From Agrococcus jejuensis (GTDB lineage: Bacteria; Actinomycetota; Actinomycetes; Actinomycetales; Microbacteriaceae), in assembly GCF_007679035.1 (NCBI RefSeq), contig NZ_VEFR01000001.1:124001-188000 (forward strand): 64,000 nt of DNA. Reading direction: 5' to 3'. Within the stretch, counting starts at the first letter, position 1. Each line of letters starts with the position of its first letter. The notes below the pieces were generated by a model. That model was given only the letters and a program-made list of their open reading frames with translations. It was not told the origin of the DNA and did not search any database. The position numbers and the translations under genes were made by a program. Below are positions 1-64,000 of this stretch, one piece after another.

Positions 1-609
1 GCCGACGCGACGCTCGTCGTGGTCACGAAGTTCCATCCCGCATCGCTCGTGCAGGAGCTCGCAGCCGCGGGCCAGCGCGACATGGGGGAGTCGCGGCATC
101 CCGAGGCGCGCGACAAGGCCGCCGAGCTCGAGTCCTTCGGCCTCACGTGGCACTACGTCGGGCAGCTGCAGCGCAAGAAGGCCCGACAGGTCGCGCGGTA
201 CGCGCACGTGCTGCACTCGATCGACTCGACGGCGATCGTCGACGCGCTCGAGGGCGGCGAGCCCGGCGACGAGCTGCCGGTGCGCGACGCGTTCGTGCAG
301 GTCAACCTCACCGACGACCCCGGTCGCGGTGGCGTCGACCCCGCATCGCTCGAGGCGCTCGCCGAGCGCGTCGAGGCATCGCCCGCACTGCGCCTGCTGG
401 GCGTCATGGCCATCGCTCCGCTCGGCGAGGAGCCCGCATCCGCATTCGCACGCCTCGCGACGTACGCCGATCGCGTGCACCGCATCGCGCCGACGGCGCG
501 CTGGCTGTCCGCAGGCATGTCGCAGGACTGGCGCGCGGCGCTCGAGCACGGCGCGACACACCTACGCATCGGCACGGCAATCACGGGAGAACGGCCAAGC
601 ACTCCGTAG
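1..609 (+). CDS. YggS/PROSC-family PLP-binding protein (5' truncated)
   Basis: The gene starts before the window, and the frame is open from base 1 to a TAG stop. YggS/YlmE proteins are PLP-binding fold-III alanine-racemase relatives that maintain vitamin B6 homeostasis and have no known catalytic activity. The PLP lysine lies in VVVTKFHP at the visible N-terminus. The family signatures WHYVGQLQ and, near the end, SAGMSQDW and HLRIGTAITG are present. Two usual motifs are altered: GENR-type is GESRHPE here, and the QxNK-type motif is QRKK. It precedes sepF by 25 bases, the standard place of this family between ftsZ and sepF in Gram-positive division clusters. Confidence 0.93.
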   Translation, partial: ADATLVVVTKFHPASLVQELAAAGQRDMGESRHPEARDKAAELESFGLTWHYVGQLQRKKARQVARYAHVLHSIDSTAIVDALEGGEPGDELPVRDAFVQVNLTDDPGRGGVDPASLEALAERVEASPALRLLGVMAIAPLGEEPASAFARLATYADRVHRIAPTARWLSAGMSQDWRAALEHGATHLRIGTAITGERPSTP

Positions 610-634
610 CCTGGAGTGAGATCGGGAGGATCGC

Positions 635-1102
635 ATGAGCAACGCATTGAAGAAGGCGGCCGTGTACTTCGGCTTCGCCGAGGAGGACGAGCTGACGCAG
701 GAGTCGCCCGCCGTGCGCGCCTCCGAGCCGGAGGTCCGCGAGGAGCGCGCCGAGCGCCGCCAGGAGCGTCAGGAGCCGAAGCCGCGCGCCGTCGCGCCGC
801 TGCGCCCCGCAGCCCAGGAGGTCGGATCCATGCACGAGATCCTCACGGTGCACCCGCGCCAGTACAAGGACGCGCAGGAGATCGCCGGTGCGTTCCGCGA
901 CGGCACGCCCGTCATCATCAACCTGTCGCAGATGACCGATGGCGACGCGCGTCGCCTCATCGACTTCTCCGCCGGCCTCACGCAGGGCCTGCAGGGTCGC
1001 ATCGAGCGCGTGACGACGAAGGTCTACCTCCTGACGCCCGAGCACATCGCGGTCGCGGGCGGGCGCATGGAGGTCGGCGAGACCGACGCCTTCGCGCACT
1101 GA
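635..1102 (+). CDS. sepF: Cell division protein SepF
   Basis: This 155-residue protein is a cytoplasmic, membrane-associated FtsZ partner that tethers and bundles the Z-ring. The N-terminus ([18 protein letters not shown]) fits the amphipathic membrane helix of the family. An acidic, Arg/Glu-rich linker follows (about residues 25-65), then the SepF core with [14 protein letters not shown] and RLIDFSAGL near residues 85-115. The ATG has a good GGGAGG ribosome site. The position between yggS and yggT, upstream of divIVA, is the canonical actinobacterial order. In actinobacteria lacking FtsA, SepF is the main membrane anchor of FtsZ. Confidence 0.96.
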
Positions 1103-1103
1103 C

Positions 1104-1394
1104 GTGCAGGTCGTCGCCTTCGCCGTGTACGTCGCGGCGAACATCCTCTTCTACGTGCTCTGGGCCCGTGTGATCCTCGACGTCGTGCGCCAGGTGCGCC
1201 GCGACTGGAAGCCCACGGGCCTCTGGCTCGCCGTGTCGGTCACGATCCTCACGCTCACCGACCCGATCCTCCGCGTCGCGCGCCGGGTCGTGAAGCCCGT
1301 GCGCGTGGGCGGCGCGATGCTCGACCTGTCGATGCTCGCCGTCATGGCGCTCGTGCTCGTCGTGGTCGTGATCTCGGGAGCCATGGCCTCCTGA
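1104..1394 (+). CDS. YggT-family membrane protein
   Basis: This 96-residue integral membrane protein has two hydrophobic segments, about residues 2-24 and 70-94, separated by a basic loop with the family-like SVTILTLTDPILR. The GTG start lies one base after the sepF stop, so translation is probably coupled. YggT proteins are conserved beside sepF and divIVA in Gram-positive bacteria and chloroplasts. They have been linked to membrane organisation and osmotic tolerance, but no biochemical activity is established. The match rests on size, topology and position. Confidence 0.9.
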   Translation: MQVVAFAVYVAANILFYVLWARVILDVVRQVRRDWKPTGLWLAVSVTILTLTDPILRVARRVVKPVRVGGAMLDLSMLAVMALVLVVVVISGAMAS

Positions 1395-1466
1395 CCGTCG
1401 GTCGCCTCGGCGACCCCCGTCGGGCCGGTAGGCTCGTCACTCGATCCATCCCCCGGAGCCGCGCAC

Positions 1467-1472
1467 TACAGT
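1467..1472 (+). promoter_or_regulatory. Probable -10 element of the divIVA promoter
   Basis: TACAGT lies 31 bases before the divIVA start in the 108-base gap after yggT, followed by a GAGGAAAGG ribosome site. No convincing -35 is visible. A second similar hexamer, TAGGCT, lies at 1429-1434. Confidence 0.4.
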
Positions 1473-1502
1473 GGACTCCGATCCTCGAGGAAAGGCTGCA
1501 CG

Positions 1503-2132
1503 ATGGCACTGACGCCGAACGACATCGTCGAGAGGACGTTCGAGACGACGCGCTTCCGCGACGGCTACGACCAGGATGAGGTCGACAACTTCCTCGACGA
1601 GATCGTGACGGAGTTCCGCGCGGTCATCGCCGAGAAGGAGCGTCTCGAGGCCCGCGTCGCCGAGCTCGAGGCCGGCGCTCCCGCAGCCCCCGTCGCCGCA
1701 CCCGTCGCATCGGCGCCCGCGCCCGAGCCCACGCCGGCTCCCGTCGTCGAGGCCCCCGCCGCCCCCGAGGCCGAGGCCTCCGCGTCGGCCGTGTCGCCCG
1801 AGGGTCTCCTCGCCCTCGCGCAGCGCGTGCACGACGAGCACGTCGCCGAGGGCCAGCGCCGCAAGGACGAGCTCGTCGCCGAGGCCGAGGGCCAGGCGAA
1901 GGAGATCGAGACGGCCGCGACCAAGCGTCGTGCCGACCTCGAGAAGGAGTTCGAGAAGACGAAGTCGACGCTCGAGCAGGAGAAGTCGGACCTCGAGACG
2001 AAGATCGACGAGCTGAAGACGTTCGAGCGCGACTACCGTCTGCGCCTGCGCGGCTACATCGAGAGCCAGCTGCGCGACCTCGACCGCACGTCGTTCGCGT
2101 TCGGCGGCTCCTCCGCTCCCGCGCAGCAGTAG
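1503..2132 (+). CDS. divIVA: DivIVA / Wag31 polar growth scaffold
   Basis: This 209-residue protein is a self-assembling coiled-coil scaffold that senses negative membrane curvature at poles and septa and recruits the polar cell-wall elongation machinery in actinobacteria. The DivIVA lipid-binding domain covers residues 1-40 ([19 protein letters not shown], then [10 protein letters not shown]). An Ala/Pro/Glu-rich linker spans about 55-100 and a long charged coiled coil about 105-180. The family is usually essential in actinobacteria. lspA begins at the base after this stop codon. Confidence 0.96.
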
Positions 2133-2717
2133 GTGTCCGCCACCCGCGGCGTCGCCTGGCGCCTCGTCGCGCTGCTCGTCGGCATCGCCGTCGCGGGCTG
2201 GGGCGTCGACCTCCTCGTGAAGGAGTGGGTGCTGGCGACGCTGCCCGAGGGGCGGCAGGTGCAGGTGCTCGGCGAGCTGCTGCAGTGGCACTTCGTGCGC
2301 AACCCCGGCGCCGCGTTCTCGCTGGCGGCAGGGATGACGTGGATCTTCACGCTCATCTCGGCCGTCGTCGCCGTGATCATCCTCGTGCAGGCGTTCCGCG
2401 TGCGGTCGCTGGCGTGGACGATCGTGCTCGGTGCGCTGCTCGGCGGCGTCGTCGGCAACCTCACCGACCGGATCATCCGCGAGCCCGGCGGCCTGCAGGG
2501 TCACGTGATCGACTTCATCCAGGTGTGGGGCTTCCCGGCGATCTTCAACGTCGCCGACATGCTCGTGGTCTGCGCCATGGGTGCGTTCATCGTGCTGGTG
2601 CTGCGCGGCGAGGGCCTCGACGGCGTGCGACGCACGGACGAGCCGAGGCCGGCGCCCGAGGCGGAGCCGGAGCGGGCGTCGCGCAGCGAGTCCGAGGCTG
2701 CGAGCAGCTCGGACTGA
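2133..2717 (+). CDS. lspA: Lipoprotein signal peptidase II
   Basis: LspA is the membrane aspartyl protease that cleaves the signal peptide of diacylglyceryl-prolipoproteins. The 194-residue protein has four hydrophobic segments. The catalytic motifs are GNLTDRI and FNVADML, each with an active-site Asp, preceded by the family motif [12 protein letters not shown] polar tail of about 35 residues extends beyond the usual C-terminus. The GTG start abuts the divIVA TAG directly and is supported by [10 protein letters not shown] followed by the first transmembrane segment. Lipoprotein substrates are encoded in this window (OpuC and iron binding proteins). Confidence 0.96.
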
Positions 2718-3634
2718 TGGAGGAGCGCTCCCTCATCGTGCCGCCCGGCCTCGACGGGCAGCGCGCCGACGCAGGCATCGCCCGCGTGCTCGGCCTCTCG
2801 CGCACGGCGGTCGCCGACGCGATCGAGGCCGGTGGCGCCGTGCAGGACGGCCGCGTGCTCGGCAAGTCCGACCGCCTGCGCGGCGAGGCGTGGCTCGAGG
2901 TGCGCTGGGAGGCCAGGCGCGAGCCGACCGTCGAGCCCGTCGCGGTGCCCGACCTGCGCATCGTGCACGATGACGACGACCTCGTGGTCGTCGACAAGCC
3001 GGCGGGCGTCGCCGCGCATCCGTCGATGGGATGGTCGGGACCGACGGTGCCCGGCGCCCTCGCCGCGGCGGGGTTCCGCATCTCGACGTCGGGCGCCGCC
3101 GAGCGGCAGGGCATCGTGCATCGCCTCGACGCGGGCACGAGCGGCCTCATGGTCGTGGCGAAGAGCGAGCGCGCCTACACGTCGCTGAAGGCGCAGTTCC
3201 ACGATCGCGAGGTCGAGAAGGTGTACCACGCGGCGGTGCAGGGGCGTCCCGATCCGCTGCGCGGCACGATCGACGCGCCCATCGGTCGGCATCCGAGCCA
3301 CGAGTGGCGCTTCGCGGTCGTGTCGAGCGGCAAGCACGCCGTCACGCACTACGAGACGCTCGAGGCGTTCCGCGACGGCAGCCTCGTCGAGGTGCATCTC
3401 GAGACCGGCCGCACGCACCAGATCCGCGTGCACATGGCAGCGCAGCGCCATCCCTGCCTCGGCGACGCCATGTACGGCGCCGACCCCACGCTGTCGGCGC
3501 GACTCGGGCTCGAGCGGCAGTGGCTCCACGCGGTGCGCCTCGGCTTCACGCATCCAGCGACGGGGGAGTGGCTCGAGACGACGAGCGAGCCCTCCGACGA
3601 CCTGCGGCACGCGCTCGAGGTGCTCGAGGGCTGA
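2717..3634 (+). CDS. RluA/RluD-family 23S rRNA pseudouridine synthase
   Basis: The protein has 305 residues. An S4-like RNA-binding domain covers about residues 1-70 and the pseudouridine synthase core about 80-300, with the catalytic motif HRLDAGTSG at 135-143 (nucleophile Asp138). The [10 protein letters not shown] motif lies in the C-terminal half. The ATG overlaps the lspA TGA by one base (TGATG), so translation is probably coupled. lspA followed by an rluD-type gene is a widely conserved pair. The exact modified uridines cannot be read from sequence. Confidence 0.93.
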
Positions 3635-3715
3635 CCTCGTGCGCCCGATGCCGGGCGGCGATCCGAGGCGTCGACGCGGAGCGCGTCGGGATCGTGTCGC
3701 GTCGGTGGTCGCTCG

Positions 3716-3721
3716 TACGAT
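3716..3721 (+). promoter_or_regulatory. Probable -10 element of dnaE
   Basis: TACGAT ends nine bases before the dnaE ATG and is followed at once by GGAGGT. A transcript from here would have almost no leader. Confidence 0.45.
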
Positions 3722-3730
3722 GGAGGTCAC

Positions 3731-6700
3731 ATGAGCGATCAGTTCGCGCACCTCCACGTGCACACCGAGTACTCGATGCTCGACGGCGCGGCCCACGTCG
3801 GGCCGCTCGTCGAGGCCGCGGTCGAGCAGAGCATGCCCGCGATCGCGATGACCGACCACGGCAACGTCTTCGGCGCGTTCGACTTCTGGTCGAAGGCGAC
3901 GAACGCCGGCATCAAGCCGATCATCGGCATGGAGGCGTACGTCACGCCCGGCACGCACCGCGGCGACCGCACCCGCGTGCGATGGGGCGACGAGGCAGGC
4001 GGCGACGACGTGTCGGGCGGTGGCTCGTACACGCACATGACGCTGCTGGCCGAGACGACGGCGGGCATGCACAACCTCTTCCGCATGGCGTCGCGCGCGT
4101 CGATGGAGGGCTTCTACTTCAAGCCGCGCCTCGACCGCGAGCTGCTCGCGGAGTACGCGGACGGCATCATCGCCACGACGGGATGCGTCGGTGGCGAGGT
4201 GCAGACGAAGCTGCGCCTCGGCCAGTACGACGAGGCGAAGAAGGCCGCGGGCGAGTTCCGCGACATCTTCGGCAAGGACAACTTCTTCGCCGAGATCATG
4301 GATCACGGCATCGACGTCGAGCGTCGCACGATGGGCGACCTCCTGCGCCTCGCGAAGGAGCTCGACCTGCCGCTCGTCGCGACGAACGACCTGCACTACA
4401 CGCACGCCGCCGACGCCACGGCGCACTCGGCGCTGCTGTGCGTGCAGTCGGGCACGACGCTGCACGACCCGAAGCGCTTCAAGTTCGACGGCGAGGGCTA
4501 CTACCTGAAGTCCGCCGCCGAGATGCGGCACATCTTCAAGGACCGGCCCGAGGCGTGCGACAACACGCTGCTCATCGCCGAGCGCTGCGACGTGCAGTTC
4601 GACACCCAGGCGAACTACATGCCGCGCTTCCCCGTGCCCGAGGGGCACACGGAGGAGTCCTGGTTCCGCCAGGAGGTCGCGTCGGGCCTCGAGCGCCGCT
4701 ACCCGAACGGCGTCACCGAGAAGGTGCAGGCCCAGGCCGACTACGAGATGGGCGTCATCGCCCAGATGGGCTTCCCCGGCTACTTCCTCGTCGTCGCCGA
4801 CTTCATCAACTGGGCGAAGGAGAACGGCATCCGCGTCGGTCCGGGCCGTGGCTCGGGCGCCGGCTCGATGGCCGCCTACGCGCTGCGCATCACCGACCTC
4901 GACCCGCTCGAGCACGGCCTCATCTTCGAGCGCTTCCTGAACCCCGACCGCGTCTCGATGCCCGACTTCGACGTCGACTTCGACGATCGTCGCCGCTCCG
5001 AGGTGATCCGCTACGTCACCGAGAAGTACGGCACGGAGCGCGTCGCGCAGATCGTCACGTACGGCACCATCAAGTCGAAGCAGGCGCTCAAGGACGCGAC
5101 CCGCGTGCTGGGCCAGCCGTTCGGGCTCGGCGAGCGCCTCACGAAGGCGATGCCCGCGCCGATCATGGCGAAGGACATCCCGCTCTCGGGCATCATCGAC
5201 CCCGAGCACCCGCGGTACAAGGAGGCGGGCGACTTCCGCGCCATCCTCGACGCCGACCCCGACGCGCGCACCGTCTACGACACCGCGCTCGGCATCGAGA
5301 ACCTGAAGCGCCAGTGGGGCGTGCACGCCGCCGGCGTCATCATGTCGTCCGACCCGCTGCTCGACATCATCCCCGTGATGAAGCGCGAGCAGGACGGCGC
5401 GATCATCACGCAGTTCGACTATCCGACCTGCGAGTCGCTCGGCCTCATCAAGATGGACTTCCTGGGGCTCCGCAACCTCACGATCATCTCCGACGCCCTC
5501 GACAACATCACGGCCAACCGTGGCGAGACCCTCGACCTCGAGGGGCTCGCGCTCGACGACCGCGGCGCCTACGAGCTGCTCACCCGCGGCGACTCCCTCG
5601 GCGTCTTCCAGCTCGACGGCGGCCCGCTGCGCTCGCTCATGCGCCTCATGCGCCCCGACTCCTTCGAGGACATCTCGGCCCTCATCGCCCTGTACCGTCC
5701 GGGGCCCATGGGTGCGAACTCGCACACGAACTACGCGCTGCGCAAGAACGGGCAGCAGCCGATCACGCCCATCCATCCCGAGCTCGAGGCGCCGCTCGCC
5801 GACATCCTCGAGGAGTCGTACGGCCTCATCATCTACCAGGAGCAGGTGATGGCGATCGCGCAGAAGGTCGCGGGCTTCACGCTCGGCGAGGCCGACATCC
5901 TGCGTCGCGCGATGGGCAAGAAGAAGAAGTCCGAGCTCGACAAGCAGTTCGCGGGCTTCTCGCAGGGCATGCAGGATCGCGGCTACTCGATGTCGGCCGT
6001 CGAGAAGCTGTGGGAGATCCTGCTGCCGTTCTCGGACTACGCCTTCAACAAGGCGCACTCCGCCGCGTACGGCGTCATCTCGTACTGGACCGCGTACCTG
6101 AAGGCGCACTACGCGCCCGAGTACATGGCCGCGCTGCTCACGAGCGTCGGCGACTCGAAGGACAAGATGGCGCTCTACCTCTCGGAGTGCCGGCGCATGG
6201 GCATCACGGTGCTGCCGCCCGACGTCAACTCCTCGTCGCTGCGCTTCACGGCCGTCGGCGACGACATCCGCTTCGGCCTGGGCGCCGTGCGCAACGTCGG
6301 CGCGAACGTCGTCGACGCCATCGTCGCCGCGCGCTCGCCCGAGCCGTACGACTCGTTCCACGACTACCTGCAGAAGGTGCCGGTCGCGGCGGCGAACAAG
6401 CGCACGGTCGAGTCGCTCATCAAGGCGGGTGCGTTCGACTCGATGGGCTCGACGCGTCGTGCGCTGCTCGAGGTGCACGAGGACGCCGTCGACCAGGCCG
6501 TCACCGACAAGAAGCGCGCCGAGCACGGCGCCATCGGCTTCGACTTCGACTCGCTGTGGGACGAGCCCGAGCATCAGCAGAAGGTGCCCGACCGCCCCGA
6601 GTGGGCCAAGCGCGACAAGCTGGCGTTCGAGCGCGAGATGCTCGGCCTCTACGTCTCCGACCATCCGCTCGCGGGCCTCGACCTCGAGCTCGCGAAGCAC

Positions 6701-7231
6701 GCGAGCCACCAGATCCAGACGCTCGGCGACGACGCGGAGGATGGCGACACCGTGACGGTCGCCGGCCTCATCACGACGGCGCAGCATCGCGTCGCGCGCC
6801 AGTCGGGCAACCCGTACGGCATCCTCACGATCGAGGACTTCGGCGGCGAGGTCGACGTCATGGTGCTCGGCAAGTCGTACACGGCCTTCCAGCACGACCT
6901 GCAGGCAGACCGCATCGCCGTCGTGCGGGGTCGGTTCCGCACGCGCGACGAGGGCTTCACGCTGCACGCGAACCACCTCGAGTTCCCCGACCTGCTTCCC
7001 GTCGACGAGACGAAGCCGCTCGAGCTGCGGCTCGTCGAGCGGCGGGCGACGCTCGCGGTCACGCGCGACCTGCGCGCGGTACTCGAGCGGCATCAGGGGC
7101 CGACCGAGGTGCGGATGCGGCTCGAGCGGCCGGGCGCGGCCCGGGTGTTCCGACTGCAGCACCAGGTGCAGATCTCGTCGGCGCTGTTCGGGGAGCTCAA
7201 GAGCCTGCTGGGGCCGTCGGCGCTCGTGTGA
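3731..7231 (+). CDS. dnaE: DNA polymerase III alpha subunit
   Basis: DnaE is the catalytic subunit of the replicative C-family polymerase. The 1166-residue protein starts with a PHP domain (HLHVHTEYSMLDGA, residues 7-20). The Pol3 active site follows: GPGRGSGAGS at 370-379 and PDFDVDFDD at 411-419, which carries metal-binding aspartates. Finger and thumb regions come next (for example YRPGPMGANSHTNY), then a helix-hairpin-helix region and an OB fold near the C-terminus (TVTVAGLITTAQHRV). Length and order match the DnaE1 type. There is no internal disruption. Confidence 0.98.
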   Translation: MSDQFAHLHVHTEYSMLDGAAHVGPLVEAAVEQSMPAIAMTDHGNVFGAFDFWSKATNAGIKPIIGMEAYVTPGTHRGDRTRVRWGDEAGGDDVSGGGSYTHMTLLAETTAGMHNLFRMASRASMEGFYFKPRLDRELLAEYADGIIATTGCVGGEVQTKLRLGQYDEAKKAAGEFRDIFGKDNFFAEIMDHGIDVERRTMGDLLRLAKELDLPLVATNDLHYTHAADATAHSALLCVQSGTTLHDPKRFKFDGEGYYLKSAAEMRHIFKDRPEACDNTLLIAERCDVQFDTQANYMPRFPVPEGHTEESWFRQEVASGLERRYPNGVTEKVQAQADYEMGVIAQMGFPGYFLVVADFINWAKENGIRVGPGRGSGAGSMAAYALRITDLDPLEHGLIFERFLNPDRVSMPDFDVDFDDRRRSEVIRYVTEKYGTERVAQIVTYGTIKSKQALKDATRVLGQPFGLGERLTKAMPAPIMAKDIPLSGIIDPEHPRYKEAGDFRAILDADPDARTVYDTALGIENLKRQWGVHAAGVIMSSDPLLDIIPVMKREQDGAIITQFDYPTCESLGLIKMDFLGLRNLTIISDALDNITANRGETLDLEGLALDDRGAYELLTRGDSLGVFQLDGGPLRSLMRLMRPDSFEDISALIALYRPGPMGANSHTNYALRKNGQQPITPIHPELEAPLADILEESYGLIIYQEQVMAIAQKVAGFTLGEADILRRAMGKKKKSELDKQFAGFSQGMQDRGYSMSAVEKLWEILLPFSDYAFNKAHSAAYGVISYWTAYLKAHYAPEYMAALLTSVGDSKDKMALYLSECRRMGITVLPPDVNSSSLRFTAVGDDIRFGLGAVRNVGANVVDAIVAARSPEPYDSFHDYLQKVPVAAANKRTVESLIKAGAFDSMGSTRRALLEVHEDAVDQAVTDKKRAEHGAIGFDFDSLWDEPEHQQKVPDRPEWAKRDKLAFEREMLGLYVSDHPLAGLDLELAKHASHQIQTLGDDAEDGDTVTVAGLITTAQHRVARQSGNPYGILTIEDFGGEVDVMVLGKSYTAFQHDLQADRIAVVRGRFRTRDEGFTLHANHLEFPDLLPVDETKPLELRLVERRATLAVTRDLRAVLERHQGPTEVRMRLERPGAARVFRLQHQVQISSALFGELKSLLGPSALV

Positions 7232-7292
7232 CGTCGCGCCGCGCGGTGCGACGCTGAGCGCCTCCCGGTTCGAGCGGGCATCCCGGGCGCAA

Positions 7293-7298
7293 TACCCT
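7293..7298 (+). promoter_or_regulatory. Leaderless-type -10 element of hisD
   Basis: TACCCT lies six bases before the hisD ATG. Transcription would begin at or next to the start codon. The spacer GGAGGC could act as a ribosome site if initiation is slightly upstream. Confidence 0.55.
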
Positions 7299-7304
7299 GG
7301 AGGC

Positions 7305-8588
7305 ATGCTGCGACGCCTCGATCTGTCCGCGCGCGCCGACGTCCCCGACCTGCCTCGCGCAGCGAACGACGTCGACCGCGTGCTCGACGCCGCGCGCGAG
7401 CTCGTGGAGGCCGTGCGCACCGACGGCGCGGAGGCGCTCATCGCGCAGGCCGTGCGCTTCGATCGCGTGCACCCGCCGACGCTGCGCGTGCCGCAGGAGG
7501 CGCTCGACGCCGCGCTGGCCGCGCTCGACTCGTCGGTGCGGGCCGCGCTCGAGACGGCCATCGAGCGCGTGCGCCTCGCGACGGCGGCGCAGGTGCCCGC
7601 CGGCGCCACGACGACGCTCGGCGCGGGCGCCATCGTCGAGCAGCGCTGGGTGCCCGTCGCTCGCGCTGGCGTGTACGTGCCCGGCGGCAAGGCGGTCTAC
7701 CCGTCGAGCGTCGTCATGAACGTCGTCGCGGCGCAGGTCGCGGGCGTCGAGCGCATCGTGCTCGCATCGCCGGCGCAGGCGGACCACGGCGGCCTGCCGC
7801 ATCCCACGATCCTCGCCGCCGCGGCGATGCTCGGCGTCGACGAGGTGCTCGCCGCCGGCGGCGCCGGTGCGATCGGTGCCCTCGCGTACGGCGTGCCAGG
7901 CATCGTCGACGCCGTCGACGTCGTCACCGGCCCGGGCAACGTGTTCGTCGCCGCCGCGAAGCGCGTCGTCGGCGGCCACGTGCGCGTCGACTCGGAGGCC
8001 GGCCCCACCGAGATCCTCGTCATCGCCGATGCGTCGGCCGACGCCGATCTCGTGGCCGCCGACCTCGTGAGCCAGGCCGAGCACGACGAGCTCGCCGCCG
8101 CGGTGCTCGTGACCGACTCCGTCGCGCTCGCCGACGCGGTCGACGCCGCGCTCGAGGTGCGCGTCGCCGCGACGCCGCACGCCGAGCGCGTGCGCGTCTC
8201 GCTCGCAGCGGAGCAGTCGGCGACGATCCTCGTCGCCGACCTCGACCACGCGATCGCGGTGTCGGATGCGTACGCGCCCGAGCACCTCGAGATCATGACG
8301 GCCGACGACGACGCCGTCGTGGCGCGCATCCGCAACGCCGGGGCGATCTTCGTCGGGGCCGCGAGCCCCGTGAGCCTCGGCGACTACGCCGCGGGCTCCA
8401 ACCACGTGCTGCCGACGGGCGGCCAGGCGGCGCGCGTCTCGGGCCTCGGCGCCGCGACGTTCCTGCGTCCGCAGCAGCTCGTGCGCTACGACCTCGAGGG
8501 TCTGCGCGGCGTGGCCGACGCCGTCGTCGCGCTCGCCGAGAGCGAGGACCTGCCCGCGCACGCCGAGGCGATCCGAGCGAGGCTCTGA
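7305..8588 (+). CDS. hisD: Histidinol dehydrogenase
   Basis: HisD is the zinc-dependent, NAD-linked enzyme of the last two steps of histidine biosynthesis (histidinol to histidine). The 427-residue protein shows the family signatures [14 protein letters not shown], the NAD-site motif [27 protein letters not shown], the zinc-site region SQAEHDELA, and YAPEHLEI near residues 325-332. Length is normal for the family. No other his gene is present, so hisD stands at the head of a short hisD-nrdR-pyrD set rather than in a his operon within this window. Confidence 0.97.
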
Positions 8589-8589
8589 C

Positions 8590-9057
8590 ATGCACTGCCC
8601 CTTCTGCCGGCACCCCGACTCGCGCGTCGTCGACACGCGGTCGTCGGACGACGGCCTCTCCATCCGCCGCCGCCGGCAGTGCCCGAGGTGCGACCGTCGC
8701 TTCACGACGACCGAGTCGGCGAGCCTCCTCGTCGTGAAGCGCTCGGGCGTCGTCGAGCCCTTCAGTCGCGACAAGGTCATCGAGGGCGTCAAGAAGGCGT
8801 GCCAGGGGCGACCCGTGACGGATGCGGACCTCGCGACCGTCGCGCAGAGCGTCGAGGAGGCGATCCGCGCCACGGGCGTGAGCCAGATCGACGCGAACGA
8901 CATCGGCCTCGCCGTGCTGCCGCCGCTGCGCGAGCTCGACGAGGTCGCGTACCTGCGCTTCGCGAGCGTCTACCAGGCGTTCGAGTCGCTCGAGGACTTC
9001 GAGTCGGCCATCGAGGGCCTGCGCCGCGACCACGAGACGCAGGGAGCAGCCGAGTGA
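8590..9057 (+). CDS. nrdR: Transcriptional repressor NrdR
   Basis: NrdR represses ribonucleotide reductase genes in response to ATP/dATP. The 155-residue protein has an N-terminal zinc ribbon with C3, C6, C31 and C34 (CPFC and CPRC) and an ATP-cone domain starting near residue 49 ([19 protein letters not shown]). The ATG follows the hisD stop by one base, so the two are probably co-transcribed. No target nrd genes lie in the window. Confidence 0.96.
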
Positions 9058-10073
9058 GGGCCTACGACGCGCTGTACGACCGCGTGCTGACGAGGATCGA
9101 CGCCGAGCGTGCGCACCACATGGGAGCCATGGTCGTGCGGGCAGCAGGTCGACTGCGGCCCGGCGTGCGCACGGATCCGTCCCTGCGCGTGCACGCCCTC
9201 GGCCGCGAGTTCCCGACGCCGTTCGGCCTCGCTGCCGGCTTCGACAAGGACGCGTCGATGATCGCCGGCCTCGGTGCCCTCGGGTTCGGGCACGTCGAGG
9301 TGGGCACGCTCACCGCGATCCCGCAGCCGGGCAACGACCGGCCGCGCCTGTTCCGCCTGCTCGCCGACAAGGCGCTCGTCAACCGCATGGGCTTCAACAA
9401 CGGGGGAGCGGCGGCGGCTGCCGAGCGCCTGCGCGCCGCCCGTGCCGCTCGGTCGCGCCCCGTGATCGGCGTGAACATCGGCAAGAGCCGCGTCGTCGAG
9501 GTCGACGACGCCATCGACGACTACCTCGTGTCGACGCGGCTGCTCGCGCCGCTCGCCGACTACCTCGCCGTCAACGTGTCGTCGCCGAACACGCCGGGCC
9601 TGCGCGGCCTGCAGGACGAGGAGCGCCTCGCGCCGCTGCTCGAGGCGGTGCGCGACGCGGCGGGCACGACGCCCGTGCTCGTGAAGATCGCGCCCGACCT
9701 CGACGACGACGCGATCGAGGGCGTCGCCGCGCTCGTGCAGCGACTCGGGCTCGCGGGCGTCATCGCCACGAACACGACGATCTCGCGCGACGGGCTGCGC
9801 ACGGATGCCGCGACCGTCGAGGCTGCCGGTGCGGGCGGCCTGTCGGGCGCGCCGCTCGCCGGGCGCTCGCTCGCCGTGCTGCGCGTGCTGCGACGCGTGC
9901 TGCCCGCCGACGTGTGCGTGATCTCGGTCGGCGGCGTCACGACCGCCGAGGACGTCGCCGAGCGGCTGGCCGCGGGTGCGACGCTCGTGCAGGGCTACTC
10001 GGCGTTCGTGTACGAGGGCCCCGGCTGGGCAGCGCGCATCAATCGCGAGCTGCCGGCGCTGCTCGCACGCTGA
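9054..10073 (+). CDS. pyrD: Dihydroorotate dehydrogenase, quinone type (class 2)
   Basis: PyrD oxidises dihydroorotate to orotate in pyrimidine synthesis, passing electrons through FMN to the quinone pool at the membrane. The 339-residue protein has the class 2 N-terminal helix region ([18 protein letters not shown]), [10 protein letters not shown], the NRMGFNN motif, the active-site loop [14 protein letters not shown] with the class 2 catalytic serine, and the FMN phosphate motif GGVTTAEDV. The GTG start overlaps the nrdR stop by four bases (GTGA). Confidence 0.95.
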
Positions 10074-10101
10074 TCCGATCGGCCCCCGCGGACTGCGGAC
10101 G

Positions 10102-10260
10102 CTAGAGCCCGGACTCGTCCTCCGTGGTCGCGTCGGGCACGGGCGTCGGACGCTCGTGGGTGATGGGATCGTCGTGGATCCACTCGGTGTCGGGCAGCGG
10201 CGCGGCGGACTGCGCCCCGCTCACCAGGCGACCGAACTCGTCGACGGACTTGTCTGTCAT
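10102..10260 (-). CDS. Small hypothetical protein (52 aa)
   Basis: This short acidic, hydrophilic protein begins MTDKSVDEFGRLVSG and ends TEDESGL. It has no membrane segment and no recognised domain. Coding status is supported by a strong ribosome site (AAGGGAG eight bases before the ATG), sensible amino-acid composition and position just downstream of the methyltransferase gene on the same strand, 26 bases away. It converges with pyrD. Function unknown. Confidence 0.65.
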   Translation of the reverse strand: MTDKSVDEFGRLVSGAQSAAPLPDTEWIHDDPITHERPTPVPDATTEDESGL

Positions 10261-10286
10261 GGCGACTCCCTTCGTGAACGTGGACG

Positions 10287-11243
10287 CTACGCCTGCTCGT
10301 CCGTCGAGGGAAGGGGCTGGCGCGGCAGCCAGCAGCGCACCAGGTCGCGGTAGGCGGCGTAGTCGGCGCCGAACCGGGCGAGCAGGTCGGCCTCCTCCTC
10401 GGGGCGCACGGCCTGGTTCCACACGAGCGAGCCTGCGGCGGCCCAGACGACGACCATCCACGAGCCGATCGCGAGGCCTACGGCCATGCCCTGCACGATG
10501 CCCGCGATGGCCATCGGGTTGCGCACCCACCGGTAGGGCCCGGCGACGACGAGCCTGCGGGTCTGCGTCGACGGCAGCGGCGTGCCCTCGCCGAGCACCG
10601 CGAGCGAGCGTGCCGACCAGACGCCGAGCACCGAGGCGGCGACGAGCAGCAGGATGCCGAGGGCCTGCACGACCGGCGGTGGCTCGATGCGCAGCAGCCA
10701 GCGTGCCTCGACGAGCGCGATGATCGCGGGCAGCACGACGAGGAAGGTGCCCCAGAACACGACGGTCTGTCGCGCGGTGCGGGCGACGTTGGTGCGGGCG
10801 GCGGCGACGGGCGCGACGGCGAAGGCGAAGGCGCCACGGGTCACGAGCTCGCCGGGGATGCGGCCCAGCAGCACGAGCAACGCCGCGGCGATGCTCGCGG
10901 CTGCGGCGGCGAGCATGAGCACGGCGCCGAGGCCTGCGAGCTGCGTGACGGTGGCGTAGCCGGCCATGCCGACGGCGACGAGCGTCGTCCAGGCGGTCGC
11001 GATCCACGTCGCCCATCGGATGCCGGCCGCGGCGAGTGCGGAGGCTGCGACGAAGAGCGGCAGGTCGACGGCGGCGACGGCGACGGGCGGCAATGCGCCG
11101 AGGGTCGCGTGCTGCACGGCGGGACTCAGGAAGACGCTGAGCCACCAGGCGGCGCCCGCGATCGCCTGCACGCCGAAGTAGGCGCGCCCGAGCGCACGGA
11201 GGCGCGGGTCGGGTGCGTGGAGGGCAGCCCGACTCGAGTCCAT
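10287..11243 (-). CDS. Multi-pass membrane isoprenylcysteine/PEMT-like methyltransferase
   Basis: This 318-residue membrane protein has about eight hydrophobic segments. The C-terminal third carries the signature of the isoprenylcysteine carboxyl methyltransferase / phospholipid methyltransferase superfamily: AGPYRWVRNPMAIAGI (the RHP/RNP-type SAM-binding motif), then EEADLLARFGADYAAYR (the conserved E and Y-x-x-Y). The substrate is unknown; bacterial members act on lipids, small molecules or metals. The ATG is chosen because a TACGCT -10 lies six bases upstream of it. Confidence 0.82.
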   Translation of the reverse strand: MDSSRAALHAPDPRLRALGRAYFGVQAIAGAAWWLSVFLSPAVQHATLGALPPVAVAAVDLPLFVAASALAAAGIRWATWIATAWTTLVAVGMAGYATVTQLAGLGAVLMLAAAAASIAAALLVLLGRIPGELVTRGAFAFAVAPVAAARTNVARTARQTVVFWGTFLVVLPAIIALVEARWLLRIEPPPVVQALGILLLVAASVLGVWSARSLAVLGEGTPLPSTQTRRLVVAGPYRWVRNPMAIAGIVQGMAVGLAIGSWMVVVWAAAGSLVWNQAVRPEEEADLLARFGADYAAYRDLVRCWLPRQPLPSTDEQA

Positions 11244-11249
11244 GCGGCG

Positions 11250-11255
11250 AGCGTA
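11250..11255 (-). promoter_or_regulatory. Leaderless-type -10 of the membrane methyltransferase gene
   Basis: Read on the minus strand, TACGCT lies six bases before the ATG at 11243, the same arrangement as upstream of several other genes in this window. Confidence 0.55.
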
Positions 11256-11356
11256 GCCAGGGCCAGCGGGGAGGCGGCTGGTGTCAGGACGGCGCGTCGG
11301 CGAGCGGCGCAGCGCCCATGACCCGAGGCGCCGTCGTCGGTTGGCGGGATGCTCGC

Positions 11357-11564
11357 TCACCGCACCGCTGCCTCGACGAACCGCGGTCCGACGGGTGGTG
11401 GTCGGTCGACCTCGTCGTGGCCGAGCGGTGAGCGGTGAGCACCGGTGAAGGACGCCAGTGGTCGGTTGCCTGACCGTCCAGGCGGTGGCGCGTTCGAGGG
11501 GGTGGTGTCTGCGGCCGAGGTGGGCGCGGCTGCCCAGCCTGATCGTGCCGCCGTCCTTGCACAT
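11357..11564 (-). pseudogene. Decayed C-terminus of an HNH endonuclease (DUF222/HNH type)
   Basis: Read on the minus strand from about 11564, one frame gives a run ending ATAWTVRQPTTGVLH, including AHLGRRHHPLERA, which resembles the HNH motif AHLCRRHH of DUF222/HNH proteins with its cysteine lost. At about 11440 the homology moves to another frame, continuing SPLGHDEVDRPPPVGPRF to a stop at 11357. The break coincides with a perfect 7-bp tandem duplication (GAGCGGT twice, 11423-11436). Deleting one copy joins the two parts as VLHRCSPLGHDEVDRPPPV. The rest of the gene is absent. Such HNH genes are multicopy in Microbacteriaceae. Confidence 0.6.
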
Positions 11565-11608
11565 CGACGCCGTCGTTCGCGGGCTGGGTTGGGAAGGTCG
11601 GGTGCCCC

Positions 11609-11645
11609 GTTCGAGGCTCGCTCCGCTCGCACCTCGAGGAGCGGT
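11609..11645. repeat. Partial copy of a Cys-free palindromic intergenic repeat
   Basis: The stretch reads TTCGAGG, CTCGCTCCGCTCGC, ACCTCGAGGAG. It is a small palindromic element (CGAGG/CCTCG ends around an alternating core) of the kind dispersed between genes in Microbacteriaceae. It lies in the 708-base stretch (11244-11951) that holds no intact gene, only this, the HNH remnant and the larger inverted repeat. Confidence 0.4.
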
Positions 11646-11698
11646 TGGGAGGGTGCGCTCGACGTGCGCCGATCGAAGCTCAGGACGGTTCCCCATCA

Positions 11699-11856
11699 GC
11701 TGGTCGAGGAGCGGGCGAGCCCGAAGGGCGAGCACGCGTCACGAGACCACGCGACCGCCGCTCCCACGCAGCCGCGCGCATGGTCGCGACCAGCGGGCTC
11801 GTCGCGTGGTCTCGTGACGGCTCCTCGCTGCGCTCGGGGCCTCCGCGACCGGCTGC
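11699..11856. repeat. Two head-to-head copies of a palindromic repeat, 19-bp perfect arms
   Basis: The arm CGTCACGAGACCACGCGAC at 11737-11755 is repeated exactly as its reverse complement at 11801-11819, with a 45-base spacer. Beyond each arm both copies continue with related sequence, ending in CTCCTCGACC-like (outer left, read in reverse) or CTCCGCGACC-like (outer right). So these are two inverted copies of one element of about 50 bases, not a simple hairpin. The location, 3' of ligD and beside an HNH remnant, suggests a tolerant site where small repeats collected. Confidence 0.6.
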
Positions 11857-11951
11857 GAGGTGGGCGTCTCGTCTGGGCCGAGGTCGGCGCGAGCTCGGCT
11901 CCTCGACCGTCTGGAGCACGCGATCCCGTGGACTCCCGACCAGCGCCTCGC

Positions 11952-14303
11952 CTACCGGTCGGGGAGGGGCTCCAGGTCGTCGAGGGACTTGTCGGGGCGC
12001 AGGCCGCGCCAGACGGGCTGGCGGAACGCGCCTGCCTCCGTCACCGACGTGAAGCGCACCTCGCCGACGGCGGCGCGCATCCACGTCATCCGCTCGGCCA
12101 CGTCGGCCGGCACGTCGTCGACGGCGCGGGATGCGCGCGACTGGTCGGGCAGGCGCTCGCGGATCGCAGCGCGATCCCGCGCCGAGAACCCGGTGCCGAC
12201 CCGCCCCGCGTAGCGCAGGCTCCCATCGGTGGAGGGCGCCGCCAGCACGAGCGACCCGAACGTGCGCCCGAGCGACCCCTCGCCGGGCAGCCACCCCACG
12301 ACGGCGACCTCGTGGGTGCGCACGTGCACGACCTTGCGCCAGTCGTCGCTGCGCACGCCGGGCTGGTACGTCGACGACAGCCGCTTCGCGACGAGCCCCT
12401 CGATGCCCAGTCGCTGCGAGGCCTCGACGATCGCCGACGCGCGCCCCGTCAGCTGCTCGGTGATGGCCACATGCGGCGAGGCCATGACGACGCGCTCGAG
12501 CTCCTCGCGCCGCTCGGACAGCGGCAGCCGCAGCAGCGACCGACCATCGACCTCGAGCGCGTCGAACAGCACGAGCGTCACCGGCTCGCCGCGATCGACC
12601 GCCCGACCGCGAGCGCGAGGATCGCCCAGCCGCCCCTGCAGCGACGAGAAGTCGCCGCCGCCCGAGCCGGCGACGAGCTCGCCGTCGAGCGTCGCCCGCT
12701 CAGCCGTCACGGCCTGGCGGATGGGTGCGAGCAGCTCCGAGAACCCGTCGGTGAGCGACTGCCCCGAGCGCGACTGCAGGCGCACGTCGTCGCCGTCGAT
12801 GGTGACGAGCGCACGCCATCCGTCCCACTTCGGCTCGAACACCCAGCCGTCGCCGACGTCGGCGAGCGTGCGCGTGGATGCGAGCATCGGCGTGAGGGTG
12901 CGCGGCACGGCGGCACCCCGCGAGCGCGACTGCCGCTCGGCCGACGCCGTGGGCAGCTGCATGCGGTGGCACAGCCACTGGTCGCCATCGGTCTGCACGA
13001 GCGCGATGCGCACGGGCGAGCCGCCGAGGCCGCCGTCGGCGCGGCCGTGCAGCGTCACCGCCTTCAGCGCCGGATCCCAGTCCTTCACGGTGTAGTCGCC
13101 CGCGTCCCAGATGCGGATCTCGCCGGCGCCGTACTCGCCCTTCGGGATCACGCCCTCGAAGCGGCCGTACTCGAGCGGGTGGTCCTCGGTGCGCACCGCG
13201 AGGCGGTCCTTCGCGCCCGAGGTGGGGATGCCCTTCGGGATCGCCCACGACATGAGCACGCCGTCGTGCTCGAGGCGCAGATCCCAGTGCAGGCTCGACG
13301 CGTGGTGCTCGTGGATGACGAACGAGCGCCCGTAGGTCGGCTGCGGCGCCTCCTCGGGGATGGGCTCGGGCGTCTTGTCGGCCGAGCGCTTCTGCCGGTA
13401 CACCGCGAGCCGGTCGACCATGGGCGGAGGCGCGAGGGATGCCAGCAGGTCGCCGTCGCGGGCGACGCGCTCGAGCACCTCGAGGTACGTCAGCTGCGCG
13501 AGGCCGTCGGACTCGATCTCGCGCCACGTGCGCGGCGCCGCGACGGTCGGCTGCGGCCGCCCGCGCAGGGAGTACGGCGCGACGGTCGTCTTGGCGCCGG
13601 AGTTCTGGCTCCAGTCGACGAGCACCTTGCCGACGCGGCTCGCCTTGCGCTGCGACGACACCACGAGGTCCGGATGCAGCTCCTCGAGCGACAGCGCGAT
13701 GGCCTTCGCGAGCGCCGACGCCCGCTCCGACGAGAGCCCGTCGATGCGGGCGTAGAGGTGGATGCCCTTCGATCCGCTCGTGACGGGCAGCGGCCGCAGC
13801 CCCATGTCCTCCAGCAGGTCCTTCGCGAGCAGCGCGACCTCCTGGCACTCGGGCAGCCCCGCACCCTCGCCGGGGTCGAGGTCGAGCACGAGGCGATCGG
13901 GGTCGCGGCGCGCGCCGTCGGGGCCGAAGCGCCACTGCGGCACGTGCAGCTCGAGCGCCGCCATCTGCGCGAGCCACGCGAGCGTCGCGGCGTCCTCGAC
14001 GAGCGGGTAGTCCTTGGGCCCCTCCTTGTGCTCGATGGGGCGGCGCGGGATCCACGAGGGCGCGCCCTGCTCGAGCGCCTTGACGAAGAAGACCTCGCCG
14101 GGATCGGACGCCGTGCCGACGCCGTGCACCCACCGCTTGCGCGTGACGGGGCGATCGCGCACGTGGGGGAGCATGACGGGCGCGACCTCCTGCAGGTACG
14201 CCATCACGTCGGCCTTCGTCGTGCCCGCGTCGGGGTAGAGCACCTTGTCGAGGTTCGAGACGCCGAGGGTGCGACCGCCGACGCGCACGCTCTGCTCGGC
14301 CAC
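11952..14303 (-). CDS. ligD: ATP-dependent DNA ligase D (Pol-PE-Lig) for non-homologous end joining
   Basis: LigD fills, trims and seals double-strand breaks held by Ku. The 783-residue protein has three domains in order. The primase/polymerase domain covers about 1-290, with LDLDPGEG carrying catalytic aspartates and SGSKGIHLYARI. The 3'-phosphoesterase domain (about 320-470) contains HEHHASSLHWDLRLE. The ATP ligase domain (about 490-783) contains the adenylation-site motif EPKWDGWRA. This Pol-PE-Lig order is the mycobacterial one, unlike Pseudomonas PE-Lig-Pol. The GTG start is preceded by AGGGA, ten bases after the ku stop; upstream in-frame sequence would lie inside ku. Confidence 0.95.
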   Translation of the reverse strand: MAEQSVRVGGRTLGVSNLDKVLYPDAGTTKADVMAYLQEVAPVMLPHVRDRPVTRKRWVHGVGTASDPGEVFFVKALEQGAPSWIPRRPIEHKEGPKDYPLVEDAATLAWLAQMAALELHVPQWRFGPDGARRDPDRLVLDLDPGEGAGLPECQEVALLAKDLLEDMGLRPLPVTSGSKGIHLYARIDGLSSERASALAKAIALSLEELHPDLVVSSQRKASRVGKVLVDWSQNSGAKTTVAPYSLRGRPQPTVAAPRTWREIESDGLAQLTYLEVLERVARDGDLLASLAPPPMVDRLAVYRQKRSADKTPEPIPEEAPQPTYGRSFVIHEHHASSLHWDLRLEHDGVLMSWAIPKGIPTSGAKDRLAVRTEDHPLEYGRFEGVIPKGEYGAGEIRIWDAGDYTVKDWDPALKAVTLHGRADGGLGGSPVRIALVQTDGDQWLCHRMQLPTASAERQSRSRGAAVPRTLTPMLASTRTLADVGDGWVFEPKWDGWRALVTIDGDDVRLQSRSGQSLTDGFSELLAPIRQAVTAERATLDGELVAGSGGGDFSSLQGRLGDPRARGRAVDRGEPVTLVLFDALEVDGRSLLRLPLSERREELERVVMASPHVAITEQLTGRASAIVEASQRLGIEGLVAKRLSSTYQPGVRSDDWRKVVHVRTHEVAVVGWLPGEGSLGRTFGSLVLAAPSTDGSLRYAGRVGTGFSARDRAAIRERLPDQSRASRAVDDVPADVAERMTWMRAAVGEVRFTSVTEAGAFRQPVWRGLRPDKSLDDLEPLPDR

Positions 14304-14313
14304 GCGCGCGTCC

Positions 14314-15144
14314 CTAGGCGGACTTCGAGCGCTTCGAGCCCGAGTCCTTCGCGTCCTTCTTCGCGCCTGCCTTGCGCCGCTCGACCGAGCGCTGCAGCGC
14401 CTCCATGAGGTCGAGCACCTCGGCCTCCTCGGCCGGCTCGCCGAACGTCGCGGCCGTGTCGATCGCATCGCCCTGCTCGAGCTTCGCGTCGACGAGCTGT
14501 CGGAGCTGCACCTGGTAGTCGTCCTCGTACTCGTCGGGCGCGAAGTCGCCGGAGAGCTGGTCGACGATCGCCTTCGCGAGGTCGAGCTCCTTCGACGGGA
14601 TGCGCGGCCTCTCGTCGAGGCTCGCGAACTCGGCGGCGCGGATCTCGTCGTCCCACAGCATCGTCTGCACCATGAGCACGTCGTCGTGCACGCGCAGCAC
14701 CGCGAGGCGCTGCCGCTGGCGGATCGAGATGCGCACGATCGCCGTGCGGGCGGTCTCGTCGAGCACGCGGCGGAGCAGCGTGTACGCCTTGAGCGCCGAG
14801 CCCGTGGGCTCGAGGTAGTACGACTTCTCGAGGCGGATGGGGTCGATCTGCTTCGACGGCACGAACTGCACGACCTCGATCTCGCGCGACCGCTCGACCG
14901 GCAGCGCCGCCAGGTCGTCGTCGCGCAGCACGACGGTCTTGCCGTCCTCCTCGTACGCCTTGTCGATGTTCGCGTAGGCCACGACCTCGCCGCACACCTC
15001 GCACTTGCGCTGGTACCGGATGCGCCCGCCGTCCTCGTCGTGCACCTGGTGCAGGCGCACGTCGTGCGTCTCGGTGGCCGAGTACAGCTTCACGGGCACG
15101 TTGACGAGCCCGAAGGCGATGGAACCCTTCCACATGGCGCGCAT
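14314..15144 (-). CDS. ku: Non-homologous end-joining protein Ku
   Basis: Ku forms a homodimeric ring that binds DNA ends and recruits LigD. The 276-residue protein begins MRAMWKGSIAFGLVNVPVKL, the near-invariant N-terminus of bacterial Ku, which fixes the start at the first of two nearby ATGs. The core contains RYQRKCEVCGEVV and YYLEPTGSALKAYTLL. The C-terminal tail is Lys/Arg-rich (ERRKAGAKKDAKDSGSKRSK), as in Ku proteins that use the tail for DNA and ligase contacts. ku-ligD form one operon. A divergent membrane-protein gene starts 108 bases away. Confidence 0.96.
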   Translation of the reverse strand: MRAMWKGSIAFGLVNVPVKLYSATETHDVRLHQVHDEDGGRIRYQRKCEVCGEVVAYANIDKAYEEDGKTVVLRDDDLAALPVERSREIEVVQFVPSKQIDPIRLEKSYYLEPTGSALKAYTLLRRVLDETARTAIVRISIRQRQRLAVLRVHDDVLMVQTMLWDDEIRAAEFASLDERPRIPSKELDLAKAIVDQLSGDFAPDEYEDDYQVQLRQLVDAKLEQGDAIDTAATFGEPAEEAEVLDLMEALQRSVERRKAGAKKDAKDSGSKRSKSA

Positions 15145-15252
15145 GTGCCCACTCTGGACCGTGCCCGAACCTTCGACAAGCCCTTGAGAGCGCGGGTGTG
15201 CAGGAGGGGCACGGCGACCCGATGCCAGCATGGCCTGGGCGAGGGGAGCGGC

Positions 15253-17232
15253 ATGGCGAGGCGGGAGCGACCGGGAGCACGTCGCCGGCGCGCTCGCGAT
15301 GCAGCCCGAGCCGCCGAGCAGACCAGGCTGCCCGGACCCGAGCGCTGGCGCAGGCCGAGCGGCGCGGAGCCACGAGCCGAGGCGACCGTCGCGCCGCCGC
15401 CGCCCGTGCGGCGTCTGCTCGTCGACGCCGACGGCGCCGCCGTCGAGGTGGAGGGCATGCGCGTCGAGGGCTCGCCCTCGGCCGAGGAGCTGCGCGGCTC
15501 GCTCGCCACGCTCGGACTCGACGACGTCGACGATGCCGTGCGTTCGGCCCACGCCGCGTTCGTCGCATCCGTGCGGGCGCGAGGGCCGGCGGACGCCGCG
15601 CGACGGGCGCTCGCGGTGCTGCACGCGATCGCGTCGTGGCGGTACTGGGGCGGGATCGTCGCGCTCGCGGGGTTCGCGGCAGCCATCCTGCTCTTCGGTG
15701 CGCCGATCTGGCTCGCGTCCCGACCCGACGAGGACCTGCGCGGCGAGCTCGGGGCGTCGGCGCTGTGGACGGGTGCGAGTGCGCTCACGCTCGTCGTGAT
15801 GCTGGTGACGCTCGCGATCGAGCCGAAGACGCCGCCGACGGGACGGCCCGACGCGTCGTCGCAGGCGCAGCCGCAGGGACCGCGGACGCCGCATCGCCCC
15901 GGGGTCGGGCCGGGCGGCGTCGTCGCGATGATCGTGCTGCTGCTGTGGCTGCTGCTCGTCGTCGTGCTGCTCGTCGTGCGGACGTCGCTGCTCTCGGGCT
16001 GGTCGGGTGCCGTCGTCGGGGGCCTCATCCTCCACGCGCTGGCCATCGCCGTCTGGATCCCGCTGCTCGTCCTCCTCCGCCGAGGTCCGGGCGCCGGGAT
16101 CCTGCCCGGCGTCGCGGATCCGCTCGACGACCTCCCCGAGGCTCGCCTCGCCGCGCTCGAGCGCATCTTCGGCGATCGCATCGGCGCGCTCGACCGGGGC
16201 ACATGGACGGCGCTGCGGTCGGCGATGGAGTCGCAGGCCGATCGGCTGCTCGCCGCGGGAGCGATCGATGCGGGCACGCGCGCCGCGATGCTGCGCGTCG
16301 GTCCCATGGCGGGTCGCTTCGACGCCGCGCTCGCGGCGCGGCTCGCGCACGACCCCGACGGTGCGATCGTGCTGCGACCGCACGTGCCGCTGCCGGTCGT
16401 CGCCGCGATCCTGCGCGGTCGCGCGCACAGCGCGGGGCTCGTGCGCCGGGTCGTGGCGGCGGTCGCGGGGGATCGCCAGGACCGGGGCGCGCCGTTCGAC
16501 GCCGCGGTGCTCGTCGACCTCGTCGCTGCCGCGCGCGTGCCCTCGCTCGCTCGAGACGCCACGCACCTCGTCGCCCTCTCGCGACTCTGGTCAGGCACGG
16601 TCGTCGCTGCGTGGGCTGCAGCGCTGGGCGCCGTGCTCGCGACGCTCCTGTGGCTGCCGACGGCATCCGACTTCCGCACGCCGACGTCGCCGACGGCCGC
16701 GGTCGCGCTCGCCGTCGTCGCCGTCGTGCTGCTGGCTGGCGCCGAGCTGCGCGAGCGGCTCGGTCGCCTGCGCGCCCTGCCCACGACGATCGCCTGGATC
16801 GGCGTGGCCGCGAGCGCGGCGCTCGCCGCGGCGCTCATCGACAGGGCGAACGCGTCCTCGCCGTACCTGCAGAGCGTGCGCGCCGGCGAGGTGATGGGCC
16901 TCGTCGTGATCGCGCTCGTGGCGTCCGCAGCCGCGGCCTGGCGCATCGCCGAGGTGCTGCGCGGCCGGCGGCACGACGCCGTGCACGCGAACTCCTCCGA
17001 GTGGCCGCTGTCGCAGGCGCGCGTCGCCGAGGTCGAGGCGCTTCGTCGCCGCAGGGCCGGGGCGACGGGTGCGGCGCTCGACGACGTCGCCGCCGAGGTC
17101 GAGGTGGCGCTGCGCCTCGCCGCGGAGCTCGGCAGGCTCGACCCGCAGGTCGCGGAGTCGGTCGCGACCGGTCCACGACGCGCCACGTGGCCGGAATGCG
17201 ACGGGCCGATCTGGGGTTCGCCCTCTCGATGA
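15253..17232 (+). CDS. Hypothetical polytopic membrane protein (659 aa)
   Basis: I do not recognise a family. The first 60 residues are Arg-rich and soluble. Eight hydrophobic segments follow in two groups: four at about residues 125-285 (for example GGVVAMIVLLLWLLLVVVLL) and four at about 440-575. A soluble, helical domain of about 150 residues lies between them, and a charged C-terminal segment (VAEVEALRRRRAGATGAA) follows. The ATG has GAGGGGAG upstream, and the stop overlaps the MFS exporter start (ATGA), so the two are co-translated. It might assist or regulate the exporter, but that is inference from position only. Confidence 0.75.
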   Translation: MARRERPGARRRRARDAARAAEQTRLPGPERWRRPSGAEPRAEATVAPPPPVRRLLVDADGAAVEVEGMRVEGSPSAEELRGSLATLGLDDVDDAVRSAHAAFVASVRARGPADAARRALAVLHAIASWRYWGGIVALAGFAAAILLFGAPIWLASRPDEDLRGELGASALWTGASALTLVVMLVTLAIEPKTPPTGRPDASSQAQPQGPRTPHRPGVGPGGVVAMIVLLLWLLLVVVLLVVRTSLLSGWSGAVVGGLILHALAIAVWIPLLVLLRRGPGAGILPGVADPLDDLPEARLAALERIFGDRIGALDRGTWTALRSAMESQADRLLAAGAIDAGTRAAMLRVGPMAGRFDAALAARLAHDPDGAIVLRPHVPLPVVAAILRGRAHSAGLVRRVVAAVAGDRQDRGAPFDAAVLVDLVAAARVPSLARDATHLVALSRLWSGTVVAAWAAALGAVLATLLWLPTASDFRTPTSPTAAVALAVVAVVLLAGAELRERLGRLRALPTTIAWIGVAASAALAAALIDRANASSPYLQSVRAGEVMGLVVIALVASAAAAWRIAEVLRGRRHDAVHANSSEWPLSQARVAEVEALRRRRAGATGAALDDVAAEVEVALRLAAELGRLDPQVAESVATGPRRATWPECDGPIWGSPSR

Positions 17233-18689
17233 GCACCCCCAGCGCAGCACCTCGCACCGCCGTCGGTCTCCGCTCGGAGCGCGGCCCGCTGCTGCTGGCG
17301 ATGATGCTGTCGACGGGGCTCGTGGCGATCGACGCGACGATCCTCTCCACCGCGGTCCCGACCATCGTCGACGACCTCGGCGGCTTCGCGTCGTTCCCGT
17401 GGCTCTTCTCGATCTACCTGCTCGCGTCGTCGGTCACGACGCCCATCTACGCGAAGCTCGCCGACACCATCGGCCGCAAGCCCGTCATGCTGTTCGGCAT
17501 CGCCGCGTTCCTCGTCGGCTCGCTGCTGTGCGGCGTCGCATGGGACATGCCCTCGCTCATCGCCTTCCGCGCCGTGCAGGGCATCGGCGCCGGCGCGATC
17601 CTGCCGGTGTCGATGACGATCGTCGGCGACGTGTACACGCTCGAGGAGCGCGCCCGCGTGCAGGGCTACCTCGCGTCGGTGTGGGCCATCTCGGCCGTCG
17701 TCGGTCCCACCCTCGGCGGCATCTTCGCGCAGCTGGACGCGTGGCGCTGGATCTTCCTCGTCAACGTGCCGCTGTGCATCCTCGCGGGCTGGCTCGTCAT
17801 CACCCGATTCCGCGAGCGGGTCGAGCGCACCCACCATCGTCTCGACTGGCTGGGAGCGCTGCTGCTCACGGCGTCGCTCTCGTTGCTCATCCTCGGCGTG
17901 CTCGAGGGCGGGCGCGCGTGGGCGTGGGCGTCGCCGCTGTCGATCGGCATCCTCGGCGCCGGCGCCGTGCTGCTCGCGCTCTTCGTCGTCGTCGAGCGTC
18001 GCGCCGCCGAGCCGATCCTGCCGCCGCTGCTGCTCACGCGGCCGCTGCTGCGCACGACGGCGCTCATGGGCCTCGCGATCGGCGGCGGCCTCATCGGCCT
18101 CACCGCCTACGTGCCGACGTACCTCGAGGGCTCGATCGGCCTCGCGCCCATCTGGGCGGGCCTCGCCCTCGCCACGCTCACGCTCGGCTGGCCCATCGCT
18201 GCGTCGCTGTCGGGCCGTCTGTACCTGCGCATCGGATTCCGCGCCACGACGATCGTCGGCGGCACGATCCTCGTCGCGGCGGCCGTCGCGCTCGCAGCGC
18301 TCGCGGGCATCCCGTCGCCGTGGATCGTCGGCGCGCTCTGCCTGCTCATCGGCCTCGGCTTCGGCTTCACCGCCGTGCCGAGCGTCGTCGCGGCGCAGGC
18401 GAGCGTCGACTGGTCGGAGCGCGGCGTCGTGACGGGCGCGCAGATGTTCGCCCGCTCGATCGGCCAGGCGATCGGTGCTGCGGTGCTCGGGGCGCTCGCG
18501 AACGCGACGGTAGATGCGGTCGGCGGCGACGCCACCGATCCCGCCACGATCGTGTCGGCATCCCAGGTGGTGTTCATCGGCACCGCGGCCCTCACGGCGC
18601 TCGTGCTCGTCGCGGCCCTCGCGATGCCGCGCGACCGCGGCGTGCACGCACCGGCCCAGCCCGCCGAGACGAGCGCCGCGACCGAGTAG
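17229..18689 (+). CDS. MFS drug exporter, DHA2 (EmrB/QacA) family
   Basis: This 486-residue proton-coupled exporter has about 14 transmembrane segments. The N-terminal half shows family signatures: LVAIDATILSTAVPTI in TM1, the loop 2-3 motif AKLADTIGRKPV, RAVQGIGAGAILPV in TM4, and the antiporter motif region VVGPTLGGIFAQ in TM5. Likely substrates are lipophilic drugs or metabolites, but they cannot be told from sequence. The ATG overlaps the stop of the preceding membrane-protein gene by four bases. Confidence 0.92.
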   Translation: MSTPSAAPRTAVGLRSERGPLLLAMMLSTGLVAIDATILSTAVPTIVDDLGGFASFPWLFSIYLLASSVTTPIYAKLADTIGRKPVMLFGIAAFLVGSLLCGVAWDMPSLIAFRAVQGIGAGAILPVSMTIVGDVYTLEERARVQGYLASVWAISAVVGPTLGGIFAQLDAWRWIFLVNVPLCILAGWLVITRFRERVERTHHRLDWLGALLLTASLSLLILGVLEGGRAWAWASPLSIGILGAGAVLLALFVVVERRAAEPILPPLLLTRPLLRTTALMGLAIGGGLIGLTAYVPTYLEGSIGLAPIWAGLALATLTLGWPIAASLSGRLYLRIGFRATTIVGGTILVAAAVALAALAGIPSPWIVGALCLLIGLGFGFTAVPSVVAAQASVDWSERGVVTGAQMFARSIGQAIGAAVLGALANATVDAVGGDATDPATIVSASQVVFIGTAALTALVLVAALAMPRDRGVHAPAQPAETSAATE

Positions 18690-18708
18690 GCGCGCGACGC
18701 GCCGGCGA

Positions 18709-18966
18709 TCAGTGCGAGCGGATGCGGTCGATCAGCTCCTGCTTGCGGAGCCCGGAGTACCCGGTGATGCCGAGCTCCTTCGCACGGGCGCGCAGCTCGG
18801 GCACCGTGCGGTCGTCGAGGTCCTCGGCCCTGCCGCCGCGGCGGCCGACGGCCTTCCGGCCGTCGCGCGCAGCGGCGTTCGCGATCCGCGCGGCCTTCTC
18901 GGAGCTCGCGCCGTCGGCCTTGAGCTCGCGGTAGAGCTCCTCGTCCTTGATCGATGGGTTCGGCAT
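18709..18966 (-). CDS. Small Rho-N/DUF7218-like protein
   Basis: This basic 85-residue protein has two parts. The first, about residues 4-45 (NPSIKDEELYRELKADG, then SEKAARIANAAARDG), is an actinobacterial small-protein domain. The second, about 52-85 (RTVPELRARAKELGITGYSG, then KQELIDRIR), is a Rho termination factor N-terminal-like / SAP-like helical module of the kind that binds nucleic acid. The role is unknown; members of this family are common, often stress-related genes in actinobacteria. It converges with the MFS gene, 20 bases apart. Confidence 0.8.
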   Translation of the reverse strand: MPNPSIKDEELYRELKADGASSEKAARIANAAARDGRKAVGRRGGRAEDLDDRTVPELRARAKELGITGYSGLRKQELIDRIRSH

Positions 18967-19031
18967 GCGGACAGGCTGCCTCGTGCGATCCGCGGCGGCG
19001 AACCCCTTGACGCGCGTGCGTCGTCGCCGCG

Positions 19032-19946
19032 TCAGGCGGGCGGTCGAGCGCGCGCGAGGCGCCCGCCGCGTCGCGCGGGCAGGCTCACGAGCACGATGCC
19101 GACGGCCACGGCGCCCAGGCCCACCCACGCGAGCGTCGAGAGCCGCTCGTGCAGCACGAGCACCGCGAGCAGCGTCGCCACGACGGGCTCGGCGAGCGCG
19201 AGCGTCGTCGCCGTCGACGCAGTGAGGGCGCGCAGGGCGAAGCCGAACAGCAGGTACGACGCCGCCATCGGCACGAGCGCGAGGTACGCGAGGGTCAGCG
19301 CGCCGTGGCCTGACGCGAGGGGGCCTGGGCCGAGCACGACGAAGAGCGGCACCATGACGACGCTGCCGACGAGGAAGATCGATGCCATCGACCCCTGCGA
19401 CGAGCGACCACCGGCGATGAGGCGGGCCCCCGCGTACGAGTACAGCGCGTAGCCGACGCCCGCCGCGAGGCCGAGCGCGATGCCGAGGATCGGGTTCGAG
19501 CCGGTGGTCGACTCGCCGGAGCCGACGGCGAGCAGCGCCACGCCGACGGCGGCGATCGCGGTCGCGAGCCCCCAGCGCGCCGTCGGGCGACGACCATCGA
19601 GGATCCACTCGAGCGCCGCTGCGAAGATCGGGCCGGAGCCGAGCGCGAGCACGTTGCCCACCGCGACGCCCGCGAGGTCCATCGCGGGGTAGTAGGCGGT
19701 GGGGTAGAGCACGGCGCCCGCGCCGCCCGCGAGCAGCCACGGCCATGCCGAGCGGTCGCGCAGCACGCGTGCGACGGCGCGCCACGCGATGACGGCGAGC
19801 ACGATGCCGCCGAAGCCGAACGTCGCCATGCCGATGAGCAGCGGCGACGAGCCCTCGGGCGCGAAGTGCGCCACGGTGCCGGTCGTGCCCCACAGCACCG
19901 CCGCGGCGAGCACGGCGGCCGTGTGGATGGGTCGCGCGTCGCTCAC
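19032..19946 (-). CDS. EamA/DMT-family transporter (RhtA-like exporter)
   Basis: This 304-residue protein has ten hydrophobic segments arranged as two EamA repeats of five (about 8-145 and 155-295). It has typical EamA motifs such as LWGTTGTVAHFAPEG in TM1 and LAEPVVATLLAVLVLHE in TM9, close to the threonine/homoserine exporter RhtA type. The GTG start is supported by a TAGGCT -10 six bases upstream, giving a leaderless transcript. The substrate is likely an amino acid or related metabolite, but is unproven. Confidence 0.88.
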   Translation of the reverse strand: MSDARPIHTAAVLAAAVLWGTTGTVAHFAPEGSSPLLIGMATFGFGGIVLAVIAWRAVARVLRDRSAWPWLLAGGAGAVLYPTAYYPAMDLAGVAVGNVLALGSGPIFAAALEWILDGRRPTARWGLATAIAAVGVALLAVGSGESTTGSNPILGIALGLAAGVGYALYSYAGARLIAGGRSSQGSMASIFLVGSVVMVPLFVVLGPGPLASGHGALTLAYLALVPMAASYLLFGFALRALTASTATTLALAEPVVATLLAVLVLHERLSTLAWVGLGAVAVGIVLVSLPARRGGRLARARPPA

Positions 19947-19952
19947 GGATCG

Positions 19953-19958
19953 AGCCTA
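19953..19958 (-). promoter_or_regulatory. Leaderless-type -10 of the EamA transporter gene
   Basis: Read on the minus strand, TAGGCT lies six bases before the GTG start at 19946. Confidence 0.55.
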
Positions 19959-20018
19959 GGCGCGGCGAACCTGGCGATTCGCCGCGCACGGCGCAGCGGC
20001 GTCGGGGAGGATGGTGCC

Positions 20019-20852
20019 GTGCGCCGCATCCGAGCCCTCCTGCACGGCATGACGATCCTCGCCGCCGGCTTCCGCATCGGCTGGAGGAACCCCCGACTCG
20101 CGATCCTCGGCATGGTGCCGCCGCTCGTGGTCGGCGCGCTGCTCGTCGTCGGCCTCGTCGTGCTCGGCGTCAACGCGACGTCGATCGTCGAGGGGCTGAC
20201 GCCGTTCGCGGACGGCTGGAGCGACCCGTGGCCCGCCGTGCTGCGGGTCGTGCTGGCCATCGCCCTCGTCGCGGGTGCCGCTGCCGTGGGCGTGCTGCTG
20301 TTCGCCGCCGTCACGCTGCTGGTCGGCGCACCGTTCTACGAGCGCGTCTGGCGCGCGGCCGAGGGCGAGCTCGGCGGCGTGCCCGACGAGGTCGAGCTCA
20401 CGGTGGGCCAGTCGATCGCGAAGGGCCTCGACGACGGCCTGCGGCTCGCCGGCATCGCGATCCTCACGGGCCTCGTGGTGTTCGTGCTGGGTCTCATCCC
20501 CGTCGTCGGCCCCGTGGTCGGCTGGATCGGCGGCGCGCTCGTCGGCTCGCGCGCCCTCGCGGTCGAGCTCTCGAGCATGCCGGGCGACGCGCGCGGCATG
20601 AGCCTCGACGAGCGGCGCCGACTGCTCGACACGGCCCCCGACGTCGCGCGAGGCTTCGGCCTCGCCGTCTACCTGCTGTTCCTCGTGCCCGGCGGCGCCG
20701 TGCTGTGCACGCCGGCCGCGACGGTCGGCGGCATGCTGCTCGTGCGCGAGCTGCGGGGCGAGCCGACGACGCCCACGACCGTGCACGATCCCGGTGCCGA
20801 CGAGGTACCACCCGTGCCACCGGCGCCCTCGACCCTGCCGCCGCTCGCGTAG
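20019..20852 (+). CDS. EI24-domain membrane protein
   Basis: This 277-residue membrane protein of the EI24/CysZ-like superfamily has four long hydrophobic segments. The characteristic stretch is ILTGLVVFVLGLIPVVGPVV followed by GSRALAVE. The family includes the sulfate permease CysZ and many actinobacterial proteins of unknown function; no cysteine-synthesis gene is near, so CysZ function is not assumed. The GTG is chosen because GGGGAGG sits at a proper distance. A later in-frame ATG at 20049 (MTILAAGF) is possible. The stop codon is shared with the -10 of the first fem gene. Confidence 0.85.
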   Translation: MRRIRALLHGMTILAAGFRIGWRNPRLAILGMVPPLVVGALLVVGLVVLGVNATSIVEGLTPFADGWSDPWPAVLRVVLAIALVAGAAAVGVLLFAAVTLLVGAPFYERVWRAAEGELGGVPDEVELTVGQSIAKGLDDGLRLAGIAILTGLVVFVLGLIPVVGPVVGWIGGALVGSRALAVELSSMPGDARGMSLDERRRLLDTAPDVARGFGLAVYLLFLVPGGAVLCTPAATVGGMLLVRELRGEPTTPTTVHDPGADEVPPVPPAPSTLPPLA

Positions 20853-20855
20853 GCT
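20850..20855 (+). promoter_or_regulatory. Leaderless-type -10 of the fem cluster
   Basis: TAGGCT overlaps the TAG stop of the EI24 gene and lies seven bases before the ATG of the first fem gene, so the array can start its own transcript. Confidence 0.55.
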
Positions 20856-20862
20856 GTCACGA

Positions 20863-21918
20863 ATGTCCGGCTCCACCTTCGTGCGCGCAGCCACGGCCGA
20901 CGAGATCGCCCGCTGGGACGACCTCCTCCTCACGAACCCCGACGGCGGGCACATGGTGCAGTCGACGGCGTTCGCAGAGGTCAAGCGGGGAGACGGCCTC
21001 GAGCCGCGCTTCCTCGTCGTCGAGGGCGCGCAGACCATCCACGTGCTCGTGCTCGAGGGCCGCGTCTGGCTCGGCCGCTACTGGTACGTGCCGCTCGGCC
21101 CCACCGGCGACGACCTCGAGGGCATCGTCGCTGCGCTGCGCGCCTACGCGGCCGAGCAGCCCGGCCTGCTCGTCGTGAAGGTCGAGCCGCGCCTCGAGCG
21201 CACGCCCGAGCTCGTCGCGCGGCTCGAGGCCGCGGGCCTCGAGGTCAGCCGTGACATGCAGGTGCAGACCCACACGGTCGTGCTCGACCTCGAGCAGGGG
21301 GCGGAGGCGCTGCTCGCCTCGTTCTCGCAGTCGACGAGGCGGCACATCCGCAAGGCGGAGCGCGACGGCTACCGCGTCGAGCGCGTCGACGTCACGCCCG
21401 AGACCCGAGCGCGCATGCACGCCATGATGCAGACCGTCGCGGGCGGCAAGGGCATGGACGGCATGCGCGAGCGCGCCTACTACGACCGGTTCTGGCAGGC
21501 GTTCGCCGACCACGGCACGGGGCAGCTCTACCTCGGCTTCGACGACGACGGCGACGAGCCGCAGGCGGGCGTCTTCGTGACCTTCGCCGGCCGCACCGCC
21601 GTGTACAAGGACGGTGGCTCGCGCCCCGACCGGCGCATCGCCGGCGGCGCACCGCTGCTGCTCTACACGGCGATGCAGGACGCCATCGCGCGCGGCTGCA
21701 CCGGCTTCGACCTCGCGGGCACCCCGCCGGTCGATCGGCTCGACGACCCGACGCATCCGTTCCACGGGCTCGGCCAGTTCAAGACGCGCTTCGGCCCCGT
21801 CACGAGCTTCCTGCCCTCGTTCGACCTCGTGCTGCATCCCGTGCGGCACCGACTGTGGGAGCGCGTGCTGCGCAGGATCGAGTGGCGCCTGAAGCCCGGA
21901 CCGGACACGCTGCGATGA
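20863..21918 (+). CDS. FemABX-family peptidoglycan bridge aminoacyl transferase 1
   Basis: Fem/MurM-type proteins transfer amino acids from aminoacyl-tRNA onto the stem peptide of lipid II to build the interpeptide bridge. This 351-residue copy has the GNAT-like fold markers NPDGGHMVQS near residue 25, FSQSTRRHIRKAERDGYRVE near 150, and YKDGGSRPDRRIAGGA near 245, followed by a lysine/arginine-rich end. It is closest to copy 2 (shared SRPDRRI and the FDLAGTPP/FDMMGAPP block), not copies 3-4. Amino-acid specificity cannot be read. Confidence 0.93.
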   Translation: MSGSTFVRAATADEIARWDDLLLTNPDGGHMVQSTAFAEVKRGDGLEPRFLVVEGAQTIHVLVLEGRVWLGRYWYVPLGPTGDDLEGIVAALRAYAAEQPGLLVVKVEPRLERTPELVARLEAAGLEVSRDMQVQTHTVVLDLEQGAEALLASFSQSTRRHIRKAERDGYRVERVDVTPETRARMHAMMQTVAGGKGMDGMRERAYYDRFWQAFADHGTGQLYLGFDDDGDEPQAGVFVTFAGRTAVYKDGGSRPDRRIAGGAPLLLYTAMQDAIARGCTGFDLAGTPPVDRLDDPTHPFHGLGQFKTRFGPVTSFLPSFDLVLHPVRHRLWERVLRRIEWRLKPGPDTLR

Positions 21919-22976
21919 CGGGGGAGACGGTGCACGAGCTGCGCGAGGCGACGGCGGCCGAGATCGCCGAGTGGGACGCCCTCGTGGCGCAGAACCCCGA
22001 CGGCGGCCAGTTCACGCAGACGCTGGCGTTCGCCGCGGTGAAGCGATGGGACGGCTTCCGCACCCACCACATGGTCTACGACGGCGCCGAGCCCGTGCAC
22101 GCGCTCGTGCTCGAGCGCCACGGCGTCGTCGGGCGCTTCTGGTACGTGCCGTCGGGCCCGTGGCATCCGCGCTTCGACTCGATCGTCGCCGCCACGCGGG
22201 CGTACGTCGAGCGGCACCGCCCAGATCTCGTGTCGGTGAAGCTCGAGCCGCGCCTGCGCCGCACCGACGAGCACATGCAGCTGCTGCGCGACGCGGGCCT
22301 CGTCGAGGCCGACGACGTGCAGATCCACACGCACACGGTCATCGCCGACCTCGCGCAGGGCCCCGACGCCCTGCTGGCGAGCTTCTCGAAGGCCGTGCGC
22401 AAGAACATCCGCCACGCCGAGCGCGAGGGCTACACGGTCGAGCGCGTCGAGCCGACGCCCGCGCTCATGGACCAGATGTGGGCGCGCATGCAGACGATCG
22501 CGGGCGGCGGCGGCCTCAGCGGCATGCGCGGCGAGGAGTACTACCGCACGGTGTGGAAGGCGTTCACCGACCACGGCATGGCCGACTGGTGGGTGGGCGA
22601 CGACGGCGGCGACGGCCCCCAGACCATCACCTTCACGATCCCGTTCGGCCGCGACGTCATCGACAAGGACGAGGGCTCGCGTCCCGACCGCCGCATCAAC
22701 GGCGGCGCCCACCTGGGCCGCTGGACGCGCATGCAGCACTACGCCGAGCGCGGGTTCGAGGGCTTCGACATGATGGGCGCCCCGCCGTCGTGGCGCAAGG
22801 ACGACGACACGCACTTCATGCACTCGCTCGCGCGCTTCAAGACGCAGTTCGCACCGATCGCCGACTTCGTGCCGTCGTTCGACCTCGAGCTGAAGCCCGG
22901 CACGCAGCGGCTGTGGGACCGGTACGTGCGACCGATCGAATGGCGCGCGAAGCGCCGGTACACGGGACTGTGGTGA
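21915..22976 (+). CDS. FemABX-family peptidoglycan bridge aminoacyl transferase 2
   Basis: This 353-residue paralogue overlaps copy 1 by four bases (ATGA) and copy 3 by one (TGATG). Diagnostic blocks are NPDGGQFTQTLAFAAVKRWD, FSKAVRKNIRHAEREGYTVE and DKDEGSRPDRRINGGAHLGR. It ends with WRAKRRYTGLW, the short basic/aromatic tail seen in other copies. It pairs with copy 1 by shared block spelling. Overlapping starts and stops suggest coupled, roughly equal production of copies 1-3. Confidence 0.93.
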   Translation: MTGETVHELREATAAEIAEWDALVAQNPDGGQFTQTLAFAAVKRWDGFRTHHMVYDGAEPVHALVLERHGVVGRFWYVPSGPWHPRFDSIVAATRAYVERHRPDLVSVKLEPRLRRTDEHMQLLRDAGLVEADDVQIHTHTVIADLAQGPDALLASFSKAVRKNIRHAEREGYTVERVEPTPALMDQMWARMQTIAGGGGLSGMRGEEYYRTVWKAFTDHGMADWWVGDDGGDGPQTITFTIPFGRDVIDKDEGSRPDRRINGGAHLGRWTRMQHYAERGFEGFDMMGAPPSWRKDDDTHFMHSLARFKTQFAPIADFVPSFDLELKPGTQRLWDRYVRPIEWRAKRRYTGLW

Positions 22977-24064
22977 TGGAGGTGGCGGACACGGTGGCGA
23001 CGCTGAGGACGGCGACGGCGACGGAGGTCGCCGATTGGGACGCGCTCGTGCAGGCGAACCCCGACGGCGGCCAGTGGGCGCAGGGCGAGGCGTACGCGGC
23101 GCTCAAGCAGCACGAGGACGGCCTGCACCCCGTGCACCTCGTGCTCGAGGGCGCTCCGGGCGTCGACGGCGCCGTGGCGATGCTCGCGCTCGAGCACCGC
23201 TCGATCGTCGGTCGCCAGTGGTACCTGCCGCAGGGGCCGAGCCTGCCCGTCGAGGCCGTGCCGGCGTTCACCGCGGCGCTGCGCGCGTTCGCGCAGACGG
23301 TGCCGCATCTGTACGCCGTGCGCATCGAGCCCTTCGTCGTCGACGTGCCCGAGGTGCGCTCGACGCTCGCGGATGCCGGATGGGTCGCCTCCGACCGCAT
23401 GCAGCAGAACCAGCACACCGTGCTCGTCGACCTCGAGCCCGAGACCGACGCGATCTTCGCCGCGTTCTCGAAGAACCTGCGCAACCACATCCGCAAGGCC
23501 GGCCGCGAGGGCTACCGCGTCGAGAAGGTCGAGCCGACCGACGCGAACCTCGAGACCATGTACCGCCTCATGCAGACGGTGTCCGGCGGCAAGGGCGTCG
23601 CGGGCATGAAGCCGTACCGCTACTACCGCCGGCTCTGGACCGAGCTGCGCGATCGTGGCCAGGGGCACCTGTGGTTCGGCTACGACGGCGCGCACGAGGG
23701 CCCGCAGGCGTCGTCGTTCATGATCGGCTACGGCCGCTACGCGCTGGCGAAGGACGGCGGCTCGGTGCCCGACCGTGCGATCCGCGGCGGTGCGCACCTC
23801 ATGCGCTGGACCGCGATGCAGTGGTTCAAGGAGCACGACGGGCGCACGATCTACGACGCGTACGCGACGCCGCCGTCGTGGAAGGCCGACGACCGCAGCG
23901 AGCAGCTGTGGGGTCCCGGCCAGTTCAAGCTGCTGTTCGGACCGATCACCGATCACGTGCCGAGCCACCTGCTGCTGCTCGAGCCGCGTCGCTGGCGGCT
24001 GTTCTCGCGCCTCGTGCTCCCGGTCGAGTGGCGCCTCCGGAAGCGGCCCTACGGCATCTGGTAG
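22976..24064 (+). CDS. FemABX-family peptidoglycan bridge aminoacyl transferase 3
   Basis: This 362-residue paralogue begins MEVADTVATLRTATATEV, slightly longer at the N-terminus than copies 1-2. Blocks are NPDGGQWAQGEAYAALKQ, FSKNLRNHIRKAGREGYRVE and AKDGGSVPDRAIRGGAHLMR, then RTIYDAYATPPSWKADD. The last two blocks are almost identical to those of copy 4, showing that copies 3 and 4 arose by a more recent duplication than the 1/2 versus 3/4 split. The C-terminus is RLRKRPYGIW. Confidence 0.93.
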   Translation: MEVADTVATLRTATATEVADWDALVQANPDGGQWAQGEAYAALKQHEDGLHPVHLVLEGAPGVDGAVAMLALEHRSIVGRQWYLPQGPSLPVEAVPAFTAALRAFAQTVPHLYAVRIEPFVVDVPEVRSTLADAGWVASDRMQQNQHTVLVDLEPETDAIFAAFSKNLRNHIRKAGREGYRVEKVEPTDANLETMYRLMQTVSGGKGVAGMKPYRYYRRLWTELRDRGQGHLWFGYDGAHEGPQASSFMIGYGRYALAKDGGSVPDRAIRGGAHLMRWTAMQWFKEHDGRTIYDAYATPPSWKADDRSEQLWGPGQFKLLFGPITDHVPSHLLLLEPRRWRLFSRLVLPVEWRLRKRPYGIW

Positions 24065-24095
24065 TCCGCTGTACGTGAGGCGTCCTCACCGCCGA

Positions 24096-24101
24096 TAGTC
24101 T
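24096..24101 (+). promoter_or_regulatory. Possible internal -10 before the fourth fem gene
   Basis: TAGTCT lies in the only real gap in the array (54 bases, 24065-24118), 17 bases before the ATG at 24119. It is preceded by a small hairpin at 24075-24089 (GTGAGG/CCTCAC, three-base loop). Together they could let copy 4 be expressed apart from copies 1-3. Confidence 0.35.
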
Positions 24102-24118
24102 CCCCGCGGGGGACGAGG

Positions 24119-25210
24119 ATGACGATGGCAGGGGAGTGGTCGCTGCGCGCGGCCACGCCGACGGAACGGCGCGACTGGGATGCCGGCGTCGAGGGGAATC
24201 CCGACGGCGGGCAGTGGACGCAGGGCGCGGCGTTCGCAGCCCTCAAGGCGCCCGACCGCCTCACGCCGCGCTTCCTCGTGCTCGAGCGCGACGGCGAGAC
24301 CGGGCTCGAGCGCATCCACGTGCTCGCCCTCGAGCACCGCAGCGTCGCCGGCCGATTCTGGTACCTGCCCACGGGCCCTGGCGTCGCGTCGATCCACGAC
24401 CTCCCCGGCGTCGTCGAGGCCTTCCGCGCCGAGCGGCACGGCCTGCTGCGCGGGGTCTTCGCGCTCAAGGTCGAGCCGTTCGTCGTCGACACGCCCGAGC
24501 ATCGTGCCGTGCTGCAGGGCGCCGGGCTGCGCGCATCCGCCGTGATCCAGAAGAACACGCACACGGTGCTCGTGCCGCTCGACCGCGAGCCCGACGCGAT
24601 CTTCGCCGGCTTCTCGAAGAGCCTGCGCAACCACATCCGATCCGCGGACCGGGGTGGATACCGCGTCGAGAAGGTCGAGCCCGGCGAGGACACGTACCGC
24701 ACGATGTACCGCCTCATGCAGACGATCTCGGGCGGGCGCGGCAGCGACCTCACGCGGCCGTACGAGTACTACCACCGGCTCTGGAGCGAGCTGTGCGCGC
24801 GTGGCCAGGGGCACTTCTGGTTCGGCTACGACGGCGCGCACGAGGGCCCGCAGGCCTCGGCGTTCATGATCGGCTACGGCCGCACCGCGATCGCGAAGGA
24901 CGGCGGATCCGTGCCCGACCGCGCCATCCGCGGGGGCGCGGCGCTCATGCGCTGGACGGCGATGCAGTGGTTCCGCTCCCGCGACGGGCGCACGATCTAC
25001 GACGCGTACGTCACGCCGCCGTCGTGGCTCGCGCACGATCCCGAGCAGCCCATGCACGGGCCCGGCATCTTCAAGCTGCAGTTCGGACCGATCGTCGACC
25101 ACCTCCCGAGCCACGACCTCGTGCTCGACGAGCGACGCTTCCAGCTGTTCGTGCGGCTGCTGCTGCCGATCGAGTGGCGCGTGCGGCGGCGACCCGGCGG
25201 CATCTGGTAG
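24119..25210 (+). CDS. FemABX-family peptidoglycan bridge aminoacyl transferase 4
   Basis: This 363-residue paralogue carries NPDGGQWTQGAAFAALKAPD, FSKSLRNHIRSADRGGYRVE, AKDGGSVPDRAIRGGAALMR and RTIYDAYVTPPSWLAHD, and ends VRRRPGGIW. It is the closest relative of copy 3. It is separated from copy 3 by 54 bases with a possible promoter. A second ATG two codons downstream (24125) is an equally good start. Four copies suggest several successive additions to the bridge, or different residues, in the B-type peptidoglycan typical of Microbacteriaceae (inference). Confidence 0.93.
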   Translation: MTMAGEWSLRAATPTERRDWDAGVEGNPDGGQWTQGAAFAALKAPDRLTPRFLVLERDGETGLERIHVLALEHRSVAGRFWYLPTGPGVASIHDLPGVVEAFRAERHGLLRGVFALKVEPFVVDTPEHRAVLQGAGLRASAVIQKNTHTVLVPLDREPDAIFAGFSKSLRNHIRSADRGGYRVEKVEPGEDTYRTMYRLMQTISGGRGSDLTRPYEYYHRLWSELCARGQGHFWFGYDGAHEGPQASAFMIGYGRTAIAKDGGSVPDRAIRGGAALMRWTAMQWFRSRDGRTIYDAYVTPPSWLAHDPEQPMHGPGIFKLQFGPIVDHLPSHDLVLDERRFQLFVRLLLPIEWRVRRRPGGIW

Positions 25211-25266
25211 CCGTCGCGCGGTGCGGCACGCCGCGAGCGTGGAGCGAACGGTGGGGGACAGGCGGC

Positions 25267-25272
25267 TACGCT
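25267..25272 (+). promoter_or_regulatory. Leaderless-type -10 before the gene at 25279
   Basis: TACGCT lies six bases before the ATG. It fixes the start of an otherwise unknown gene. Confidence 0.5.
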
Positions 25273-25278
25273 GGCTGC

Positions 25279-25788
25279 ATGGCGCGCGTCGGGGATCCAG
25301 CCGAGCTGGCCCGCATCCTGCGCGGCGAGTGGGCGGTGCGAGCGACGACGTTCCCGTACTGGCTCTCGCCGAACCGCCGCAACACGCGCGTGACGATCGA
25401 CGTCGTCGAGGGCTCGCCGCTCAAGCTGCGCGAGACCTACGAGTACCACCGCCCCGACAAGGGCGACCGGGAGCTCGTGGCCGAGATGCGCTGGAAGGGC
25501 GACCACTTCGCGTGGAAGGCGCTCGGGGCGTCGAAGCTCATCCGCACGGCATGCGTCGTGAGCGACACGCCCGCGACCGCCGACATCGTGAGCGTGCACT
25601 TCGGCCGCAGCGCCATGCTGCGCCAGCCGGCCGTGACGCTGCTCGCGAGGCCGCACCTCGACCCCGACCACGTGCGCGCGATGGTGTCGCGCGACACGCA
25701 TTCGTTCGAGCTGTCGGCGACCGAGTTCTGGCGCCTGCAGTGGCTGCCCGTCCACCCGATCGTGTCGTCGGAGCCGCAGCCCACCTGA
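25279..25788 (+). CDS. Hypothetical protein (169 aa)
   Basis: I do not recognise this protein. It is soluble, with no signal peptide or membrane segment. The middle looks beta-rich with alternating hydrophobic and charged residues (RRNTRVTIDVVEGSPLKLRE, then MRWKGDHFAWKALG), compatible with a lipocalin-like or other beta-barrel fold, but that is only an impression. It lies 68 bases after the fem array and ten bases before a kinase-like gene on the same strand. Coding is supported by codon pattern and the -10 at 25267. Confidence 0.75.
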   Translation: MARVGDPAELARILRGEWAVRATTFPYWLSPNRRNTRVTIDVVEGSPLKLRETYEYHRPDKGDRELVAEMRWKGDHFAWKALGASKLIRTACVVSDTPATADIVSVHFGRSAMLRQPAVTLLARPHLDPDHVRAMVSRDTHSFELSATEFWRLQWLPVHPIVSSEPQPT

Positions 25789-25798
25789 GTCGTGTTGG

Positions 25799-27001
25799 AT
25801 GGGGTCCATGCTCGACGACGCCGCAGGCATCCTCCGGCGCCTCGCCGCGAGCACGGGCCGTGAGCTGCTGTCGTTCCGGCAGCAGGACCTCGAGCCGGTG
25901 TCCGACGGCATCATCCTCGGCTACGCGTGCACGCTCCGCGCCCCCGACGACCAGGTCGAGCACGTCACGATCTACGTGAACACGTCGCCCGACGCGCCCG
26001 TCGGCGAGCACACGGTGCAGCTCGTCGACCGCGCGACGGGCGATCGGCTCACGGCGTGGACGTACCCGCAGGATCCGTCGCTGCCGTCGCTGCCCGCCGT
26101 GTCGTATCCGGAGGCCGCGGGCGTCGTGCTCGCGAAGTTCGGCATCGAGGCCGCGGGCGCCACGCTCACGATGGAGTCGTACCGGCCGGGCAAGCGCGCG
26201 GTGCTGCGCGTCGACACCGGCGGCACGCAGCACTTCGCGAAGGTCGTGCAGCCGTCGCTCGCCGCGACGATCCACGACCTCCACGTGGCCCTGCACGCCG
26301 CGGGCCTCCCCGTGCCGCGCAGCCTCGGCTACTCGGAGGCCGGCCTGCTGCTGCTCGAGCGCATGCCGGGCGACCCCGCGCTCGAGCACGTCGCGCGCAT
26401 CGCCGACGACCCGCGGTTCCTGCAGGGCGTCGAGCACGTCGTCGCGCAGCTCGCGAGCGTGCGCGTCGGCGTCGCAGCCCGCGAGTCGCTCGCGCGCCGG
26501 GCTGACTGGTACGCCGCCCGCATGGCCGAGACGTCGCCCGTGCTCGCACCGCGCGCCGCCGACATCGTCGCCCGCGTGCGCACGCTGTACGCGTCGACGG
26601 CGGTGCCGACGCCCGTGACGGTGCACGGCGACCTCCACCTCGGCCAGCTGCTCGTCGACCGCCGCGAGCCGTGGCGCATCACGGGGCTCATCGACATCGA
26701 CACCGCGGGTCTCGGCGACCCTGCCGACGACGCGGCAGCCCTCGCGGCGCACGTCGTGGTCACGGCGTTCGAGTCGGCGTCCGCGGGCGCCCGCACCGAC
26801 GCCGAGGCGCTGCGCAGGCTCGCGGCGACGCTGCGATCGCGCTGGGACGACGGGGGCCGCACCGCGGCGATCGCCGCGATCCACCTCACGGGCCACGCCC
26901 TCGCGGTGGCCGGGCGCGGCGACGACCACCTGCCCGTCGCGGCGCGTCTGCTCGACGAGGCCGACCTGGCCCTCGCGACGACCCTGCATCCGCAGCGCTG
27001 A
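25799..27001 (+). CDS. APH-fold kinase (maltokinase/phosphotransferase-like)
   Basis: This 400-residue protein has two parts. An N-terminal domain of about 120 residues resembles the small N-terminal cap found in actinobacterial maltokinase-like proteins. The C-terminal part, about 125-390, is an aminoglycoside-phosphotransferase-type kinase fold. The catalytic loop is VTVHGDLHLGQLLVD and the metal-binding motif is GLIDIDTAGLGDP, both intact; FAKVV near residue 145 holds the likely ATP lysine. The substrate is unknown; drug resistance should not be assumed, and no treS or glg gene is nearby to support maltose. An in-frame ATG at 25808 is an alternative start. Confidence 0.8.
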   Translation: MGSMLDDAAGILRRLAASTGRELLSFRQQDLEPVSDGIILGYACTLRAPDDQVEHVTIYVNTSPDAPVGEHTVQLVDRATGDRLTAWTYPQDPSLPSLPAVSYPEAAGVVLAKFGIEAAGATLTMESYRPGKRAVLRVDTGGTQHFAKVVQPSLAATIHDLHVALHAAGLPVPRSLGYSEAGLLLLERMPGDPALEHVARIADDPRFLQGVEHVVAQLASVRVGVAARESLARRADWYAARMAETSPVLAPRAADIVARVRTLYASTAVPTPVTVHGDLHLGQLLVDRREPWRITGLIDIDTAGLGDPADDAAALAAHVVVTAFESASAGARTDAEALRRLAATLRSRWDDGGRTAAIAAIHLTGHALAVAGRGDDHLPVAARLLDEADLALATTLHPQR

Positions 27002-27002
27002 C

Positions 27003-27022
27003 GCGCGCCGCGATCGGCGCGC
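27003..27022. terminator. Possible bidirectional hairpin between convergent genes
   Basis: GCGCGCCG/CGGCGCGC forms an 8-bp perfect stem with a CGAT loop just after the kinase stop and before the minus-strand phosphatase stop. It has no T-tract, so terminator function is only suggested by position. Confidence 0.35.
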
Positions 27023-27041
27023 CGACGACCGCGGCGTCCGG

Positions 27042-28076
27042 TCAGTCGAGCGGGATGCCGTCCTCGCGCAGGCTGCGCACGAGGCCGCCGCCGTTCGGGG
27101 CGAAGTGCCACGGCACGGCCGTGTCCTGGCGCTCGTGCTTGCGTCCGCCGGCGAGCACGGCCTCCTGCGGCGACAGCTGCCGGATGGCGACGGCCGCGAC
27201 GGACTCGGGGTGCTCCTCGGCGAAGGCGGCGTAGATGGCCTCGTCGTGCTGCCCGTCGTCGCCGACGAGCAGCCAGCGGATGTCGGGGAAGTCGCGGGCG
27301 AGCCTGCGCAGCTGCGTGCGCTTGTGCACCTGGCCCGAGCGGAAGATGCGATCGTGCGTCGGTCCCCAGTCGGTGAGGATGAGCGGACCCGGCGGGTACA
27401 GGTTGCGGGACAGGAACCTGCGCAGGGCGGGCGCGACGTTCCACGCGCCGGTCGAGAGGTAGATGAACGGCGCCGTCGGGTTGGCGCGGCGCACGCGATC
27501 GTAGAAGACGGCCATGCCTGGCACGGGGCGGCGGGCGTGCTCGTCGAGCACGAACGCGTTCCACGCTGCGAGCATCGGGCGCGGGAGCAGCGTGACCATG
27601 ACGGTGTCGTCGACGTCGGAGACGACGCCGACCCTCGTGGCGGGGTCGACGACGAAGATGGGCGCCTGCACGGGCTCGGACCCCGGCACCGTCAGCGTGA
27701 CCTCGCCCCATCCGGGCTCGAGCGACACGGGCACGACGGCGTCGACGACGCCGCCGCGGTCGGCCGTGACGGTCGCGGTCGTGCCTCCCGACGAGACGGT
27801 GACCTCGGCCGAGGCGAGGCTGATCGACGTGAACGTGCGCCAGCCGCGCATGTTCTCGTACAGCGCCCGCTGCTCGTCGCCGGGGGTGACGAGCAGGACG
27901 CGGCACAGCACGCGCACCCACCCGTCGCCGCCGTAGCCGGCGTAGGGGATGACGGCGGGGCGACGGCCGCCGCGCAGCGCGCGGGCCTCGCGGCGCTCCT
28001 GCACCCAGTCCTCGATGCGCGCGGCGCGGTGGAGGATCGGGTCGGGCACGTGGGCCAGGGGGTCGAGCTCAGCCAC
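27042..28076 (-). CDS. APP1-type phosphatase (DUF2183)
   Basis: This 344-residue protein is related to the catalytic domain of yeast APP1 phosphatidate phosphatase, a HAD-like enzyme. The hallmark DxDxT motif is VVSDVDDTV at residues 151-159. YLSTGAWNVAPALRRFL and the conserved TDWGPTHDR follow, and LVGDDGQHDEAIY completes the HAD metal site. The N-terminal third is a beta-rich domain of about 140 residues. Substrate in bacteria is not established; a lipid phosphate is plausible. GTG start with GAGG upstream. The gene converges with the kinase gene. Confidence 0.85.
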   Translation of the reverse strand: MAELDPLAHVPDPILHRAARIEDWVQERREARALRGGRRPAVIPYAGYGGDGWVRVLCRVLLVTPGDEQRALYENMRGWRTFTSISLASAEVTVSSGGTTATVTADRGGVVDAVVPVSLEPGWGEVTLTVPGSEPVQAPIFVVDPATRVGVVSDVDDTVMVTLLPRPMLAAWNAFVLDEHARRPVPGMAVFYDRVRRANPTAPFIYLSTGAWNVAPALRRFLSRNLYPPGPLILTDWGPTHDRIFRSGQVHKRTQLRRLARDFPDIRWLLVGDDGQHDEAIYAAFAEEHPESVAAVAIRQLSPQEAVLAGGRKHERQDTAVPWHFAPNGGGLVRSLREDGIPLD

Positions 28077-28099
28077 GTCGATGCCTCATCGATCCCACG

Positions 28100-28843
28100 C
28101 TACCGGTGGGCGTCAGTCGACGACGCGTCGGCCGCGGGAGCGTCGGTCGCGTCCTCGGCCGCCGGCGCGACGAGCTCGGGGCCGTCGGCGCGCACGTTGC
28201 CGACGGCTCGGCCGACCTCGCGCACCGCGAGCGCCTCGACCTGCTCCGCCGCGGCCTCGACCACGGCGTCGACGAGGTGCTGGTCGCCCTCGGTCTCGGC
28301 GTCGAGCCACGTGTCCCACAGCTCGGGGCCGAGCACGACGGGCATGCGGTCGTGCAGGTCGGCGAGGTGCCCCGTGGCGTCGGCGGTGAGGATCGTCGAC
28401 GACAGCACCCACGCGCCCTCGGGGCTCTTCCACCACGCGTAGAGGCCCGCGAAGGCGATGGGGCGCTCGTCGGCCGCGTGCACGTAGAAGGGCGTGCGCT
28501 CGGGCTTGCGCCACTCGTACCAGCCGCTCGCGGGCACGAGCGCGCGCCGCATCCCGAGCGAGGCGGAGAACATGCGGCGCTCCGCCACGGTCTCGCTGCG
28601 CGCGTTGATGGCCTTGACGCCGCCCGTGAGGTCCTTCGCCCACGTGGGCACGAGGCCCCACCGTGCTGCCTCGAGCCTGCGCGTCGGCGGCGTGCCGTCG
28701 CGCGACGGTGGCTCGACGACCACGGGAGCGAGGTCGGTCGGCGCGACGTTCCACGACCGTTCGGGGAGGTCGCCCATCTCGTCGACCTCGAACAGGGCGA
28801 CGAGATCGCTGGGATCCGCAGCCATGACGTAGCGTCCGCACAC
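28100..28843 (-). CDS. SRAP / HMCES-YedK family abasic-site DNA-protein crosslinker
   Basis: SRAP proteins protect abasic sites in single-stranded DNA by forming a thiazolidine link through the N-terminal cysteine, exposed after removal of the initiator residue. The 247-residue protein begins with initiator then CGRYVMAADP, placing Cys2 correctly and so fixing the GTG start. Family motifs WNVAPTD, the GLVPTWAKD region, NARSETVAERRMF, PASGWYEW and LHDRMPVVL (conserved His) are present. The acidic Ala/Asp-rich tail of about 25 residues is a lineage extension. No operon with ku-ligD; it stands alone. Confidence 0.94.
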   Translation of the reverse strand: MCGRYVMAADPSDLVALFEVDEMGDLPERSWNVAPTDLAPVVVEPPSRDGTPPTRRLEAARWGLVPTWAKDLTGGVKAINARSETVAERRMFSASLGMRRALVPASGWYEWRKPERTPFYVHAADERPIAFAGLYAWWKSPEGAWVLSSTILTADATGHLADLHDRMPVVLGPELWDTWLDAETEGDQHLVDAVVEAAAEQVEALAVREVGRAVGNVRADGPELVAPAAEDATDAPAADASSTDAHR

Positions 28844-28917
28844 GCGGCCATCGTGCCACGTCGGGTCGGGTCTCCACAGGTGGGCGCGTCCGACGCGTGC
28901 GCGTGACGAAGCGGGAG

Positions 28918-28965
28918 TAGAGTCTTGCGAACTGAGCGTCGCTCGAGGATCCATGCGCGACGCTC
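28918..28965 (+). promoter_or_regulatory. Candidate promoter and operator of the tetR-opuC operon
   Basis: TAGAGT (28918-28923) could be a -10. Just downstream is an inverted repeat, GAGCGTCG at 28934-28941 and CGACGCTC at 28958-28965, with a 16-base spacer. It lies in the leader of an operon headed by a TetR regulator, so it is a reasonable auto-operator candidate, but the spacing is longer than in classic TetR sites. Confidence 0.35.
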
Positions 28966-28986
28966 CAGCAGGACGGAGCGAACCCC

Positions 28987-29628
28987 ATGCCCATGACGGT
29001 GCACCCGGACGCCGCATCGGTGGCGGTCCGCAGCGAGCCGGTGCAGCCGCGGGCTGCCGCGCGCATCGAGGCCCTGCTCGACGCGGCAGCGCACTGCGTC
29101 GACGACGTCGGCTCGGAGCTGCTCACGACCGCGATGGTCGCGAAGTCGGCAGGCGCGTCGATCGGCACGGTCTACCGGTACTTCCCCGACCGCATCGCCG
29201 TGCTCGTGGCCCTCGCGGGCCGCAACCTCGAGCGCCTGCGCGCTCGCTTCGAGCGCACGCTGTCCGACAACGACCACGCCACGTGGGAGGACGCGGTCAC
29301 GGCGCTGCTGCGCGACTTCATCGGCGCGTACCGCGAGATCCCCTCGTTCCGGTCGGTGCGCACGGGCGACTGGCTCGACGTGGGCGCCGAGCGCCCCGCC
29401 GACTCGACGGAGCTCATCGCGGCGGAGACCCTCGCGGTGCTCGTGGCCCGCTTCGGCGTGCCCGACGACGACGAGGCCCGCTCGGCCCTGCGCCGTGGCT
29501 TCCGCGTCGCCGACGCCCTCGTGATGTTCGCCTTCCAGCGCGACCGGTTCGGCGACGAGGAGATCCTCGAGATGTCGCTCGAGCACGGGCTCGCCGAGGC
29601 CAAGCTCGGACTCGCCCCGCGATCGTGA
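28987..29628 (+). CDS. TetR-family regulator
   Basis: This 213-residue protein has an N-terminal helix-turn-helix at about residues 25-70 (LLTTAMVAKSAGASIGTVYR, then YFPDRIAVL) and a C-terminal ligand-binding domain with no recognisable specificity. ATG at 28987 or 28993. Its stop overlaps the GTG of the OpuC ATPase by four bases, so it is the first gene of the importer operon and probably controls it. TetR control of compatible-solute uptake is known in some bacteria; the signal here is unknown. Confidence 0.9.
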   Translation: MPMTVHPDAASVAVRSEPVQPRAAARIEALLDAAAHCVDDVGSELLTTAMVAKSAGASIGTVYRYFPDRIAVLVALAGRNLERLRARFERTLSDNDHATWEDAVTALLRDFIGAYREIPSFRSVRTGDWLDVGAERPADSTELIAAETLAVLVARFGVPDDDEARSALRRGFRVADALVMFAFQRDRFGDEEILEMSLEHGLAEAKLGLAPRS

Positions 29629-30437
29629 TCACCTTCGAGGAGGTCTCGAAGCGGTACGGCGACGCCGTCGCCGTGCGCGCATGCTCGCTCGAGGTGGCGC
29701 CGCGCACCTGCACGGTGCTCGTGGGCTCGTCGGGCTCCGGCAAGACCACGCTCATGCGCATGGTCAACCGCATGGTCGACCCGACGTCGGGCCGCGTGCT
29801 CATCGACGGCGAGGACGTCGCGACGAAGGATCCCGTGCGTCTGCGCCGCGGCATCGGCTACGTGCTGCAGGCGGCGGGCCTGCTGCCGCACCGCACCGTG
29901 TGGCAGAACGTCGCGACCGTGCCCATGCTCGACGGCACGTCCAAGGGCGACGCCCGAGCCCGCGCGCTCGAGCTGCTCGCGACCGTCGGCCTCGACGCGG
30001 ACCTCGCGAATCGCTACCCCCATCAGCTCTCGGGCGGGCAGCAGCAGCGCGTCGGCGTCGCGAGGGCCCTCGCCGCCGACCCGAACATCCTGCTCATGGA
30101 CGAGCCCTTCGGCGCCGTCGACCCCATCGTGCGCCTCGAGCTGCAGCGCGAGACGCGCAGGCTGCAGCGCGAGCTGGGCAAGACCGTGCTCTTCGTGACC
30201 CACGACATCCAGGAGGCCTTCGCCCTCGCCGACCAGGTCGTCGTGCTCGAGAAGGAGGGCGTGATCGCGCAGGCCGGCACGCCCGCCGAGATCGTCGCCG
30301 AGCCCGCCAACGACTTCGTGCGCGAGTTCATCGGCGCGAGCGCGGGGGAGCGCTCGCTGCACGTCGAGGAGGTCGACGGCCGTCAGGTCGTCGTCGACCG
30401 CGACGGCACGCCCCTCGGCACGCTCGACGCCGCCTGA
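29625..30437 (+). CDS. OpuC-type glycine betaine/choline/carnitine ABC importer, ATPase
   Basis: This 270-residue ATPase of the quaternary-amine uptake family has Walker A GSSGSGKT at 34-41, Q-loop QAAGLLPHRTVWQNV, signature LSGGQQQR at 135-142, Walker B LLMDEP at 156-161 and the switch His in VTHDIQEAF. The tail ends in a short segment (VDRDGTPLGTL) in place of the tandem CBS domains that sense ionic strength in longer OpuA/OpuC ATPases, so osmotic gating by CBS is missing. GTG start overlaps tetR. Confidence 0.92.
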   Translation: MITFEEVSKRYGDAVAVRACSLEVAPRTCTVLVGSSGSGKTTLMRMVNRMVDPTSGRVLIDGEDVATKDPVRLRRGIGYVLQAAGLLPHRTVWQNVATVPMLDGTSKGDARARALELLATVGLDADLANRYPHQLSGGQQQRVGVARALAADPNILLMDEPFGAVDPIVRLELQRETRRLQRELGKTVLFVTHDIQEAFALADQVVVLEKEGVIAQAGTPAEIVAEPANDFVREFIGASAGERSLHVEEVDGRQVVVDRDGTPLGTLDAA

Positions 30438-30448
30438 GGCCTCCCGGC

Positions 30449-31078
30449 ATGGACTGGGTGATCGCGAACTGGGACCAGGTGTGGTCCCTCACCCTCAATC
30501 ACGCGCGCCTGTCGATCGCACCGATCGTCGTCGGCTTCCTCATCGCCGTGCCGCTCGGGCGCCTCGCCGCCGGCAGCAGGGTGGCGCGCGGCATCATCCT
30601 GTCGAGCGGCAGCCTGCTGTACGCGATCCCCTCGCTGCCGCTGTTCCTGATCCTGCCGCTCGTGCTCGCGACCCGCACGCTCGACGAGATCAACCTCACG
30701 GTCGCGCTCACCCTCTACGCCGTGGCGATCATGGTGCGCAGCGCGACCGACGGCTTCGTGTCGCTGCCGCCCGCGACGATCTCGGCGGCGACGGCGATCG
30801 GCTACGGCCGCGCAGGGCGCTTCCTGCGCGTCGAGCTGCCGCTCGCAGCGCCCGTGCTGCTCGCCGGCCTGCGCGTCGTGTCGGTGTCGACCGTCGCGAT
30901 GGTGACGGTCGGTGCGCTCATCGGCAGCGACAACCTCGGCTACCTGTTCACGAACGGCCGCGCGACGAACAACGTCGACTCCGTCGTCGCGGGCCTCGTC
31001 GGCACGCTCGTGCTCGCCGCCGTCTTCGACCTCGTGCTGCAGCTCGTCGGCCGCATCTCGATGCCCTGGAGGCGATGA
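30449..31078 (+). CDS. OpuC-type ABC importer, permease 1
   Basis: This 209-residue binding-protein-dependent permease (OpuCB/ProW type) has about six hydrophobic segments. The EAA-like loop motif is AATAIGYGRAGRFLRVELPL at about residues 112-131, followed by APVLLAGLRVVSVSTVAMVT. The start ATG is 11 bases after the ATPase stop. It forms a heteromeric channel with the next permease. The stop TGA (31076-31078) overlaps the start region of that gene. Confidence 0.92.
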   Translation: MDWVIANWDQVWSLTLNHARLSIAPIVVGFLIAVPLGRLAAGSRVARGIILSSGSLLYAIPSLPLFLILPLVLATRTLDEINLTVALTLYAVAIMVRSATDGFVSLPPATISAATAIGYGRAGRFLRVELPLAAPVLLAGLRVVSVSTVAMVTVGALIGSDNLGYLFTNGRATNNVDSVVAGLVGTLVLAAVFDLVLQLVGRISMPWRR

Positions 31079-32094
31079 TGGACTTCCTCGTCAGCGCCGT
31101 CCTCTGGCTCCTCTCGCCCGATCGCTACGCGCCGAACGCGCTCTACTCGATCCCCGAGCGGCTCGGGCAGCACCTGCAGATCACGACGTTGTGCGTGGTG
31201 ATCGCCGTGGCGATCGCGCTCCCGCTCGGCAGCTGGATCGGCCACACGGGTCGCGGCAGGCAGCTCGTGATCGGCATCACGAGCGTCGCGCGCGCGGCGC
31301 CGGCACTCGGCCTGCTCATCCTGCTCGTCATGGTGCTGACGGAGCCGCTCGGCTCGCGTCAGGCATCGCTCGTCGGCTGCACCGTGGCGCTCGTCGTGCT
31401 CGCGATCCCGTCGATCCTCGCCGGCACCTACGCCGGCATCGAGTCGGTCGATCGCGTCACGGTCGACGCCGCGCGGGCCTCGGGCATGACCGAGTGGCAG
31501 ATCCTCACGAAGGTCGAGCTGCCGCTCGCCGCGCCCGTGATCATCGGCGGACTGCGCGCCGGCGTGCTCATGGTGGTCGCCACCGCGACGATCGCCTCGT
31601 TCGCGGGCTTCGGCGGACTCGGCGCGATCATTGCCTCGGGCATCGGGCTCAACGACTACGACCTCATGCTCGGAGCGTCGATCCTCGTCGCGCTGCTCGC
31701 GCTCCTGCTCGACGGCATCCTCGCGCTCGCGCAGCGCTCCGCGCAGCGCGCGCCACCTCGGCTGAACCCGGCATGCGGCGAACGCATGCATGCCGCGCGC
31801 GTCACATTCCGTCAAGGGGGAGTGGCGAGCGTGCGTTCGTCGGTGGCTCCTGGTTCCATGGAGTCCCCTTCACCCCCTGAGGAGCTCCCATGCAGCGTCC
31901 CCTTCGCGCCATCGCGGCCACGATCGTCGCGGGCGTCGCCCTCGCCGGCTGCGCCACGTCCGATCCCGCAGGCTCGGGCGGAGGCGAGGCTGCCGGCGAC
32001 GGCGAGATCGTCATCGGCTCGAACGCCTTCCCCGAGGCCGAGATCCTCGCGTACCTCTACGGCGTCGCCCTCGAGGACGCCGGGCTCGACGTGA
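31078..32094 (+). CDS. OpuC-type ABC importer, permease 2 (3' end probably frameshifted)
   Basis: The first 225 or so residues are a normal OpuCD/ProW-type permease with six hydrophobic segments and the loop motif AARASGMTEWQILTKVELPL. After about AQRSAQRAPPRL the open frame continues 110 more residues of Ser/Pro/Arg-rich sequence unlike any permease and runs 205 bases into the binding-protein gene. One frame over, a TGA at 31763-31765 would end the protein ARHLG, right before a hairpin (31769-31795). A one-base indel near the 3' end, or a sequencing error, is more likely than a real extension. Confidence 0.75.
   Translation: MDFLVSAVLWLLSPDRYAPNALYSIPERLGQHLQITTLCVVIAVAIALPLGSWIGHTGRGRQLVIGITSVARAAPALGLLILLVMVLTEPLGSRQASLVGCTVALVVLAIPSILAGTYAGIESVDRVTVDAARASGMTEWQILTKVELPLAAPVIIGGLRAGVLMVVATATIASFAGFGGLGAIIASGIGLNDYDLMLGASILVALLALLLDGILALAQRSAQRAPPRLNPACGERMHAARVTFRQGGVASVRSSVAPGSMESPSPPEELPCSVPFAPSRPRSSRASPSPAAPRPIPQARAEARLPATARSSSARTPSPRPRSSRTSTASPSRTPGST
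31769..31795 (+). repeat. Intercistronic hairpin before the OpuC binding-protein gene
   Basis: CGGCATGC (31769-31776) pairs with GCATGCCG (31788-31795), leaving an 11-base loop. It sits just after the out-of-frame TGA that probably ended the permease gene, where stabilising hairpins often separate permease and binding-protein cistrons. Confidence 0.45.
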
Positions 32095-32813
32095 GCTACA
32101 ACCTCTCGATCGGTGCACGGCAGCAGACGTTCCCCGCGCTCGAGGACGGCTCGATCACCCTCCAGCCCGAGTACACCGGCAACCTCCTGAACTACCTCGA
32201 CGAGTCGAACGAGCTCACCGATCCCGAGGAGGTCGGCGACGCGCTCGACGACGCCCTCGAGGGCACGGGCCTCGTCGCGTACGACTACGCCGAGGCGCAG
32301 GACCAGGACGCCTACGTCGTCACCCGCGAGTACGCGGACGCCAACGGGCTCGAGTCCATCGCCGACCTGGAGGGCGTCCAGCCCTTCACCCTCGGCTCGA
32401 ACCCGCAGTTCGCCGAGCTGCCGTACGGCATCCCCGGCCTCGAGCGCGCCTACGGCATCACCGACGTCGAGTTCGTGCAGTTCGAGGACTACGGCGGGCC
32501 CGCCACGGTGCAGGCGCTGCTCGATGGCACGGTCGACGTCGCCGACATCTACACGACGAGCCCCGCGATCACCGAGAACGACCTCGTCGTGCTCGACGAC
32601 CCCGAGCAGATCATCGCGGCGCAGAACATCGTGCCCGTGCTGTCGGAGTCGATCGCGTCCGACCAGATCGAGGAGATCCTGAACGGGATCTCGGAGGAGC
32701 TCACGACCGAGGACCTCATCGCGCTGCGTACGCGCGTCGAGGGCGAGGAGACCGCGACGCCCGAGACGGCGGCGCGCGACTGGCTCGTCGAGCGGGGCCT
32801 CATCGAGGGCTGA
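31890..32813 (+). CDS. OpuC-type glycine betaine/choline substrate-binding lipoprotein
   Basis: This 307-residue lipoprotein has a signal peptide with lipobox LAGC (Cys21), then a Gly/Asp-rich linker. The type II periplasmic-binding fold of the OpuC/ProX family follows, with IVIGSNAFPEAEILAYLYG and LQPEYTGNLLNYL, the conserved quaternary-amine pocket region. It is anchored outside the membrane to feed the two permeases. The ATG has TGAGGAG upstream, so the start is secure even though the previous open frame overlaps it. Confidence 0.93.
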   Translation: MQRPLRAIAATIVAGVALAGCATSDPAGSGGGEAAGDGEIVIGSNAFPEAEILAYLYGVALEDAGLDVSYNLSIGARQQTFPALEDGSITLQPEYTGNLLNYLDESNELTDPEEVGDALDDALEGTGLVAYDYAEAQDQDAYVVTREYADANGLESIADLEGVQPFTLGSNPQFAELPYGIPGLERAYGITDVEFVQFEDYGGPATVQALLDGTVDVADIYTTSPAITENDLVVLDDPEQIIAAQNIVPVLSESIASDQIEEILNGISEELTTEDLIALRTRVEGEETATPETAARDWLVERGLIEG

Positions 32814-32829
32814 CCCTCTCCCACCTGCA

Positions 32830-32869
32830 GCGGGGGCTGTGCGTCGCATCGGCGGCGCACAGCCCCCGC
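32830..32869 (+). terminator. Strong terminator hairpin after the opuC operon
   Basis: GCGGGGGCTGTGCG and CGCACAGCCCCCGC form a perfect 14-bp stem with a 12-base loop, 16 bases after the binding-protein stop. Only a short TTCC follows, typical of high-G+C hosts. Confidence 0.75.
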
Positions 32870-32947
32870 TTCCGTGTCGCACAGGTGCGAGCCGTGTGCC
32901 ATGGGGAGGATGATGGAGGGACATCCTGGCCATTGCAGAGGTGGACC

Positions 32948-34357
32948 TTGGCAGACGATCTGCTCGACCCCCTGTCGCTGGCGCGTTGGCAGTTCGCGCT
33001 CACGACGATCTACCACTTCCTCTTCGTGCCGATCACGCTCGGCACCGTGTGGCTCGTCGCCGCATTCCAGACGGTGTGGCTGAAGACCGGCAAGCTCGCG
33101 TGGCTTCGGCTGACGCACCTGTTCGGCAGGCTCTTCCTCATCAACTTCGCCATCGGCGTCGCGACGGGCATCGTGCAGGAGTTCCAGTTCGGCATGAACT
33201 GGTCGGACTACTCGCGCTTCGTCGGCGACGTGTTCGGCGCCCCGCTCGCGTTCGAGGGCCTCATCGCCTTCGCGTTCGAGGCGACCTTCATCGGGCTGTG
33301 GATCTTCGGCTGGGACAAGCTGCCGCCGAAGGTGCACCTCGCGTGCATCTACATGACGGGCATCGGCACCGCCGCATCGGCGTACTTCATCCTCGCCGCC
33401 AACGCGTTCATGCAGAACCCCGTCGGATTCGAGATGAACGACGAGCTGCAGCGTGCGCAGCTCACCGACATCGGCGCGGTGCTCACGAACCCCGTCGCCG
33501 TCGCGGCCTTCCCGCACACGATGTTCGGCGCGTTCATGGTCGCCGGCACGGTCGCGGTCGCCGTCGCGGCGTGGCACCTCAAGCGCGGCCAGCACGTCGA
33601 CACCATGCGCAAGGCGCTGCGGGTGGGGCTCTGGACGACCCTCGTCGCGACGGGGCTCACGTTCGTCGCCGGCGACGCCGTCTCGCTCGCGATGGTCGAG
33701 GCGCAGCCGATGAAGATGGCCGCCGCCGAGGCCCTCTACGCGACGTCGACCGGCGCGGATGCGTCGTTCTCGGTCTTCTCGATCGGCACGCCCGACGGCT
33801 CCGACGAGATCTTCTCGTTCCGCATCCCGTACCTCCTCGCGCTGCTGTCGACGCACGATCCGAACGGCACGGTCGAGGGCATCAACGACCTGCAGGCCGA
33901 GTACGTCGCGGCGTTCGGCCCCGGGGACTACACCCCGACGATCTGGATCACGTACTGGTCGTTCCGCTGGATGATCGGCCTCGGCGCCGTGACGGGCCTC
34001 GTCGCGCTCGTCGGGCTGTGGATCACGCGCAAGGGCCGCGAGGTGCCGCGCTGGACGTGGAACGTCGCGATCTGGACGCTGCCGCTGCCGCTGCTGGCGA
34101 TGATCGTCGGCTGGATCTTCACCGAGATGGGCAGGCAGCCCTGGCTCGTGTTCTCGCTGCTGCGCACCGAGGACGGCGTGAGCCCCGGCACGACGGCGGG
34201 CGAGGTGCTGCTGTCGCTCGTCGCCTTCACCGTCGTCTACGGCGTGCTGGGCGTCATCAACTTCACCCTCATGCGCAAGACCGCCCAGGCCGGGCCGCCC
34301 GAGGCGCCCGCGCTCGACGAGGACGGCCGCCCCGAGCAGCCGGTCACGGTGTACTGA
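32948..34357 (+). CDS. cydA: Cytochrome bd ubiquinol/menaquinol oxidase subunit I
   Basis: CydA carries hemes b558, b595 and d and oxidises quinol, reducing oxygen with high affinity. The 469-residue protein begins (M)ADDLLDPLSLARWQFALTTI, with the conserved His of TIYHFLF at residue 23. It has the conserved EFQFGMNWSDYSRFVGD, VAFEA-like region, AFPHTMFGAF (His heme ligand) and FTEMGRQPWLVF motifs. The Q-loop is of the short type. The TTG start is chosen because AGAGG lies at the right distance and family alignments begin here; upstream in-frame GTGs have no ribosome site. Confidence 0.95.
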   Translation: MADDLLDPLSLARWQFALTTIYHFLFVPITLGTVWLVAAFQTVWLKTGKLAWLRLTHLFGRLFLINFAIGVATGIVQEFQFGMNWSDYSRFVGDVFGAPLAFEGLIAFAFEATFIGLWIFGWDKLPPKVHLACIYMTGIGTAASAYFILAANAFMQNPVGFEMNDELQRAQLTDIGAVLTNPVAVAAFPHTMFGAFMVAGTVAVAVAAWHLKRGQHVDTMRKALRVGLWTTLVATGLTFVAGDAVSLAMVEAQPMKMAAAEALYATSTGADASFSVFSIGTPDGSDEIFSFRIPYLLALLSTHDPNGTVEGINDLQAEYVAAFGPGDYTPTIWITYWSFRWMIGLGAVTGLVALVGLWITRKGREVPRWTWNVAIWTLPLPLLAMIVGWIFTEMGRQPWLVFSLLRTEDGVSPGTTAGEVLLSLVAFTVVYGVLGVINFTLMRKTAQAGPPEAPALDEDGRPEQPVTVY

Positions 34358-35391
34358 TGGACCTGCAGCTCGTCTGGTTCTGCATCGTCGGCGTGATGTT
34401 CGTCGCCTACTTCGTGCTCGACGGCTTCGACTTCGGCGTCGGCATGGCGATGCCCGTGCTGTCGAGGGACGACGTCGACCGCCGCCACATGATCAACACG
34501 ATCGCGCCCGTCTGGGACCTCAACGAGACGTGGCTCATCATCGGCGGCGCCGCGCTCTTCGCGGCCTTCCCCGAGTGGTACGCGACGATGTTCTCGGGCT
34601 TCTACGTGCCGCTGCTGCTCATCCTGCTCGCGCTCATCGTGCGCGCCGTGTCGTTCGAGTGGCGGCACCAGCACGAGGACACCCGCTGGAAGCGGGCGTG
34701 GGACACGTGCATCGTCGTCGGGTCGGTGCTGCCGCCGCTGCTGTGGGGCGTCGCGTTCGCGAACCTCGCGCACGGCGTGGCGCTCGAGCCGCACCTCGGC
34801 GGCGCCCTCATGACCGACGGACTGCTGGGCGTGCTGCATCCGTACGCGCTGCTCGGCGGCCTCGCGCTCGTCGCGCTGTGCTTCGCGCACGGCACGGTGT
34901 TCACGGCGCTCAAGACCGACGGCGACCTGCAGCAGCGGGCGATCCGCCTGTCGCGGCTCGCGCTGCCCGCGGCGATCGTCGTCGGGGGAGCGTTCCTCGT
35001 GTGGACGGTCGTGCTCGTGCCCGCCGCCGGCGTCGTCGCGGCGGCCGCGGTCGCGGCGATCGCGCTCGTCGTCGCGCTGCTCGCGGCGCTGCGGACGCGC
35101 GAGGGCGTCGCGTTCGCGGCGACGGCAGTCGCCATCGCCGCCGCGGTCGCGACGATCCTGCTGTCGCTCGCGCTGCGCGATGGCGGCCCGTACGTCATGC
35201 CGGCGACGAACCCCGTCGGCGACTTCGTGGGCCTCACGATCCGCAACGCGTCGAGCTCCGAGTACACGCTGCAGGTCATGACGTGGGCGGCGGTCGCAGC
35301 GATGCCGCTCGTCGCGGCGTACCAGATCTGGACGTACTGGGTCTTCCGCAAGCGCGTGCTGCGGCAGACGATCGCGGCAGCGGCGCACTGA
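34357..35391 (+). CDS. cydB: Cytochrome bd oxidase subunit II
   Basis: The 344-residue partner of CydA has eight to nine transmembrane segments. Family motifs are VLDGFDFGVGMAMP near the N-terminus, WDLNETWLIIGGAALFAAFP and SFEWRHQ, and YVMPATNP in the C-terminal half. Its ATG overlaps the cydA TGA by one base (TGATG). The assembly exporter genes cydDC lie 6 kb downstream rather than next to it, with an iron importer and an acyltransferase between. Confidence 0.95.
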   Translation: MDLQLVWFCIVGVMFVAYFVLDGFDFGVGMAMPVLSRDDVDRRHMINTIAPVWDLNETWLIIGGAALFAAFPEWYATMFSGFYVPLLLILLALIVRAVSFEWRHQHEDTRWKRAWDTCIVVGSVLPPLLWGVAFANLAHGVALEPHLGGALMTDGLLGVLHPYALLGGLALVALCFAHGTVFTALKTDGDLQQRAIRLSRLALPAAIVVGGAFLVWTVVLVPAAGVVAAAAVAAIALVVALLAALRTREGVAFAATAVAIAAAVATILLSLALRDGGPYVMPATNPVGDFVGLTIRNASSSEYTLQVMTWAAVAAMPLVAAYQIWTYWVFRKRVLRQTIAAAAH

Positions 35392-35406
35392 GCGTCGCGC
35401 TCCGAC

Positions 35407-35435
35407 TTGCCACTTAGGCAAGGCTAACCTACGTT
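35407..35435 (+). promoter_or_regulatory. Iron-importer promoter with overlapping DtxR/IdeR box
   Basis: TTGCCA (35407-35412) and TACGTT (35430-35435) are -35/-10 elements with a 17-base spacer. The spacer and -10 carry TTAGGCAAGGCTAACCTAC (35414-35432), very close to the DtxR/IdeR operator consensus TTAGGTTAGSCTAACCTAA. Iron-loaded repressor would block RNA polymerase directly, switching the importer on when iron is scarce. Confidence 0.85.
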
Positions 35436-35488
35436 GGAGGGGCGCGCCGATGCGCATCTCCCTCCACACGAAGGCGGAACGCTCCACC

Positions 35489-36478
35489 ATGTCCAGAACT
35501 CGCGCCACCACGACGATCGCCGCGCTCGCGGCGGTCGCTGCCATGACCCTCGCCGCATGCTCCTCGACCGAGGCGGCGCCGGAGGAGTCCGCCGACGCGG
35601 CACCTGCGACCGTGACGATCGAGGACAACCACGGCTCCGTCGAGGTGCCCGTGAACCCCGAGACGGTCGTCGCGCTCGACAACCACGTCTTCGAGACCCT
35701 GTCGTCGTGGGACATCCCGCTCGCCGCCGCGCCCAAGGGCGTCATGGGCGAGGGCCTGTGGCCCGAGTACATGGAGGAGTCGGTGCTCGACGTCGGCAAC
35801 CACCGCGAGCCGAACCTCGAGATGATCGTCGCGGCGCAGCCCGACCTCATCATCGCCGGCTACCGCTTCTCGGAGTCGTACGACGACATCGTGGCGCAGA
35901 ACCCCGACGCCGTCGTGATCGAGCTCGCGCCCCGCGAGGGCGAGGAGATCGGCTCCGAGCTCGTGCGCCTCACCGAGGCGCTCGGCCAGATCTTCGACCG
36001 CGAGGACGAGGCTGCGGAGATCGTCGCCGACTACGAGGACAGCCTCGCGGCGGCGAGCGGGGCCTACGACGGCTCCTCGACCGTCATGACGCTCATGGCG
36101 TCGGGCGGCGAGCTCTCGTACATCGCCCCCGTGAACGGCCGCTCGCTCGGCATGCTCTACCCGACGCTCGACCTCGTGCCGGCCATCGAGCAGGACGGCT
36201 CGACCGACCACATGGGCGACGACATCAACGTCGAGGCCATCGTCGCGGCGAACCCCGACTGGATCGTGCTCATGGACCGCGAGGGCGCCATGCAGTCGAC
36301 CGCAGAGGGCTACGTGCCGCCCGCCGAGCTCGTCGAGGGCTCGGAGGCGCTGCAGAGCGTCACGGCCGTGCAGGAGGGCAACGTGATCTACACGAGCCCG
36401 TCGTTCTACCTCACCGAGGACATCCAGACGTACACGGCGACCTACCAGCAGCTCGCCGACGCGTTCGCAGGCGCCTGA
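35489..36478 (+). CDS. Siderophore-binding lipoprotein of an iron ABC importer (YclQ-like)
   Basis: This 329-residue lipoprotein has a signal peptide with lipobox LAAC (Cys24) followed by an acidic linker and a type III periplasmic-binding fold (FecB/FhuD/YclQ type). Typical features are VEVPVNPETVVALDNHVFET, NLEMIVAAQPDLIIAG and NVEAIVAANPDWIVLMD. The start at 35489 is preferred because a signal peptide begins there (MSRTRATTTIAAL) and AAGGCGGA lies upstream. An in-frame ATG at 35450 would add 13 polar residues and lie nearly at the transcription start. Confidence 0.92.
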   Translation: MSRTRATTTIAALAAVAAMTLAACSSTEAAPEESADAAPATVTIEDNHGSVEVPVNPETVVALDNHVFETLSSWDIPLAAAPKGVMGEGLWPEYMEESVLDVGNHREPNLEMIVAAQPDLIIAGYRFSESYDDIVAQNPDAVVIELAPREGEEIGSELVRLTEALGQIFDREDEAAEIVADYEDSLAAASGAYDGSSTVMTLMASGGELSYIAPVNGRSLGMLYPTLDLVPAIEQDGSTDHMGDDINVEAIVAANPDWIVLMDREGAMQSTAEGYVPPAELVEGSEALQSVTAVQEGNVIYTSPSFYLTEDIQTYTATYQQLADAFAGA

Positions 36479-36534
36479 TCGACGCCGCCGAGGCGACGCG
36501 CCGCGTCGCGACGCCGGAGGCGCGCCCTGCGCGG

Positions 36535-37479
36535 GTGCGCCTCCGGCGCCTCGCGCTGCCCGGCGCGATCCTCGGCCTCCTCCTGCTCGTCGCCGCCTCG
36601 CTGGCCGTCGGCGTCTACGACGTGACGCAGGACGAGGTGGGTGCGGCGCTCGTCGGCATCACGCGCATCCCGCGCACGATCGCGCTGCTGCTGTCTGGCT
36701 GCGCCATGGCGGCCTGCGGACTCGTGATGCAGATGCTCACGCAGAATCGCTTCGTCGACGCCACGACCGCGGGCACCGCCGAGTGGGCCGCCCTCGGCCT
36801 GCTCGTGACCGTGCTGCTGTGGCCGGACTCGAGCCTCGCGATGCGCATCGTGACGGCATCCGCGACCGCGTTCCTCGGCACCCTCGTGTTCATGGCGGTG
36901 CTGCGCCGCGTCATGGACCGGTCGACGCTCGTCGTGCCGATCGTCGGCATCATGCTCGGCGCCGTCGTGAGCGCCGTCACCACCTTCCTCGCCGTGTCCA
37001 CGAACGCGCTGCAGCTCATCTCCACGTGGTTCACGGGATCCTTCACGAGCGTCGTGCGCGGGCGGTACGAGGTGCTGTGGATCGTGCTCGCCGTGCTCGT
37101 CGTCGTGTTCGTCGTCGCCGACCGCCTCACGGCCGCCGGCCTCGGCAAGGACGTCGCGACGACGCTCGGCATCCGGTACGAGCACGTCATCCTGCTCGGA
37201 ACGGCCCTCGTCGCCGTCGCGGCCGCCGTCACGACCGTCGTCGTCGGCTTCCTGCCGTTCCTGGGCATCATCGTGCCGAACCTCGTCTCGATGGTGCGCG
37301 GCGACGACCTGCGCGGCAACCTGCCGTGGGTGTGCGTCGTCGGCGCGGGCCTCGTCATCCTGTGCGACATCGTCGGCCGCACCATCGTCATGCCGTTCGA
37401 GGTGCCCGTCGCCCTCGTGCTCGGCGTCGTCGGCGCCGTCGCCTTCGTCACCCTGCTGCTGCGGACGAGTCGTGGCTGA
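36535..37479 (+). CDS. Iron-siderophore ABC importer, FecCD permease 1 (YclN-like)
   Basis: This permease of about 314 residues has nine to ten transmembrane segments and family motifs RIPRTIALLLSGCAMAACGL, MLTQNRFVDATTAGTAEW, LGIRYEHVILLGTALV and the ATPase-contact region LPFLGIIVPNLVSMVRGDDL. These spellings match the YclN type (catecholate/petrobactin uptake in Bacillus) better than FecCD/BtuC. The start is uncertain: I use GTG 36535 with GGAGG 15 bases upstream; the frame is open back to the preceding stop codon with no better start. Confidence 0.9.
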   Translation: MRLRRLALPGAILGLLLLVAASLAVGVYDVTQDEVGAALVGITRIPRTIALLLSGCAMAACGLVMQMLTQNRFVDATTAGTAEWAALGLLVTVLLWPDSSLAMRIVTASATAFLGTLVFMAVLRRVMDRSTLVVPIVGIMLGAVVSAVTTFLAVSTNALQLISTWFTGSFTSVVRGRYEVLWIVLAVLVVVFVVADRLTAAGLGKDVATTLGIRYEHVILLGTALVAVAAAVTTVVVGFLPFLGIIVPNLVSMVRGDDLRGNLPWVCVVGAGLVILCDIVGRTIVMPFEVPVALVLGVVGAVAFVTLLLRTSRG

Positions 37480-38479
37480 CCTCGCCATCGCAGCGCCGAC
37501 GGCCATGCGCACGCGCCTCCGCCGACCGTGGGTGGCGCCCGTCGCCGTGGGCGGCGTCGCCGTCGTCGCCGCGATCGGCGTGCTCGCCTACGGCATCCCC
37601 GTGCCCGTCGGGCATCCGGGGTTCTGGATCATCGTGCAGAGCCGCGTCGGCGCCGTCGCCACGATCGCGCTCGTCGCGACGTGCCAGGCCGTCGCGACCG
37701 TGCTGTTCCACACCGCGACGGGCAACCGCATCCTCACACCCTCGGTGCTCGGCTTCGACGCCCTCTACACGCTCATGCAGACGGCGCTCGTGTACGTGCT
37801 CGGCACCGCGGCCACGCAGGTCGAGGGCGTCGGGAAGATCGTGGCGCAGAGCCTGCTGATGATCGTCTTCGCGACGCTGCTGTACGGCTGGCTGTTCTCG
37901 GGCAGGCGACGCAACCTCCACGTGCTGCTGCTCGTCGGCCTCGTGCTGGGCATCGGCTTCGGCTCGATCTCGACGTTCATGCAACGGCTGCTGACGCCCG
38001 GGCAGTTCGACGTGCTGTCGGCGAGGCTCATCGGGTCGATCGGCAACGGCAACCCCGACTACCTGCCGTGGGCGCTCGTCGTCGTCGCCGCCGCGTGCGC
38101 CGTCGTGTGGCGGCGGCGGCACGTGCTCGACGTCGTCGCGCTCGGTCACGACGCCGCGACGAGCCTCGGGCTGCGCTTCCGCCGCGAGATCGTGGCGCTG
38201 CTCGTGCTCGTCGCCGCCCTCGTCTCGATCTCGACGACCATGGTCGGCCCCATGACGTTCTTCGGCTTCCTCGTCGCGACCATGACGTACCAGCTCGTCG
38301 ACTCGGATCGTCACGCGCGCGTGCTCCCGATGGCGGTGCTCGCCGGGATGGCGACGCTGCTGGGCGCGTACTTCGTGCTGCAGCACGTCTTCTACGCCGC
38401 CGGCCTCGTCTCGATCGTCATCGAGTTCGTCGGCGGCCTGCTGTTCCTCGCCGTCATCCTGAAGAAGGGCCTTCGATGA
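37472..38479 (+). CDS. Iron-siderophore ABC importer, permease 2 (YclO-like)
   Basis: This 335-residue permease partner overlaps permease 1 by eight bases (GTG start). It has about nine hydrophobic segments and YclO-type signatures TGNRILTPSVLGFDALYTLM, LGLRFRREIVALLVLVAALV and STTMVGPMTFFGFLVATMTY. Together with permease 1 it forms the translocation channel. Clear heterodimeric permeases are usual in catecholate siderophore importers of the YclNOPQ/FepDG type. Confidence 0.92.
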   Translation: MADLAIAAPTAMRTRLRRPWVAPVAVGGVAVVAAIGVLAYGIPVPVGHPGFWIIVQSRVGAVATIALVATCQAVATVLFHTATGNRILTPSVLGFDALYTLMQTALVYVLGTAATQVEGVGKIVAQSLLMIVFATLLYGWLFSGRRRNLHVLLLVGLVLGIGFGSISTFMQRLLTPGQFDVLSARLIGSIGNGNPDYLPWALVVVAAACAVVWRRRHVLDVVALGHDAATSLGLRFRREIVALLVLVAALVSISTTMVGPMTFFGFLVATMTYQLVDSDRHARVLPMAVLAGMATLLGAYFVLQHVFYAAGLVSIVIEFVGGLLFLAVILKKGLR

Positions 38480-39273
38480 TCACCCTCGACGCCGTCGAGA
38501 AGCAGTACGCGGGCACGCGCGCGCTCGGCCCCATCGACCTCGAGATCGCCGCGGGCGGCATCACGGCCCTCGTCGGACCGAACGGCGCCGGCAAGTCGAC
38601 GATGCTCACGATCGTCGGCCGTCTCCTGCACGCCGACAGCGGGCGCGTGACCGTGGGCGATCTCGACGTCGTGACGACGAAGCCGCGCGAGCTCGCGAAG
38701 GTCGTGTCGATCCTCAAGCAGGAGAACCACTTCGTCGCGCGCCTCACGGTGCGGCAGCTCGTGGCCTTCGGACGGTTCCCGCATTCGCAGGGCAGGCTCG
38801 CGGCCGCCGACCACGAGGCGATCGACCAGGCGATCGCGTTCCTCGACCTCGACGGGCTGCAGGAGCGGTTCATCGACGAGCTCTCGGGCGGGCAGCGCCA
38901 GCGGGCGTTCGTGGCGATGGTGCTCGCGCAGGACACCGACTACGTGCTGCTCGACGAGCCGCTCGCGAGCCTCGACATGCGCCACGCAGCCGCCATGATG
39001 CGCCAGCTGCGCGAGGCGGCGGATGCGCTGGGCCGCACGATCGTCATCGTCATCCATGACGTCAACTTCGCATCCACGTACGCCGACCGCATCGTCGCGC
39101 TCGCCGACGGCGAGATCGTCGCGTCGGGCACGCCCGCCGAGATCATGCGCCCCGAGGTGCTCGAGCGCGTGTTCGGCACGCCCGTCGAGGTCATCGAGCA
39201 CCGGGGCCAGCTGCTCGCGGCGTACTACCGCCCCGAGGACCTGCCGACCTCGCGTGGCGCCGTCAGCTCGTGA
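38476..39273 (+). CDS. Iron-siderophore ABC importer, ATPase (YclP-like)
   Basis: This 265-residue ATPase has Walker A GPNGAGKS at 34-41, the YclP-like stretch ELAKVVSILKQENHFVARLT and VAFGRFPHSQGRL, signature LSGGQRQR at 136-143, Walker B VLLDEP at 157-162 and switch VIHDVNFASTYADR. The ATG overlaps the permease stop by four bases. The whole importer (binding protein, two permeases, ATPase) is complete and in one unit under the DtxR box. No siderophore-synthesis gene is present, so uptake of foreign siderophores is likely. Confidence 0.94.
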   Translation: MITLDAVEKQYAGTRALGPIDLEIAAGGITALVGPNGAGKSTMLTIVGRLLHADSGRVTVGDLDVVTTKPRELAKVVSILKQENHFVARLTVRQLVAFGRFPHSQGRLAAADHEAIDQAIAFLDLDGLQERFIDELSGGQRQRAFVAMVLAQDTDYVLLDEPLASLDMRHAAAMMRQLREAADALGRTIVIVIHDVNFASTYADRIVALADGEIVASGTPAEIMRPEVLERVFGTPVEVIEHRGQLLAAYYRPEDLPTSRGAVSS

Positions 39274-41362
39274 GGCTGCGGATCGTGTCGACCCAGAACG
39301 GCTGCAGCATGCGCGAGTAGGTGCCGGTGATGTGCGAGGCCGGCGTGTCCATGTAGACCACGACGTTGCCGACTGTGCCGTGGCATCCGGCGTCGTCGCA
39401 CAACGGCACGGCGAGGTCGACGTACGGCACGTCGTGCTCGATGGCGTAGGGCGTGATCCGCTCGGGCAGCTCGTCGAGCGCCTCGTCGAGCGGGGTGACG
39501 CAGGAGGCTGCCGCGGCGGGATCGCCGCCCGACGCATCCACGCACGCGAACGCATCCGCCGAGTGCTGCGGCGGTCCCGCGACGAGCAGCAGCGGCACGC
39601 CGGCATCGCGCAGCAGGTCCCAGAACCCGTGCAGCTCGTCGTCGTCGTGCGTGGAGATGCGCGCGGACGTCGCGATCACGAGGTCGTAGTCGGCGGCGAG
39701 GAGACGCTCGACCATCTCCTCGCCGCCGGCGCACTGCCCCTCGAGGGGCGAGTCGCACAGGATGCCGAGGTAGGTCGTGAGGGTGCCGCCGAGCTGCTCG
39801 AGCGCATGCGACATCCCGGGGACGAGATGGGCGCCGTGCGAGTCGCCGACGAGCGCGACCTCGATCGTGGGGTCGGTCGCGGTGCCGTACGGGCAGATGT
39901 ACGGGCCCGTGCCGTTCAGGTCGAAGCAGTCGTACATGCCCGCGAAGTCGCTGCTGCGTGCCCCGACGGTGGGCACGAGCGGCTGGGAGGGATCCGGCGG
40001 CGCGACCGGCGTCGGGGACGGGCCGCTCGGCGCCGGCGCCGCCGACGGCAGCGGCGCGGAGGCGGCCTGCTCGAGCAGCGCCTCCGCGAGGGCGTCCGAG
40101 CGCTCCCGCTCGACCTGCACGGCGACGAGTCCCGAGCCCGCGAGCGCGAGCACGAGCACGCTGCCGACGGCCGCGACCGCGAAGCCGCGCCATGCGCGAG
40201 CGCGCCAGAACGCGCCGAATCGGATCGGGTCCTCGACGAGCCGCTTCGAGACGGCGGCGAGCGCGAGCGACGCGGCGGCGATGCCGACCTTCGCCGCATC
40301 CGTGAGCTCGCCGATGGCGCCGGGCAGCAGCACGATGAGGGGCCAGTGCCACAGGTAGACGCCGTACGAGACGTCGCCGAGCCAGACGAGCGGCCGCACG
40401 CGCGCGAGCCCGCCGGGCGCGAACCAGCGATCGACCGCGCCGCCGGCGAGCAGCAGCACCGTGCCGGCGACGGGCACGAGCGCGGCGACGCCGGGGTAGG
40501 GGGTCGCGCCGGTGATGACGAGGGCGCCGCCGACGACGAGCGCGAGGCCGACCCAGGCGCCTGCCGTGCGCAGCACGAGGCCGCGCCGCGAGGCGGGCGC
40601 GCGCCCGATGGCGTCGAACGCGAGCGCGAGCAGGCCGCCCGCGGCGAACTGCCACGCGCGCGTCGTCGTGGCGAAGTAGGCGAGCCCGGGCTCCGTCCAG
40701 GTCGCGACGAGCGCGTGGGCGAGCGAGGCGACGAGCACGACGGCGAGGGCGACGGCCACGACGCGCCGCACCGCGCGGGCGCGGTCGCCGCGGCGACGGC
40801 GCGCCGCCCTGCGCGTGCCGAGCCATGCCGCGGCGAGCACGATGAGCGGCCAGGCGAGGTAGAGCTGCTCCTCGGTGGAGAGCGACCAGAAGTGCTGCGT
40901 CGGCAGGGGAGCCTGCTCGGCGGCGAGGTAGTCGACGGCGTCGGAGGCGAGCAGCCAGTTCTCGACGTAGAGGGTCGACGCGACCACGTGGCGCAGGATG
41001 GCGTCGAGCTGCGACGGCGGCGCGAGGAACCACGCGCCGACCGCCGTCGCCGCGAGCACCGCGAAGGCGAGGGGCAGCAGGCGACGGGCACGCGTCGCCC
41101 AGAAGCGCGCGAGGCGGACGCGACCGGTCGACTCGGCCTCGCGCAGCAGGTGCGCCGTGATGAGCGTGCCCGAGATGACGAAGAAGACGTCGACGCCGAT
41201 GAAGCCGCCTGGCAGCGCCGTGGGCCACAGGTGGTAGACGAGCACGAGCGCGACGGCGATGGCGCGCAGCACCTGGATGTCCAGTCGCGGCGCGCGTGCG
41301 TCGAGCGCGCCGCTCGCGGCCGGGGCCGTGCGCGGCGCGGTCACGGGTCGCCGCTCGGCCAT
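39263..41362 (-). CDS. Acyltransferase-3/SGNH O-acetyltransferase (OafA/OatA type)
   Basis: This 699-residue protein has an N-terminal acyltransferase-3 membrane domain (about 1-420, ten or more segments). Its motifs are LDIQVLRAIAVALVLVYHLW with the catalytic-type His, FFVISG and FWSLSTEEQLYLAWPL. A Pro/Ser/Ala linker at about 440-480 leads to an extracellular SGNH-like domain (about 490-699) with VALVGDSHGAHLVPGM and the DxxH-like end DTPASHITG. Such proteins O-acetylate cell-wall polymers or surface glycans. Its last 11 bases overlap the end of the iron ATPase gene on the other strand. Confidence 0.9.
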   Translation of the reverse strand: MAERRPVTAPRTAPAASGALDARAPRLDIQVLRAIAVALVLVYHLWPTALPGGFIGVDVFFVISGTLITAHLLREAESTGRVRLARFWATRARRLLPLAFAVLAATAVGAWFLAPPSQLDAILRHVVASTLYVENWLLASDAVDYLAAEQAPLPTQHFWSLSTEEQLYLAWPLIVLAAAWLGTRRAARRRRGDRARAVRRVVAVALAVVLVASLAHALVATWTEPGLAYFATTTRAWQFAAGGLLALAFDAIGRAPASRRGLVLRTAGAWVGLALVVGGALVITGATPYPGVAALVPVAGTVLLLAGGAVDRWFAPGGLARVRPLVWLGDVSYGVYLWHWPLIVLLPGAIGELTDAAKVGIAAASLALAAVSKRLVEDPIRFGAFWRARAWRGFAVAAVGSVLVLALAGSGLVAVQVERERSDALAEALLEQAASAPLPSAAPAPSGPSPTPVAPPDPSQPLVPTVGARSSDFAGMYDCFDLNGTGPYICPYGTATDPTIEVALVGDSHGAHLVPGMSHALEQLGGTLTTYLGILCDSPLEGQCAGGEEMVERLLAADYDLVIATSARISTHDDDELHGFWDLLRDAGVPLLLVAGPPQHSADAFACVDASGGDPAAAASCVTPLDEALDELPERITPYAIEHDVPYVDLAVPLCDDAGCHGTVGNVVVYMDTPASHITGTYSRMLQPFWVDTIRSLTS

Positions 41363-41368
41363 GCGCCG

Positions 41369-41374
41369 ATGGTA
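41369..41374 (-). promoter_or_regulatory. Leaderless-type -10 of the acyltransferase gene
   Basis: Read on the minus strand, TACCAT lies six bases before the ATG at 41362, supporting this start over longer upstream readings. Confidence 0.5.
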
Positions 41375-41474
41375 GGCAGAGGGTTCCTGGGAAGACGCCC
41401 GACACGATGTCTCGATGCCGTCGGCGCCGCGCGCGATGCGCGATGCGACCGCCTCGCCGCCCGATGCGCGCCGG

Positions 41475-41480
41475 TAGCAT
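41475..41480 (+). promoter_or_regulatory. Probable -10 of the cydDC operon
   Basis: TAGCAT lies 55 bases before the GTG of cydD and implies a leader of about 50 bases containing GGAG. The in-frame ATG at 41479 overlaps this element and is therefore unlikely to be the start. Confidence 0.4.
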
Positions 41481-41535
41481 GGAGCGGACCGCGCGCCACG
41501 TCGCCATCGGCGCGCAGGCAGGGGATGGAGAGCAC

Positions 41536-43131
41536 GTGAGGCCGCTCGATCCCCGCCTCCTCCGAGCGGCGTCGGCGGCCAGGACGCTGCTCGCCGGCAC
41601 GGGCGCCATCGCCCTCGTGCAGGCCGTCGCGATCGTGGCCTTCGCATGGTCGGCGGGGCTCGCCATCGCCATCGCGATCGGCGGCGCGGAGGGCGAGCTG
41701 TGGCAGCCGCTCGCGATCGCCGCGGGGTCCATCGTCGCGCGCGGCGTGCTCGGGTGGCTGGATCAGGCCGTGGCGACGCGCGGCTCCGTGCGGGTGCGAT
41801 CGCAGCTGCGGTCGCGGGCCCTGGCACGCATCGGCGAGGTCGGCGTGGTGGATCCGGTCGTCGCGGCGACGGGCCTCGGCCGCGGCCTCGACGCGCTCGA
41901 CGGCTACCTCGCGGGCTTCGTGCCGCAGCTCGCCCGCACGGTCGTCGCGGTGCCGATCGTGCTCGTCGCCCTGGTCGTGCAGGATCCCTTCTCGGGCATC
42001 GCCGCGGCGGCGTGCCTGCCGCTCATCCCCGTCTTCATGGTGCTCATCGGCCTCGCGACGCAGCGCGTGCAGCGCGCGCAGTGGCGCGAGACGGAGCGCC
42101 TCGCGGCCGCGACGCTCGACACGCTCGAGGGGCTCGCCACGCTCAAGCTCTTCCGTCGCGACCGCCGAGCCCGCGCGCTCGTCGAGGCCCGCAGCGCCGA
42201 GCACGGCACCCGCACGATGTCGGTGCTGCGCATCTCGTTCCTGTCGAGCCTCGTGCTCGAGCTCGCCGGATCCATCGCCATCGCGATCGTCGCGGTGTCG
42301 GTGGGCGTGCGGCTGCTCGAGGGCGACATCCCGCTCGCCGTCGCGTTCAGCGTGCTGATCCTCGTGCCCGACGCCTTCCTGCCCGTGCGCCTCGTGGGCA
42401 CGGCGTTCCATGCATCGACCGAGGGCGTGGAGGCCACGTCGCGCGTGCTCGACCTGCTCGAGCGCGAGCCGGCGGAGGCGCCGACGGTCGCGGCTGCGCG
42501 AGCGGACGCAGGCCTGGCGCTGACGGGCCTGCGAGCGCGCCACGGCGGCGGCGCCGTGACGGCGACGCTGCAGCGCGGCACGCTCGCGTGCCTGCACGGA
42601 CCCTCGGGCGTGGGCAAGTCCAGCGTGCTCGCCGCGCTGCTCGGGCTCGTCGACGCGCATGGCGCTGCGAGCCTCGACGGGCGCGCCGTCGCACGCGCCG
42701 ATCTCGCGTGGGCGCCGCAGCGCTCGGCCGACGCGCTCGTGTCGGGCACGGTGCGCTCGAACGTCGCGCTCGGCGGCGACGACCAGCGCGTCGACGAGGC
42801 GATGGCCCTCGCGGGCGTCGACCTCGACCCCGACCTGCCCGTCGACCCGGCGACGGGCGGCGTGCACGGCGCCTCGGGCGGCCAGGTGCAGCGCGTCGTG
42901 CTGGCCCGCGCCATCCGCAGGCACCTCGACGGCGCACCGGTGCTGCTCGTCGACGAGCCGACCTCGGCGCTCGACGCCGAGCACGAGCGGCACGTCATCG
43001 CGAGCCTGCGCGCGCTGGCCGACGCCGGGGCCGTCGTCGTCGTCGCGAGCCATCGCGGCGCCGTGGTGGCCGCTGCCGACGTCGTCGTCGAGCCCGTGCC
43101 CGTCGACGCGACGGCGGAGGTGTCGGCGTGA
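41536..43131 (+). CDS. cydD: Heterodimeric ABC exporter for cytochrome bd assembly, CydD
   Basis: CydDC exports thiols (glutathione/cysteine in E. coli) or handles heme and is needed for cytochrome bd maturation. This 531-residue half has a six-segment membrane domain (about 1-320) and an ATPase domain with Walker A GPSGVGKSS, a degenerate signature ASGGQVQR and Walker B VLLVDEPTSALD. The start RPLDPRLLRAA matches the family N-terminus, and GGAG sits five bases before the GTG. Confidence 0.92.
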   Translation: MRPLDPRLLRAASAARTLLAGTGAIALVQAVAIVAFAWSAGLAIAIAIGGAEGELWQPLAIAAGSIVARGVLGWLDQAVATRGSVRVRSQLRSRALARIGEVGVVDPVVAATGLGRGLDALDGYLAGFVPQLARTVVAVPIVLVALVVQDPFSGIAAAACLPLIPVFMVLIGLATQRVQRAQWRETERLAAATLDTLEGLATLKLFRRDRRARALVEARSAEHGTRTMSVLRISFLSSLVLELAGSIAIAIVAVSVGVRLLEGDIPLAVAFSVLILVPDAFLPVRLVGTAFHASTEGVEATSRVLDLLEREPAEAPTVAAARADAGLALTGLRARHGGGAVTATLQRGTLACLHGPSGVGKSSVLAALLGLVDAHGAASLDGRAVARADLAWAPQRSADALVSGTVRSNVALGGDDQRVDEAMALAGVDLDPDLPVDPATGGVHGASGGQVQRVVLARAIRRHLDGAPVLLVDEPTSALDAEHERHVIASLRALADAGAVVVVASHRGAVVAAADVVVEPVPVDATAEVSA

Positions 43132-44756
43132 GGCCCGTCCGCGAGTGGAGCGTGCGCAGCGCGCGCGGCTTCGGCTACGCGGTCGCGGCCGCGACGGGGC
43201 TCGCGTCGATCGCGCTCATGGCGACGGCGGGCTGGCTGCTCGCGTCGGCGTGGGAGCAGCCGTCGATCCTGCACCTGCAGATCGCGATCGTGGGCGTGCG
43301 CGCCTTCGCGATCGGTCGTGCAGCGCTGCGGTACCTCGAGCGGCTCGTGTCGCACGACGCCGCCTTCCGCGACCTCACCCGCGAGCGCGTCGCCCTCTTC
43401 GATCGCCTGCGCCCCGTGCTGCCCGTCGGCGTCGGCGCGCGGTCGTCGCAGCTGCTCGCGCGCGTCGTCGCCGACGTCGACCGCCTGCAGGATCGACCGC
43501 TGCGCGCCGTCGGCCCGCTCGTCACCGCCGGCGTGTGCGCCGTCGTGACGGTCGCGGTCGTCGCCACGATCGACCTGGCTGCCGCGGGCGCGCTGCTCGT
43601 GGCGCTCGTCGCGAGCGGGGCGCTGGCGACGTGGCTCGCCGTGCGCGTCGCCGCCCGCGCGGAGCAGGAGGTCGCGCCGCTCGCCGCCGAGCTCGACGCC
43701 GCGCTGCTCGAGGCGATGCGCGCCCGCGACCTGCTCGTGGCGTTCGACGCCTGGGAGGCCGAGGCTGCGCGCATCCTCGCCCTCGAGCGCAGGCTGGGGG
43801 AGCGCAGCCGCCGCCTGGCGATCGCCGCCGGCGCCGGCTCCGCCGTCATCGTGGCCGCGGGCGGGCTCGCGGTCGTCGCGGCGGTCGCCCTGCTCGACGG
43901 ATCGGCGATCGCCGACGGCGGGTGGCTCGCGCCCGGCCTCGTGGCGCTCGTCGCGCTCGTGCCGCTCGCGCTCTTCGAGGTGTGGGGTGCGGTGCCCGCC
44001 GCCGCGCTCGTGCTGCGCGAGTCGCGCATCCGCCGCGCGCGCGTCGACGCAGCGGTCGCCGACGCGACCGTGCCCGCCGAGCTCGGCGACGCGACGCCGC
44101 CCTCGGGCGCGCTGCGGCTCGCGGGCGTCACGGCGTCGTGGCCGGGCGCCGAGGCCGCGTTCGCACCGGTCGACCTCGTCGCCGAGCCGGGCGACGTCGT
44201 CGCGATCCGTGGCGCCTCGGGCGTCGGCAAGTCGACGCTCGCGGCCGCGCTCGTGCGCTTCCTCGACCACGAGGGCACCGCGACGGTCGGCGGCGTCGAC
44301 CTGCGCACGCTGCATCCGGATGCCGTGCGCACGTCGATCGTGCTCGTGGAGCAGCTGCCGCACCTGCTCGACACGAGCGTGCGCGAGAACCTGCGGTTCG
44401 CGCGCGAGGGCGCGACCGACGACGACCTCTGGGCCGTGCTCGACGAGGTCGGGCTCGCCGACTGGGCGCGCGGCCGCGACGGGCTCGACACGATGCCTGG
44501 CGACCGCGCCGCGCTCGTGTCGGGCGGGCAGGCGCAGCGCCTCGCGCTCGCCCGCGCGCTGCTCGCGGCACCGCCGATCCTCGTGCTCGACGAGCCCACC
44601 GCCAACGTCGACGACGAGGTGGCGCTGCCGCTCGTGCGGCACATGCTCGAGGCGGCCCGCGCATCCGGCCGCATCGTGCTCGTCACGAGCCACACGTCGC
44701 TGCCGGCCGACCTCGTGACCCGCACGGTCGAGCTGCAGCCGGCCGTCGGCGCCTGA
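43128..44756 (+). CDS. cydC: Heterodimeric ABC exporter for cytochrome bd assembly, CydC
   Basis: This 542-residue partner overlaps cydD by four bases (GTGA). The six-segment membrane domain (about 1-315) includes GYAVAAATGLASIALMATAG and YLERLVSHDAAFRDLTRERV, both characteristic of CydC. The ATPase domain has Walker A GASGVGKST, signature VSGGQAQR and Walker B ILVLDEPTANVD. cydDC lie 6 kb from cydAB in the same direction. Confidence 0.92.
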   Translation: MRPVREWSVRSARGFGYAVAAATGLASIALMATAGWLLASAWEQPSILHLQIAIVGVRAFAIGRAALRYLERLVSHDAAFRDLTRERVALFDRLRPVLPVGVGARSSQLLARVVADVDRLQDRPLRAVGPLVTAGVCAVVTVAVVATIDLAAAGALLVALVASGALATWLAVRVAARAEQEVAPLAAELDAALLEAMRARDLLVAFDAWEAEAARILALERRLGERSRRLAIAAGAGSAVIVAAGGLAVVAAVALLDGSAIADGGWLAPGLVALVALVPLALFEVWGAVPAAALVLRESRIRRARVDAAVADATVPAELGDATPPSGALRLAGVTASWPGAEAAFAPVDLVAEPGDVVAIRGASGVGKSTLAAALVRFLDHEGTATVGGVDLRTLHPDAVRTSIVLVEQLPHLLDTSVRENLRFAREGATDDDLWAVLDEVGLADWARGRDGLDTMPGDRAALVSGGQAQRLALARALLAAPPILVLDEPTANVDDEVALPLVRHMLEAARASGRIVLVTSHTSLPADLVTRTVELQPAVGA

Positions 44757-44766
44757 CGCGCGTCAG
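44753..44766. repeat. Palindrome holding both stop codons of convergent genes
   Basis: CTGACGCGCGTCAG is a perfect 14-bp palindrome. Its TGA ends cydC and its complementary TCA is the stop of the minus-strand dedA gene, only six bases apart. Confidence 0.6.
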
Positions 44767-45407
44767 TCCATGTGCTGCGCCTCGCGGCGCACGAGCCAGC
44801 GCTTCGCGAGCCAGACGACGGCGAGGAAGGCCGCGATGATGGCGACGAAGACGTACCCGGCACCGTGCAGGCTCTCCGACAGCTCGCGGAACGACCCGGC
44901 GGCGAGCCAGCCGACGCTGCCGTACGCGAGCGCCCACAGGACGCACGCCGGCACGGTCCAGGCGATGAAGCGCCGGTAGCGCATGCCGCTGGCACCGACG
45001 ACGAGCGGCACGAGCGAGTGGGCGACGGGCAGGAAGCGCGACAGGAAGATCGCCGGGCCGCCTCGGCGCTGCAGGTAGCGCTCGATGCGCGCCCAGCGCT
45101 CCGCAGCGCGCGGCCAGCGGCGGCCGAGCCAGCCGTCGATGCGCGGCCCGAGCCAGCGCCCGATGGCGAAGCCGAACGACTCGCCCAGCAGCGCGCCCGC
45201 GATGCACGCGGCGACGAGCGCCGCCCACTGCCCCACGTCCTCGATGCCCGTCGCGGCGACGAGCACGACGGTGTCGCCGGGCACGAGGAGGCCGAGCAGC
45301 ACGCTCGTCTCGAGCATGATCGCGACGCCGGCGATGAGCGTGCGCAACCAGGGCTCCACCGACTGCACGACGTCGAGGAAGCCGGTGATCCAGGCGTTCA
45401 GGTCCAC
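44763..45407 (-). CDS. DedA-family membrane protein
   Basis: This 214-residue protein has four to five hydrophobic segments and DedA/SNARE-associated motifs: LVPGDTVVLVAATG, a GESFGFAIGRWLG region, and FLSRFLPVAHSLVPLVVGAS with the conserved Arg. DedA proteins are proton-dependent lipid transporters; bacterial members flip undecaprenyl phosphate or phospholipids and affect envelope stress resistance. The GTG start overlaps the end of pabC by ten bases on the same strand. Confidence 0.92.
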   Translation of the reverse strand: MDLNAWITGFLDVVQSVEPWLRTLIAGVAIMLETSVLLGLLVPGDTVVLVAATGIEDVGQWAALVAACIAGALLGESFGFAIGRWLGPRIDGWLGRRWPRAAERWARIERYLQRRGGPAIFLSRFLPVAHSLVPLVVGASGMRYRRFIAWTVPACVLWALAYGSVGWLAAGSFRELSESLHGAGYVFVAIIAAFLAVVWLAKRWLVRREAQHMD

Positions 45408-46216
45408 GGCCGCCGCAACCGCTCGAGCGCCGCATGCCACGCATCGGCGCGCTCGGGCGACGCGAGCTCGTGATGCGTGCCGTCGGGCTCGGCCCACGCC
45501 GTGACGCCGCGGATGCCGTGCAGCGCGTTGACGATCCAGACCTCGGCGCCGGCGAGGGATGCGGGCGTCGCCCGCCGCTCGAGCACCCGCACGCCGCGCG
45601 CTGCGGCGAGGGCGAGCACCTGGCGCGCCGTGACGGAGTCGACGCGCGGCAGGTCGCCGCTCGGCACGTGCAGCACGTCGTCGCGCCACCACACGACGGC
45701 GCTCGTCGCACCGTCGACGATCGCGTCGCCGACGACGATCGCCGCCTCGTCCGCGCCCTCCGCGCGTGCGTCCTCGCGCAGCGCGGCGAGCGCCGTGAGG
45801 TCGGGGCCCTTCACGCCGGGCGTCGACCGCGGGTCGGCCTCGGCGGTGCGCACGCGTGCTCGGCGGACGCGCGTCGGGGCGGGGCGCACGTGCAGCACGG
45901 GCCCGTCGGCGTCGTCGGCGTGCGGCCAGTCGAGGCGCGGGAACCACGCGCCCGATCGCGGCACGGCATCCGGCGCCGCGGCGGCAGCGCGCGCGGCGAC
46001 GTCGGGGTCGCCGCCCTGCCGCTCGACCGAGGCGACGAAGCGCTCGACGTGCATGGCCCAGCCGACCGCGCCGCCGTCGACGACGAGCAGCGAGTCGGCG
46101 ACGAGCGGGTCGCGCGTCGGCGTCGCGACGTGCGCGAAGCGCGTGCCGTCGAAGCCGACGGATCGTGCGGCCGAGGCCGTCGTCGCCGTCACCCCGCTCG
46201 CCGCCGCCCCGCTCAT
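45398..46216 (-). CDS. pabC: Aminodeoxychorismate lyase-like class IV aminotransferase
   Basis: This 272-residue PLP fold-IV protein is likely 4-amino-4-deoxychorismate lyase, which makes p-aminobenzoate for folate. The PLP lysine lies in TPGVKGPDLTALAALRE. DEAAIVVGDAIVDGATSAVV is the typical fold-IV cofactor loop, and NALHGIRGV the C-terminal motif. It is assigned PabC rather than D-amino-acid or branched-chain aminotransferase because it is divergent to, and shares a promoter with, pabB. The first 15 residues are Ala/Thr/Ser-rich. Confidence 0.85.
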   Translation of the reverse strand: MSGAAASGVTATTASAARSVGFDGTRFAHVATPTRDPLVADSLLVVDGGAVGWAMHVERFVASVERQGGDPDVAARAAAAAPDAVPRSGAWFPRLDWPHADDADGPVLHVRPAPTRVRRARVRTAEADPRSTPGVKGPDLTALAALREDARAEGADEAAIVVGDAIVDGATSAVVWWRDDVLHVPSGDLPRVDSVTARQVLALAAARGVRVLERRATPASLAGAEVWIVNALHGIRGVTAWAEPDGTHHELASPERADAWHAALERLRRPWT

Positions 46217-46229
46217 AGGATGCAGGGTA
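46216..46229. promoter_or_regulatory. Mirror-symmetric divergent leaderless promoters of pabC and pabB
   Basis: Only 12 bases separate the two start codons. Forward, TAGGAT (46216-46221) ends seven bases before the pabB ATG. On the reverse strand TACCCT (46229-46224) ends seven bases before the pabC ATG. Each -10 element overlaps the opposite gene's start codon, so both messages would be leaderless and polymerases on the two promoters would exclude each other. Confidence 0.7.
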
Positions 46230-47563
46230 TGGCACCAGCCCATGGGCTCCTCATGCCCTGGCTCGGCGCAGCGTCGTGGCAGGACATCCCGTACGTCGAC
46301 CCCGCGGGGCTGGCGACGGCGCTCTGGGACGCGGGCGACGGCACGCGCGACGTCGTCTGGCTCGACTCCGCGTCGGGTGGCCGGCACGTGCTCGGCGTCG
46401 GCGACGCGACGCTCGTCGTGCGCGAGGGGGCCGCGACGCGCGACGGCGAGCCCGTGGCGGGCGACGCGCTCGACGCGCTCGAGGCTGCGACCGCCGACGG
46501 CGGCGCGTGGGTCGGCTGGCTCGGCTACGAGGCCGGCGTGCGACTGCTGGGGCTGGCACCCGCGCCCTCGCCGCATCCCGACGCCGCCTGGATGCGCCTG
46601 TCGACGTGGATCGTCATCGACGACGACACGCGCACGGCGCAGCTGCAGTCGCGTCGTGCGACACCCGAGCCGCTGCCCGCGGCCGTGCTGCCTCCCTGGT
46701 ACGCCGACGCCCCGCCCGCGACCGTGCGCTGGCGCGACGAGCCCGAGGCGTACCTCGCCGCCATCGCCGCCTGCCAGCGCGCGATCCGCGAGGGCGACTC
46801 GTACCTGCTGTGCCTCACCACGGCGGTCGAGACCGGCCCGATCGACCCCCTCGCCACCTACCTGCGACTGCGCGCCACGGCTCGGGCGCATCACGGTGGC
46901 CTGCTGCGCATCGCCGGCACGACCCTCGCCTCCGCGAGCCCCGAGCGCTTCCTGCGCCTCGAGGACGGCCGCGTGCAGACGAGCCCCATCAAGGGCACGA
47001 GGAGGCGGGGGACCGGCGCCGACGACGCCGCGCTCGCCGAGGAGCTGCGCACGAGCGAGAAGGAGCGCGCCGAGAACGTCATGATCGTCGACCTCTGCCG
47101 CAACGACCTGCAGCGGGTGTGCGAGCCGGGCAGCGTCGCCGTGACGAGCCTCCTCGCCGTCGAGACCTACCCGACGGTGCATCAGCTCGTCTCGACGATC
47201 GCCGGCACCGTGCGCGAGGGCGTCGGCCCCGTCGACGTGCTGCGCGCCACCTTCCCGGCGGGCTCGATGACGGGCGCGCCGAAGCGCCGCACCGTCGAGC
47301 TGCTGCAGGCGCTCGAGACGGGGCCGCGCGGCGTGTACGCCGGCTGCTTCGGCGCGATCACGGCCGACGCGTGCGACGTCGCCATGGTCATCCGCTCGAT
47401 CGTCGCCGACGCGCATGGCGCGACGATCGGCATCGGAGGCGGCATCACGGCGCTCTCGGTGCCCGAGGAGGAGGTCGACGAGGTCGCGCTCAAGGCAGAG
47501 GCGCTCGTGCGCGCCCTCGTGCCGCTCGGCGGCAGCGGTCAGGCGGCGCGCGACTCCGCGTAG
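46229..47563 (+). CDS. pabB: Aminodeoxychorismate synthase component I (chorismate-binding)
   Basis: PabB converts chorismate plus ammonia to aminodeoxychorismate in folate synthesis. The 444-residue protein has the chorismate-binding domain in its C-terminal 260 residues: GDSYLLCLTT, SPERFLR, SPIKGTRRRG, SEKERAENVMIVDLCRNDL, TFPAGSMTGAPK and GIGGGITALS, all intact. The amidotransferase PabA is absent from the window. A link with the divergent pabC gene supports PabB over anthranilate synthase or salicylate/isochorismate enzymes. Its 3' end overlaps the convergent SRPBCC gene by 25 bases. Confidence 0.92.
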   Translation: MAPAHGLLMPWLGAASWQDIPYVDPAGLATALWDAGDGTRDVVWLDSASGGRHVLGVGDATLVVREGAATRDGEPVAGDALDALEAATADGGAWVGWLGYEAGVRLLGLAPAPSPHPDAAWMRLSTWIVIDDDTRTAQLQSRRATPEPLPAAVLPPWYADAPPATVRWRDEPEAYLAAIAACQRAIREGDSYLLCLTTAVETGPIDPLATYLRLRATARAHHGGLLRIAGTTLASASPERFLRLEDGRVQTSPIKGTRRRGTGADDAALAEELRTSEKERAENVMIVDLCRNDLQRVCEPGSVAVTSLLAVETYPTVHQLVSTIAGTVREGVGPVDVLRATFPAGSMTGAPKRRTVELLQALETGPRGVYAGCFGAITADACDVAMVIRSIVADAHGATIGIGGGITALSVPEEEVDEVALKAEALVRALVPLGGSGQAARDSA

Positions 47564-48012
47564 GCGACGAGCTCGTCGAGCTCGACGGTCCAGCCCTGCG
47601 CCAGCGCGCGGAGGGATGCGCGCACCTGCGACTGCGATCCGCCCAGCTGGAAGCCGCGCTCCTCGAAGTGCACGAGCGTGCCGCCCTCGGTGGGCTTGAT
47701 CGCGAACGTCACCTGCGTGGCGTTCTGGTCGACGAAGCCCTCGGACCACTCGAACGACAGGCGCTCGGCAGGCACGACGTCGAGCACGCGTGCGGCGAGC
47801 ACGACCTCGCCCGTCCACGCGAAGCGTCCCTGCGCTCCGGCGACGAGGCCCTCGGGGAAGGCGGCGATGTCGCCGAGCCACCGCGCGAGATGCTCGGGCT
47901 CCGTGATGCAGGTCCAGACCGCATCCGGGGTCGCGTCGACCGTGACGATCCTCGTGACGCGATGGTCATGGAGGTCGATCGTCGCAGGCGGATTGTCGAA
48001 CCCGGGCACCAC
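47539..48012 (-). CDS. SRPBCC / AHSA1-family protein
   Basis: This 157-residue START-like protein of the activator of Hsp90 ATPase homologue (AHSA1) group begins with the beta-strand VTRIVTVDATPDAVWTCIT, followed by EHLARWLGD, and has the strand LSFEWSEGF. Such proteins bind lipophilic ligands or act as stress-related proteins; here nothing indicates the ligand. The GTG start has GGAAGGGAG upstream. Its 3' end overlaps pabB. Confidence 0.88.
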   Translation of the reverse strand: MVPGFDNPPATIDLHDHRVTRIVTVDATPDAVWTCITEPEHLARWLGDIAAFPEGLVAGAQGRFAWTGEVVLAARVLDVVPAERLSFEWSEGFVDQNATQVTFAIKPTEGGTLVHFEERGFQLGGSQSQVRASLRALAQGWTVELDELVAYAESRAA

Positions 48013-48152
48013 GCTCCCTTCCGAGGGATCAGTCTGCCACCGGTCGGCGCTCGACGCACGGCAGCCTCCGCCGCGGGTCGTAGGATCGGATGCGGTGCTC
48101 GCGCGCGTCCTACGCGTGCGTCCGCACGTGCAGGAGACCCAGGAGACGACCG

Positions 48153-50693
48153 GTGAGCGAAGAGTACGACGTCCACGCCATGCAGGAGCGGTGGCTGCAG
48201 GAGTGGGATCGACTTCGCCCGTTCGCGACCGACGACGACGGCGACACGCGCCCCCGCAAGTACGTGCTCGACATGTTCCCGTACCCCTCGGGCGACCTGC
48301 ACATGGGTCACGCCGAGTCGTACGCGTACGGCGACGTGCTCGCGCGCTACTGGCGCCAGCAGGGCTTCAACGTGCTGCATCCCATCGGCTGGGACTCCTT
48401 CGGCCTGCCCGCCGAGAACGCGGCCATCCGCCGCGGCGTGGATCCGGCTGGCTGGACCAACGAGAACATCGAGCAGCACAAGCGCTCGATGCGCCGCTAC
48501 GCCACGGCGTTCGACTGGGACCGCATCCTGCACACGTCGGACCCCGGCTACTACAAGTGGAACCAGTGGCTGTTCCTCGAGCTGTTCAAGGCCGGCCTGG
48601 CGTACCGCAAGCCCGCGAACGTCAACTGGTGCCCCAACGACCAGACGGTGCTGGCGAACGAGCAGGTCATCGACGGCCACTGCGAGCGCTGCGACGCGCT
48701 CGTCGAGAAGAAGCAGCTGACGCAGTGGTTCTTCAAGATCACCGACTACGCCGACCGCCTGCTCGACGACCTCAACCAGCTCGAGGGTCGCTGGCCCGAG
48801 AAGGTGCTGCGCATGCAGCGCAACTGGATCGGCCGCTCCGAGGGCGCCGACGTCGACTTCGCGATCGAGGGCCGCGACGAGCCCGTGCGCGTCTTCACGA
48901 CGCGCCCCGACACCCTGTTCGGCGTGACCTTCATGGTCGTCGCGCCCGACTCCGACCTGGCCTCCGAGCTCGTCGCGGGCGCCGACGAGGCGACGCAGGC
49001 GGCCTTCGCCGAGTACCTGCAGCGCACGCAGCGCATGACCGACATCGACCGCCAGTCGACCGAGCGCGAGAAGACCGGCGTGCCCCTCGGGCGCGACGCG
49101 ATCCACCCGTTCACGGGCGAGCGCCTCGCGATCTGGGCCGCCGACTACGTGCTGGCCGACTACGGCCACGGCGCCGTGATGGCCGTGCCCGCGCACGACC
49201 AGCGCGACCTCGACTTCGCGCGCGCCTTCGACCTGCCGGTCAAGGTGGTGCTCGACACGAACGCGCCCGTCACGGGCGTCATGCCCATGATCCCCATCGA
49301 CGACGACGGCAACGCCATCGAGCCCGAGTCGTACGAGCCCGTCGACCCCGCCGTCACGGGCGAGGCGCTCACGGGCTCCGGCCGCATGATCCAGTCGGGA
49401 CCGCTCGACGGGCTGTCGAAGCAGAACGCCATCGCCCGCGCCATCGCGATGCTCGAGGAGCGCGGCATCGGCGGCGCCGCCAAGACGTACCGACTGCGCG
49501 ACTGGCTCATCTCGCGCCAGCGCTACTGGGGCACGCCCATCCCGATCGTGCACACCGCCGACGGCGAGATGGTGCCCGTGCCGCTCGAGCAGCTGCCCGT
49601 GACGCTGCCGGATGCCTCGGGCCTCGATCTCAAGCCCAAGGGCTCGAGCCCGCTGGGCGCGGCGACGGAGTGGATGCAGGTGCCGTCGCCGATCGACGGC
49701 AGCCCCGCGCAGCGCGACCCCGACACGATGGACACGTTCGTCGACTCGTCGTGGTACTACCTGCGCTTCCTGTCGCCGAACGACGACACGAAGGCGTTCG
49801 ACCCGAAGCAGGCCGAGCGCTGGGCACCCGTCGACCGCTACGTCGGCGGCGTCGAGCACGCCATCCTGCACCTGCTCTACGCGCGCTTCATCACGAAGGT
49901 GCTGTTCGACCTGGGCCACGTGTCGTTCACCGAGCCGTTCGAGTCGCTGCTGAACCAGGGCATGGTCATCCTCGACGGCGCGAAGATGTCGAAGTCGAAG
50001 GGCAACCTCGTGACGCTGTCCGAGGAGCTCGACCGCTTCGGCGTCGACGCCATCCGCGTCACGATGTCGTTCGCCGGCCCGCCCGAGGACGACATCGACT
50101 GGAAGGACGTCAGCCCCGCCGGTGCGCAGAAGTTCCTGGCGCGCGCGTGGCGACTGTCGGGCGAGGTCAAGGCGCCCAAGGGCGCGGATGCGAAGGGCGG
50201 CGACGCCGCGCTGCGCCGCGAGACGCACAGGTTCTGGCGCGACGCCCCCGGGCTCATCGAGGCGCTGAAGTTCAACGTCGTCGTCGCGCGCCTCATGGAG
50301 CTGACGAACGCTGCCCGCAAGGCCGTCGACGGCGCTGCCGGCGCGGCGGACCCCGCCGTGCGCGAGGCCGTCGAGGCCATCGCGCTCGGCCTGTCGCTCT
50401 ACGCGCCGTACACGGCCGAGGACATGTGGGCCAGGCTCGGCCACGAGCCGTCGATCGCGAACGCCGGCTGGCGCAAGCCCGACGCGACGCTGCTCGTGGA
50501 GCAGTCGACGACCGCGATCGTGCAGGTCAACGGCAAGGTGCGCGACCGCGTCGAGGTCCCGGCCTCGATCGGCGCCGACGAGCTCGAGGCGCTCGCGCGC
50601 GAGCTGCCCGGCGTCGTGCGCTCGGTCGGCGACGGCCAGATCGTGAAGGCGATCGTGCGTGCGCCCCAGCTCGTGAACCTCGTGGTGCGCTGA
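48153..50693 (+). CDS. leuS: Leucyl-tRNA synthetase
   Basis: The class I synthetase charges tRNA-Leu. The 846-residue protein has [16 protein letters not shown] (HIGH motif as HMGH), the CP1 editing domain (about 230-420, with [13 protein letters not shown]), the zinc-type knuckle CPND...CERCD in the connective peptide, and [10 protein letters not shown] (KMSKS motif) near residue 610, followed by the anticodon-binding domain. The GTG start ([13 protein letters not shown]) has GGAGA upstream. Length is normal. Confidence 0.97.
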
Positions 50694-50720
50694 CCGCCTG
50701 ACCCGCTGAGCTTGCGTTCT

Positions 50721-50775
50721 GCAGGCGATTCCGGGTCCTGAGGGAGCATTCCCCTCAGCACCCGGAATCGCCTGC
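50721..50775. terminator. Long imperfect hairpin between leuS and the DUF4258-KH gene
   Basis: GCAGGCGATTCCGGGT (50721-50736) and ACCCGGAATCGCCTGC (50760-50775) form a perfect 16-bp stem. After one C-C mismatch a further 7-bp stem (CTGAGGG/CCCTCAG) closes a 7-base loop. It ends 22 bases before the ATG of the next gene. Without a T-tract it may be a terminator for leuS, a dispersed palindromic repeat, or an RNA site for the KH protein that follows. Confidence 0.6.
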
Positions 50776-50797
50776 GAGACGGAATCGGAGGAGCGCC

Positions 50798-51355
50798 ATG
50801 GACGTGCCCGTCATCGCCATCGCGCTCGGCGCGCTGCTGCTCGTCGTCGTCGCGGGGCTGCTGCTGCGCGGGCTGCGTCGGCGCCCGTCCCGCGCTCGGG
50901 AGCGCGTCGTCGCGCTGCCGTCGACGACGCCCGTGCGGCTCACGACGCATGCGCGCGAGCGGATGGCGCAGCGCGGCGTGCTCGAGCGCGACGTCGCGCT
51001 GGTGGCGCGAGCACCGCATCGTGCGACGCCGGATGCCGAGGAGGGCAGCGTGGCGCTTGAGCGCGACCTCGACGGCGACGTGCTCAAGGTCTGGGTCGTC
51101 GCGCCCTGGCCGCCGGCCGCGGAGGTCGTCGTGAAGTCGACGGCGTGGCAGCGCGTCGCGCTCGGTCGCATCCCGCGCGACGCGATCGGCGCCGTCGTCG
51201 GGCAGGGCGGCGCGACGATCCAGGCGCTCGAGCGCTCGACGGGCGCACGCATCGCCATCGACCGCGCGACGGGCGAGGTGCGCGCGACGGCGTCCGACCG
51301 ACGCACGGCCGAGGATGCGCTGCGCCAGGTGGAGGCCGTCGCGCGCTGCGCCTGA
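50798..51355 (+). CDS. Membrane-anchored DUF4258-KH domain fusion protein
   Basis: This 185-residue protein has three parts. An N-terminal membrane segment covers about 4-25 (IAIALGALLLVVVAGLLLRG) with a basic stop-transfer stretch. A DUF4258-like domain at about 46-118 contains LTTHARERMAQRGVLERDVA and EVVVKSTAW. A KH-type RNA-binding domain at about 122-183 has IPRDAIGAVVGQGGATI, with the GxxG loop GQGG at 135-138, followed by STGARIAIDRATGEV. Each part is recognisable but the combination is unusual. It has GGAGGA upstream and lies between leuS and comEA. Function unknown; RNA binding at the membrane is inference. Confidence 0.75.
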   Translation: MDVPVIAIALGALLLVVVAGLLLRGLRRRPSRARERVVALPSTTPVRLTTHARERMAQRGVLERDVALVARAPHRATPDAEEGSVALERDLDGDVLKVWVVAPWPPAAEVVVKSTAWQRVALGRIPRDAIGAVVGQGGATIQALERSTGARIAIDRATGEVRATASDRRTAEDALRQVEAVARCA

Positions 51356-51450
51356 CCGCCGTGCCCGGGGTCGCGCGCTCGTCGCTCCCTCACAGGCAGG
51401 CCGCATCCACAGGTCCCCGACGTGACGACGGGCTCGGCGTCTCGCGCCCC

Positions 51451-51456
51451 TAGCGT
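51451..51456 (+). promoter_or_regulatory. Leaderless-type -10 of comEA
   Basis: TAGCGT lies eight bases before the comEA ATG. Confidence 0.45.
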
Positions 51457-51464
51457 CGCTCGGC

Positions 51465-52016
51465 ATGGAGCAGTCCCTGCGGTGGCGCATCGGCGTGGGC
51501 GCGGCCGCGGTGCTCGTCGGTGGCGCGGTCGTGGGCGCCGTCGTGACGCAGGCGGCCGTGCCGCAGGTCGCGCCGGCGGTCGTCGAGGAGCAGGCGGGTG
51601 CGTCGGCCGCGACGATCCTCGTCGACGTGCAGGGCGCCGTGGCGCGGCCCGGCGTCTACGCGCTGGCCGACGGCGCACGGGTGGTCGACGCCATCGCTCG
51701 CGCGGGCGGCGCGACGGCAGAGGCGGACTCGTCGGCGCTCAACCTGGCGCAGCCGCTCACCGACGGGTCGCAGGTGCGCGTGCCGGTCGTGGGGGAGGCG
51801 CCGCCCGGCGCGATCGATGCGAGCGGCCTCGTGGACGTGAACCAGGCGACGGTCGACGAGCTCGACACCCTGCCGCGCATCGGCCCGACGCTCGCGAGCG
51901 CGATCGTCGCGTACCGCGAGGAGCAGGGCCCCTTCGCGTCGATCGACGACCTCGACGCCGTCTCGGGCATCGGGCCCGCGATGCTCGCAGCGCTCGAGCC
52001 GCTCGTGTCGTTCTGA
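51465..52016 (+). CDS. comEA: Competence protein ComEA (SLBB + helix-hairpin-helix DNA receptor)
   Basis: ComEA is the membrane-anchored receptor that binds double-stranded DNA during natural transformation. The 183-residue protein has an N-terminal membrane segment (about 10-30), an SLBB-like domain at about 48-110 (ILVDVQGAVARPGVYAL, then GSQVRVP), and a C-terminal helix-hairpin-helix repeat at about 118-180 (VDVNQATVDELDTLPRIGPT, then VSGIGPAMLAAL). It is three bases from comEC, and the pair forms the DNA-uptake module. Confidence 0.93.
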   Translation: MEQSLRWRIGVGAAAVLVGGAVVGAVVTQAAVPQVAPAVVEEQAGASAATILVDVQGAVARPGVYALADGARVVDAIARAGGATAEADSSALNLAQPLTDGSQVRVPVVGEAPPGAIDASGLVDVNQATVDELDTLPRIGPTLASAIVAYREEQGPFASIDDLDAVSGIGPAMLAALEPLVSF

Positions 52017-52019
52017 CGC

Positions 52020-54209
52020 ATGCGGCTCGTCGCGTCGACGGATGCGCGCCTCGTCGTGCCGGCGGGGATCGCGTGGGCGGCGATGGCGCTCGCTTGGGGC
52101 AGCGAGGTGCAGCGTCTCGTCGCGATCGCAGCCCTCGTCCTGGCCGTGGTGGGCGTGGTGCTCGCGCACCGCGTCGCGCGCATCCGCGCCGTCGCGACGC
52201 TCGTCGCCGTCGGCGCGGGGCTCGCGGGGCTGCTGCTGAGCGTGCCGACCCTCGAGCGCGACCTGTGGGCGTGCGAGGCGATGACGCTCGAGCTCGGCGG
52301 CCACGCCGCGCCGATGCCGGCTCGCATCGTCGAGGCGGCGTGCGGCGACGAGGTGGTGCGCGATGCCCGCGTCGTCGTGGTGGTGCTCGACGCGACGGGC
52401 GCCGACGTCGCGCTCGGCGACACCGTGACGGCGACGTGCGACGCGTGGCCGGGCGATGCGGGACCCGCGGATGCCTGGCGACTCGCGTGCGAGGACGTCG
52501 AACGCGTCGACCGCGCATGGTGGGCGGGATGGTCGGCCGACGTGCGCGACGGGCTGCGGCGGTCGACGGCGCACCTGCCCGGCGACGGCGGCGCGCTGCT
52601 GCCGGGCCTCGCGATCGGCGACACGTCGCTCGTGTCCCCGGCGCTCGACGCCGCGATGCTGCAGGCGGGCCTCACGCACCTCACGGCGGTGTCGGGGGCG
52701 AACTGTGCGATCGTCGTGGCGCTCGCACTCGGCTGCGCCATGGCGGCCGGGCTGCGGCGCTGGCTGCGCGTCGCGGTCGCGGGTGCTGCGCTCGCGGGCT
52801 TCGTCGTGCTCGTCGGCCCCGAGCCGAGCGTGGTGCGCGCGTCGATCATGGCGGGGCTCGCGCTCGTCGCGCTGCACCGCGGCGTGCGCCGGGTGGGCAT
52901 CGCCCTGCTCGCCCTCGCGGTGCTCGTGGCGCTCGCCGTCGACCCGACGCTCGCGCGGTCGGCGGGCTTCGCGCTGTCGGTGCTCGCGACGGCGGGGCTG
53001 CTCGTGCACGCGCAGCCGCTCGCGGAGGCGCTCGTGCGGTGGATGCCGATGCCGGTCGCGGCGGCGATCGGCGTGCCGCTCGCGGCGCAGCTGTGGTGCC
53101 TGCCGGTGCTCGTCGTGCTCGACCCGCGCATCGCGCTCGTCGCCGTGCCCGTCAACGTGCTCGCGGCGCCGGCCGCACCCGTCGCGACGGTGCTGGGGCT
53201 CGTCGTGTGCGCCGTCGCCGTCGTCGCGCCCGCGCTCGCCGCCGCCGTCGCGTGGATCGCGTGGCTGCCCTCGGCGTGGATCGCGGGGCTCGCGCACGCG
53301 TCGACGCTGCTGCCGGCCGGGCCGCCGTGGCCGGCCGGATGGGCCGGCGTCGTGCTCGCAGTCGCCGTCGTGGCCGCGGTCGGCGCCGGTATCGCCGCGC
53401 GTCGCATCGGCCGAGGCGCGATCGCCGCCGTGTGCGTCGTCCTGCTCGCGACGGGCACCGTGCAGGTGCCGACGCTCGTCGCGCGGGCGACGCTGCCCGA
53501 CTGGACCATCGCGCAGTGCGACGTCGGGCAGGGCGCGGCGACGGTGCTGCGCCTCGGCGACGCCACGGTGCTCGTCGACACGGGTCGGGAGCCGGAGCCC
53601 GTCGCCGCGTGCATCGACCTGCTCGGCATCGACCGGCTCGACGTCGTCGTGCTCACGCACTTCGACGCCGACCACGTCGGTGGCGTCGACGCGATCGCCG
53701 GCCGTGCCGACCTCGTCGTGCACGGGCCGCCCGACGACGACGCGCCATCGCTGCTCGACGACCTCGCCGCCCGCGGCGCGCGCCTGCACCTCGGCACGGC
53801 GGGGGAGTCGGTGCGCGTCGGCGACGGCGCCCTCGACCTGCTGCGGCCCGAGGATGCCGACGCGGAGCCCGGCAACGACGCCTCGATCGTCGTCGCCGCG
53901 ACGGTCGGCGGCCAGCGGGTGCTCGTGCTCGGCGACCTGGGCGCGGAGGCCCAGCGCGCGCTCCTCGCCGACGGCGTGCCCGTCTCCGACGTCGTCGTGG
54001 TCGCGCATCACGGATCGCCCGACCAGCACCTGCCGCTCTACGACGCCATCGGCGCCGACGTCGCGCTCGTGCCCGTCGGCCCGAACGACTACGGCCATCC
54101 GGCACCCGACCTCATGGCCGAGCTCGAGCGCCGCGGCATGCTCGTGCTGCGCACCGACGAGCACGGCACGATCGCCCTCGACGGCGAGGTCGCCTGGACG
54201 CAGCGGTGA
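52020..54209 (+). CDS. comEC: DNA internalisation channel ComEC/Rec2
   Basis: ComEC forms the membrane pore for single-stranded DNA uptake. The 729-residue protein has the competence domain in the middle (for example HLPGDGGALLPGLAIGDTSL, LTHLTAVSGANCAIVVAL), about ten membrane segments, and a C-terminal metallo-beta-lactamase-like nuclease domain with CDVGQGAATVL, VLTHFDADHVGG and VVAHHGSPDQH, all metal-binding residues intact. ATG follows comEA by three bases. No late competence genes (comF, pil genes) are in the window, so actual competence is unproven. Confidence 0.94.
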   Translation: MRLVASTDARLVVPAGIAWAAMALAWGSEVQRLVAIAALVLAVVGVVLAHRVARIRAVATLVAVGAGLAGLLLSVPTLERDLWACEAMTLELGGHAAPMPARIVEAACGDEVVRDARVVVVVLDATGADVALGDTVTATCDAWPGDAGPADAWRLACEDVERVDRAWWAGWSADVRDGLRRSTAHLPGDGGALLPGLAIGDTSLVSPALDAAMLQAGLTHLTAVSGANCAIVVALALGCAMAAGLRRWLRVAVAGAALAGFVVLVGPEPSVVRASIMAGLALVALHRGVRRVGIALLALAVLVALAVDPTLARSAGFALSVLATAGLLVHAQPLAEALVRWMPMPVAAAIGVPLAAQLWCLPVLVVLDPRIALVAVPVNVLAAPAAPVATVLGLVVCAVAVVAPALAAAVAWIAWLPSAWIAGLAHASTLLPAGPPWPAGWAGVVLAVAVVAAVGAGIAARRIGRGAIAAVCVVLLATGTVQVPTLVARATLPDWTIAQCDVGQGAATVLRLGDATVLVDTGREPEPVAACIDLLGIDRLDVVVLTHFDADHVGGVDAIAGRADLVVHGPPDDDAPSLLDDLAARGARLHLGTAGESVRVGDGALDLLRPEDADAEPGNDASIVVAATVGGQRVLVLGDLGAEAQRALLADGVPVSDVVVVAHHGSPDQHLPLYDAIGADVALVPVGPNDYGHPAPDLMAELERRGMLVLRTDEHGTIALDGEVAWTQR

Positions 54210-54232
54210 CCGCCCGCGTCACCCGTCGGCCC

Positions 54233-54238
54233 TACGCT
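54233..54238 (+). promoter_or_regulatory. Leaderless-type -10 of holA
   Basis: TACGCT lies six bases before the holA ATG, with GGAGGC as spacer, exactly as in hisD. Confidence 0.5.
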
Positions 54239-54244
54239 GGAGGC

Positions 54245-55210
54245 ATGCCGAGGCAGATGACGTGGGACGCCGCAGCGCCAGCACCCGTCGTGCTCGTCTC
54301 GGGCAAGGAGGAGTACCTCGCGCAGCGCGCGACCCAGCGCATCCGCTCGATCCTCGCGCACGAGGATCCGTCGCTCGAGATCAGCGACATCGAGGCCGAC
54401 CAGTACGTGCCCGGCACCCTCATCCAGCTCGCGAGCCCCTCGCTCTTCGGCGAGCCGCGCCTCATCCGCGTCTCGCGCGTGCAGGCCACGAGCGACGCCT
54501 TCCTCGAGGAGGCGCTCGCCTACGTCGCCGACCCCGTGCCCGACACGACGCTCGTGCTGCGCCACGACGGCTCGAGCGTGCGCGGCAAGCGCCTGCTGGA
54601 TGCGGTGAGGAAGGCGCACGTCGAGGTGCCGTGCCTGCCGATCACGAAGGATGATGCGCGCATCGCCTTCGCGCGCGCCGAGATCCAGGCCCAGGGCCGC
54701 ACCGTGACGCAGGGAGCGCTGCGCGCGCTCGCCGGCGCCTTCGCGAAGGACCTCGGCGAGCTCGCCTCCGCGTGCACGCAGCTCGTGCAGGACACGCAGG
54801 GCGAGATCACCGACGACACGGTGCGCGAGTACTACGCCGGGCACGTCGAGACGACGGCGTTCGACGTCGCCGACGCCGTCGTCGCCGGCGACGCCGCCGC
54901 GGCGCTCGTGCGTCTGCGCCACGCGATCGCGTCGGGCGCCGACCCCGTGCCCGTCGTCGCCGCCTTCGCCATGCGGTTCCGCCAGCTCGCGAAGGTGTCG
55001 ACGAACCACGGCCCCGAGGGCCAGGCGGCGAAGGCGCTCGGCATGGCGCCGTGGCAGGTGCGCAACGCGCGCCGGGACCTGCAGCGCTACTCCGACGACC
55101 GGCTCGGCCGCGCGATCGCGCTCATCGCCGAGACCGACCACGCCGTCAAGGGCGCGCAGCGCAGCCCGATGCACGCGCTCGAGCGCATGGTGCGCATCCT
55201 CGCGTCCTAG
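54245..55210 (+). CDS. holA: DNA polymerase III delta subunit
   Basis: HolA is the clamp-loader wrench that opens the beta clamp. The 321-residue protein has an AAA-like N-terminal domain with APVVLVSGKEEYLAQRAT, LASPSLFGEPRLIRVSRV and TLVLRHDG, and a C-terminal collar domain with GAQRSPMHALERMVRI. Its place directly after comEC and before divergent rpsT is the conserved bacterial order. It lacks the Walker A of true motor subunits, as expected. Confidence 0.94.
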   Translation: MPRQMTWDAAAPAPVVLVSGKEEYLAQRATQRIRSILAHEDPSLEISDIEADQYVPGTLIQLASPSLFGEPRLIRVSRVQATSDAFLEEALAYVADPVPDTTLVLRHDGSSVRGKRLLDAVRKAHVEVPCLPITKDDARIAFARAEIQAQGRTVTQGALRALAGAFAKDLGELASACTQLVQDTQGEITDDTVREYYAGHVETTAFDVADAVVAGDAAAALVRLRHAIASGADPVPVVAAFAMRFRQLAKVSTNHGPEGQAAKALGMAPWQVRNARRDLQRYSDDRLGRAIALIAETDHAVKGAQRSPMHALERMVRILAS

Positions 55211-55229
55211 CCGACGCGCGCACGAACGA

Positions 55230-55261
55230 CGAAGGGCCCGTCCTCGCGGACGGGCCCTTCG
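55230..55261. terminator. Bidirectional terminator between holA and rpsT
   Basis: CGAAGGGCCCGTCC and GGACGGGCCCTTCG form a perfect 14-bp stem with a TCGC tetraloop. It lies 20 bases after the holA stop and 17 bases after the end of rpsT on the other strand, serving both. Confidence 0.85.
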
Positions 55262-55277
55262 CTCGATGCGTGCTCGA

Positions 55278-55538
55278 TCAGAGCGCGGCGACCTGCTTGG
55301 CGAGCGACGACTTGCGGTTCGCAGCCTGGTTCTCGTGGATGACGCCCTTCGAGACGGCCTTGTCGAGCTTGCGCACGGCCTGCTTGAGCGCGGTCTCGGC
55401 GGCGGCCTTGTCGCCGGCCGTGATCGCGGACTTCGTGGCGCGCACGTGCGTGCGGAGCTCGCTCTTGACGGCGCGGTTGCGCTGCGTCGCCTTCTCGTTG
55501 GTGAGGATGCGCTTGATCTGCGACTTGATGTTCGCCAT
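55278..55538 (-). CDS. rpsT: 30S ribosomal protein S20
   Basis: This basic 86-residue ribosomal protein has the S20 signature [20 protein letters not shown] at the N-terminus and [19 protein letters not shown] at the end. The ATG is preceded by AAGGAA. It faces holA and is divergent from lepA; the -10 TAAAGT region at 55663-55668 implies a leader of about 118 bases, in which S20 might repress its own translation as in other bacteria. Confidence 0.97.
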
Positions 55539-55662
55539 GGGTGATTCCTTCGGTCGTGATTGCCTGTGGGGCTGGCGGCCTCGCGAGTGTGGGACTCGGC
55601 TCGGCTCGTGGCCCCGGACACGCGATCGCGAAGAGGGCGCGACGCATGGAAGCCAACAGAGG

Positions 55663-55692
55663 ACTTTACCAGGGTCGCGGATGCGACGCCAA
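55663..55692 (-). promoter_or_regulatory. Promoter of rpsT
   Basis: On the minus strand TTGGCG (55692-55687) and TAAAGT (55668-55663) make a -35/-10 pair with an 18-base spacer, extended by TGG before the -10. The 276-base gap to lepA (55539-55814) holds this promoter and the rpsT leader; no clear lepA -10 is seen. Confidence 0.65.
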
Positions 55693-55814
55693 CGCGCTGG
55701 GCGGTGCGTCGCGGGCGCCATCGACCGGGATCGTGCCCCGTCGGCGCAGGCGGACGGGGCGTGCGGCGTGAGAGGATGGAGGGTCCGCCTCTCGAAGTGA
55801 CCCTCAGGAGCACC

Positions 55815-57656
<1,842 letters not shown>

Positions 57657-57657
57657 C

Positions 57658-58302
57658 GTGGCTCGCATGCGCGACCTCGCAGAGCGGCCCGCCAACTACG
57701 GCATCATCGGCGCCACCGCCCACTTCGACTTCGACCGCTTCCCGCCGAAGGGCTACGAGCTCGTCTCGCAGCGCTCCCGCATCGGGCACGGACGTGCCCG
57801 CTACGACGCGGCCGTCGCAGGCCTGCGCACCTGGCGCGTGCAGCGCCTCAGCGGCATCGAGGTCGACGTGCAGCCCACGACCGACCACTCCACGTACCGA
57901 CCCGTCGGGTTCGACGGCAAGGATCCCGCGCGCGCAGCGTCGACCGAGGCGCAGCAGGTGTTCGCCGCCGACGGCGAGCCGTTCCTGCAGCCGGGCGACT
58001 CGGCGATGCAGCGCATCCGCGTGGGCCCGCTGCAGATCCACGCGCCGGTCCGCGTCATCGCGGTCGAGGACGAGGCGACGACGCACGCCGTGATCTTCGG
58101 CACGCTCGAGGGCCACCCGGAGGCGGGCGAGGAGCGCATGCTCGTCGAGCTCGCCGACGACGACTCCGTGTTCTTCCACCTGCGCGTGCTCTCGCGGCCG
58201 CAAGCGTGGTGGGCGCGGCTCGGCGGCCCCGTGACGCAGCGCATCCAGCGCAGCTACCACGCGCGCTACCTCGACGCGCTGCGCCGCATCCGCGTCGACT
58301 GA
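57658..58302 (+). CDS. DUF1990-family protein
   Basis: This 214-residue protein is of the DUF1990 family, with START-like features and no known activity. Characteristic spelling includes [40 protein letters not shown] and [10 protein letters not shown]-like strands, then [19 protein letters not shown]. The GTG start is one base after the lepA stop; an ATG at 57667 is possible. Its ATG-side coupling to lepA and overlap with hemW suggest a lepA-DUF1990-hemW transcription unit. Confidence 0.85.
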
Positions 58303-59537
58303 TGGGGCAGCTGCCCGACGGCGATGCCGCGCCGGTCGACGGCGCACTGCCCGCATCCGCGGCGGTCGGCGCTGCCGAGCGCGGGTTCGGCGCATACCTG
58401 CACGTGCCGTTCTGCCGCGTGCGCTGCGGCTACTGCGACTTCAACACGTACACGTCGACCGAGCTGCGCGGCGCGAAGCAGTCGGACTACGCCGACCAGG
58501 CGATCGCCGAGGTCCGGCTCGCCGGTGGCGTGCTCGAGGCGCTCGCGGCCCACGACGACGCCGTGCGGCGTCCGCTCTCGACGGTGTTCGTCGGTGGCGG
58601 CACGCCCACGCTGCTGCCGCCAGGCGACCTCGGGCGCATGCTCGCGGCCGTGCGCGACGAATGGGGGCTCGCCGACGGCGCCGAGGTGACGACGGAGGCG
58701 AACCCCGACTCCGTCGACGCCGACGACCTGCGCGCCCTCGCCGACGCGGGCTTCACGCGGGTGAGCTTCGGCATGCAGTCGGCGGTGCCGCACGTGCTCG
58801 CGACGCTCGACCGCACCCACGATCCGGCGCGCGTGCCGCTCGTCGTGCAGTGGGCGAAGGATGCGGGGCTCGACGTCAGCGTCGACCTCATCTACGGCAC
58901 GCCCGGCGAGTCGCTCGACGACTGGCAGCGCTCGCTCGACGCCGCGCTGTCGTACGACGTCGACCACCTGTCGGCGTACGCGCTCATCGTCGAGGACGGC
59001 ACGGCGCTCGCCCGTCGCATCCGGCGCGGCGAGATCGCGCCCGTCGACGACGACCTGCACGCCGCGATGTACGAGACGGCGGACGCCGCGCTGCGCGCCG
59101 CGGGCTACGAGTGGTACGAGGTGTCGAACTGGGCGCGCGGCGGCGCCGTCTCGCGCCACAACCTGTCGTACTGGCTCGGCCACGACTGGTGGGGCATCGG
59201 CCCGGGCGCGCACAGCCACGTCGGCGGCGTGCGCTGGTGGAACGTGAAGCATCCCGCCGCGTACGCGCAGCGCCTCGCGGCGGGGGAGTCGCCGGCGCTC
59301 GCGCGCGAGGTGCTCGACGACGACACGCGCCGCGTCGAGCGCGTGCTGCTCGAGACGCGCATCCGCGCCGGGCTGCCGATCGACGTGCTCGACGACGACG
59401 GGCGCGCCGCCGTGGCGGGGCTCATCGCCGAGGGACTCGTGGAGGGCGTCGCCGCGTTGCGCGGCCGCGTCGTGCCGACGGACCGGGGCCGTCTGCTGGC
59501 GGACACGGTCGTACGGCGCCTCACCGCCTCGACATGA
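58302..59537 (+). CDS. hemW: HemW, radical SAM heme chaperone-like protein
   Basis: This 411-residue radical SAM protein of the HemN/HemW group carries the cluster motif CRVRCGYC with C38, C42 and C45 and the following DFNTY, VFVGGGTPTLL, and the HemW-type features of a C-terminal HTH-like segment without the extra HemN oxidase motifs. HemW members bind heme and help insert it into respiratory enzymes; here that could serve cytochrome bd. ATG overlaps the DUF1990 stop by one base (TGATG). Confidence 0.9.
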   Translation: MGQLPDGDAAPVDGALPASAAVGAAERGFGAYLHVPFCRVRCGYCDFNTYTSTELRGAKQSDYADQAIAEVRLAGGVLEALAAHDDAVRRPLSTVFVGGGTPTLLPPGDLGRMLAAVRDEWGLADGAEVTTEANPDSVDADDLRALADAGFTRVSFGMQSAVPHVLATLDRTHDPARVPLVVQWAKDAGLDVSVDLIYGTPGESLDDWQRSLDAALSYDVDHLSAYALIVEDGTALARRIRRGEIAPVDDDLHAAMYETADAALRAAGYEWYEVSNWARGGAVSRHNLSYWLGHDWWGIGPGAHSHVGGVRWWNVKHPAAYAQRLAAGESPALAREVLDDDTRRVERVLLETRIRAGLPIDVLDDDGRAAVAGLIAEGLVEGVAALRGRVVPTDRGRLLADTVVRRLTAST

Positions 59538-59568
59538 CGATGGGCACCCCTCGCGGGGTGCCCATCGT
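59537..59568. terminator. Bidirectional terminator between hemW and the DUF4870 gene
   Basis: ACGATGGGCACCCC and GGGGTGCCCATCGT form a perfect 14-bp stem with a TCGC tetraloop, starting at the last base of the hemW stop. It faces the minus-strand gene ending 17 bases away. Confidence 0.85.
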
Positions 59569-59585
59569 GCTCGTGCCGACGTCGT

Positions 59586-60263
59586 CTACTTGACGATGCG
59601 CCAGTTGAACGGGTAGCGGTACGAGCCGCCGCCGTTGACGCGCACGGCGCCGATGATCGCGAAGATGATGCCGAGGAGCGGCGGGACGCCGACCAGGAAG
59701 TACAGCAGGCCGGCGATGCCGAACGTGATCGCGGTGAGGATCGAGATGACGATCGCACCACCCACGGTGAGGATCGTCATGAAGAGCTGGAAGTTCAGCG
59801 CCTCCTTGGCCTCCTGACGCACGAACGCGCTGCGGTCCTTGTACATGAGGAACACGATGAGCGGGCCGAGCCAGCCGAGGTAGATGATCCAGGCGATGCC
59901 GCCGAGGTGGCCGAGCATCGCCCACTGCTTCTCGTCCTGCGGCGACAGCGCGGCGCCGGCGGGGGCGCCGTACTGCGGCTGGCCGGGGGCGCCGTACTGG
60001 GGCGCGCCGTAGGGCTGCTGCGGCGGGGTCTGCTGGCCGGGAGCGCCGTACGGGGGCGCGGCCGGCGGCTGCTGCGGCGGCACCTGCTGGCCGGGCGCGC
60101 CGTAGGCCGGGGCGGCCGGCGGCACGGCGCCGGGAGCGGGGGCGGGGCTGGAGAAGGGCTGCGCGGGCTGGCCGGGCGCCGGGGCTGCGCCAGGGGCGGG
60201 GGAGCCGAACTGCGGAGCCTGCGGCTCGTCCGGCGCGGCCGCGGGGCCGTTGGGGTCGGTCAT
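59586..60263 (-). CDS. DUF4870 membrane protein with Pro/Gln/Ala-rich N-terminus
   Basis: This 225-residue protein has an N-terminal 105 residues rich in Pro, Ala, Gly, Gln and Tyr with repeated PYGAPGQ-like units (about five), probably disordered and extracellular or cytoplasmic. The C-terminal DUF4870/TPR-like membrane domain follows (about 110-225), with [20 protein letters not shown] and [15 protein letters not shown] (the family core) and three to four hydrophobic segments. Function is unknown; YGAPG-like repeats occur in many actinobacterial membrane proteins and may drive clustering. ATG has GAGAGG upstream. Confidence 0.88.
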
Positions 60264-60370
60264 GGTCGAACCTCTCGATCACGGGTGCCGGAACTGGCTG
60301 GATCCATCATGCTCGCAGGAGGCTGAGAACGCACCCATGGCATGGCGGGGCCGACCCCCGTCGAGCGCGG

Positions 60371-60402
60371 TACGATTGGCAGTCACGAACGACGAGTGCC
60401 AG
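60371..60402 (+). promoter_or_regulatory. hrcA promoter with CIRCE operator
   Basis: TTGGCAGTC, nine bases, GAGTGCCAG (60376-60402) matches the CIRCE inverted repeat (TTGGCACTC-N9-GAGTGCCAA) with one mismatch in each arm. A TACGAT -10 (60371-60376) abuts it, so HrcA bound here would block its own promoter. Confidence 0.85.
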
Positions 60403-60415
60403 ACGAGGGGGAACG

Positions 60416-61441
60416 ATGGTCACGGATCGCGGCCTCGAGGTCCTGCGGGCGATCGTGCGGGACTACGTGGCCTCGAGCGAGCCGGTCGGATCGAAGTCGA
60501 TCGTCGAGCGCCACTCCTTCGGGGTGAGCGCGGCGACGATCCGCGGCGACATGGCGCAGCTCGAGGAGGCCGAGCTCATCGTCGCGCCCCACACGTCGTC
60601 GGGTCGCATCCCGACCGACAAGGGGTACCGCGTCTTCGTCGACCGCCTGCAGGGCATGCAGCCGCTCTCGCCGGCGCAGCGCCAGGCGATCGCGCGCTTC
60701 CTCGACGAGGCAGCCGATCTCGACGACGTCATGGCCCGGTCGGTGCGCCTGCTGTCGCAGCTCACGAACCAGGTGGCGCTCGCGCAGTACCCCTCGGTCG
60801 CGAAGGCGCGCGTGCGCCGCGTCGAGGTGGTGCAGCTCGCCGAGTCGCGCCTGCTGCTCGTCGTCATCCTCGACTCGGGTCGCGTCGAGCAGCGCATGGT
60901 CGACGCCGGTCAGCAGATCGGCGCGGAGGCGGCGCAGGCGATCGGACGCGCGCTCGACGTCGCCGTCGCGGGCAAGCCCACGACCGACGCCGAGGAGGCG
61001 CTGGGCGCCGTCGTCGACGCCGCCCAGCCCATCGTCGCGACCGCGACCGCGAGGCTCGTCGTCGTGCTCGGCGACGTGCTGGCCCCGACCGCGGGCGACC
61101 GCCTGGTCATCGCGGGCGCCTCGCACCTCGTGCGCGGCGGCGCCGACCTGTCGGGCTCGGTGACGATGGTGCTCGAGGCCATCGAGGAGCAGGTGACCCT
61201 GCTGCGCCTGTTCGGCGAGATGGATGCCGAGGCGACGGCCGTCGCGACCCGCATCGGGCGCGAGATGGCCGACGGGCTCGAGCAGACGTCGATCGTGACG
61301 GGCGCCTACGGCGCCGGCGGGCACGAGGCGGGCCGCGTCGGCGTGCTCGGCCCCACCCGCATGGACTACGCATCGAACATGGCAGCCGTCCGCGCCGTCG
61401 CGCGGTACCTGACGCGGCTGCTCGACGACGAGGAGCGATGA
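60416..61441 (+). CDS. hrcA: Heat-shock repressor HrcA
   Basis: HrcA represses chaperone genes by binding CIRCE; heat releases it and GroEL helps it fold. The 341-residue protein has an N-terminal winged helix (about 1-75) with [35 protein letters not shown] and [19 protein letters not shown], followed by a GAF-like dimer domain. It sits 14 bases after its CIRCE element and overlaps dnaJ by four bases (ATGA). No groE/dnaK gene is in the window. Confidence 0.96.
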
Positions 61442-62523
61442 GCGATCACTACGAGGTCCTGGGCGTGCCCCGCGAGGCCAGCCAGGACGACATCAAGCGT
61501 GCCTACCGCAAGCTCGCGAGGCAGCTGCATCCCGACGTGAACCCGTCCGCGGAGGCCTCCGACCGCTTCAAGGAGGTCACGCACGCCTACGACGTGCTGT
61601 CCGACCCGCAGTCGCGCGCCGACTACGACCGCGGTCCCCAGCAGGCCGGCTTCGGGCTCGGCGACATCTTCGAGCAGTTCTTCGGCGGTGCAGGCAGGCA
61701 GCAGGGGCCGAGGCCCAGGCGTCGGCCAGGCCAGGACTCGCTGCTGCGCATCGACCTCGACCTGCACGACGTCGTCTTCGGCGTGCACCGTGACCTGCGC
61801 GTGCAGACCGCGGTGCTCTGCGAGACGTGCGACGGCCGCTGCACGGCACCGGGCACGCGCGAGGAGACCTGCGACATCTGCCAGGGCTCCGGCCACGTGC
61901 AGCGCCAGGTGCGCTCGCTGCTCGGCAACATGGTGACGAGCCAGCCGTGCGGCTCGTGCCAGGGTCACGGCACCGTCATCCCCTTCCCGTGCCCGACGTG
62001 CGCCGGCCACGGTCGCGTGCGCGCCGAGCGCACCATCCCGGTCGACGTGCCCGCGGGCGTCGACACGGGCCTGCGCATCCAGCTGCCCGGCCAGGGCGAG
62101 GTCGGCGAGGCCGGCGGCGAGCCCGGCACGCTCTTCCTCGAGGTGCACGTCACGCACCACGACGTCTTCAGCCGCGACGGCGACGACCTGCTCGGCACCC
62201 TCGAGGTGTCGATGATCGACGCGGCGCTCGGCGCCGAGGCGACGATCGAGTCGATCGACGGCCCCGTGACGGTGACGATCGAGCCGGGCGCGCAGAGCGC
62301 CGACGTGCTCACGGTCGTCGGCCGCGGCGTCGGCAGGCTGCGCGGCTCCGGACGCGGCGACCTCAAGCTCGGCGTGCAGGTGGCGACGCCCACGAGGCTC
62401 GACCGCAAGGCGCAGGATCTGCTCGAGCAGCTGCGCGCCCGCACGAAGCCGCCGGCACCGCGCATGACGCAGTTCCAGCAGGGGCTCTTCTCGAAGCTCC
62501 GTGATCGGTTCCTGCGCTTCTGA
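61438..62523 (+). CDS. dnaJ: Chaperone DnaJ (actinobacterial DnaJ2 type)
   Basis: The 361-residue co-chaperone has a J domain (HPD at 31-33), a Gly/Phe-rich region ([16 protein letters not shown]), and a zinc-binding domain with four CxxCxGxG-like repeats: [24 protein letters not shown] and CPTCAGHG. The first repeat has Cys in place of the last Gly. The substrate-binding C-terminal domains and dimer end follow. It is the hrcA-linked second DnaJ of actinobacteria, stimulating DnaK. Confidence 0.95.
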
Positions 62524-63233
62524 TGGCGCACTGCTACTACGTCGACGACCTCGACGTCGAGGCGGGGGACCGCGTGGTGCTGGGACCCGAGGATGCGCGG
62601 CACGCCGCGACGGTCAGCCGGGCCCGGGTGGGCGAGCGCGTGCTCGTGGCCGACGGCCGCGGCACGCTCTGCCACGCGGAGTTCGCCGAGGTGCGGCCCG
62701 AGGTCGTGCTCGTCGTGCGGACGGTGCGGCACGAGCCGGCGCCGACGCCCCGCATCGGCCTCGCGCAGGCGCTCGCGAAGGGCGATCGCGCCGAGCTCGC
62801 GATCCAGGCGGCGACCGAGCTCGGCGTCGATGCGATCGTGCCGTGGCAGGCGTCGCGGTCGATCGTCGCCTGGAAGGGCGACAAGAGCGCGAAGGCGCTC
62901 GCGCGCTGGCGCACGATCGTGCGCGAGGCGGGCAAGCAGTCGCTGCGCGCCCACGTGCCCGAGGTGCTCGAGGTCGTCGACACCGCCTCGCTCGCGGCGC
63001 TCGCGTCGACGTGGCGCCTCGTCGTGCTCGACCCGACGGGCGACGCGACGCTGTCGACGCTCGAGCCCGATGGCCGTGACATGCTGCTCGTCGTCGGCCC
63101 CGAGGGCGGCATCGCGCCCGACGAGCTCGAGCGCCTCGGTGGCGAGCGCGTGCGCATGGGCCCGCACGTCGTGCGCACCTCGACCGCGGGCCCCGCGGCG
63201 ATCGCGGCGCTCGCCGCCCGGTGGCGCTGGTGA
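62523..63233 (+). CDS. rsmE: 16S rRNA m3U1498 methyltransferase RsmE
   Basis: RsmE is a SPOUT-family enzyme that methylates U1498 of 16S rRNA. The 236-residue protein has an N-terminal PUA-like domain (LGPEDARHAATVSRARVGER) and the C-terminal trefoil-knot SAM site with GLAQALAKGDRAELAIQAAT, VVGPEGGIAPDELERL and TAGPAAIAALAARWR. ATG overlaps the dnaJ stop by one base (TGATG). Confidence 0.94.
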   Translation: MAHCYYVDDLDVEAGDRVVLGPEDARHAATVSRARVGERVLVADGRGTLCHAEFAEVRPEVVLVVRTVRHEPAPTPRIGLAQALAKGDRAELAIQAATELGVDAIVPWQASRSIVAWKGDKSAKALARWRTIVREAGKQSLRAHVPEVLEVVDTASLAALASTWRLVVLDPTGDATLSTLEPDGRDMLLVVGPEGGIAPDELERLGGERVRMGPHVVRTSTAGPAAIAALAARWRW

Positions 63234-63241
63234 CCCGCGAG

Positions 63242-63247
63242 TACGCT
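63242..63247 (+). promoter_or_regulatory. Leaderless-type -10 of the HIT gene
   Basis: TACGCT lies six bases before the HIT ATG, with a GGAGCC spacer, showing that hit-phoH can be transcribed apart from hrcA-dnaJ-rsmE. Confidence 0.5.
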
Positions 63248-63253
63248 GGAGCC

Positions 63254-63601
63254 ATGGCAGAGCCCACCATCTTCGAGCGCATCATCGCGCGTGAGATCCC
63301 CGCAGAGATCGTGCTCGAGGACGACCAGGTCATCGCGTTCGCCGACATCGCGCCCAAGGCCGAGCTGCACGTGCTCGTCGTGCCGAAGACGGCGCGCTAC
63401 CGCGACGTCGTCGAGCTCGCCGCCGGCGACCCCGACCTGCTCGCGGCCATGGTGCGCGCCGCGAAGGCCATCGCGCTCGAGCGCGCCGACGGCGACTTCC
63501 GCCTCGTGTTCAACACGGGCGAGCTCGCCGGCCAGACCGTCTTCCACGTCCATGCCCACGTGCTCGCGGGCGCCGACCTCACCGAGGAGTCCCTTGCCTG
63601 A
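63254..63601 (+). CDS. HIT-family nucleotide hydrolase (HinT-like)
   Basis: This 115-residue histidine-triad protein carries the motif FHVHAHVLAG (HxHxH) near residue 98 and the phosphate-binding strand region LVFNTGELAGQTVF, with LHVLVVPK in the middle. HinT-like enzymes hydrolyse purine phosphoramidates such as AMP-lysine. The ATG 12 codons inside a longer open frame is chosen because of the -10 at 63242 and the family N-terminus (AEPTIFERIIAREIPAEIV). Confidence 0.92.
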   Translation: MAEPTIFERIIAREIPAEIVLEDDQVIAFADIAPKAELHVLVVPKTARYRDVVELAAGDPDLLAAMVRAAKAIALERADGDFRLVFNTGELAGQTVFHVHAHVLAGADLTEESLA

Positions 63602-64000
63602 CGCACATGCCGAGATCCAGATCGACGGCATCCAGATGGTGCGGCTGCTCGGGCCGCAGGATCGGCTGCTCACGCGGCTCGAGCGCGAGTACCCCGACGT
63701 CACCGTCGCCGTGCGCGGCAACCAGGTGACGCTCGACGGCGACGCCGACCAGGTCGAGCAGTCGGAGCGGCTCGTGCGCGAGCTCGTCGACCTCGTCGCG
63801 AACGGCGCCGACCTCGGGCAGTCCGAGGTGGGCGAGGGCGCGCGCCTCATCCGCGAGGACTCGCCGAAGACGCTCGCCGACGTCGCCGGCGACGCGATCC
63901 TCACGACGGGCCGCAAGAGCATCCGCGCGAAGACCGAGGGCCAGCGCGCGTACGTCGACGCCATCGGCGAGCACACGATCGTCTTCGGCATCGGCCCCGC
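63594..64000 (+). CDS. PhoH-like ATPase (3' truncated by the window)
   Basis: Only the first 135 codons are inside the window. The N-terminal KH-like domain is visible (IQMVRLLGPQDRLLTRLERE, then VTLDGDADQVEQSERLVREL) and the linker region to the ATPase core starts (RAKTEGQRAYVDAIGEHTIV), which in PhoH leads to the Walker A site just past the window end. The TTG start overlaps the HIT stop by eight bases with GAGGAG upstream. Position before ybeY is typical. Confidence 0.88.
   Translation, partial: MPDAHAEIQIDGIQMVRLLGPQDRLLTRLEREYPDVTVAVRGNQVTLDGDADQVEQSERLVRELVDLVANGADLGQSEVGEGARLIREDSPKTLADVAGDAILTTGRKSIRAKTEGQRAYVDAIGEHTIVFGIGP

What the first reader, a model, noticed from the sequence alone, without database searches (positions are those of the whole stretch)
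50721..51355. DUF4258-KH membrane fusion preceded by a long hairpin
The protein joins a membrane anchor, a DUF4258 domain and a KH RNA-binding domain with an intact GQGG loop. The gene is preceded, 22 bases away, by a hairpin with a 16-bp perfect stem plus a 7-bp upper stem. A membrane-bound RNA-binding protein with a structured element in its own leader suggests autoregulation or an RNA-handling system. The combination looks undescribed.
Basis: partly seen in the sequence, partly recalled or inferred. Interest (0 to 1): 0.8.

Follow-up and report, generated by a model that had tools for sequence, protein, structure and literature searches.

The report
Membrane toxin-fold RNA-binding protein, unrelated hairpin
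An actinobacterium carries an apparently undescribed membrane protein that joins a toxin-like ribonuclease fold to an RNA-binding domain, while the hairpin in front of it is one copy of a repeat scattered at the ends of genes and not a switch that belongs to this protein.

Summary
ORF 50798-51355 encodes 185 aa with an N-terminal membrane helix. Its DUF4258 domain is below Pfam's cut-off in this protein but above it in two full-length relatives, and its predicted fold resembles RelE/BrnT-type toxins. Its KH domain (intact GQGG) has a confident type I fold, nearest PNPase and Dim2 KH. The gene is under purifying selection. I found the same architecture in 7 genomes, at different chromosomal places; no literature search returned it. 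The hairpin (16 + 7 bp) is one of about 35 copies in this genome of a 69-73-nt extragenic palindrome that sits just after stop codons (33 convergent against 5 divergent sites, seven genomes). Here it follows leuS. The KH gene of other lineages lacks it, and four genomes have the repeat without the gene. So autoregulation through "its own" hairpin is not supported. Best reading: a solitary, antitoxin-less, membrane-tethered BECR-fold (RelE-superfamily) domain steered by a KH domain, probably an RNase or RNA tether, beside an unrelated REP-like gene-end repeat. Activity is untested.

The parts
50798..51355 (+). ORF, 185 aa: membrane helix + DUF4258 (BECR/RelE-superfamily-like fold) + KH type I domain
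   Evidence: dN/dS 0.27-0.34 among three species
50807..50878 (+). codons 4-27: one N-terminal hydrophobic helix, followed by an Arg-rich stretch (positive-inside rule, recalled, would put the rest in the cytosol)
   Evidence: helix 4-27; sequence; membrane location and topology inferred, no predictor run
50933..51148 (+). codons 46-117: DUF4258 domain; H51, R55, R59, W99, K113, W117 invariant in 10 aligned relatives
51149..51352 (+). codons 118-185: KH type I domain, GQGG loop at 51200-51211
50712..50783 (+). one copy (69-nt type A, with 2 nt each side) of a dispersed extragenic palindrome; holds the hairpin 50721-50775
48090..50693 (+). leuS (leucine--tRNA ligase; longest ORF, start not checked), the gene whose 3' end the palindrome follows
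51465..52016 (+). comEA-like gene; it follows leuS directly in 16 of 23 genus genomes examined

Best explanation
Two unrelated things lie side by side. (1) The protein is a single-pass, membrane-anchored, cytosol-facing RNA-targeting protein: a BECR-fold domain of the RelE/ParE superfamily (DUF4258) joined to a PNPase/Dim2-like type I KH domain. Most likely mechanism: the KH domain grips single-stranded RNA near the membrane and presents it to the DUF4258 domain, which cleaves or holds it; as the gene stands without an antitoxin, it acts as a house protein of RNA turnover and not as a toxin-antitoxin module. Shown: the architecture, both folds (predicted), selection, spread, no antitoxin among the flanking genes. 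Inferred: topology, RNA binding, cleavage. (2) The hairpin is a copy of a REP-like palindrome that marks, ends or protects transcripts at gene 3' ends and here belongs to leuS; it falls in the leader of the KH gene only because the gap is 104 nt.
For: KH: Pfam 1.1e-8 here, above cut-off in 5 of 5 KH-bearing relatives scanned, to 1.9e-13; model pLDDT 85.7, pTM 0.66; residues 117-184 on PNPase KH 4am3_A, Z 12.5, rmsd 1.3, 67 aligned. DUF4258: above cut-off in 6 of 9 relatives scanned, 2 of them full fusions; domain model pLDDT 91.7, pTM 0.82; first match BrnT 3u97, Z 7.7, rmsd 2.6, 73 aligned; 47 of the 50 rows shown bear the name of a TA toxin or pair, a CDI system or a sequence-specific ribonuclease. 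DUF4258 is listed as one of 13 BECR-fold toxin families, activity unknown (PMC11980606). dN/dS 0.27-0.34, lowest in the DUF4258 part (0.18-0.20). Of 8 flanking genes scanned in 4 other loci none is antitoxin-like. Hairpin: 35 copies at 27 sites in this genome, 12 convergent, 14 tandem, 1 divergent; KH gene without it in L034, L118, L110, L111; repeat without the gene in G011, G014, G001, G016.
Against: No biochemical evidence of any kind. DUF4258 in this protein and in L032, L034, L118 is below Pfam's cut-off. All fold matches of that domain have Z under 8, where the tool warns of common arrangements, and Foldseek has none under E 0.001, best 0.036. The catalytic residues of DUF4258 are not known to me, so an intact active site cannot be shown; one more distant relative (L191) has Glu for K113. 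The repeat is kept at this site in all three species that have the gene there, so a local role is not excluded.
Confidence: 0.45

Rival explanations
1. One reading: the hairpin is a cis-acting leader of the KH gene; the protein binds it and controls its own expression.
For: 22 nt from the ATG, very stable, kept in all three species that have gene and site. KH domains can bind loops of RNA hairpins (recalled; entries such as 1ec6 and 2ann are KH-hairpin complexes by title).
Against: About 35 copies in the genome; gene-end placement; absent before the homologous gene in 4 of 4 other-lineage loci folded, of which two have a different hairpin directly after a tRNA-Ser gene and two no structure (z +0.85, +1.20); genomes with the repeat and without the KH gene.
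Confidence: 0.05
2. The DUF4258 domain is no longer an enzyme; the protein is a membrane tether or chaperone for RNA, with the BECR domain as a second RNA- or ribosome-binding surface.
For: No antitoxin among flanking genes, while an active RelE-type RNase would need some control; below-cut-off Pfam score in this genus; KH loop intact.
Against: The DUF4258 part is the most constrained segment and has the 15 columns that are invariant in all 10 aligned relatives, KH-less ones included.
Confidence: 0.3
3. A membrane-bound defence toxin: it cleaves RNA or tRNA on entry of a phage or plasmid and is held silent by the membrane or the KH domain.
For: DUF4258 occurs in TA modules (PMC11980606, PMC10790755, passages) and in a CDI toxin class marked 'tRNase (?)' (PMC11630599); patchy spread and different chromosomal places; TM-bearing BECR toxins (ToxM) are proposed for defence.
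Against: No PADLOC match in 3 proteins scanned; flanking genes scanned are not defence-like; in plasmid and phage collections only the KH part (residues 119-182) matches, in 2 and 1 records, one annotated as pnp.
Confidence: 0.15
4. A single-stranded DNA handling protein of the competence cluster: the KH domain binds incoming ssDNA below ComEC.
For: Directly upstream of comEA-comEC in three species; some KH domains bind ssDNA (titles of 1zzi, 2p2r).
Against: In G008 and G017 the gene follows tRNA-Ser and in L110 and L111 it lies among unrelated genes; comEA follows leuS in G008 and G017 without it.
Confidence: 0.05

Closest known systems
DUF4258 (PF14076), one of 13 BECR-fold (RelE/ParE) toxin families (PMC11980606, passages read)
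   Same: Predicted baabbbb fold that matches BrnT, RelE, YoeB and HigB structures; HxxxRMxxR stretch shared with relatives above Pfam's cut-off
   Different: No antitoxin gene; N-terminal membrane helix; C-terminal KH. The paper lists 17 DUF4258-MqsA fusions and says that many multidomain BECR proteins without an identifiable antitoxin were left out; 'KH domain' has 0 occurrences in its main text
ToxM, transmembrane BECR toxins (PMC11980606, passages read)
   Same: BECR domain held at the membrane
   Different: ToxM is BECR-TM-extracellular domain with an upstream toxR antitoxin; here helix-BECR-KH and no toxR-like neighbour
RNase Y (recalled: TM - coiled coil - KH - HD)
   Same: Works-like resemblance only: membrane-anchored KH protein with a nuclease-type domain
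   Different: No HD match in the Pfam scan; other order and fold
KH domains of PNPase and archaeal Dim2
   Same: PNPase first in NCBIfam and tied with Dim2p 2e3u in fold (Z 12.5 and 12.4)
   Different: No S1 domain or phosphorylase core. By profile against PDB sequences, human FBP and IMP proteins rank above PNPase, so the origin of this KH is not settled
REP extragenic palindromes (PMC3733652; abstract, one section and passages read)
   Same: Palindromic, dispersed, extragenic, downstream of genes, mostly convergent or unidirectional sites, some in groups; CGTC REPs also lack a dedicated transposase
   Different: 69-73 nt with a stem of about 30 pairs, not 20-40 bp (CGTC stems 8-9 bp); no RAYT gene found; in many pairs and arrays two subtypes alternate head to tail at about 90-93 nt

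Membership tests
KH type I domain | Pfam KH_1 above gathering score, GxxG loop | tested here: met
   35.1 bits against 21.5; GQGG; both glycines invariant in the 5 aligned
KH type I domain | baabba fold | tested here: met
   secondary structure; 4am3_A Z 12.5, rmsd 1.3, 67 aligned
KH type I domain | binds single-stranded nucleic acid | not testable with these tools
   -
DUF4258 (PF14076) | Pfam gathering score | tested here: inconclusive
   17.9 bits against 25 in the window protein; above it in L110, L111, L112, L113, L119, L120, below it in L032, L034, L118
BECR fold (RelE/ParE superfamily) | helical segment then a 3-4-stranded antiparallel sheet; match to solved toxins | tested here: met
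   best Z 7.7 (3u97, rmsd 2.6, 73 aligned), all Z under 8, but 47 of 50 rows shown are of this kind; on a predicted model only
Type II toxin-antitoxin module | adjacent or fused antitoxin | tested here: not met
   window flanks are leuS and comEA with gaps of 104 and 109 nt; the 8 flanking genes scanned in L110, L111, L118, L034 are a periplasmic binding protein, SIS, YceI, a hydrolase, GNAT (2) and LysR-type (2). Very small genes in the gaps of the other loci are not excluded
ToxM | N-terminal BECR, central TM, extracellular C-terminal domain, upstream toxR | tested here: not met
   helix 4-27 first, BECR and KH behind it
RNase Y | HD nuclease domain | tested here: not met
   no HD match in the Pfam scan
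REP element | dispersed extragenic palindrome downstream of genes | tested here: met
REP element | 20-40 bp | tested here: not met
   69-73 nt; definition from PMC3733652
REP element | unpaired GTAG or CGTC tag at one end | tested here: inconclusive
   CGTC or CGTT stands near the ends of many copies but is mostly paired; the true ends of the element are not fixed
REP element (RAYT-mobilised) | RAYT (Y1_Tnp) gene in the genome | tested here: not met
   PF01797: 0 matches at E <= 0.1 in the own draft genome; the control rings in 8 of 14 genomes
Intrinsic terminator | hairpin followed by a T run | tested here: not met
   0 sites in 50400-51600; a T-less terminator is not excluded

The most novel reading that the evidence does not exclude
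A new class of membrane-tethered ribonuclease: a RelE-superfamily domain freed from its antitoxin and steered by a KH domain, doing in some Microbacteriaceae what RNase Y does elsewhere, namely cutting mRNA at the membrane. The KH domain stands where DUF4258 relatives carry fused partners (MqsA, DUF2283), so it may have replaced an antitoxin.
Probability: 0.25. Interest if true: 0.75.

Novelty: new variant of a known kind. Interest (0 to 1): 0.48.

Why it matters
BECR-fold domains are known as toxins with an antitoxin or as injected toxins. One that has no antitoxin gene beside it, sits in the membrane, is fused to a KH domain, is under purifying selection and lies beside housekeeping genes suggests that the fold was turned into an ordinary RNA-handling protein. 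The one survey of multidomain BECR proteins that I read in passages left antitoxin-less ones out. The protein would also give DUF4258, whose activity that survey lists as unknown, a tractable test case. Separately, the palindrome family is a REP-like system in an actinobacterium in whose genome no RAYT was found.

Tried and rejected
Autoregulation by the hairpin: rejected, see rivals. Known RNA: 0 Rfam matches in the window at gathering scores. T-tailed terminator: 0. RAYT-driven REP: no PF01797 match. Co-occurrence of repeat and KH gene: not strict. G000, G021, G023 and G008 have both; G017 has the gene and no repeat at E <= 0.001; G011, G014, G001, G016 have the repeat and no full-length gene. 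Defence: no PADLOC match. Plasmids and phages: only KH-part matches. Viral contigs: 0 relatives. Named genome contigs: 3 relatives, one of them a fusion. The full model's structure searches were filled by the KH domain, so the DUF4258 part was predicted and searched alone. The weak matches of the repeat model in 8 further genomes of 199 in the family sample (own genome excluded) are long palindromes, several with a GCAGGnGATC core, and are not counted as the same family. A resemblance of the arms to the Shine-Dalgarno sequence (recalled) was not tested and is probably chance.

Results that speak less clearly: the number of pairs with a two-sided change (16) and of further pair types (54) is no higher than in shuffles (16.4, reached by 401 of 500; 50.8, reached by 73 of 500); only the cell counts and the covariation score exceed all 500. 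Subtypes do not alternate everywhere: L124, L127, L165 and one pair of L159 hold type A only, L162 runs A, B, A, A read on the + strand of the locus with one B, and the pair in L151 is in opposite orientation (subtypes assigned by eye).

Limits: gene context rests on my own GC3-based caller, not validated; it called one site (two copies) inside a gene and one site has an unknown side. Sites of related species are partly orthologous, so the pooled 33:5 is not independent; the own genome alone gives 12:1, two-sided p 0.0034. Of the 35 copies in the own genome two (L135, L139) score low and one is partly unread. In G021 I fetched 12 regions and in G023 11, though one search lists more places; short weak rows and one place in G000 were not fetched. 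Of 105 hits, 1 cut copy was left out of the context count (104) and 4 of the alignment (101). Counts list both strands, score at most 150 candidates per genome, and their table is cut. score 14 candidates per genome. Genome samples hold one genome per species, evenly drawn. Of 8 papers that name DUF4258 I read passages of 3; PMC3733652 was read in abstract, one section and passages; all other papers were seen as listings only.

Full report
What was checked. The stem is 16 perfect pairs, a C/C mismatch and 7 more pairs; z of the fold is -6.24. The ORF lies between leuS (ORF 48090-50693) and a comEA-like gene (51465-52016), followed by comEC.

The protein. KH_1 is above Pfam's cut-off (1.1e-8); DUF4258 is not (E 0.0039). 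Of 9 relatives scanned, KH_1 is above cut-off in all 5 that carry the KH part (to 1.9e-13), and DUF4258 in 6 of 9, among them two full fusions of another genus (L110 2.5e-7, L111 3.3e-7); in the three other fusions scanned (L032, L034, L118) it stays below, as here. AlphaFold2 on three sequences gives pLDDT 85.7 and pTM 0.66, a helix 4-27, then two domains. Residues 117-184 superpose on PNPase KH (4am3_A, Z 12.5, rmsd 1.3, 67 aligned), tied with Dim2p (2e3u, Z 12.4). The DUF4258 domain alone gives pLDDT 91.7, pTM 0.82. The second-look aligner puts BrnT first (3u97, Z 7.7, rmsd 2.6, 73 aligned); 47 of the 50 rows shown bear the name of a TA toxin or pair, a CDI system or a sequence-specific ribonuclease, the other three being 1z8m (titled hypothetical), TrmO (7bu1) and Cami1 (8phb). 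All Z are under 8 and Foldseek has no match under E 0.001 (best 0.036, also BrnT), so each match is weak but their agreement is not. PMC11980606 (passages) lists DUF4258 among 13 BECR-fold toxin families with unknown activity, which fits.

Spread. Full-length relatives occur in 5 of the 24 genus genomes searched: G000, G021 (91%), G023 (84%), G017 (42%) and G008 (44%). The DUF4258 part finds 10 of 398 family genomes at E <= 0.01: G000 and G023; G269 and G170 with membrane helix, DUF4258 and KH; G117 and G179 with helix and DUF4258 but no KH; and four near E 0.01 that look like chance. A profile of the domain finds 3 of 396 genomes in an order sample and 3 of 396 in a phylum sample at 1e-6, the own genome included in each; one of them (L191) has DUF4258 and DUF2283 in one open frame. 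So I know of 7 genomes with the full fusion. Pairwise dN/dS among the three close species is 0.27-0.34 overall, 0.18-0.20 in the DUF4258 part and 0.26-0.41 in the KH part.

Place in the chromosome. The leuS end was found in 23 of 24 genus genomes. The KH gene follows it in three (G000, G021, G023). In 16 a comEA match begins 93-277 nt after the leuS stop, which leaves no room for the KH gene, and one search lists no palindrome at those places. The other four: G006 has comEA about 1.36 kb away, G004 and G015 show none within about 1.5 kb, and G020 is cut by the contig end (by eye). In G008 and G017 the KH gene follows tRNA-Ser (CGA) instead. Neighbours are shared within a lineage (L034 with L035, L112 with L113) but not between lineages. 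Of 8 flanking genes scanned in L110, L111, L118 and L034, none is antitoxin-like; the neighbours of L119 were not resolved.

The hairpin. A search of the own genome with the 101-base leader gives 72 rows on both strands. After fetching the places with flanks, a profile finds 105 copies in seven genomes, 35 of them in this one at 27 sites. They are 69-73-nt palindromes with a GCAGG...CCTGC stem and an AGGGA..ATTCCCCT-like apex. Two subtypes exist; in many pairs and arrays, not all, they alternate head to tail at about 89-94 nt (e.g. L157, L164). On 101 copies 84.4% of the cells pair (shuffles 79.6) and 255 cells have changes on both sides (shuffles 158, sd 13.6; 0 of 500); slid structures pair in 36-46%. 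Two of the five measures do not exceed the shuffles (see Tried and rejected). Relatedness of copies inflates such counts, and a palindrome kept at the DNA level would look the same. A covariance model finds the family in 8 of 24 genus genomes.

Where it sits. By my gene caller, 71 sites in seven genomes are 33 convergent, 31 tandem, 5 divergent, 1 inside and 1 unknown (104 copies). Convergent and divergent gaps should be about equally common, so this is strong placement at gene 3' ends (own genome 12:1, p 0.0034). In tandem sites the palindrome is nearer the upstream stop than the downstream start in 27 of 31; the window copy (21 nt to the stop, 17 to the start) and its orthologue in G021 are two of the four exceptions, in a short gap. 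Over 95 copies the median distance to the nearest stop is 27 nt, and 51 lie within 30. PMC3733652 (abstract, one section and passages) reports the same placement for REPs. No RAYT gene was found.

Link between the two. None found. The homologous genes of other lineages have a different hairpin directly after the tRNA gene (L034, L118) or no structure (L110 z +0.85, L111 z +1.20). G017 has the gene without the repeat; G011, G014, G001 and G016 the repeat without the gene.

Mechanism, with marks. Shown: architecture, predicted folds, selection, no antitoxin neighbour, gene-end repeat. Inferred: N-out/C-in topology from the Arg-rich stretch after the helix; RNA binding from an intact GxxG; cleavage from the superfamily. 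H51, R55, R59, W99, K113 and W117, invariant in 10 relatives, are candidates for the active site, but L191 has Glu for the lysine and no catalytic set of DUF4258 is known to me. I rate cleavage somewhat more likely than a pure tether because the DUF4258 part is the most constrained. The KH domain stands where other DUF4258 proteins carry fused partners (MqsA in PMC11980606, DUF2283 in L191); sources differ on the usual gene order (A/T in PMC11980606; antitoxin strictly downstream in E. coli in PMC10790755), so 'KH in place of an antitoxin' is only an idea.

Novelty. Searches for DUF4258 with KH domain (0 papers), RelE with KH domain, fusion and toxin-antitoxin (7 papers, listing only), Agrococcus with repetitive extragenic palindromic (0) and DUF2283 with toxin (0), and broader ones for palindromic repeats (listings), showed no description of this protein or repeat; the library holds only open-licence papers. 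The protein is a new architecture of a known superfamily; the repeat looks like a new family of a known kind.

Noticed in passing
L157 2000-2435, L164 1995-2425, L162 2000-2335 (genome G023): Arrays of 4-5 palindromes at about 89-93 nt, in L157 and L164 with alternating subtypes and partly repeated spacers.
   Followed up: partly
L181-L188 (other Microbacteriaceae genera): Long palindromes, several with a GCAGGnGATC...GATCnCCTGC core but a different middle; possibly distant relatives of the repeat.
   Followed up: partly
50721-50732 and 50764-50775: The arms (GCAGGnGATYC in the family) resemble an extended Shine-Dalgarno sequence (recalled); probably coincidence.
   Followed up: no
L191, 282-aa open frame: DUF6941, DUF4258 (below cut-off) and DUF2283 match in one open frame in another family of the order; DUF2283 may be a fused partner or antitoxin of DUF4258.
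   Followed up: partly
L112 1489-1857, L113 1390-1737: A KH-less sister: membrane helix + DUF4258 only, next to a gene that by eye encodes an inositol-monophosphatase-like protein in both genomes of one genus.
   Followed up: partly
L089, L104 (leuS-comEA gaps of other Agrococcus genomes): The same gap holds other repeated units there (GGTCGAG-type), so the end of leuS is a recurrent place for intergenic repeats.
   Followed up: no
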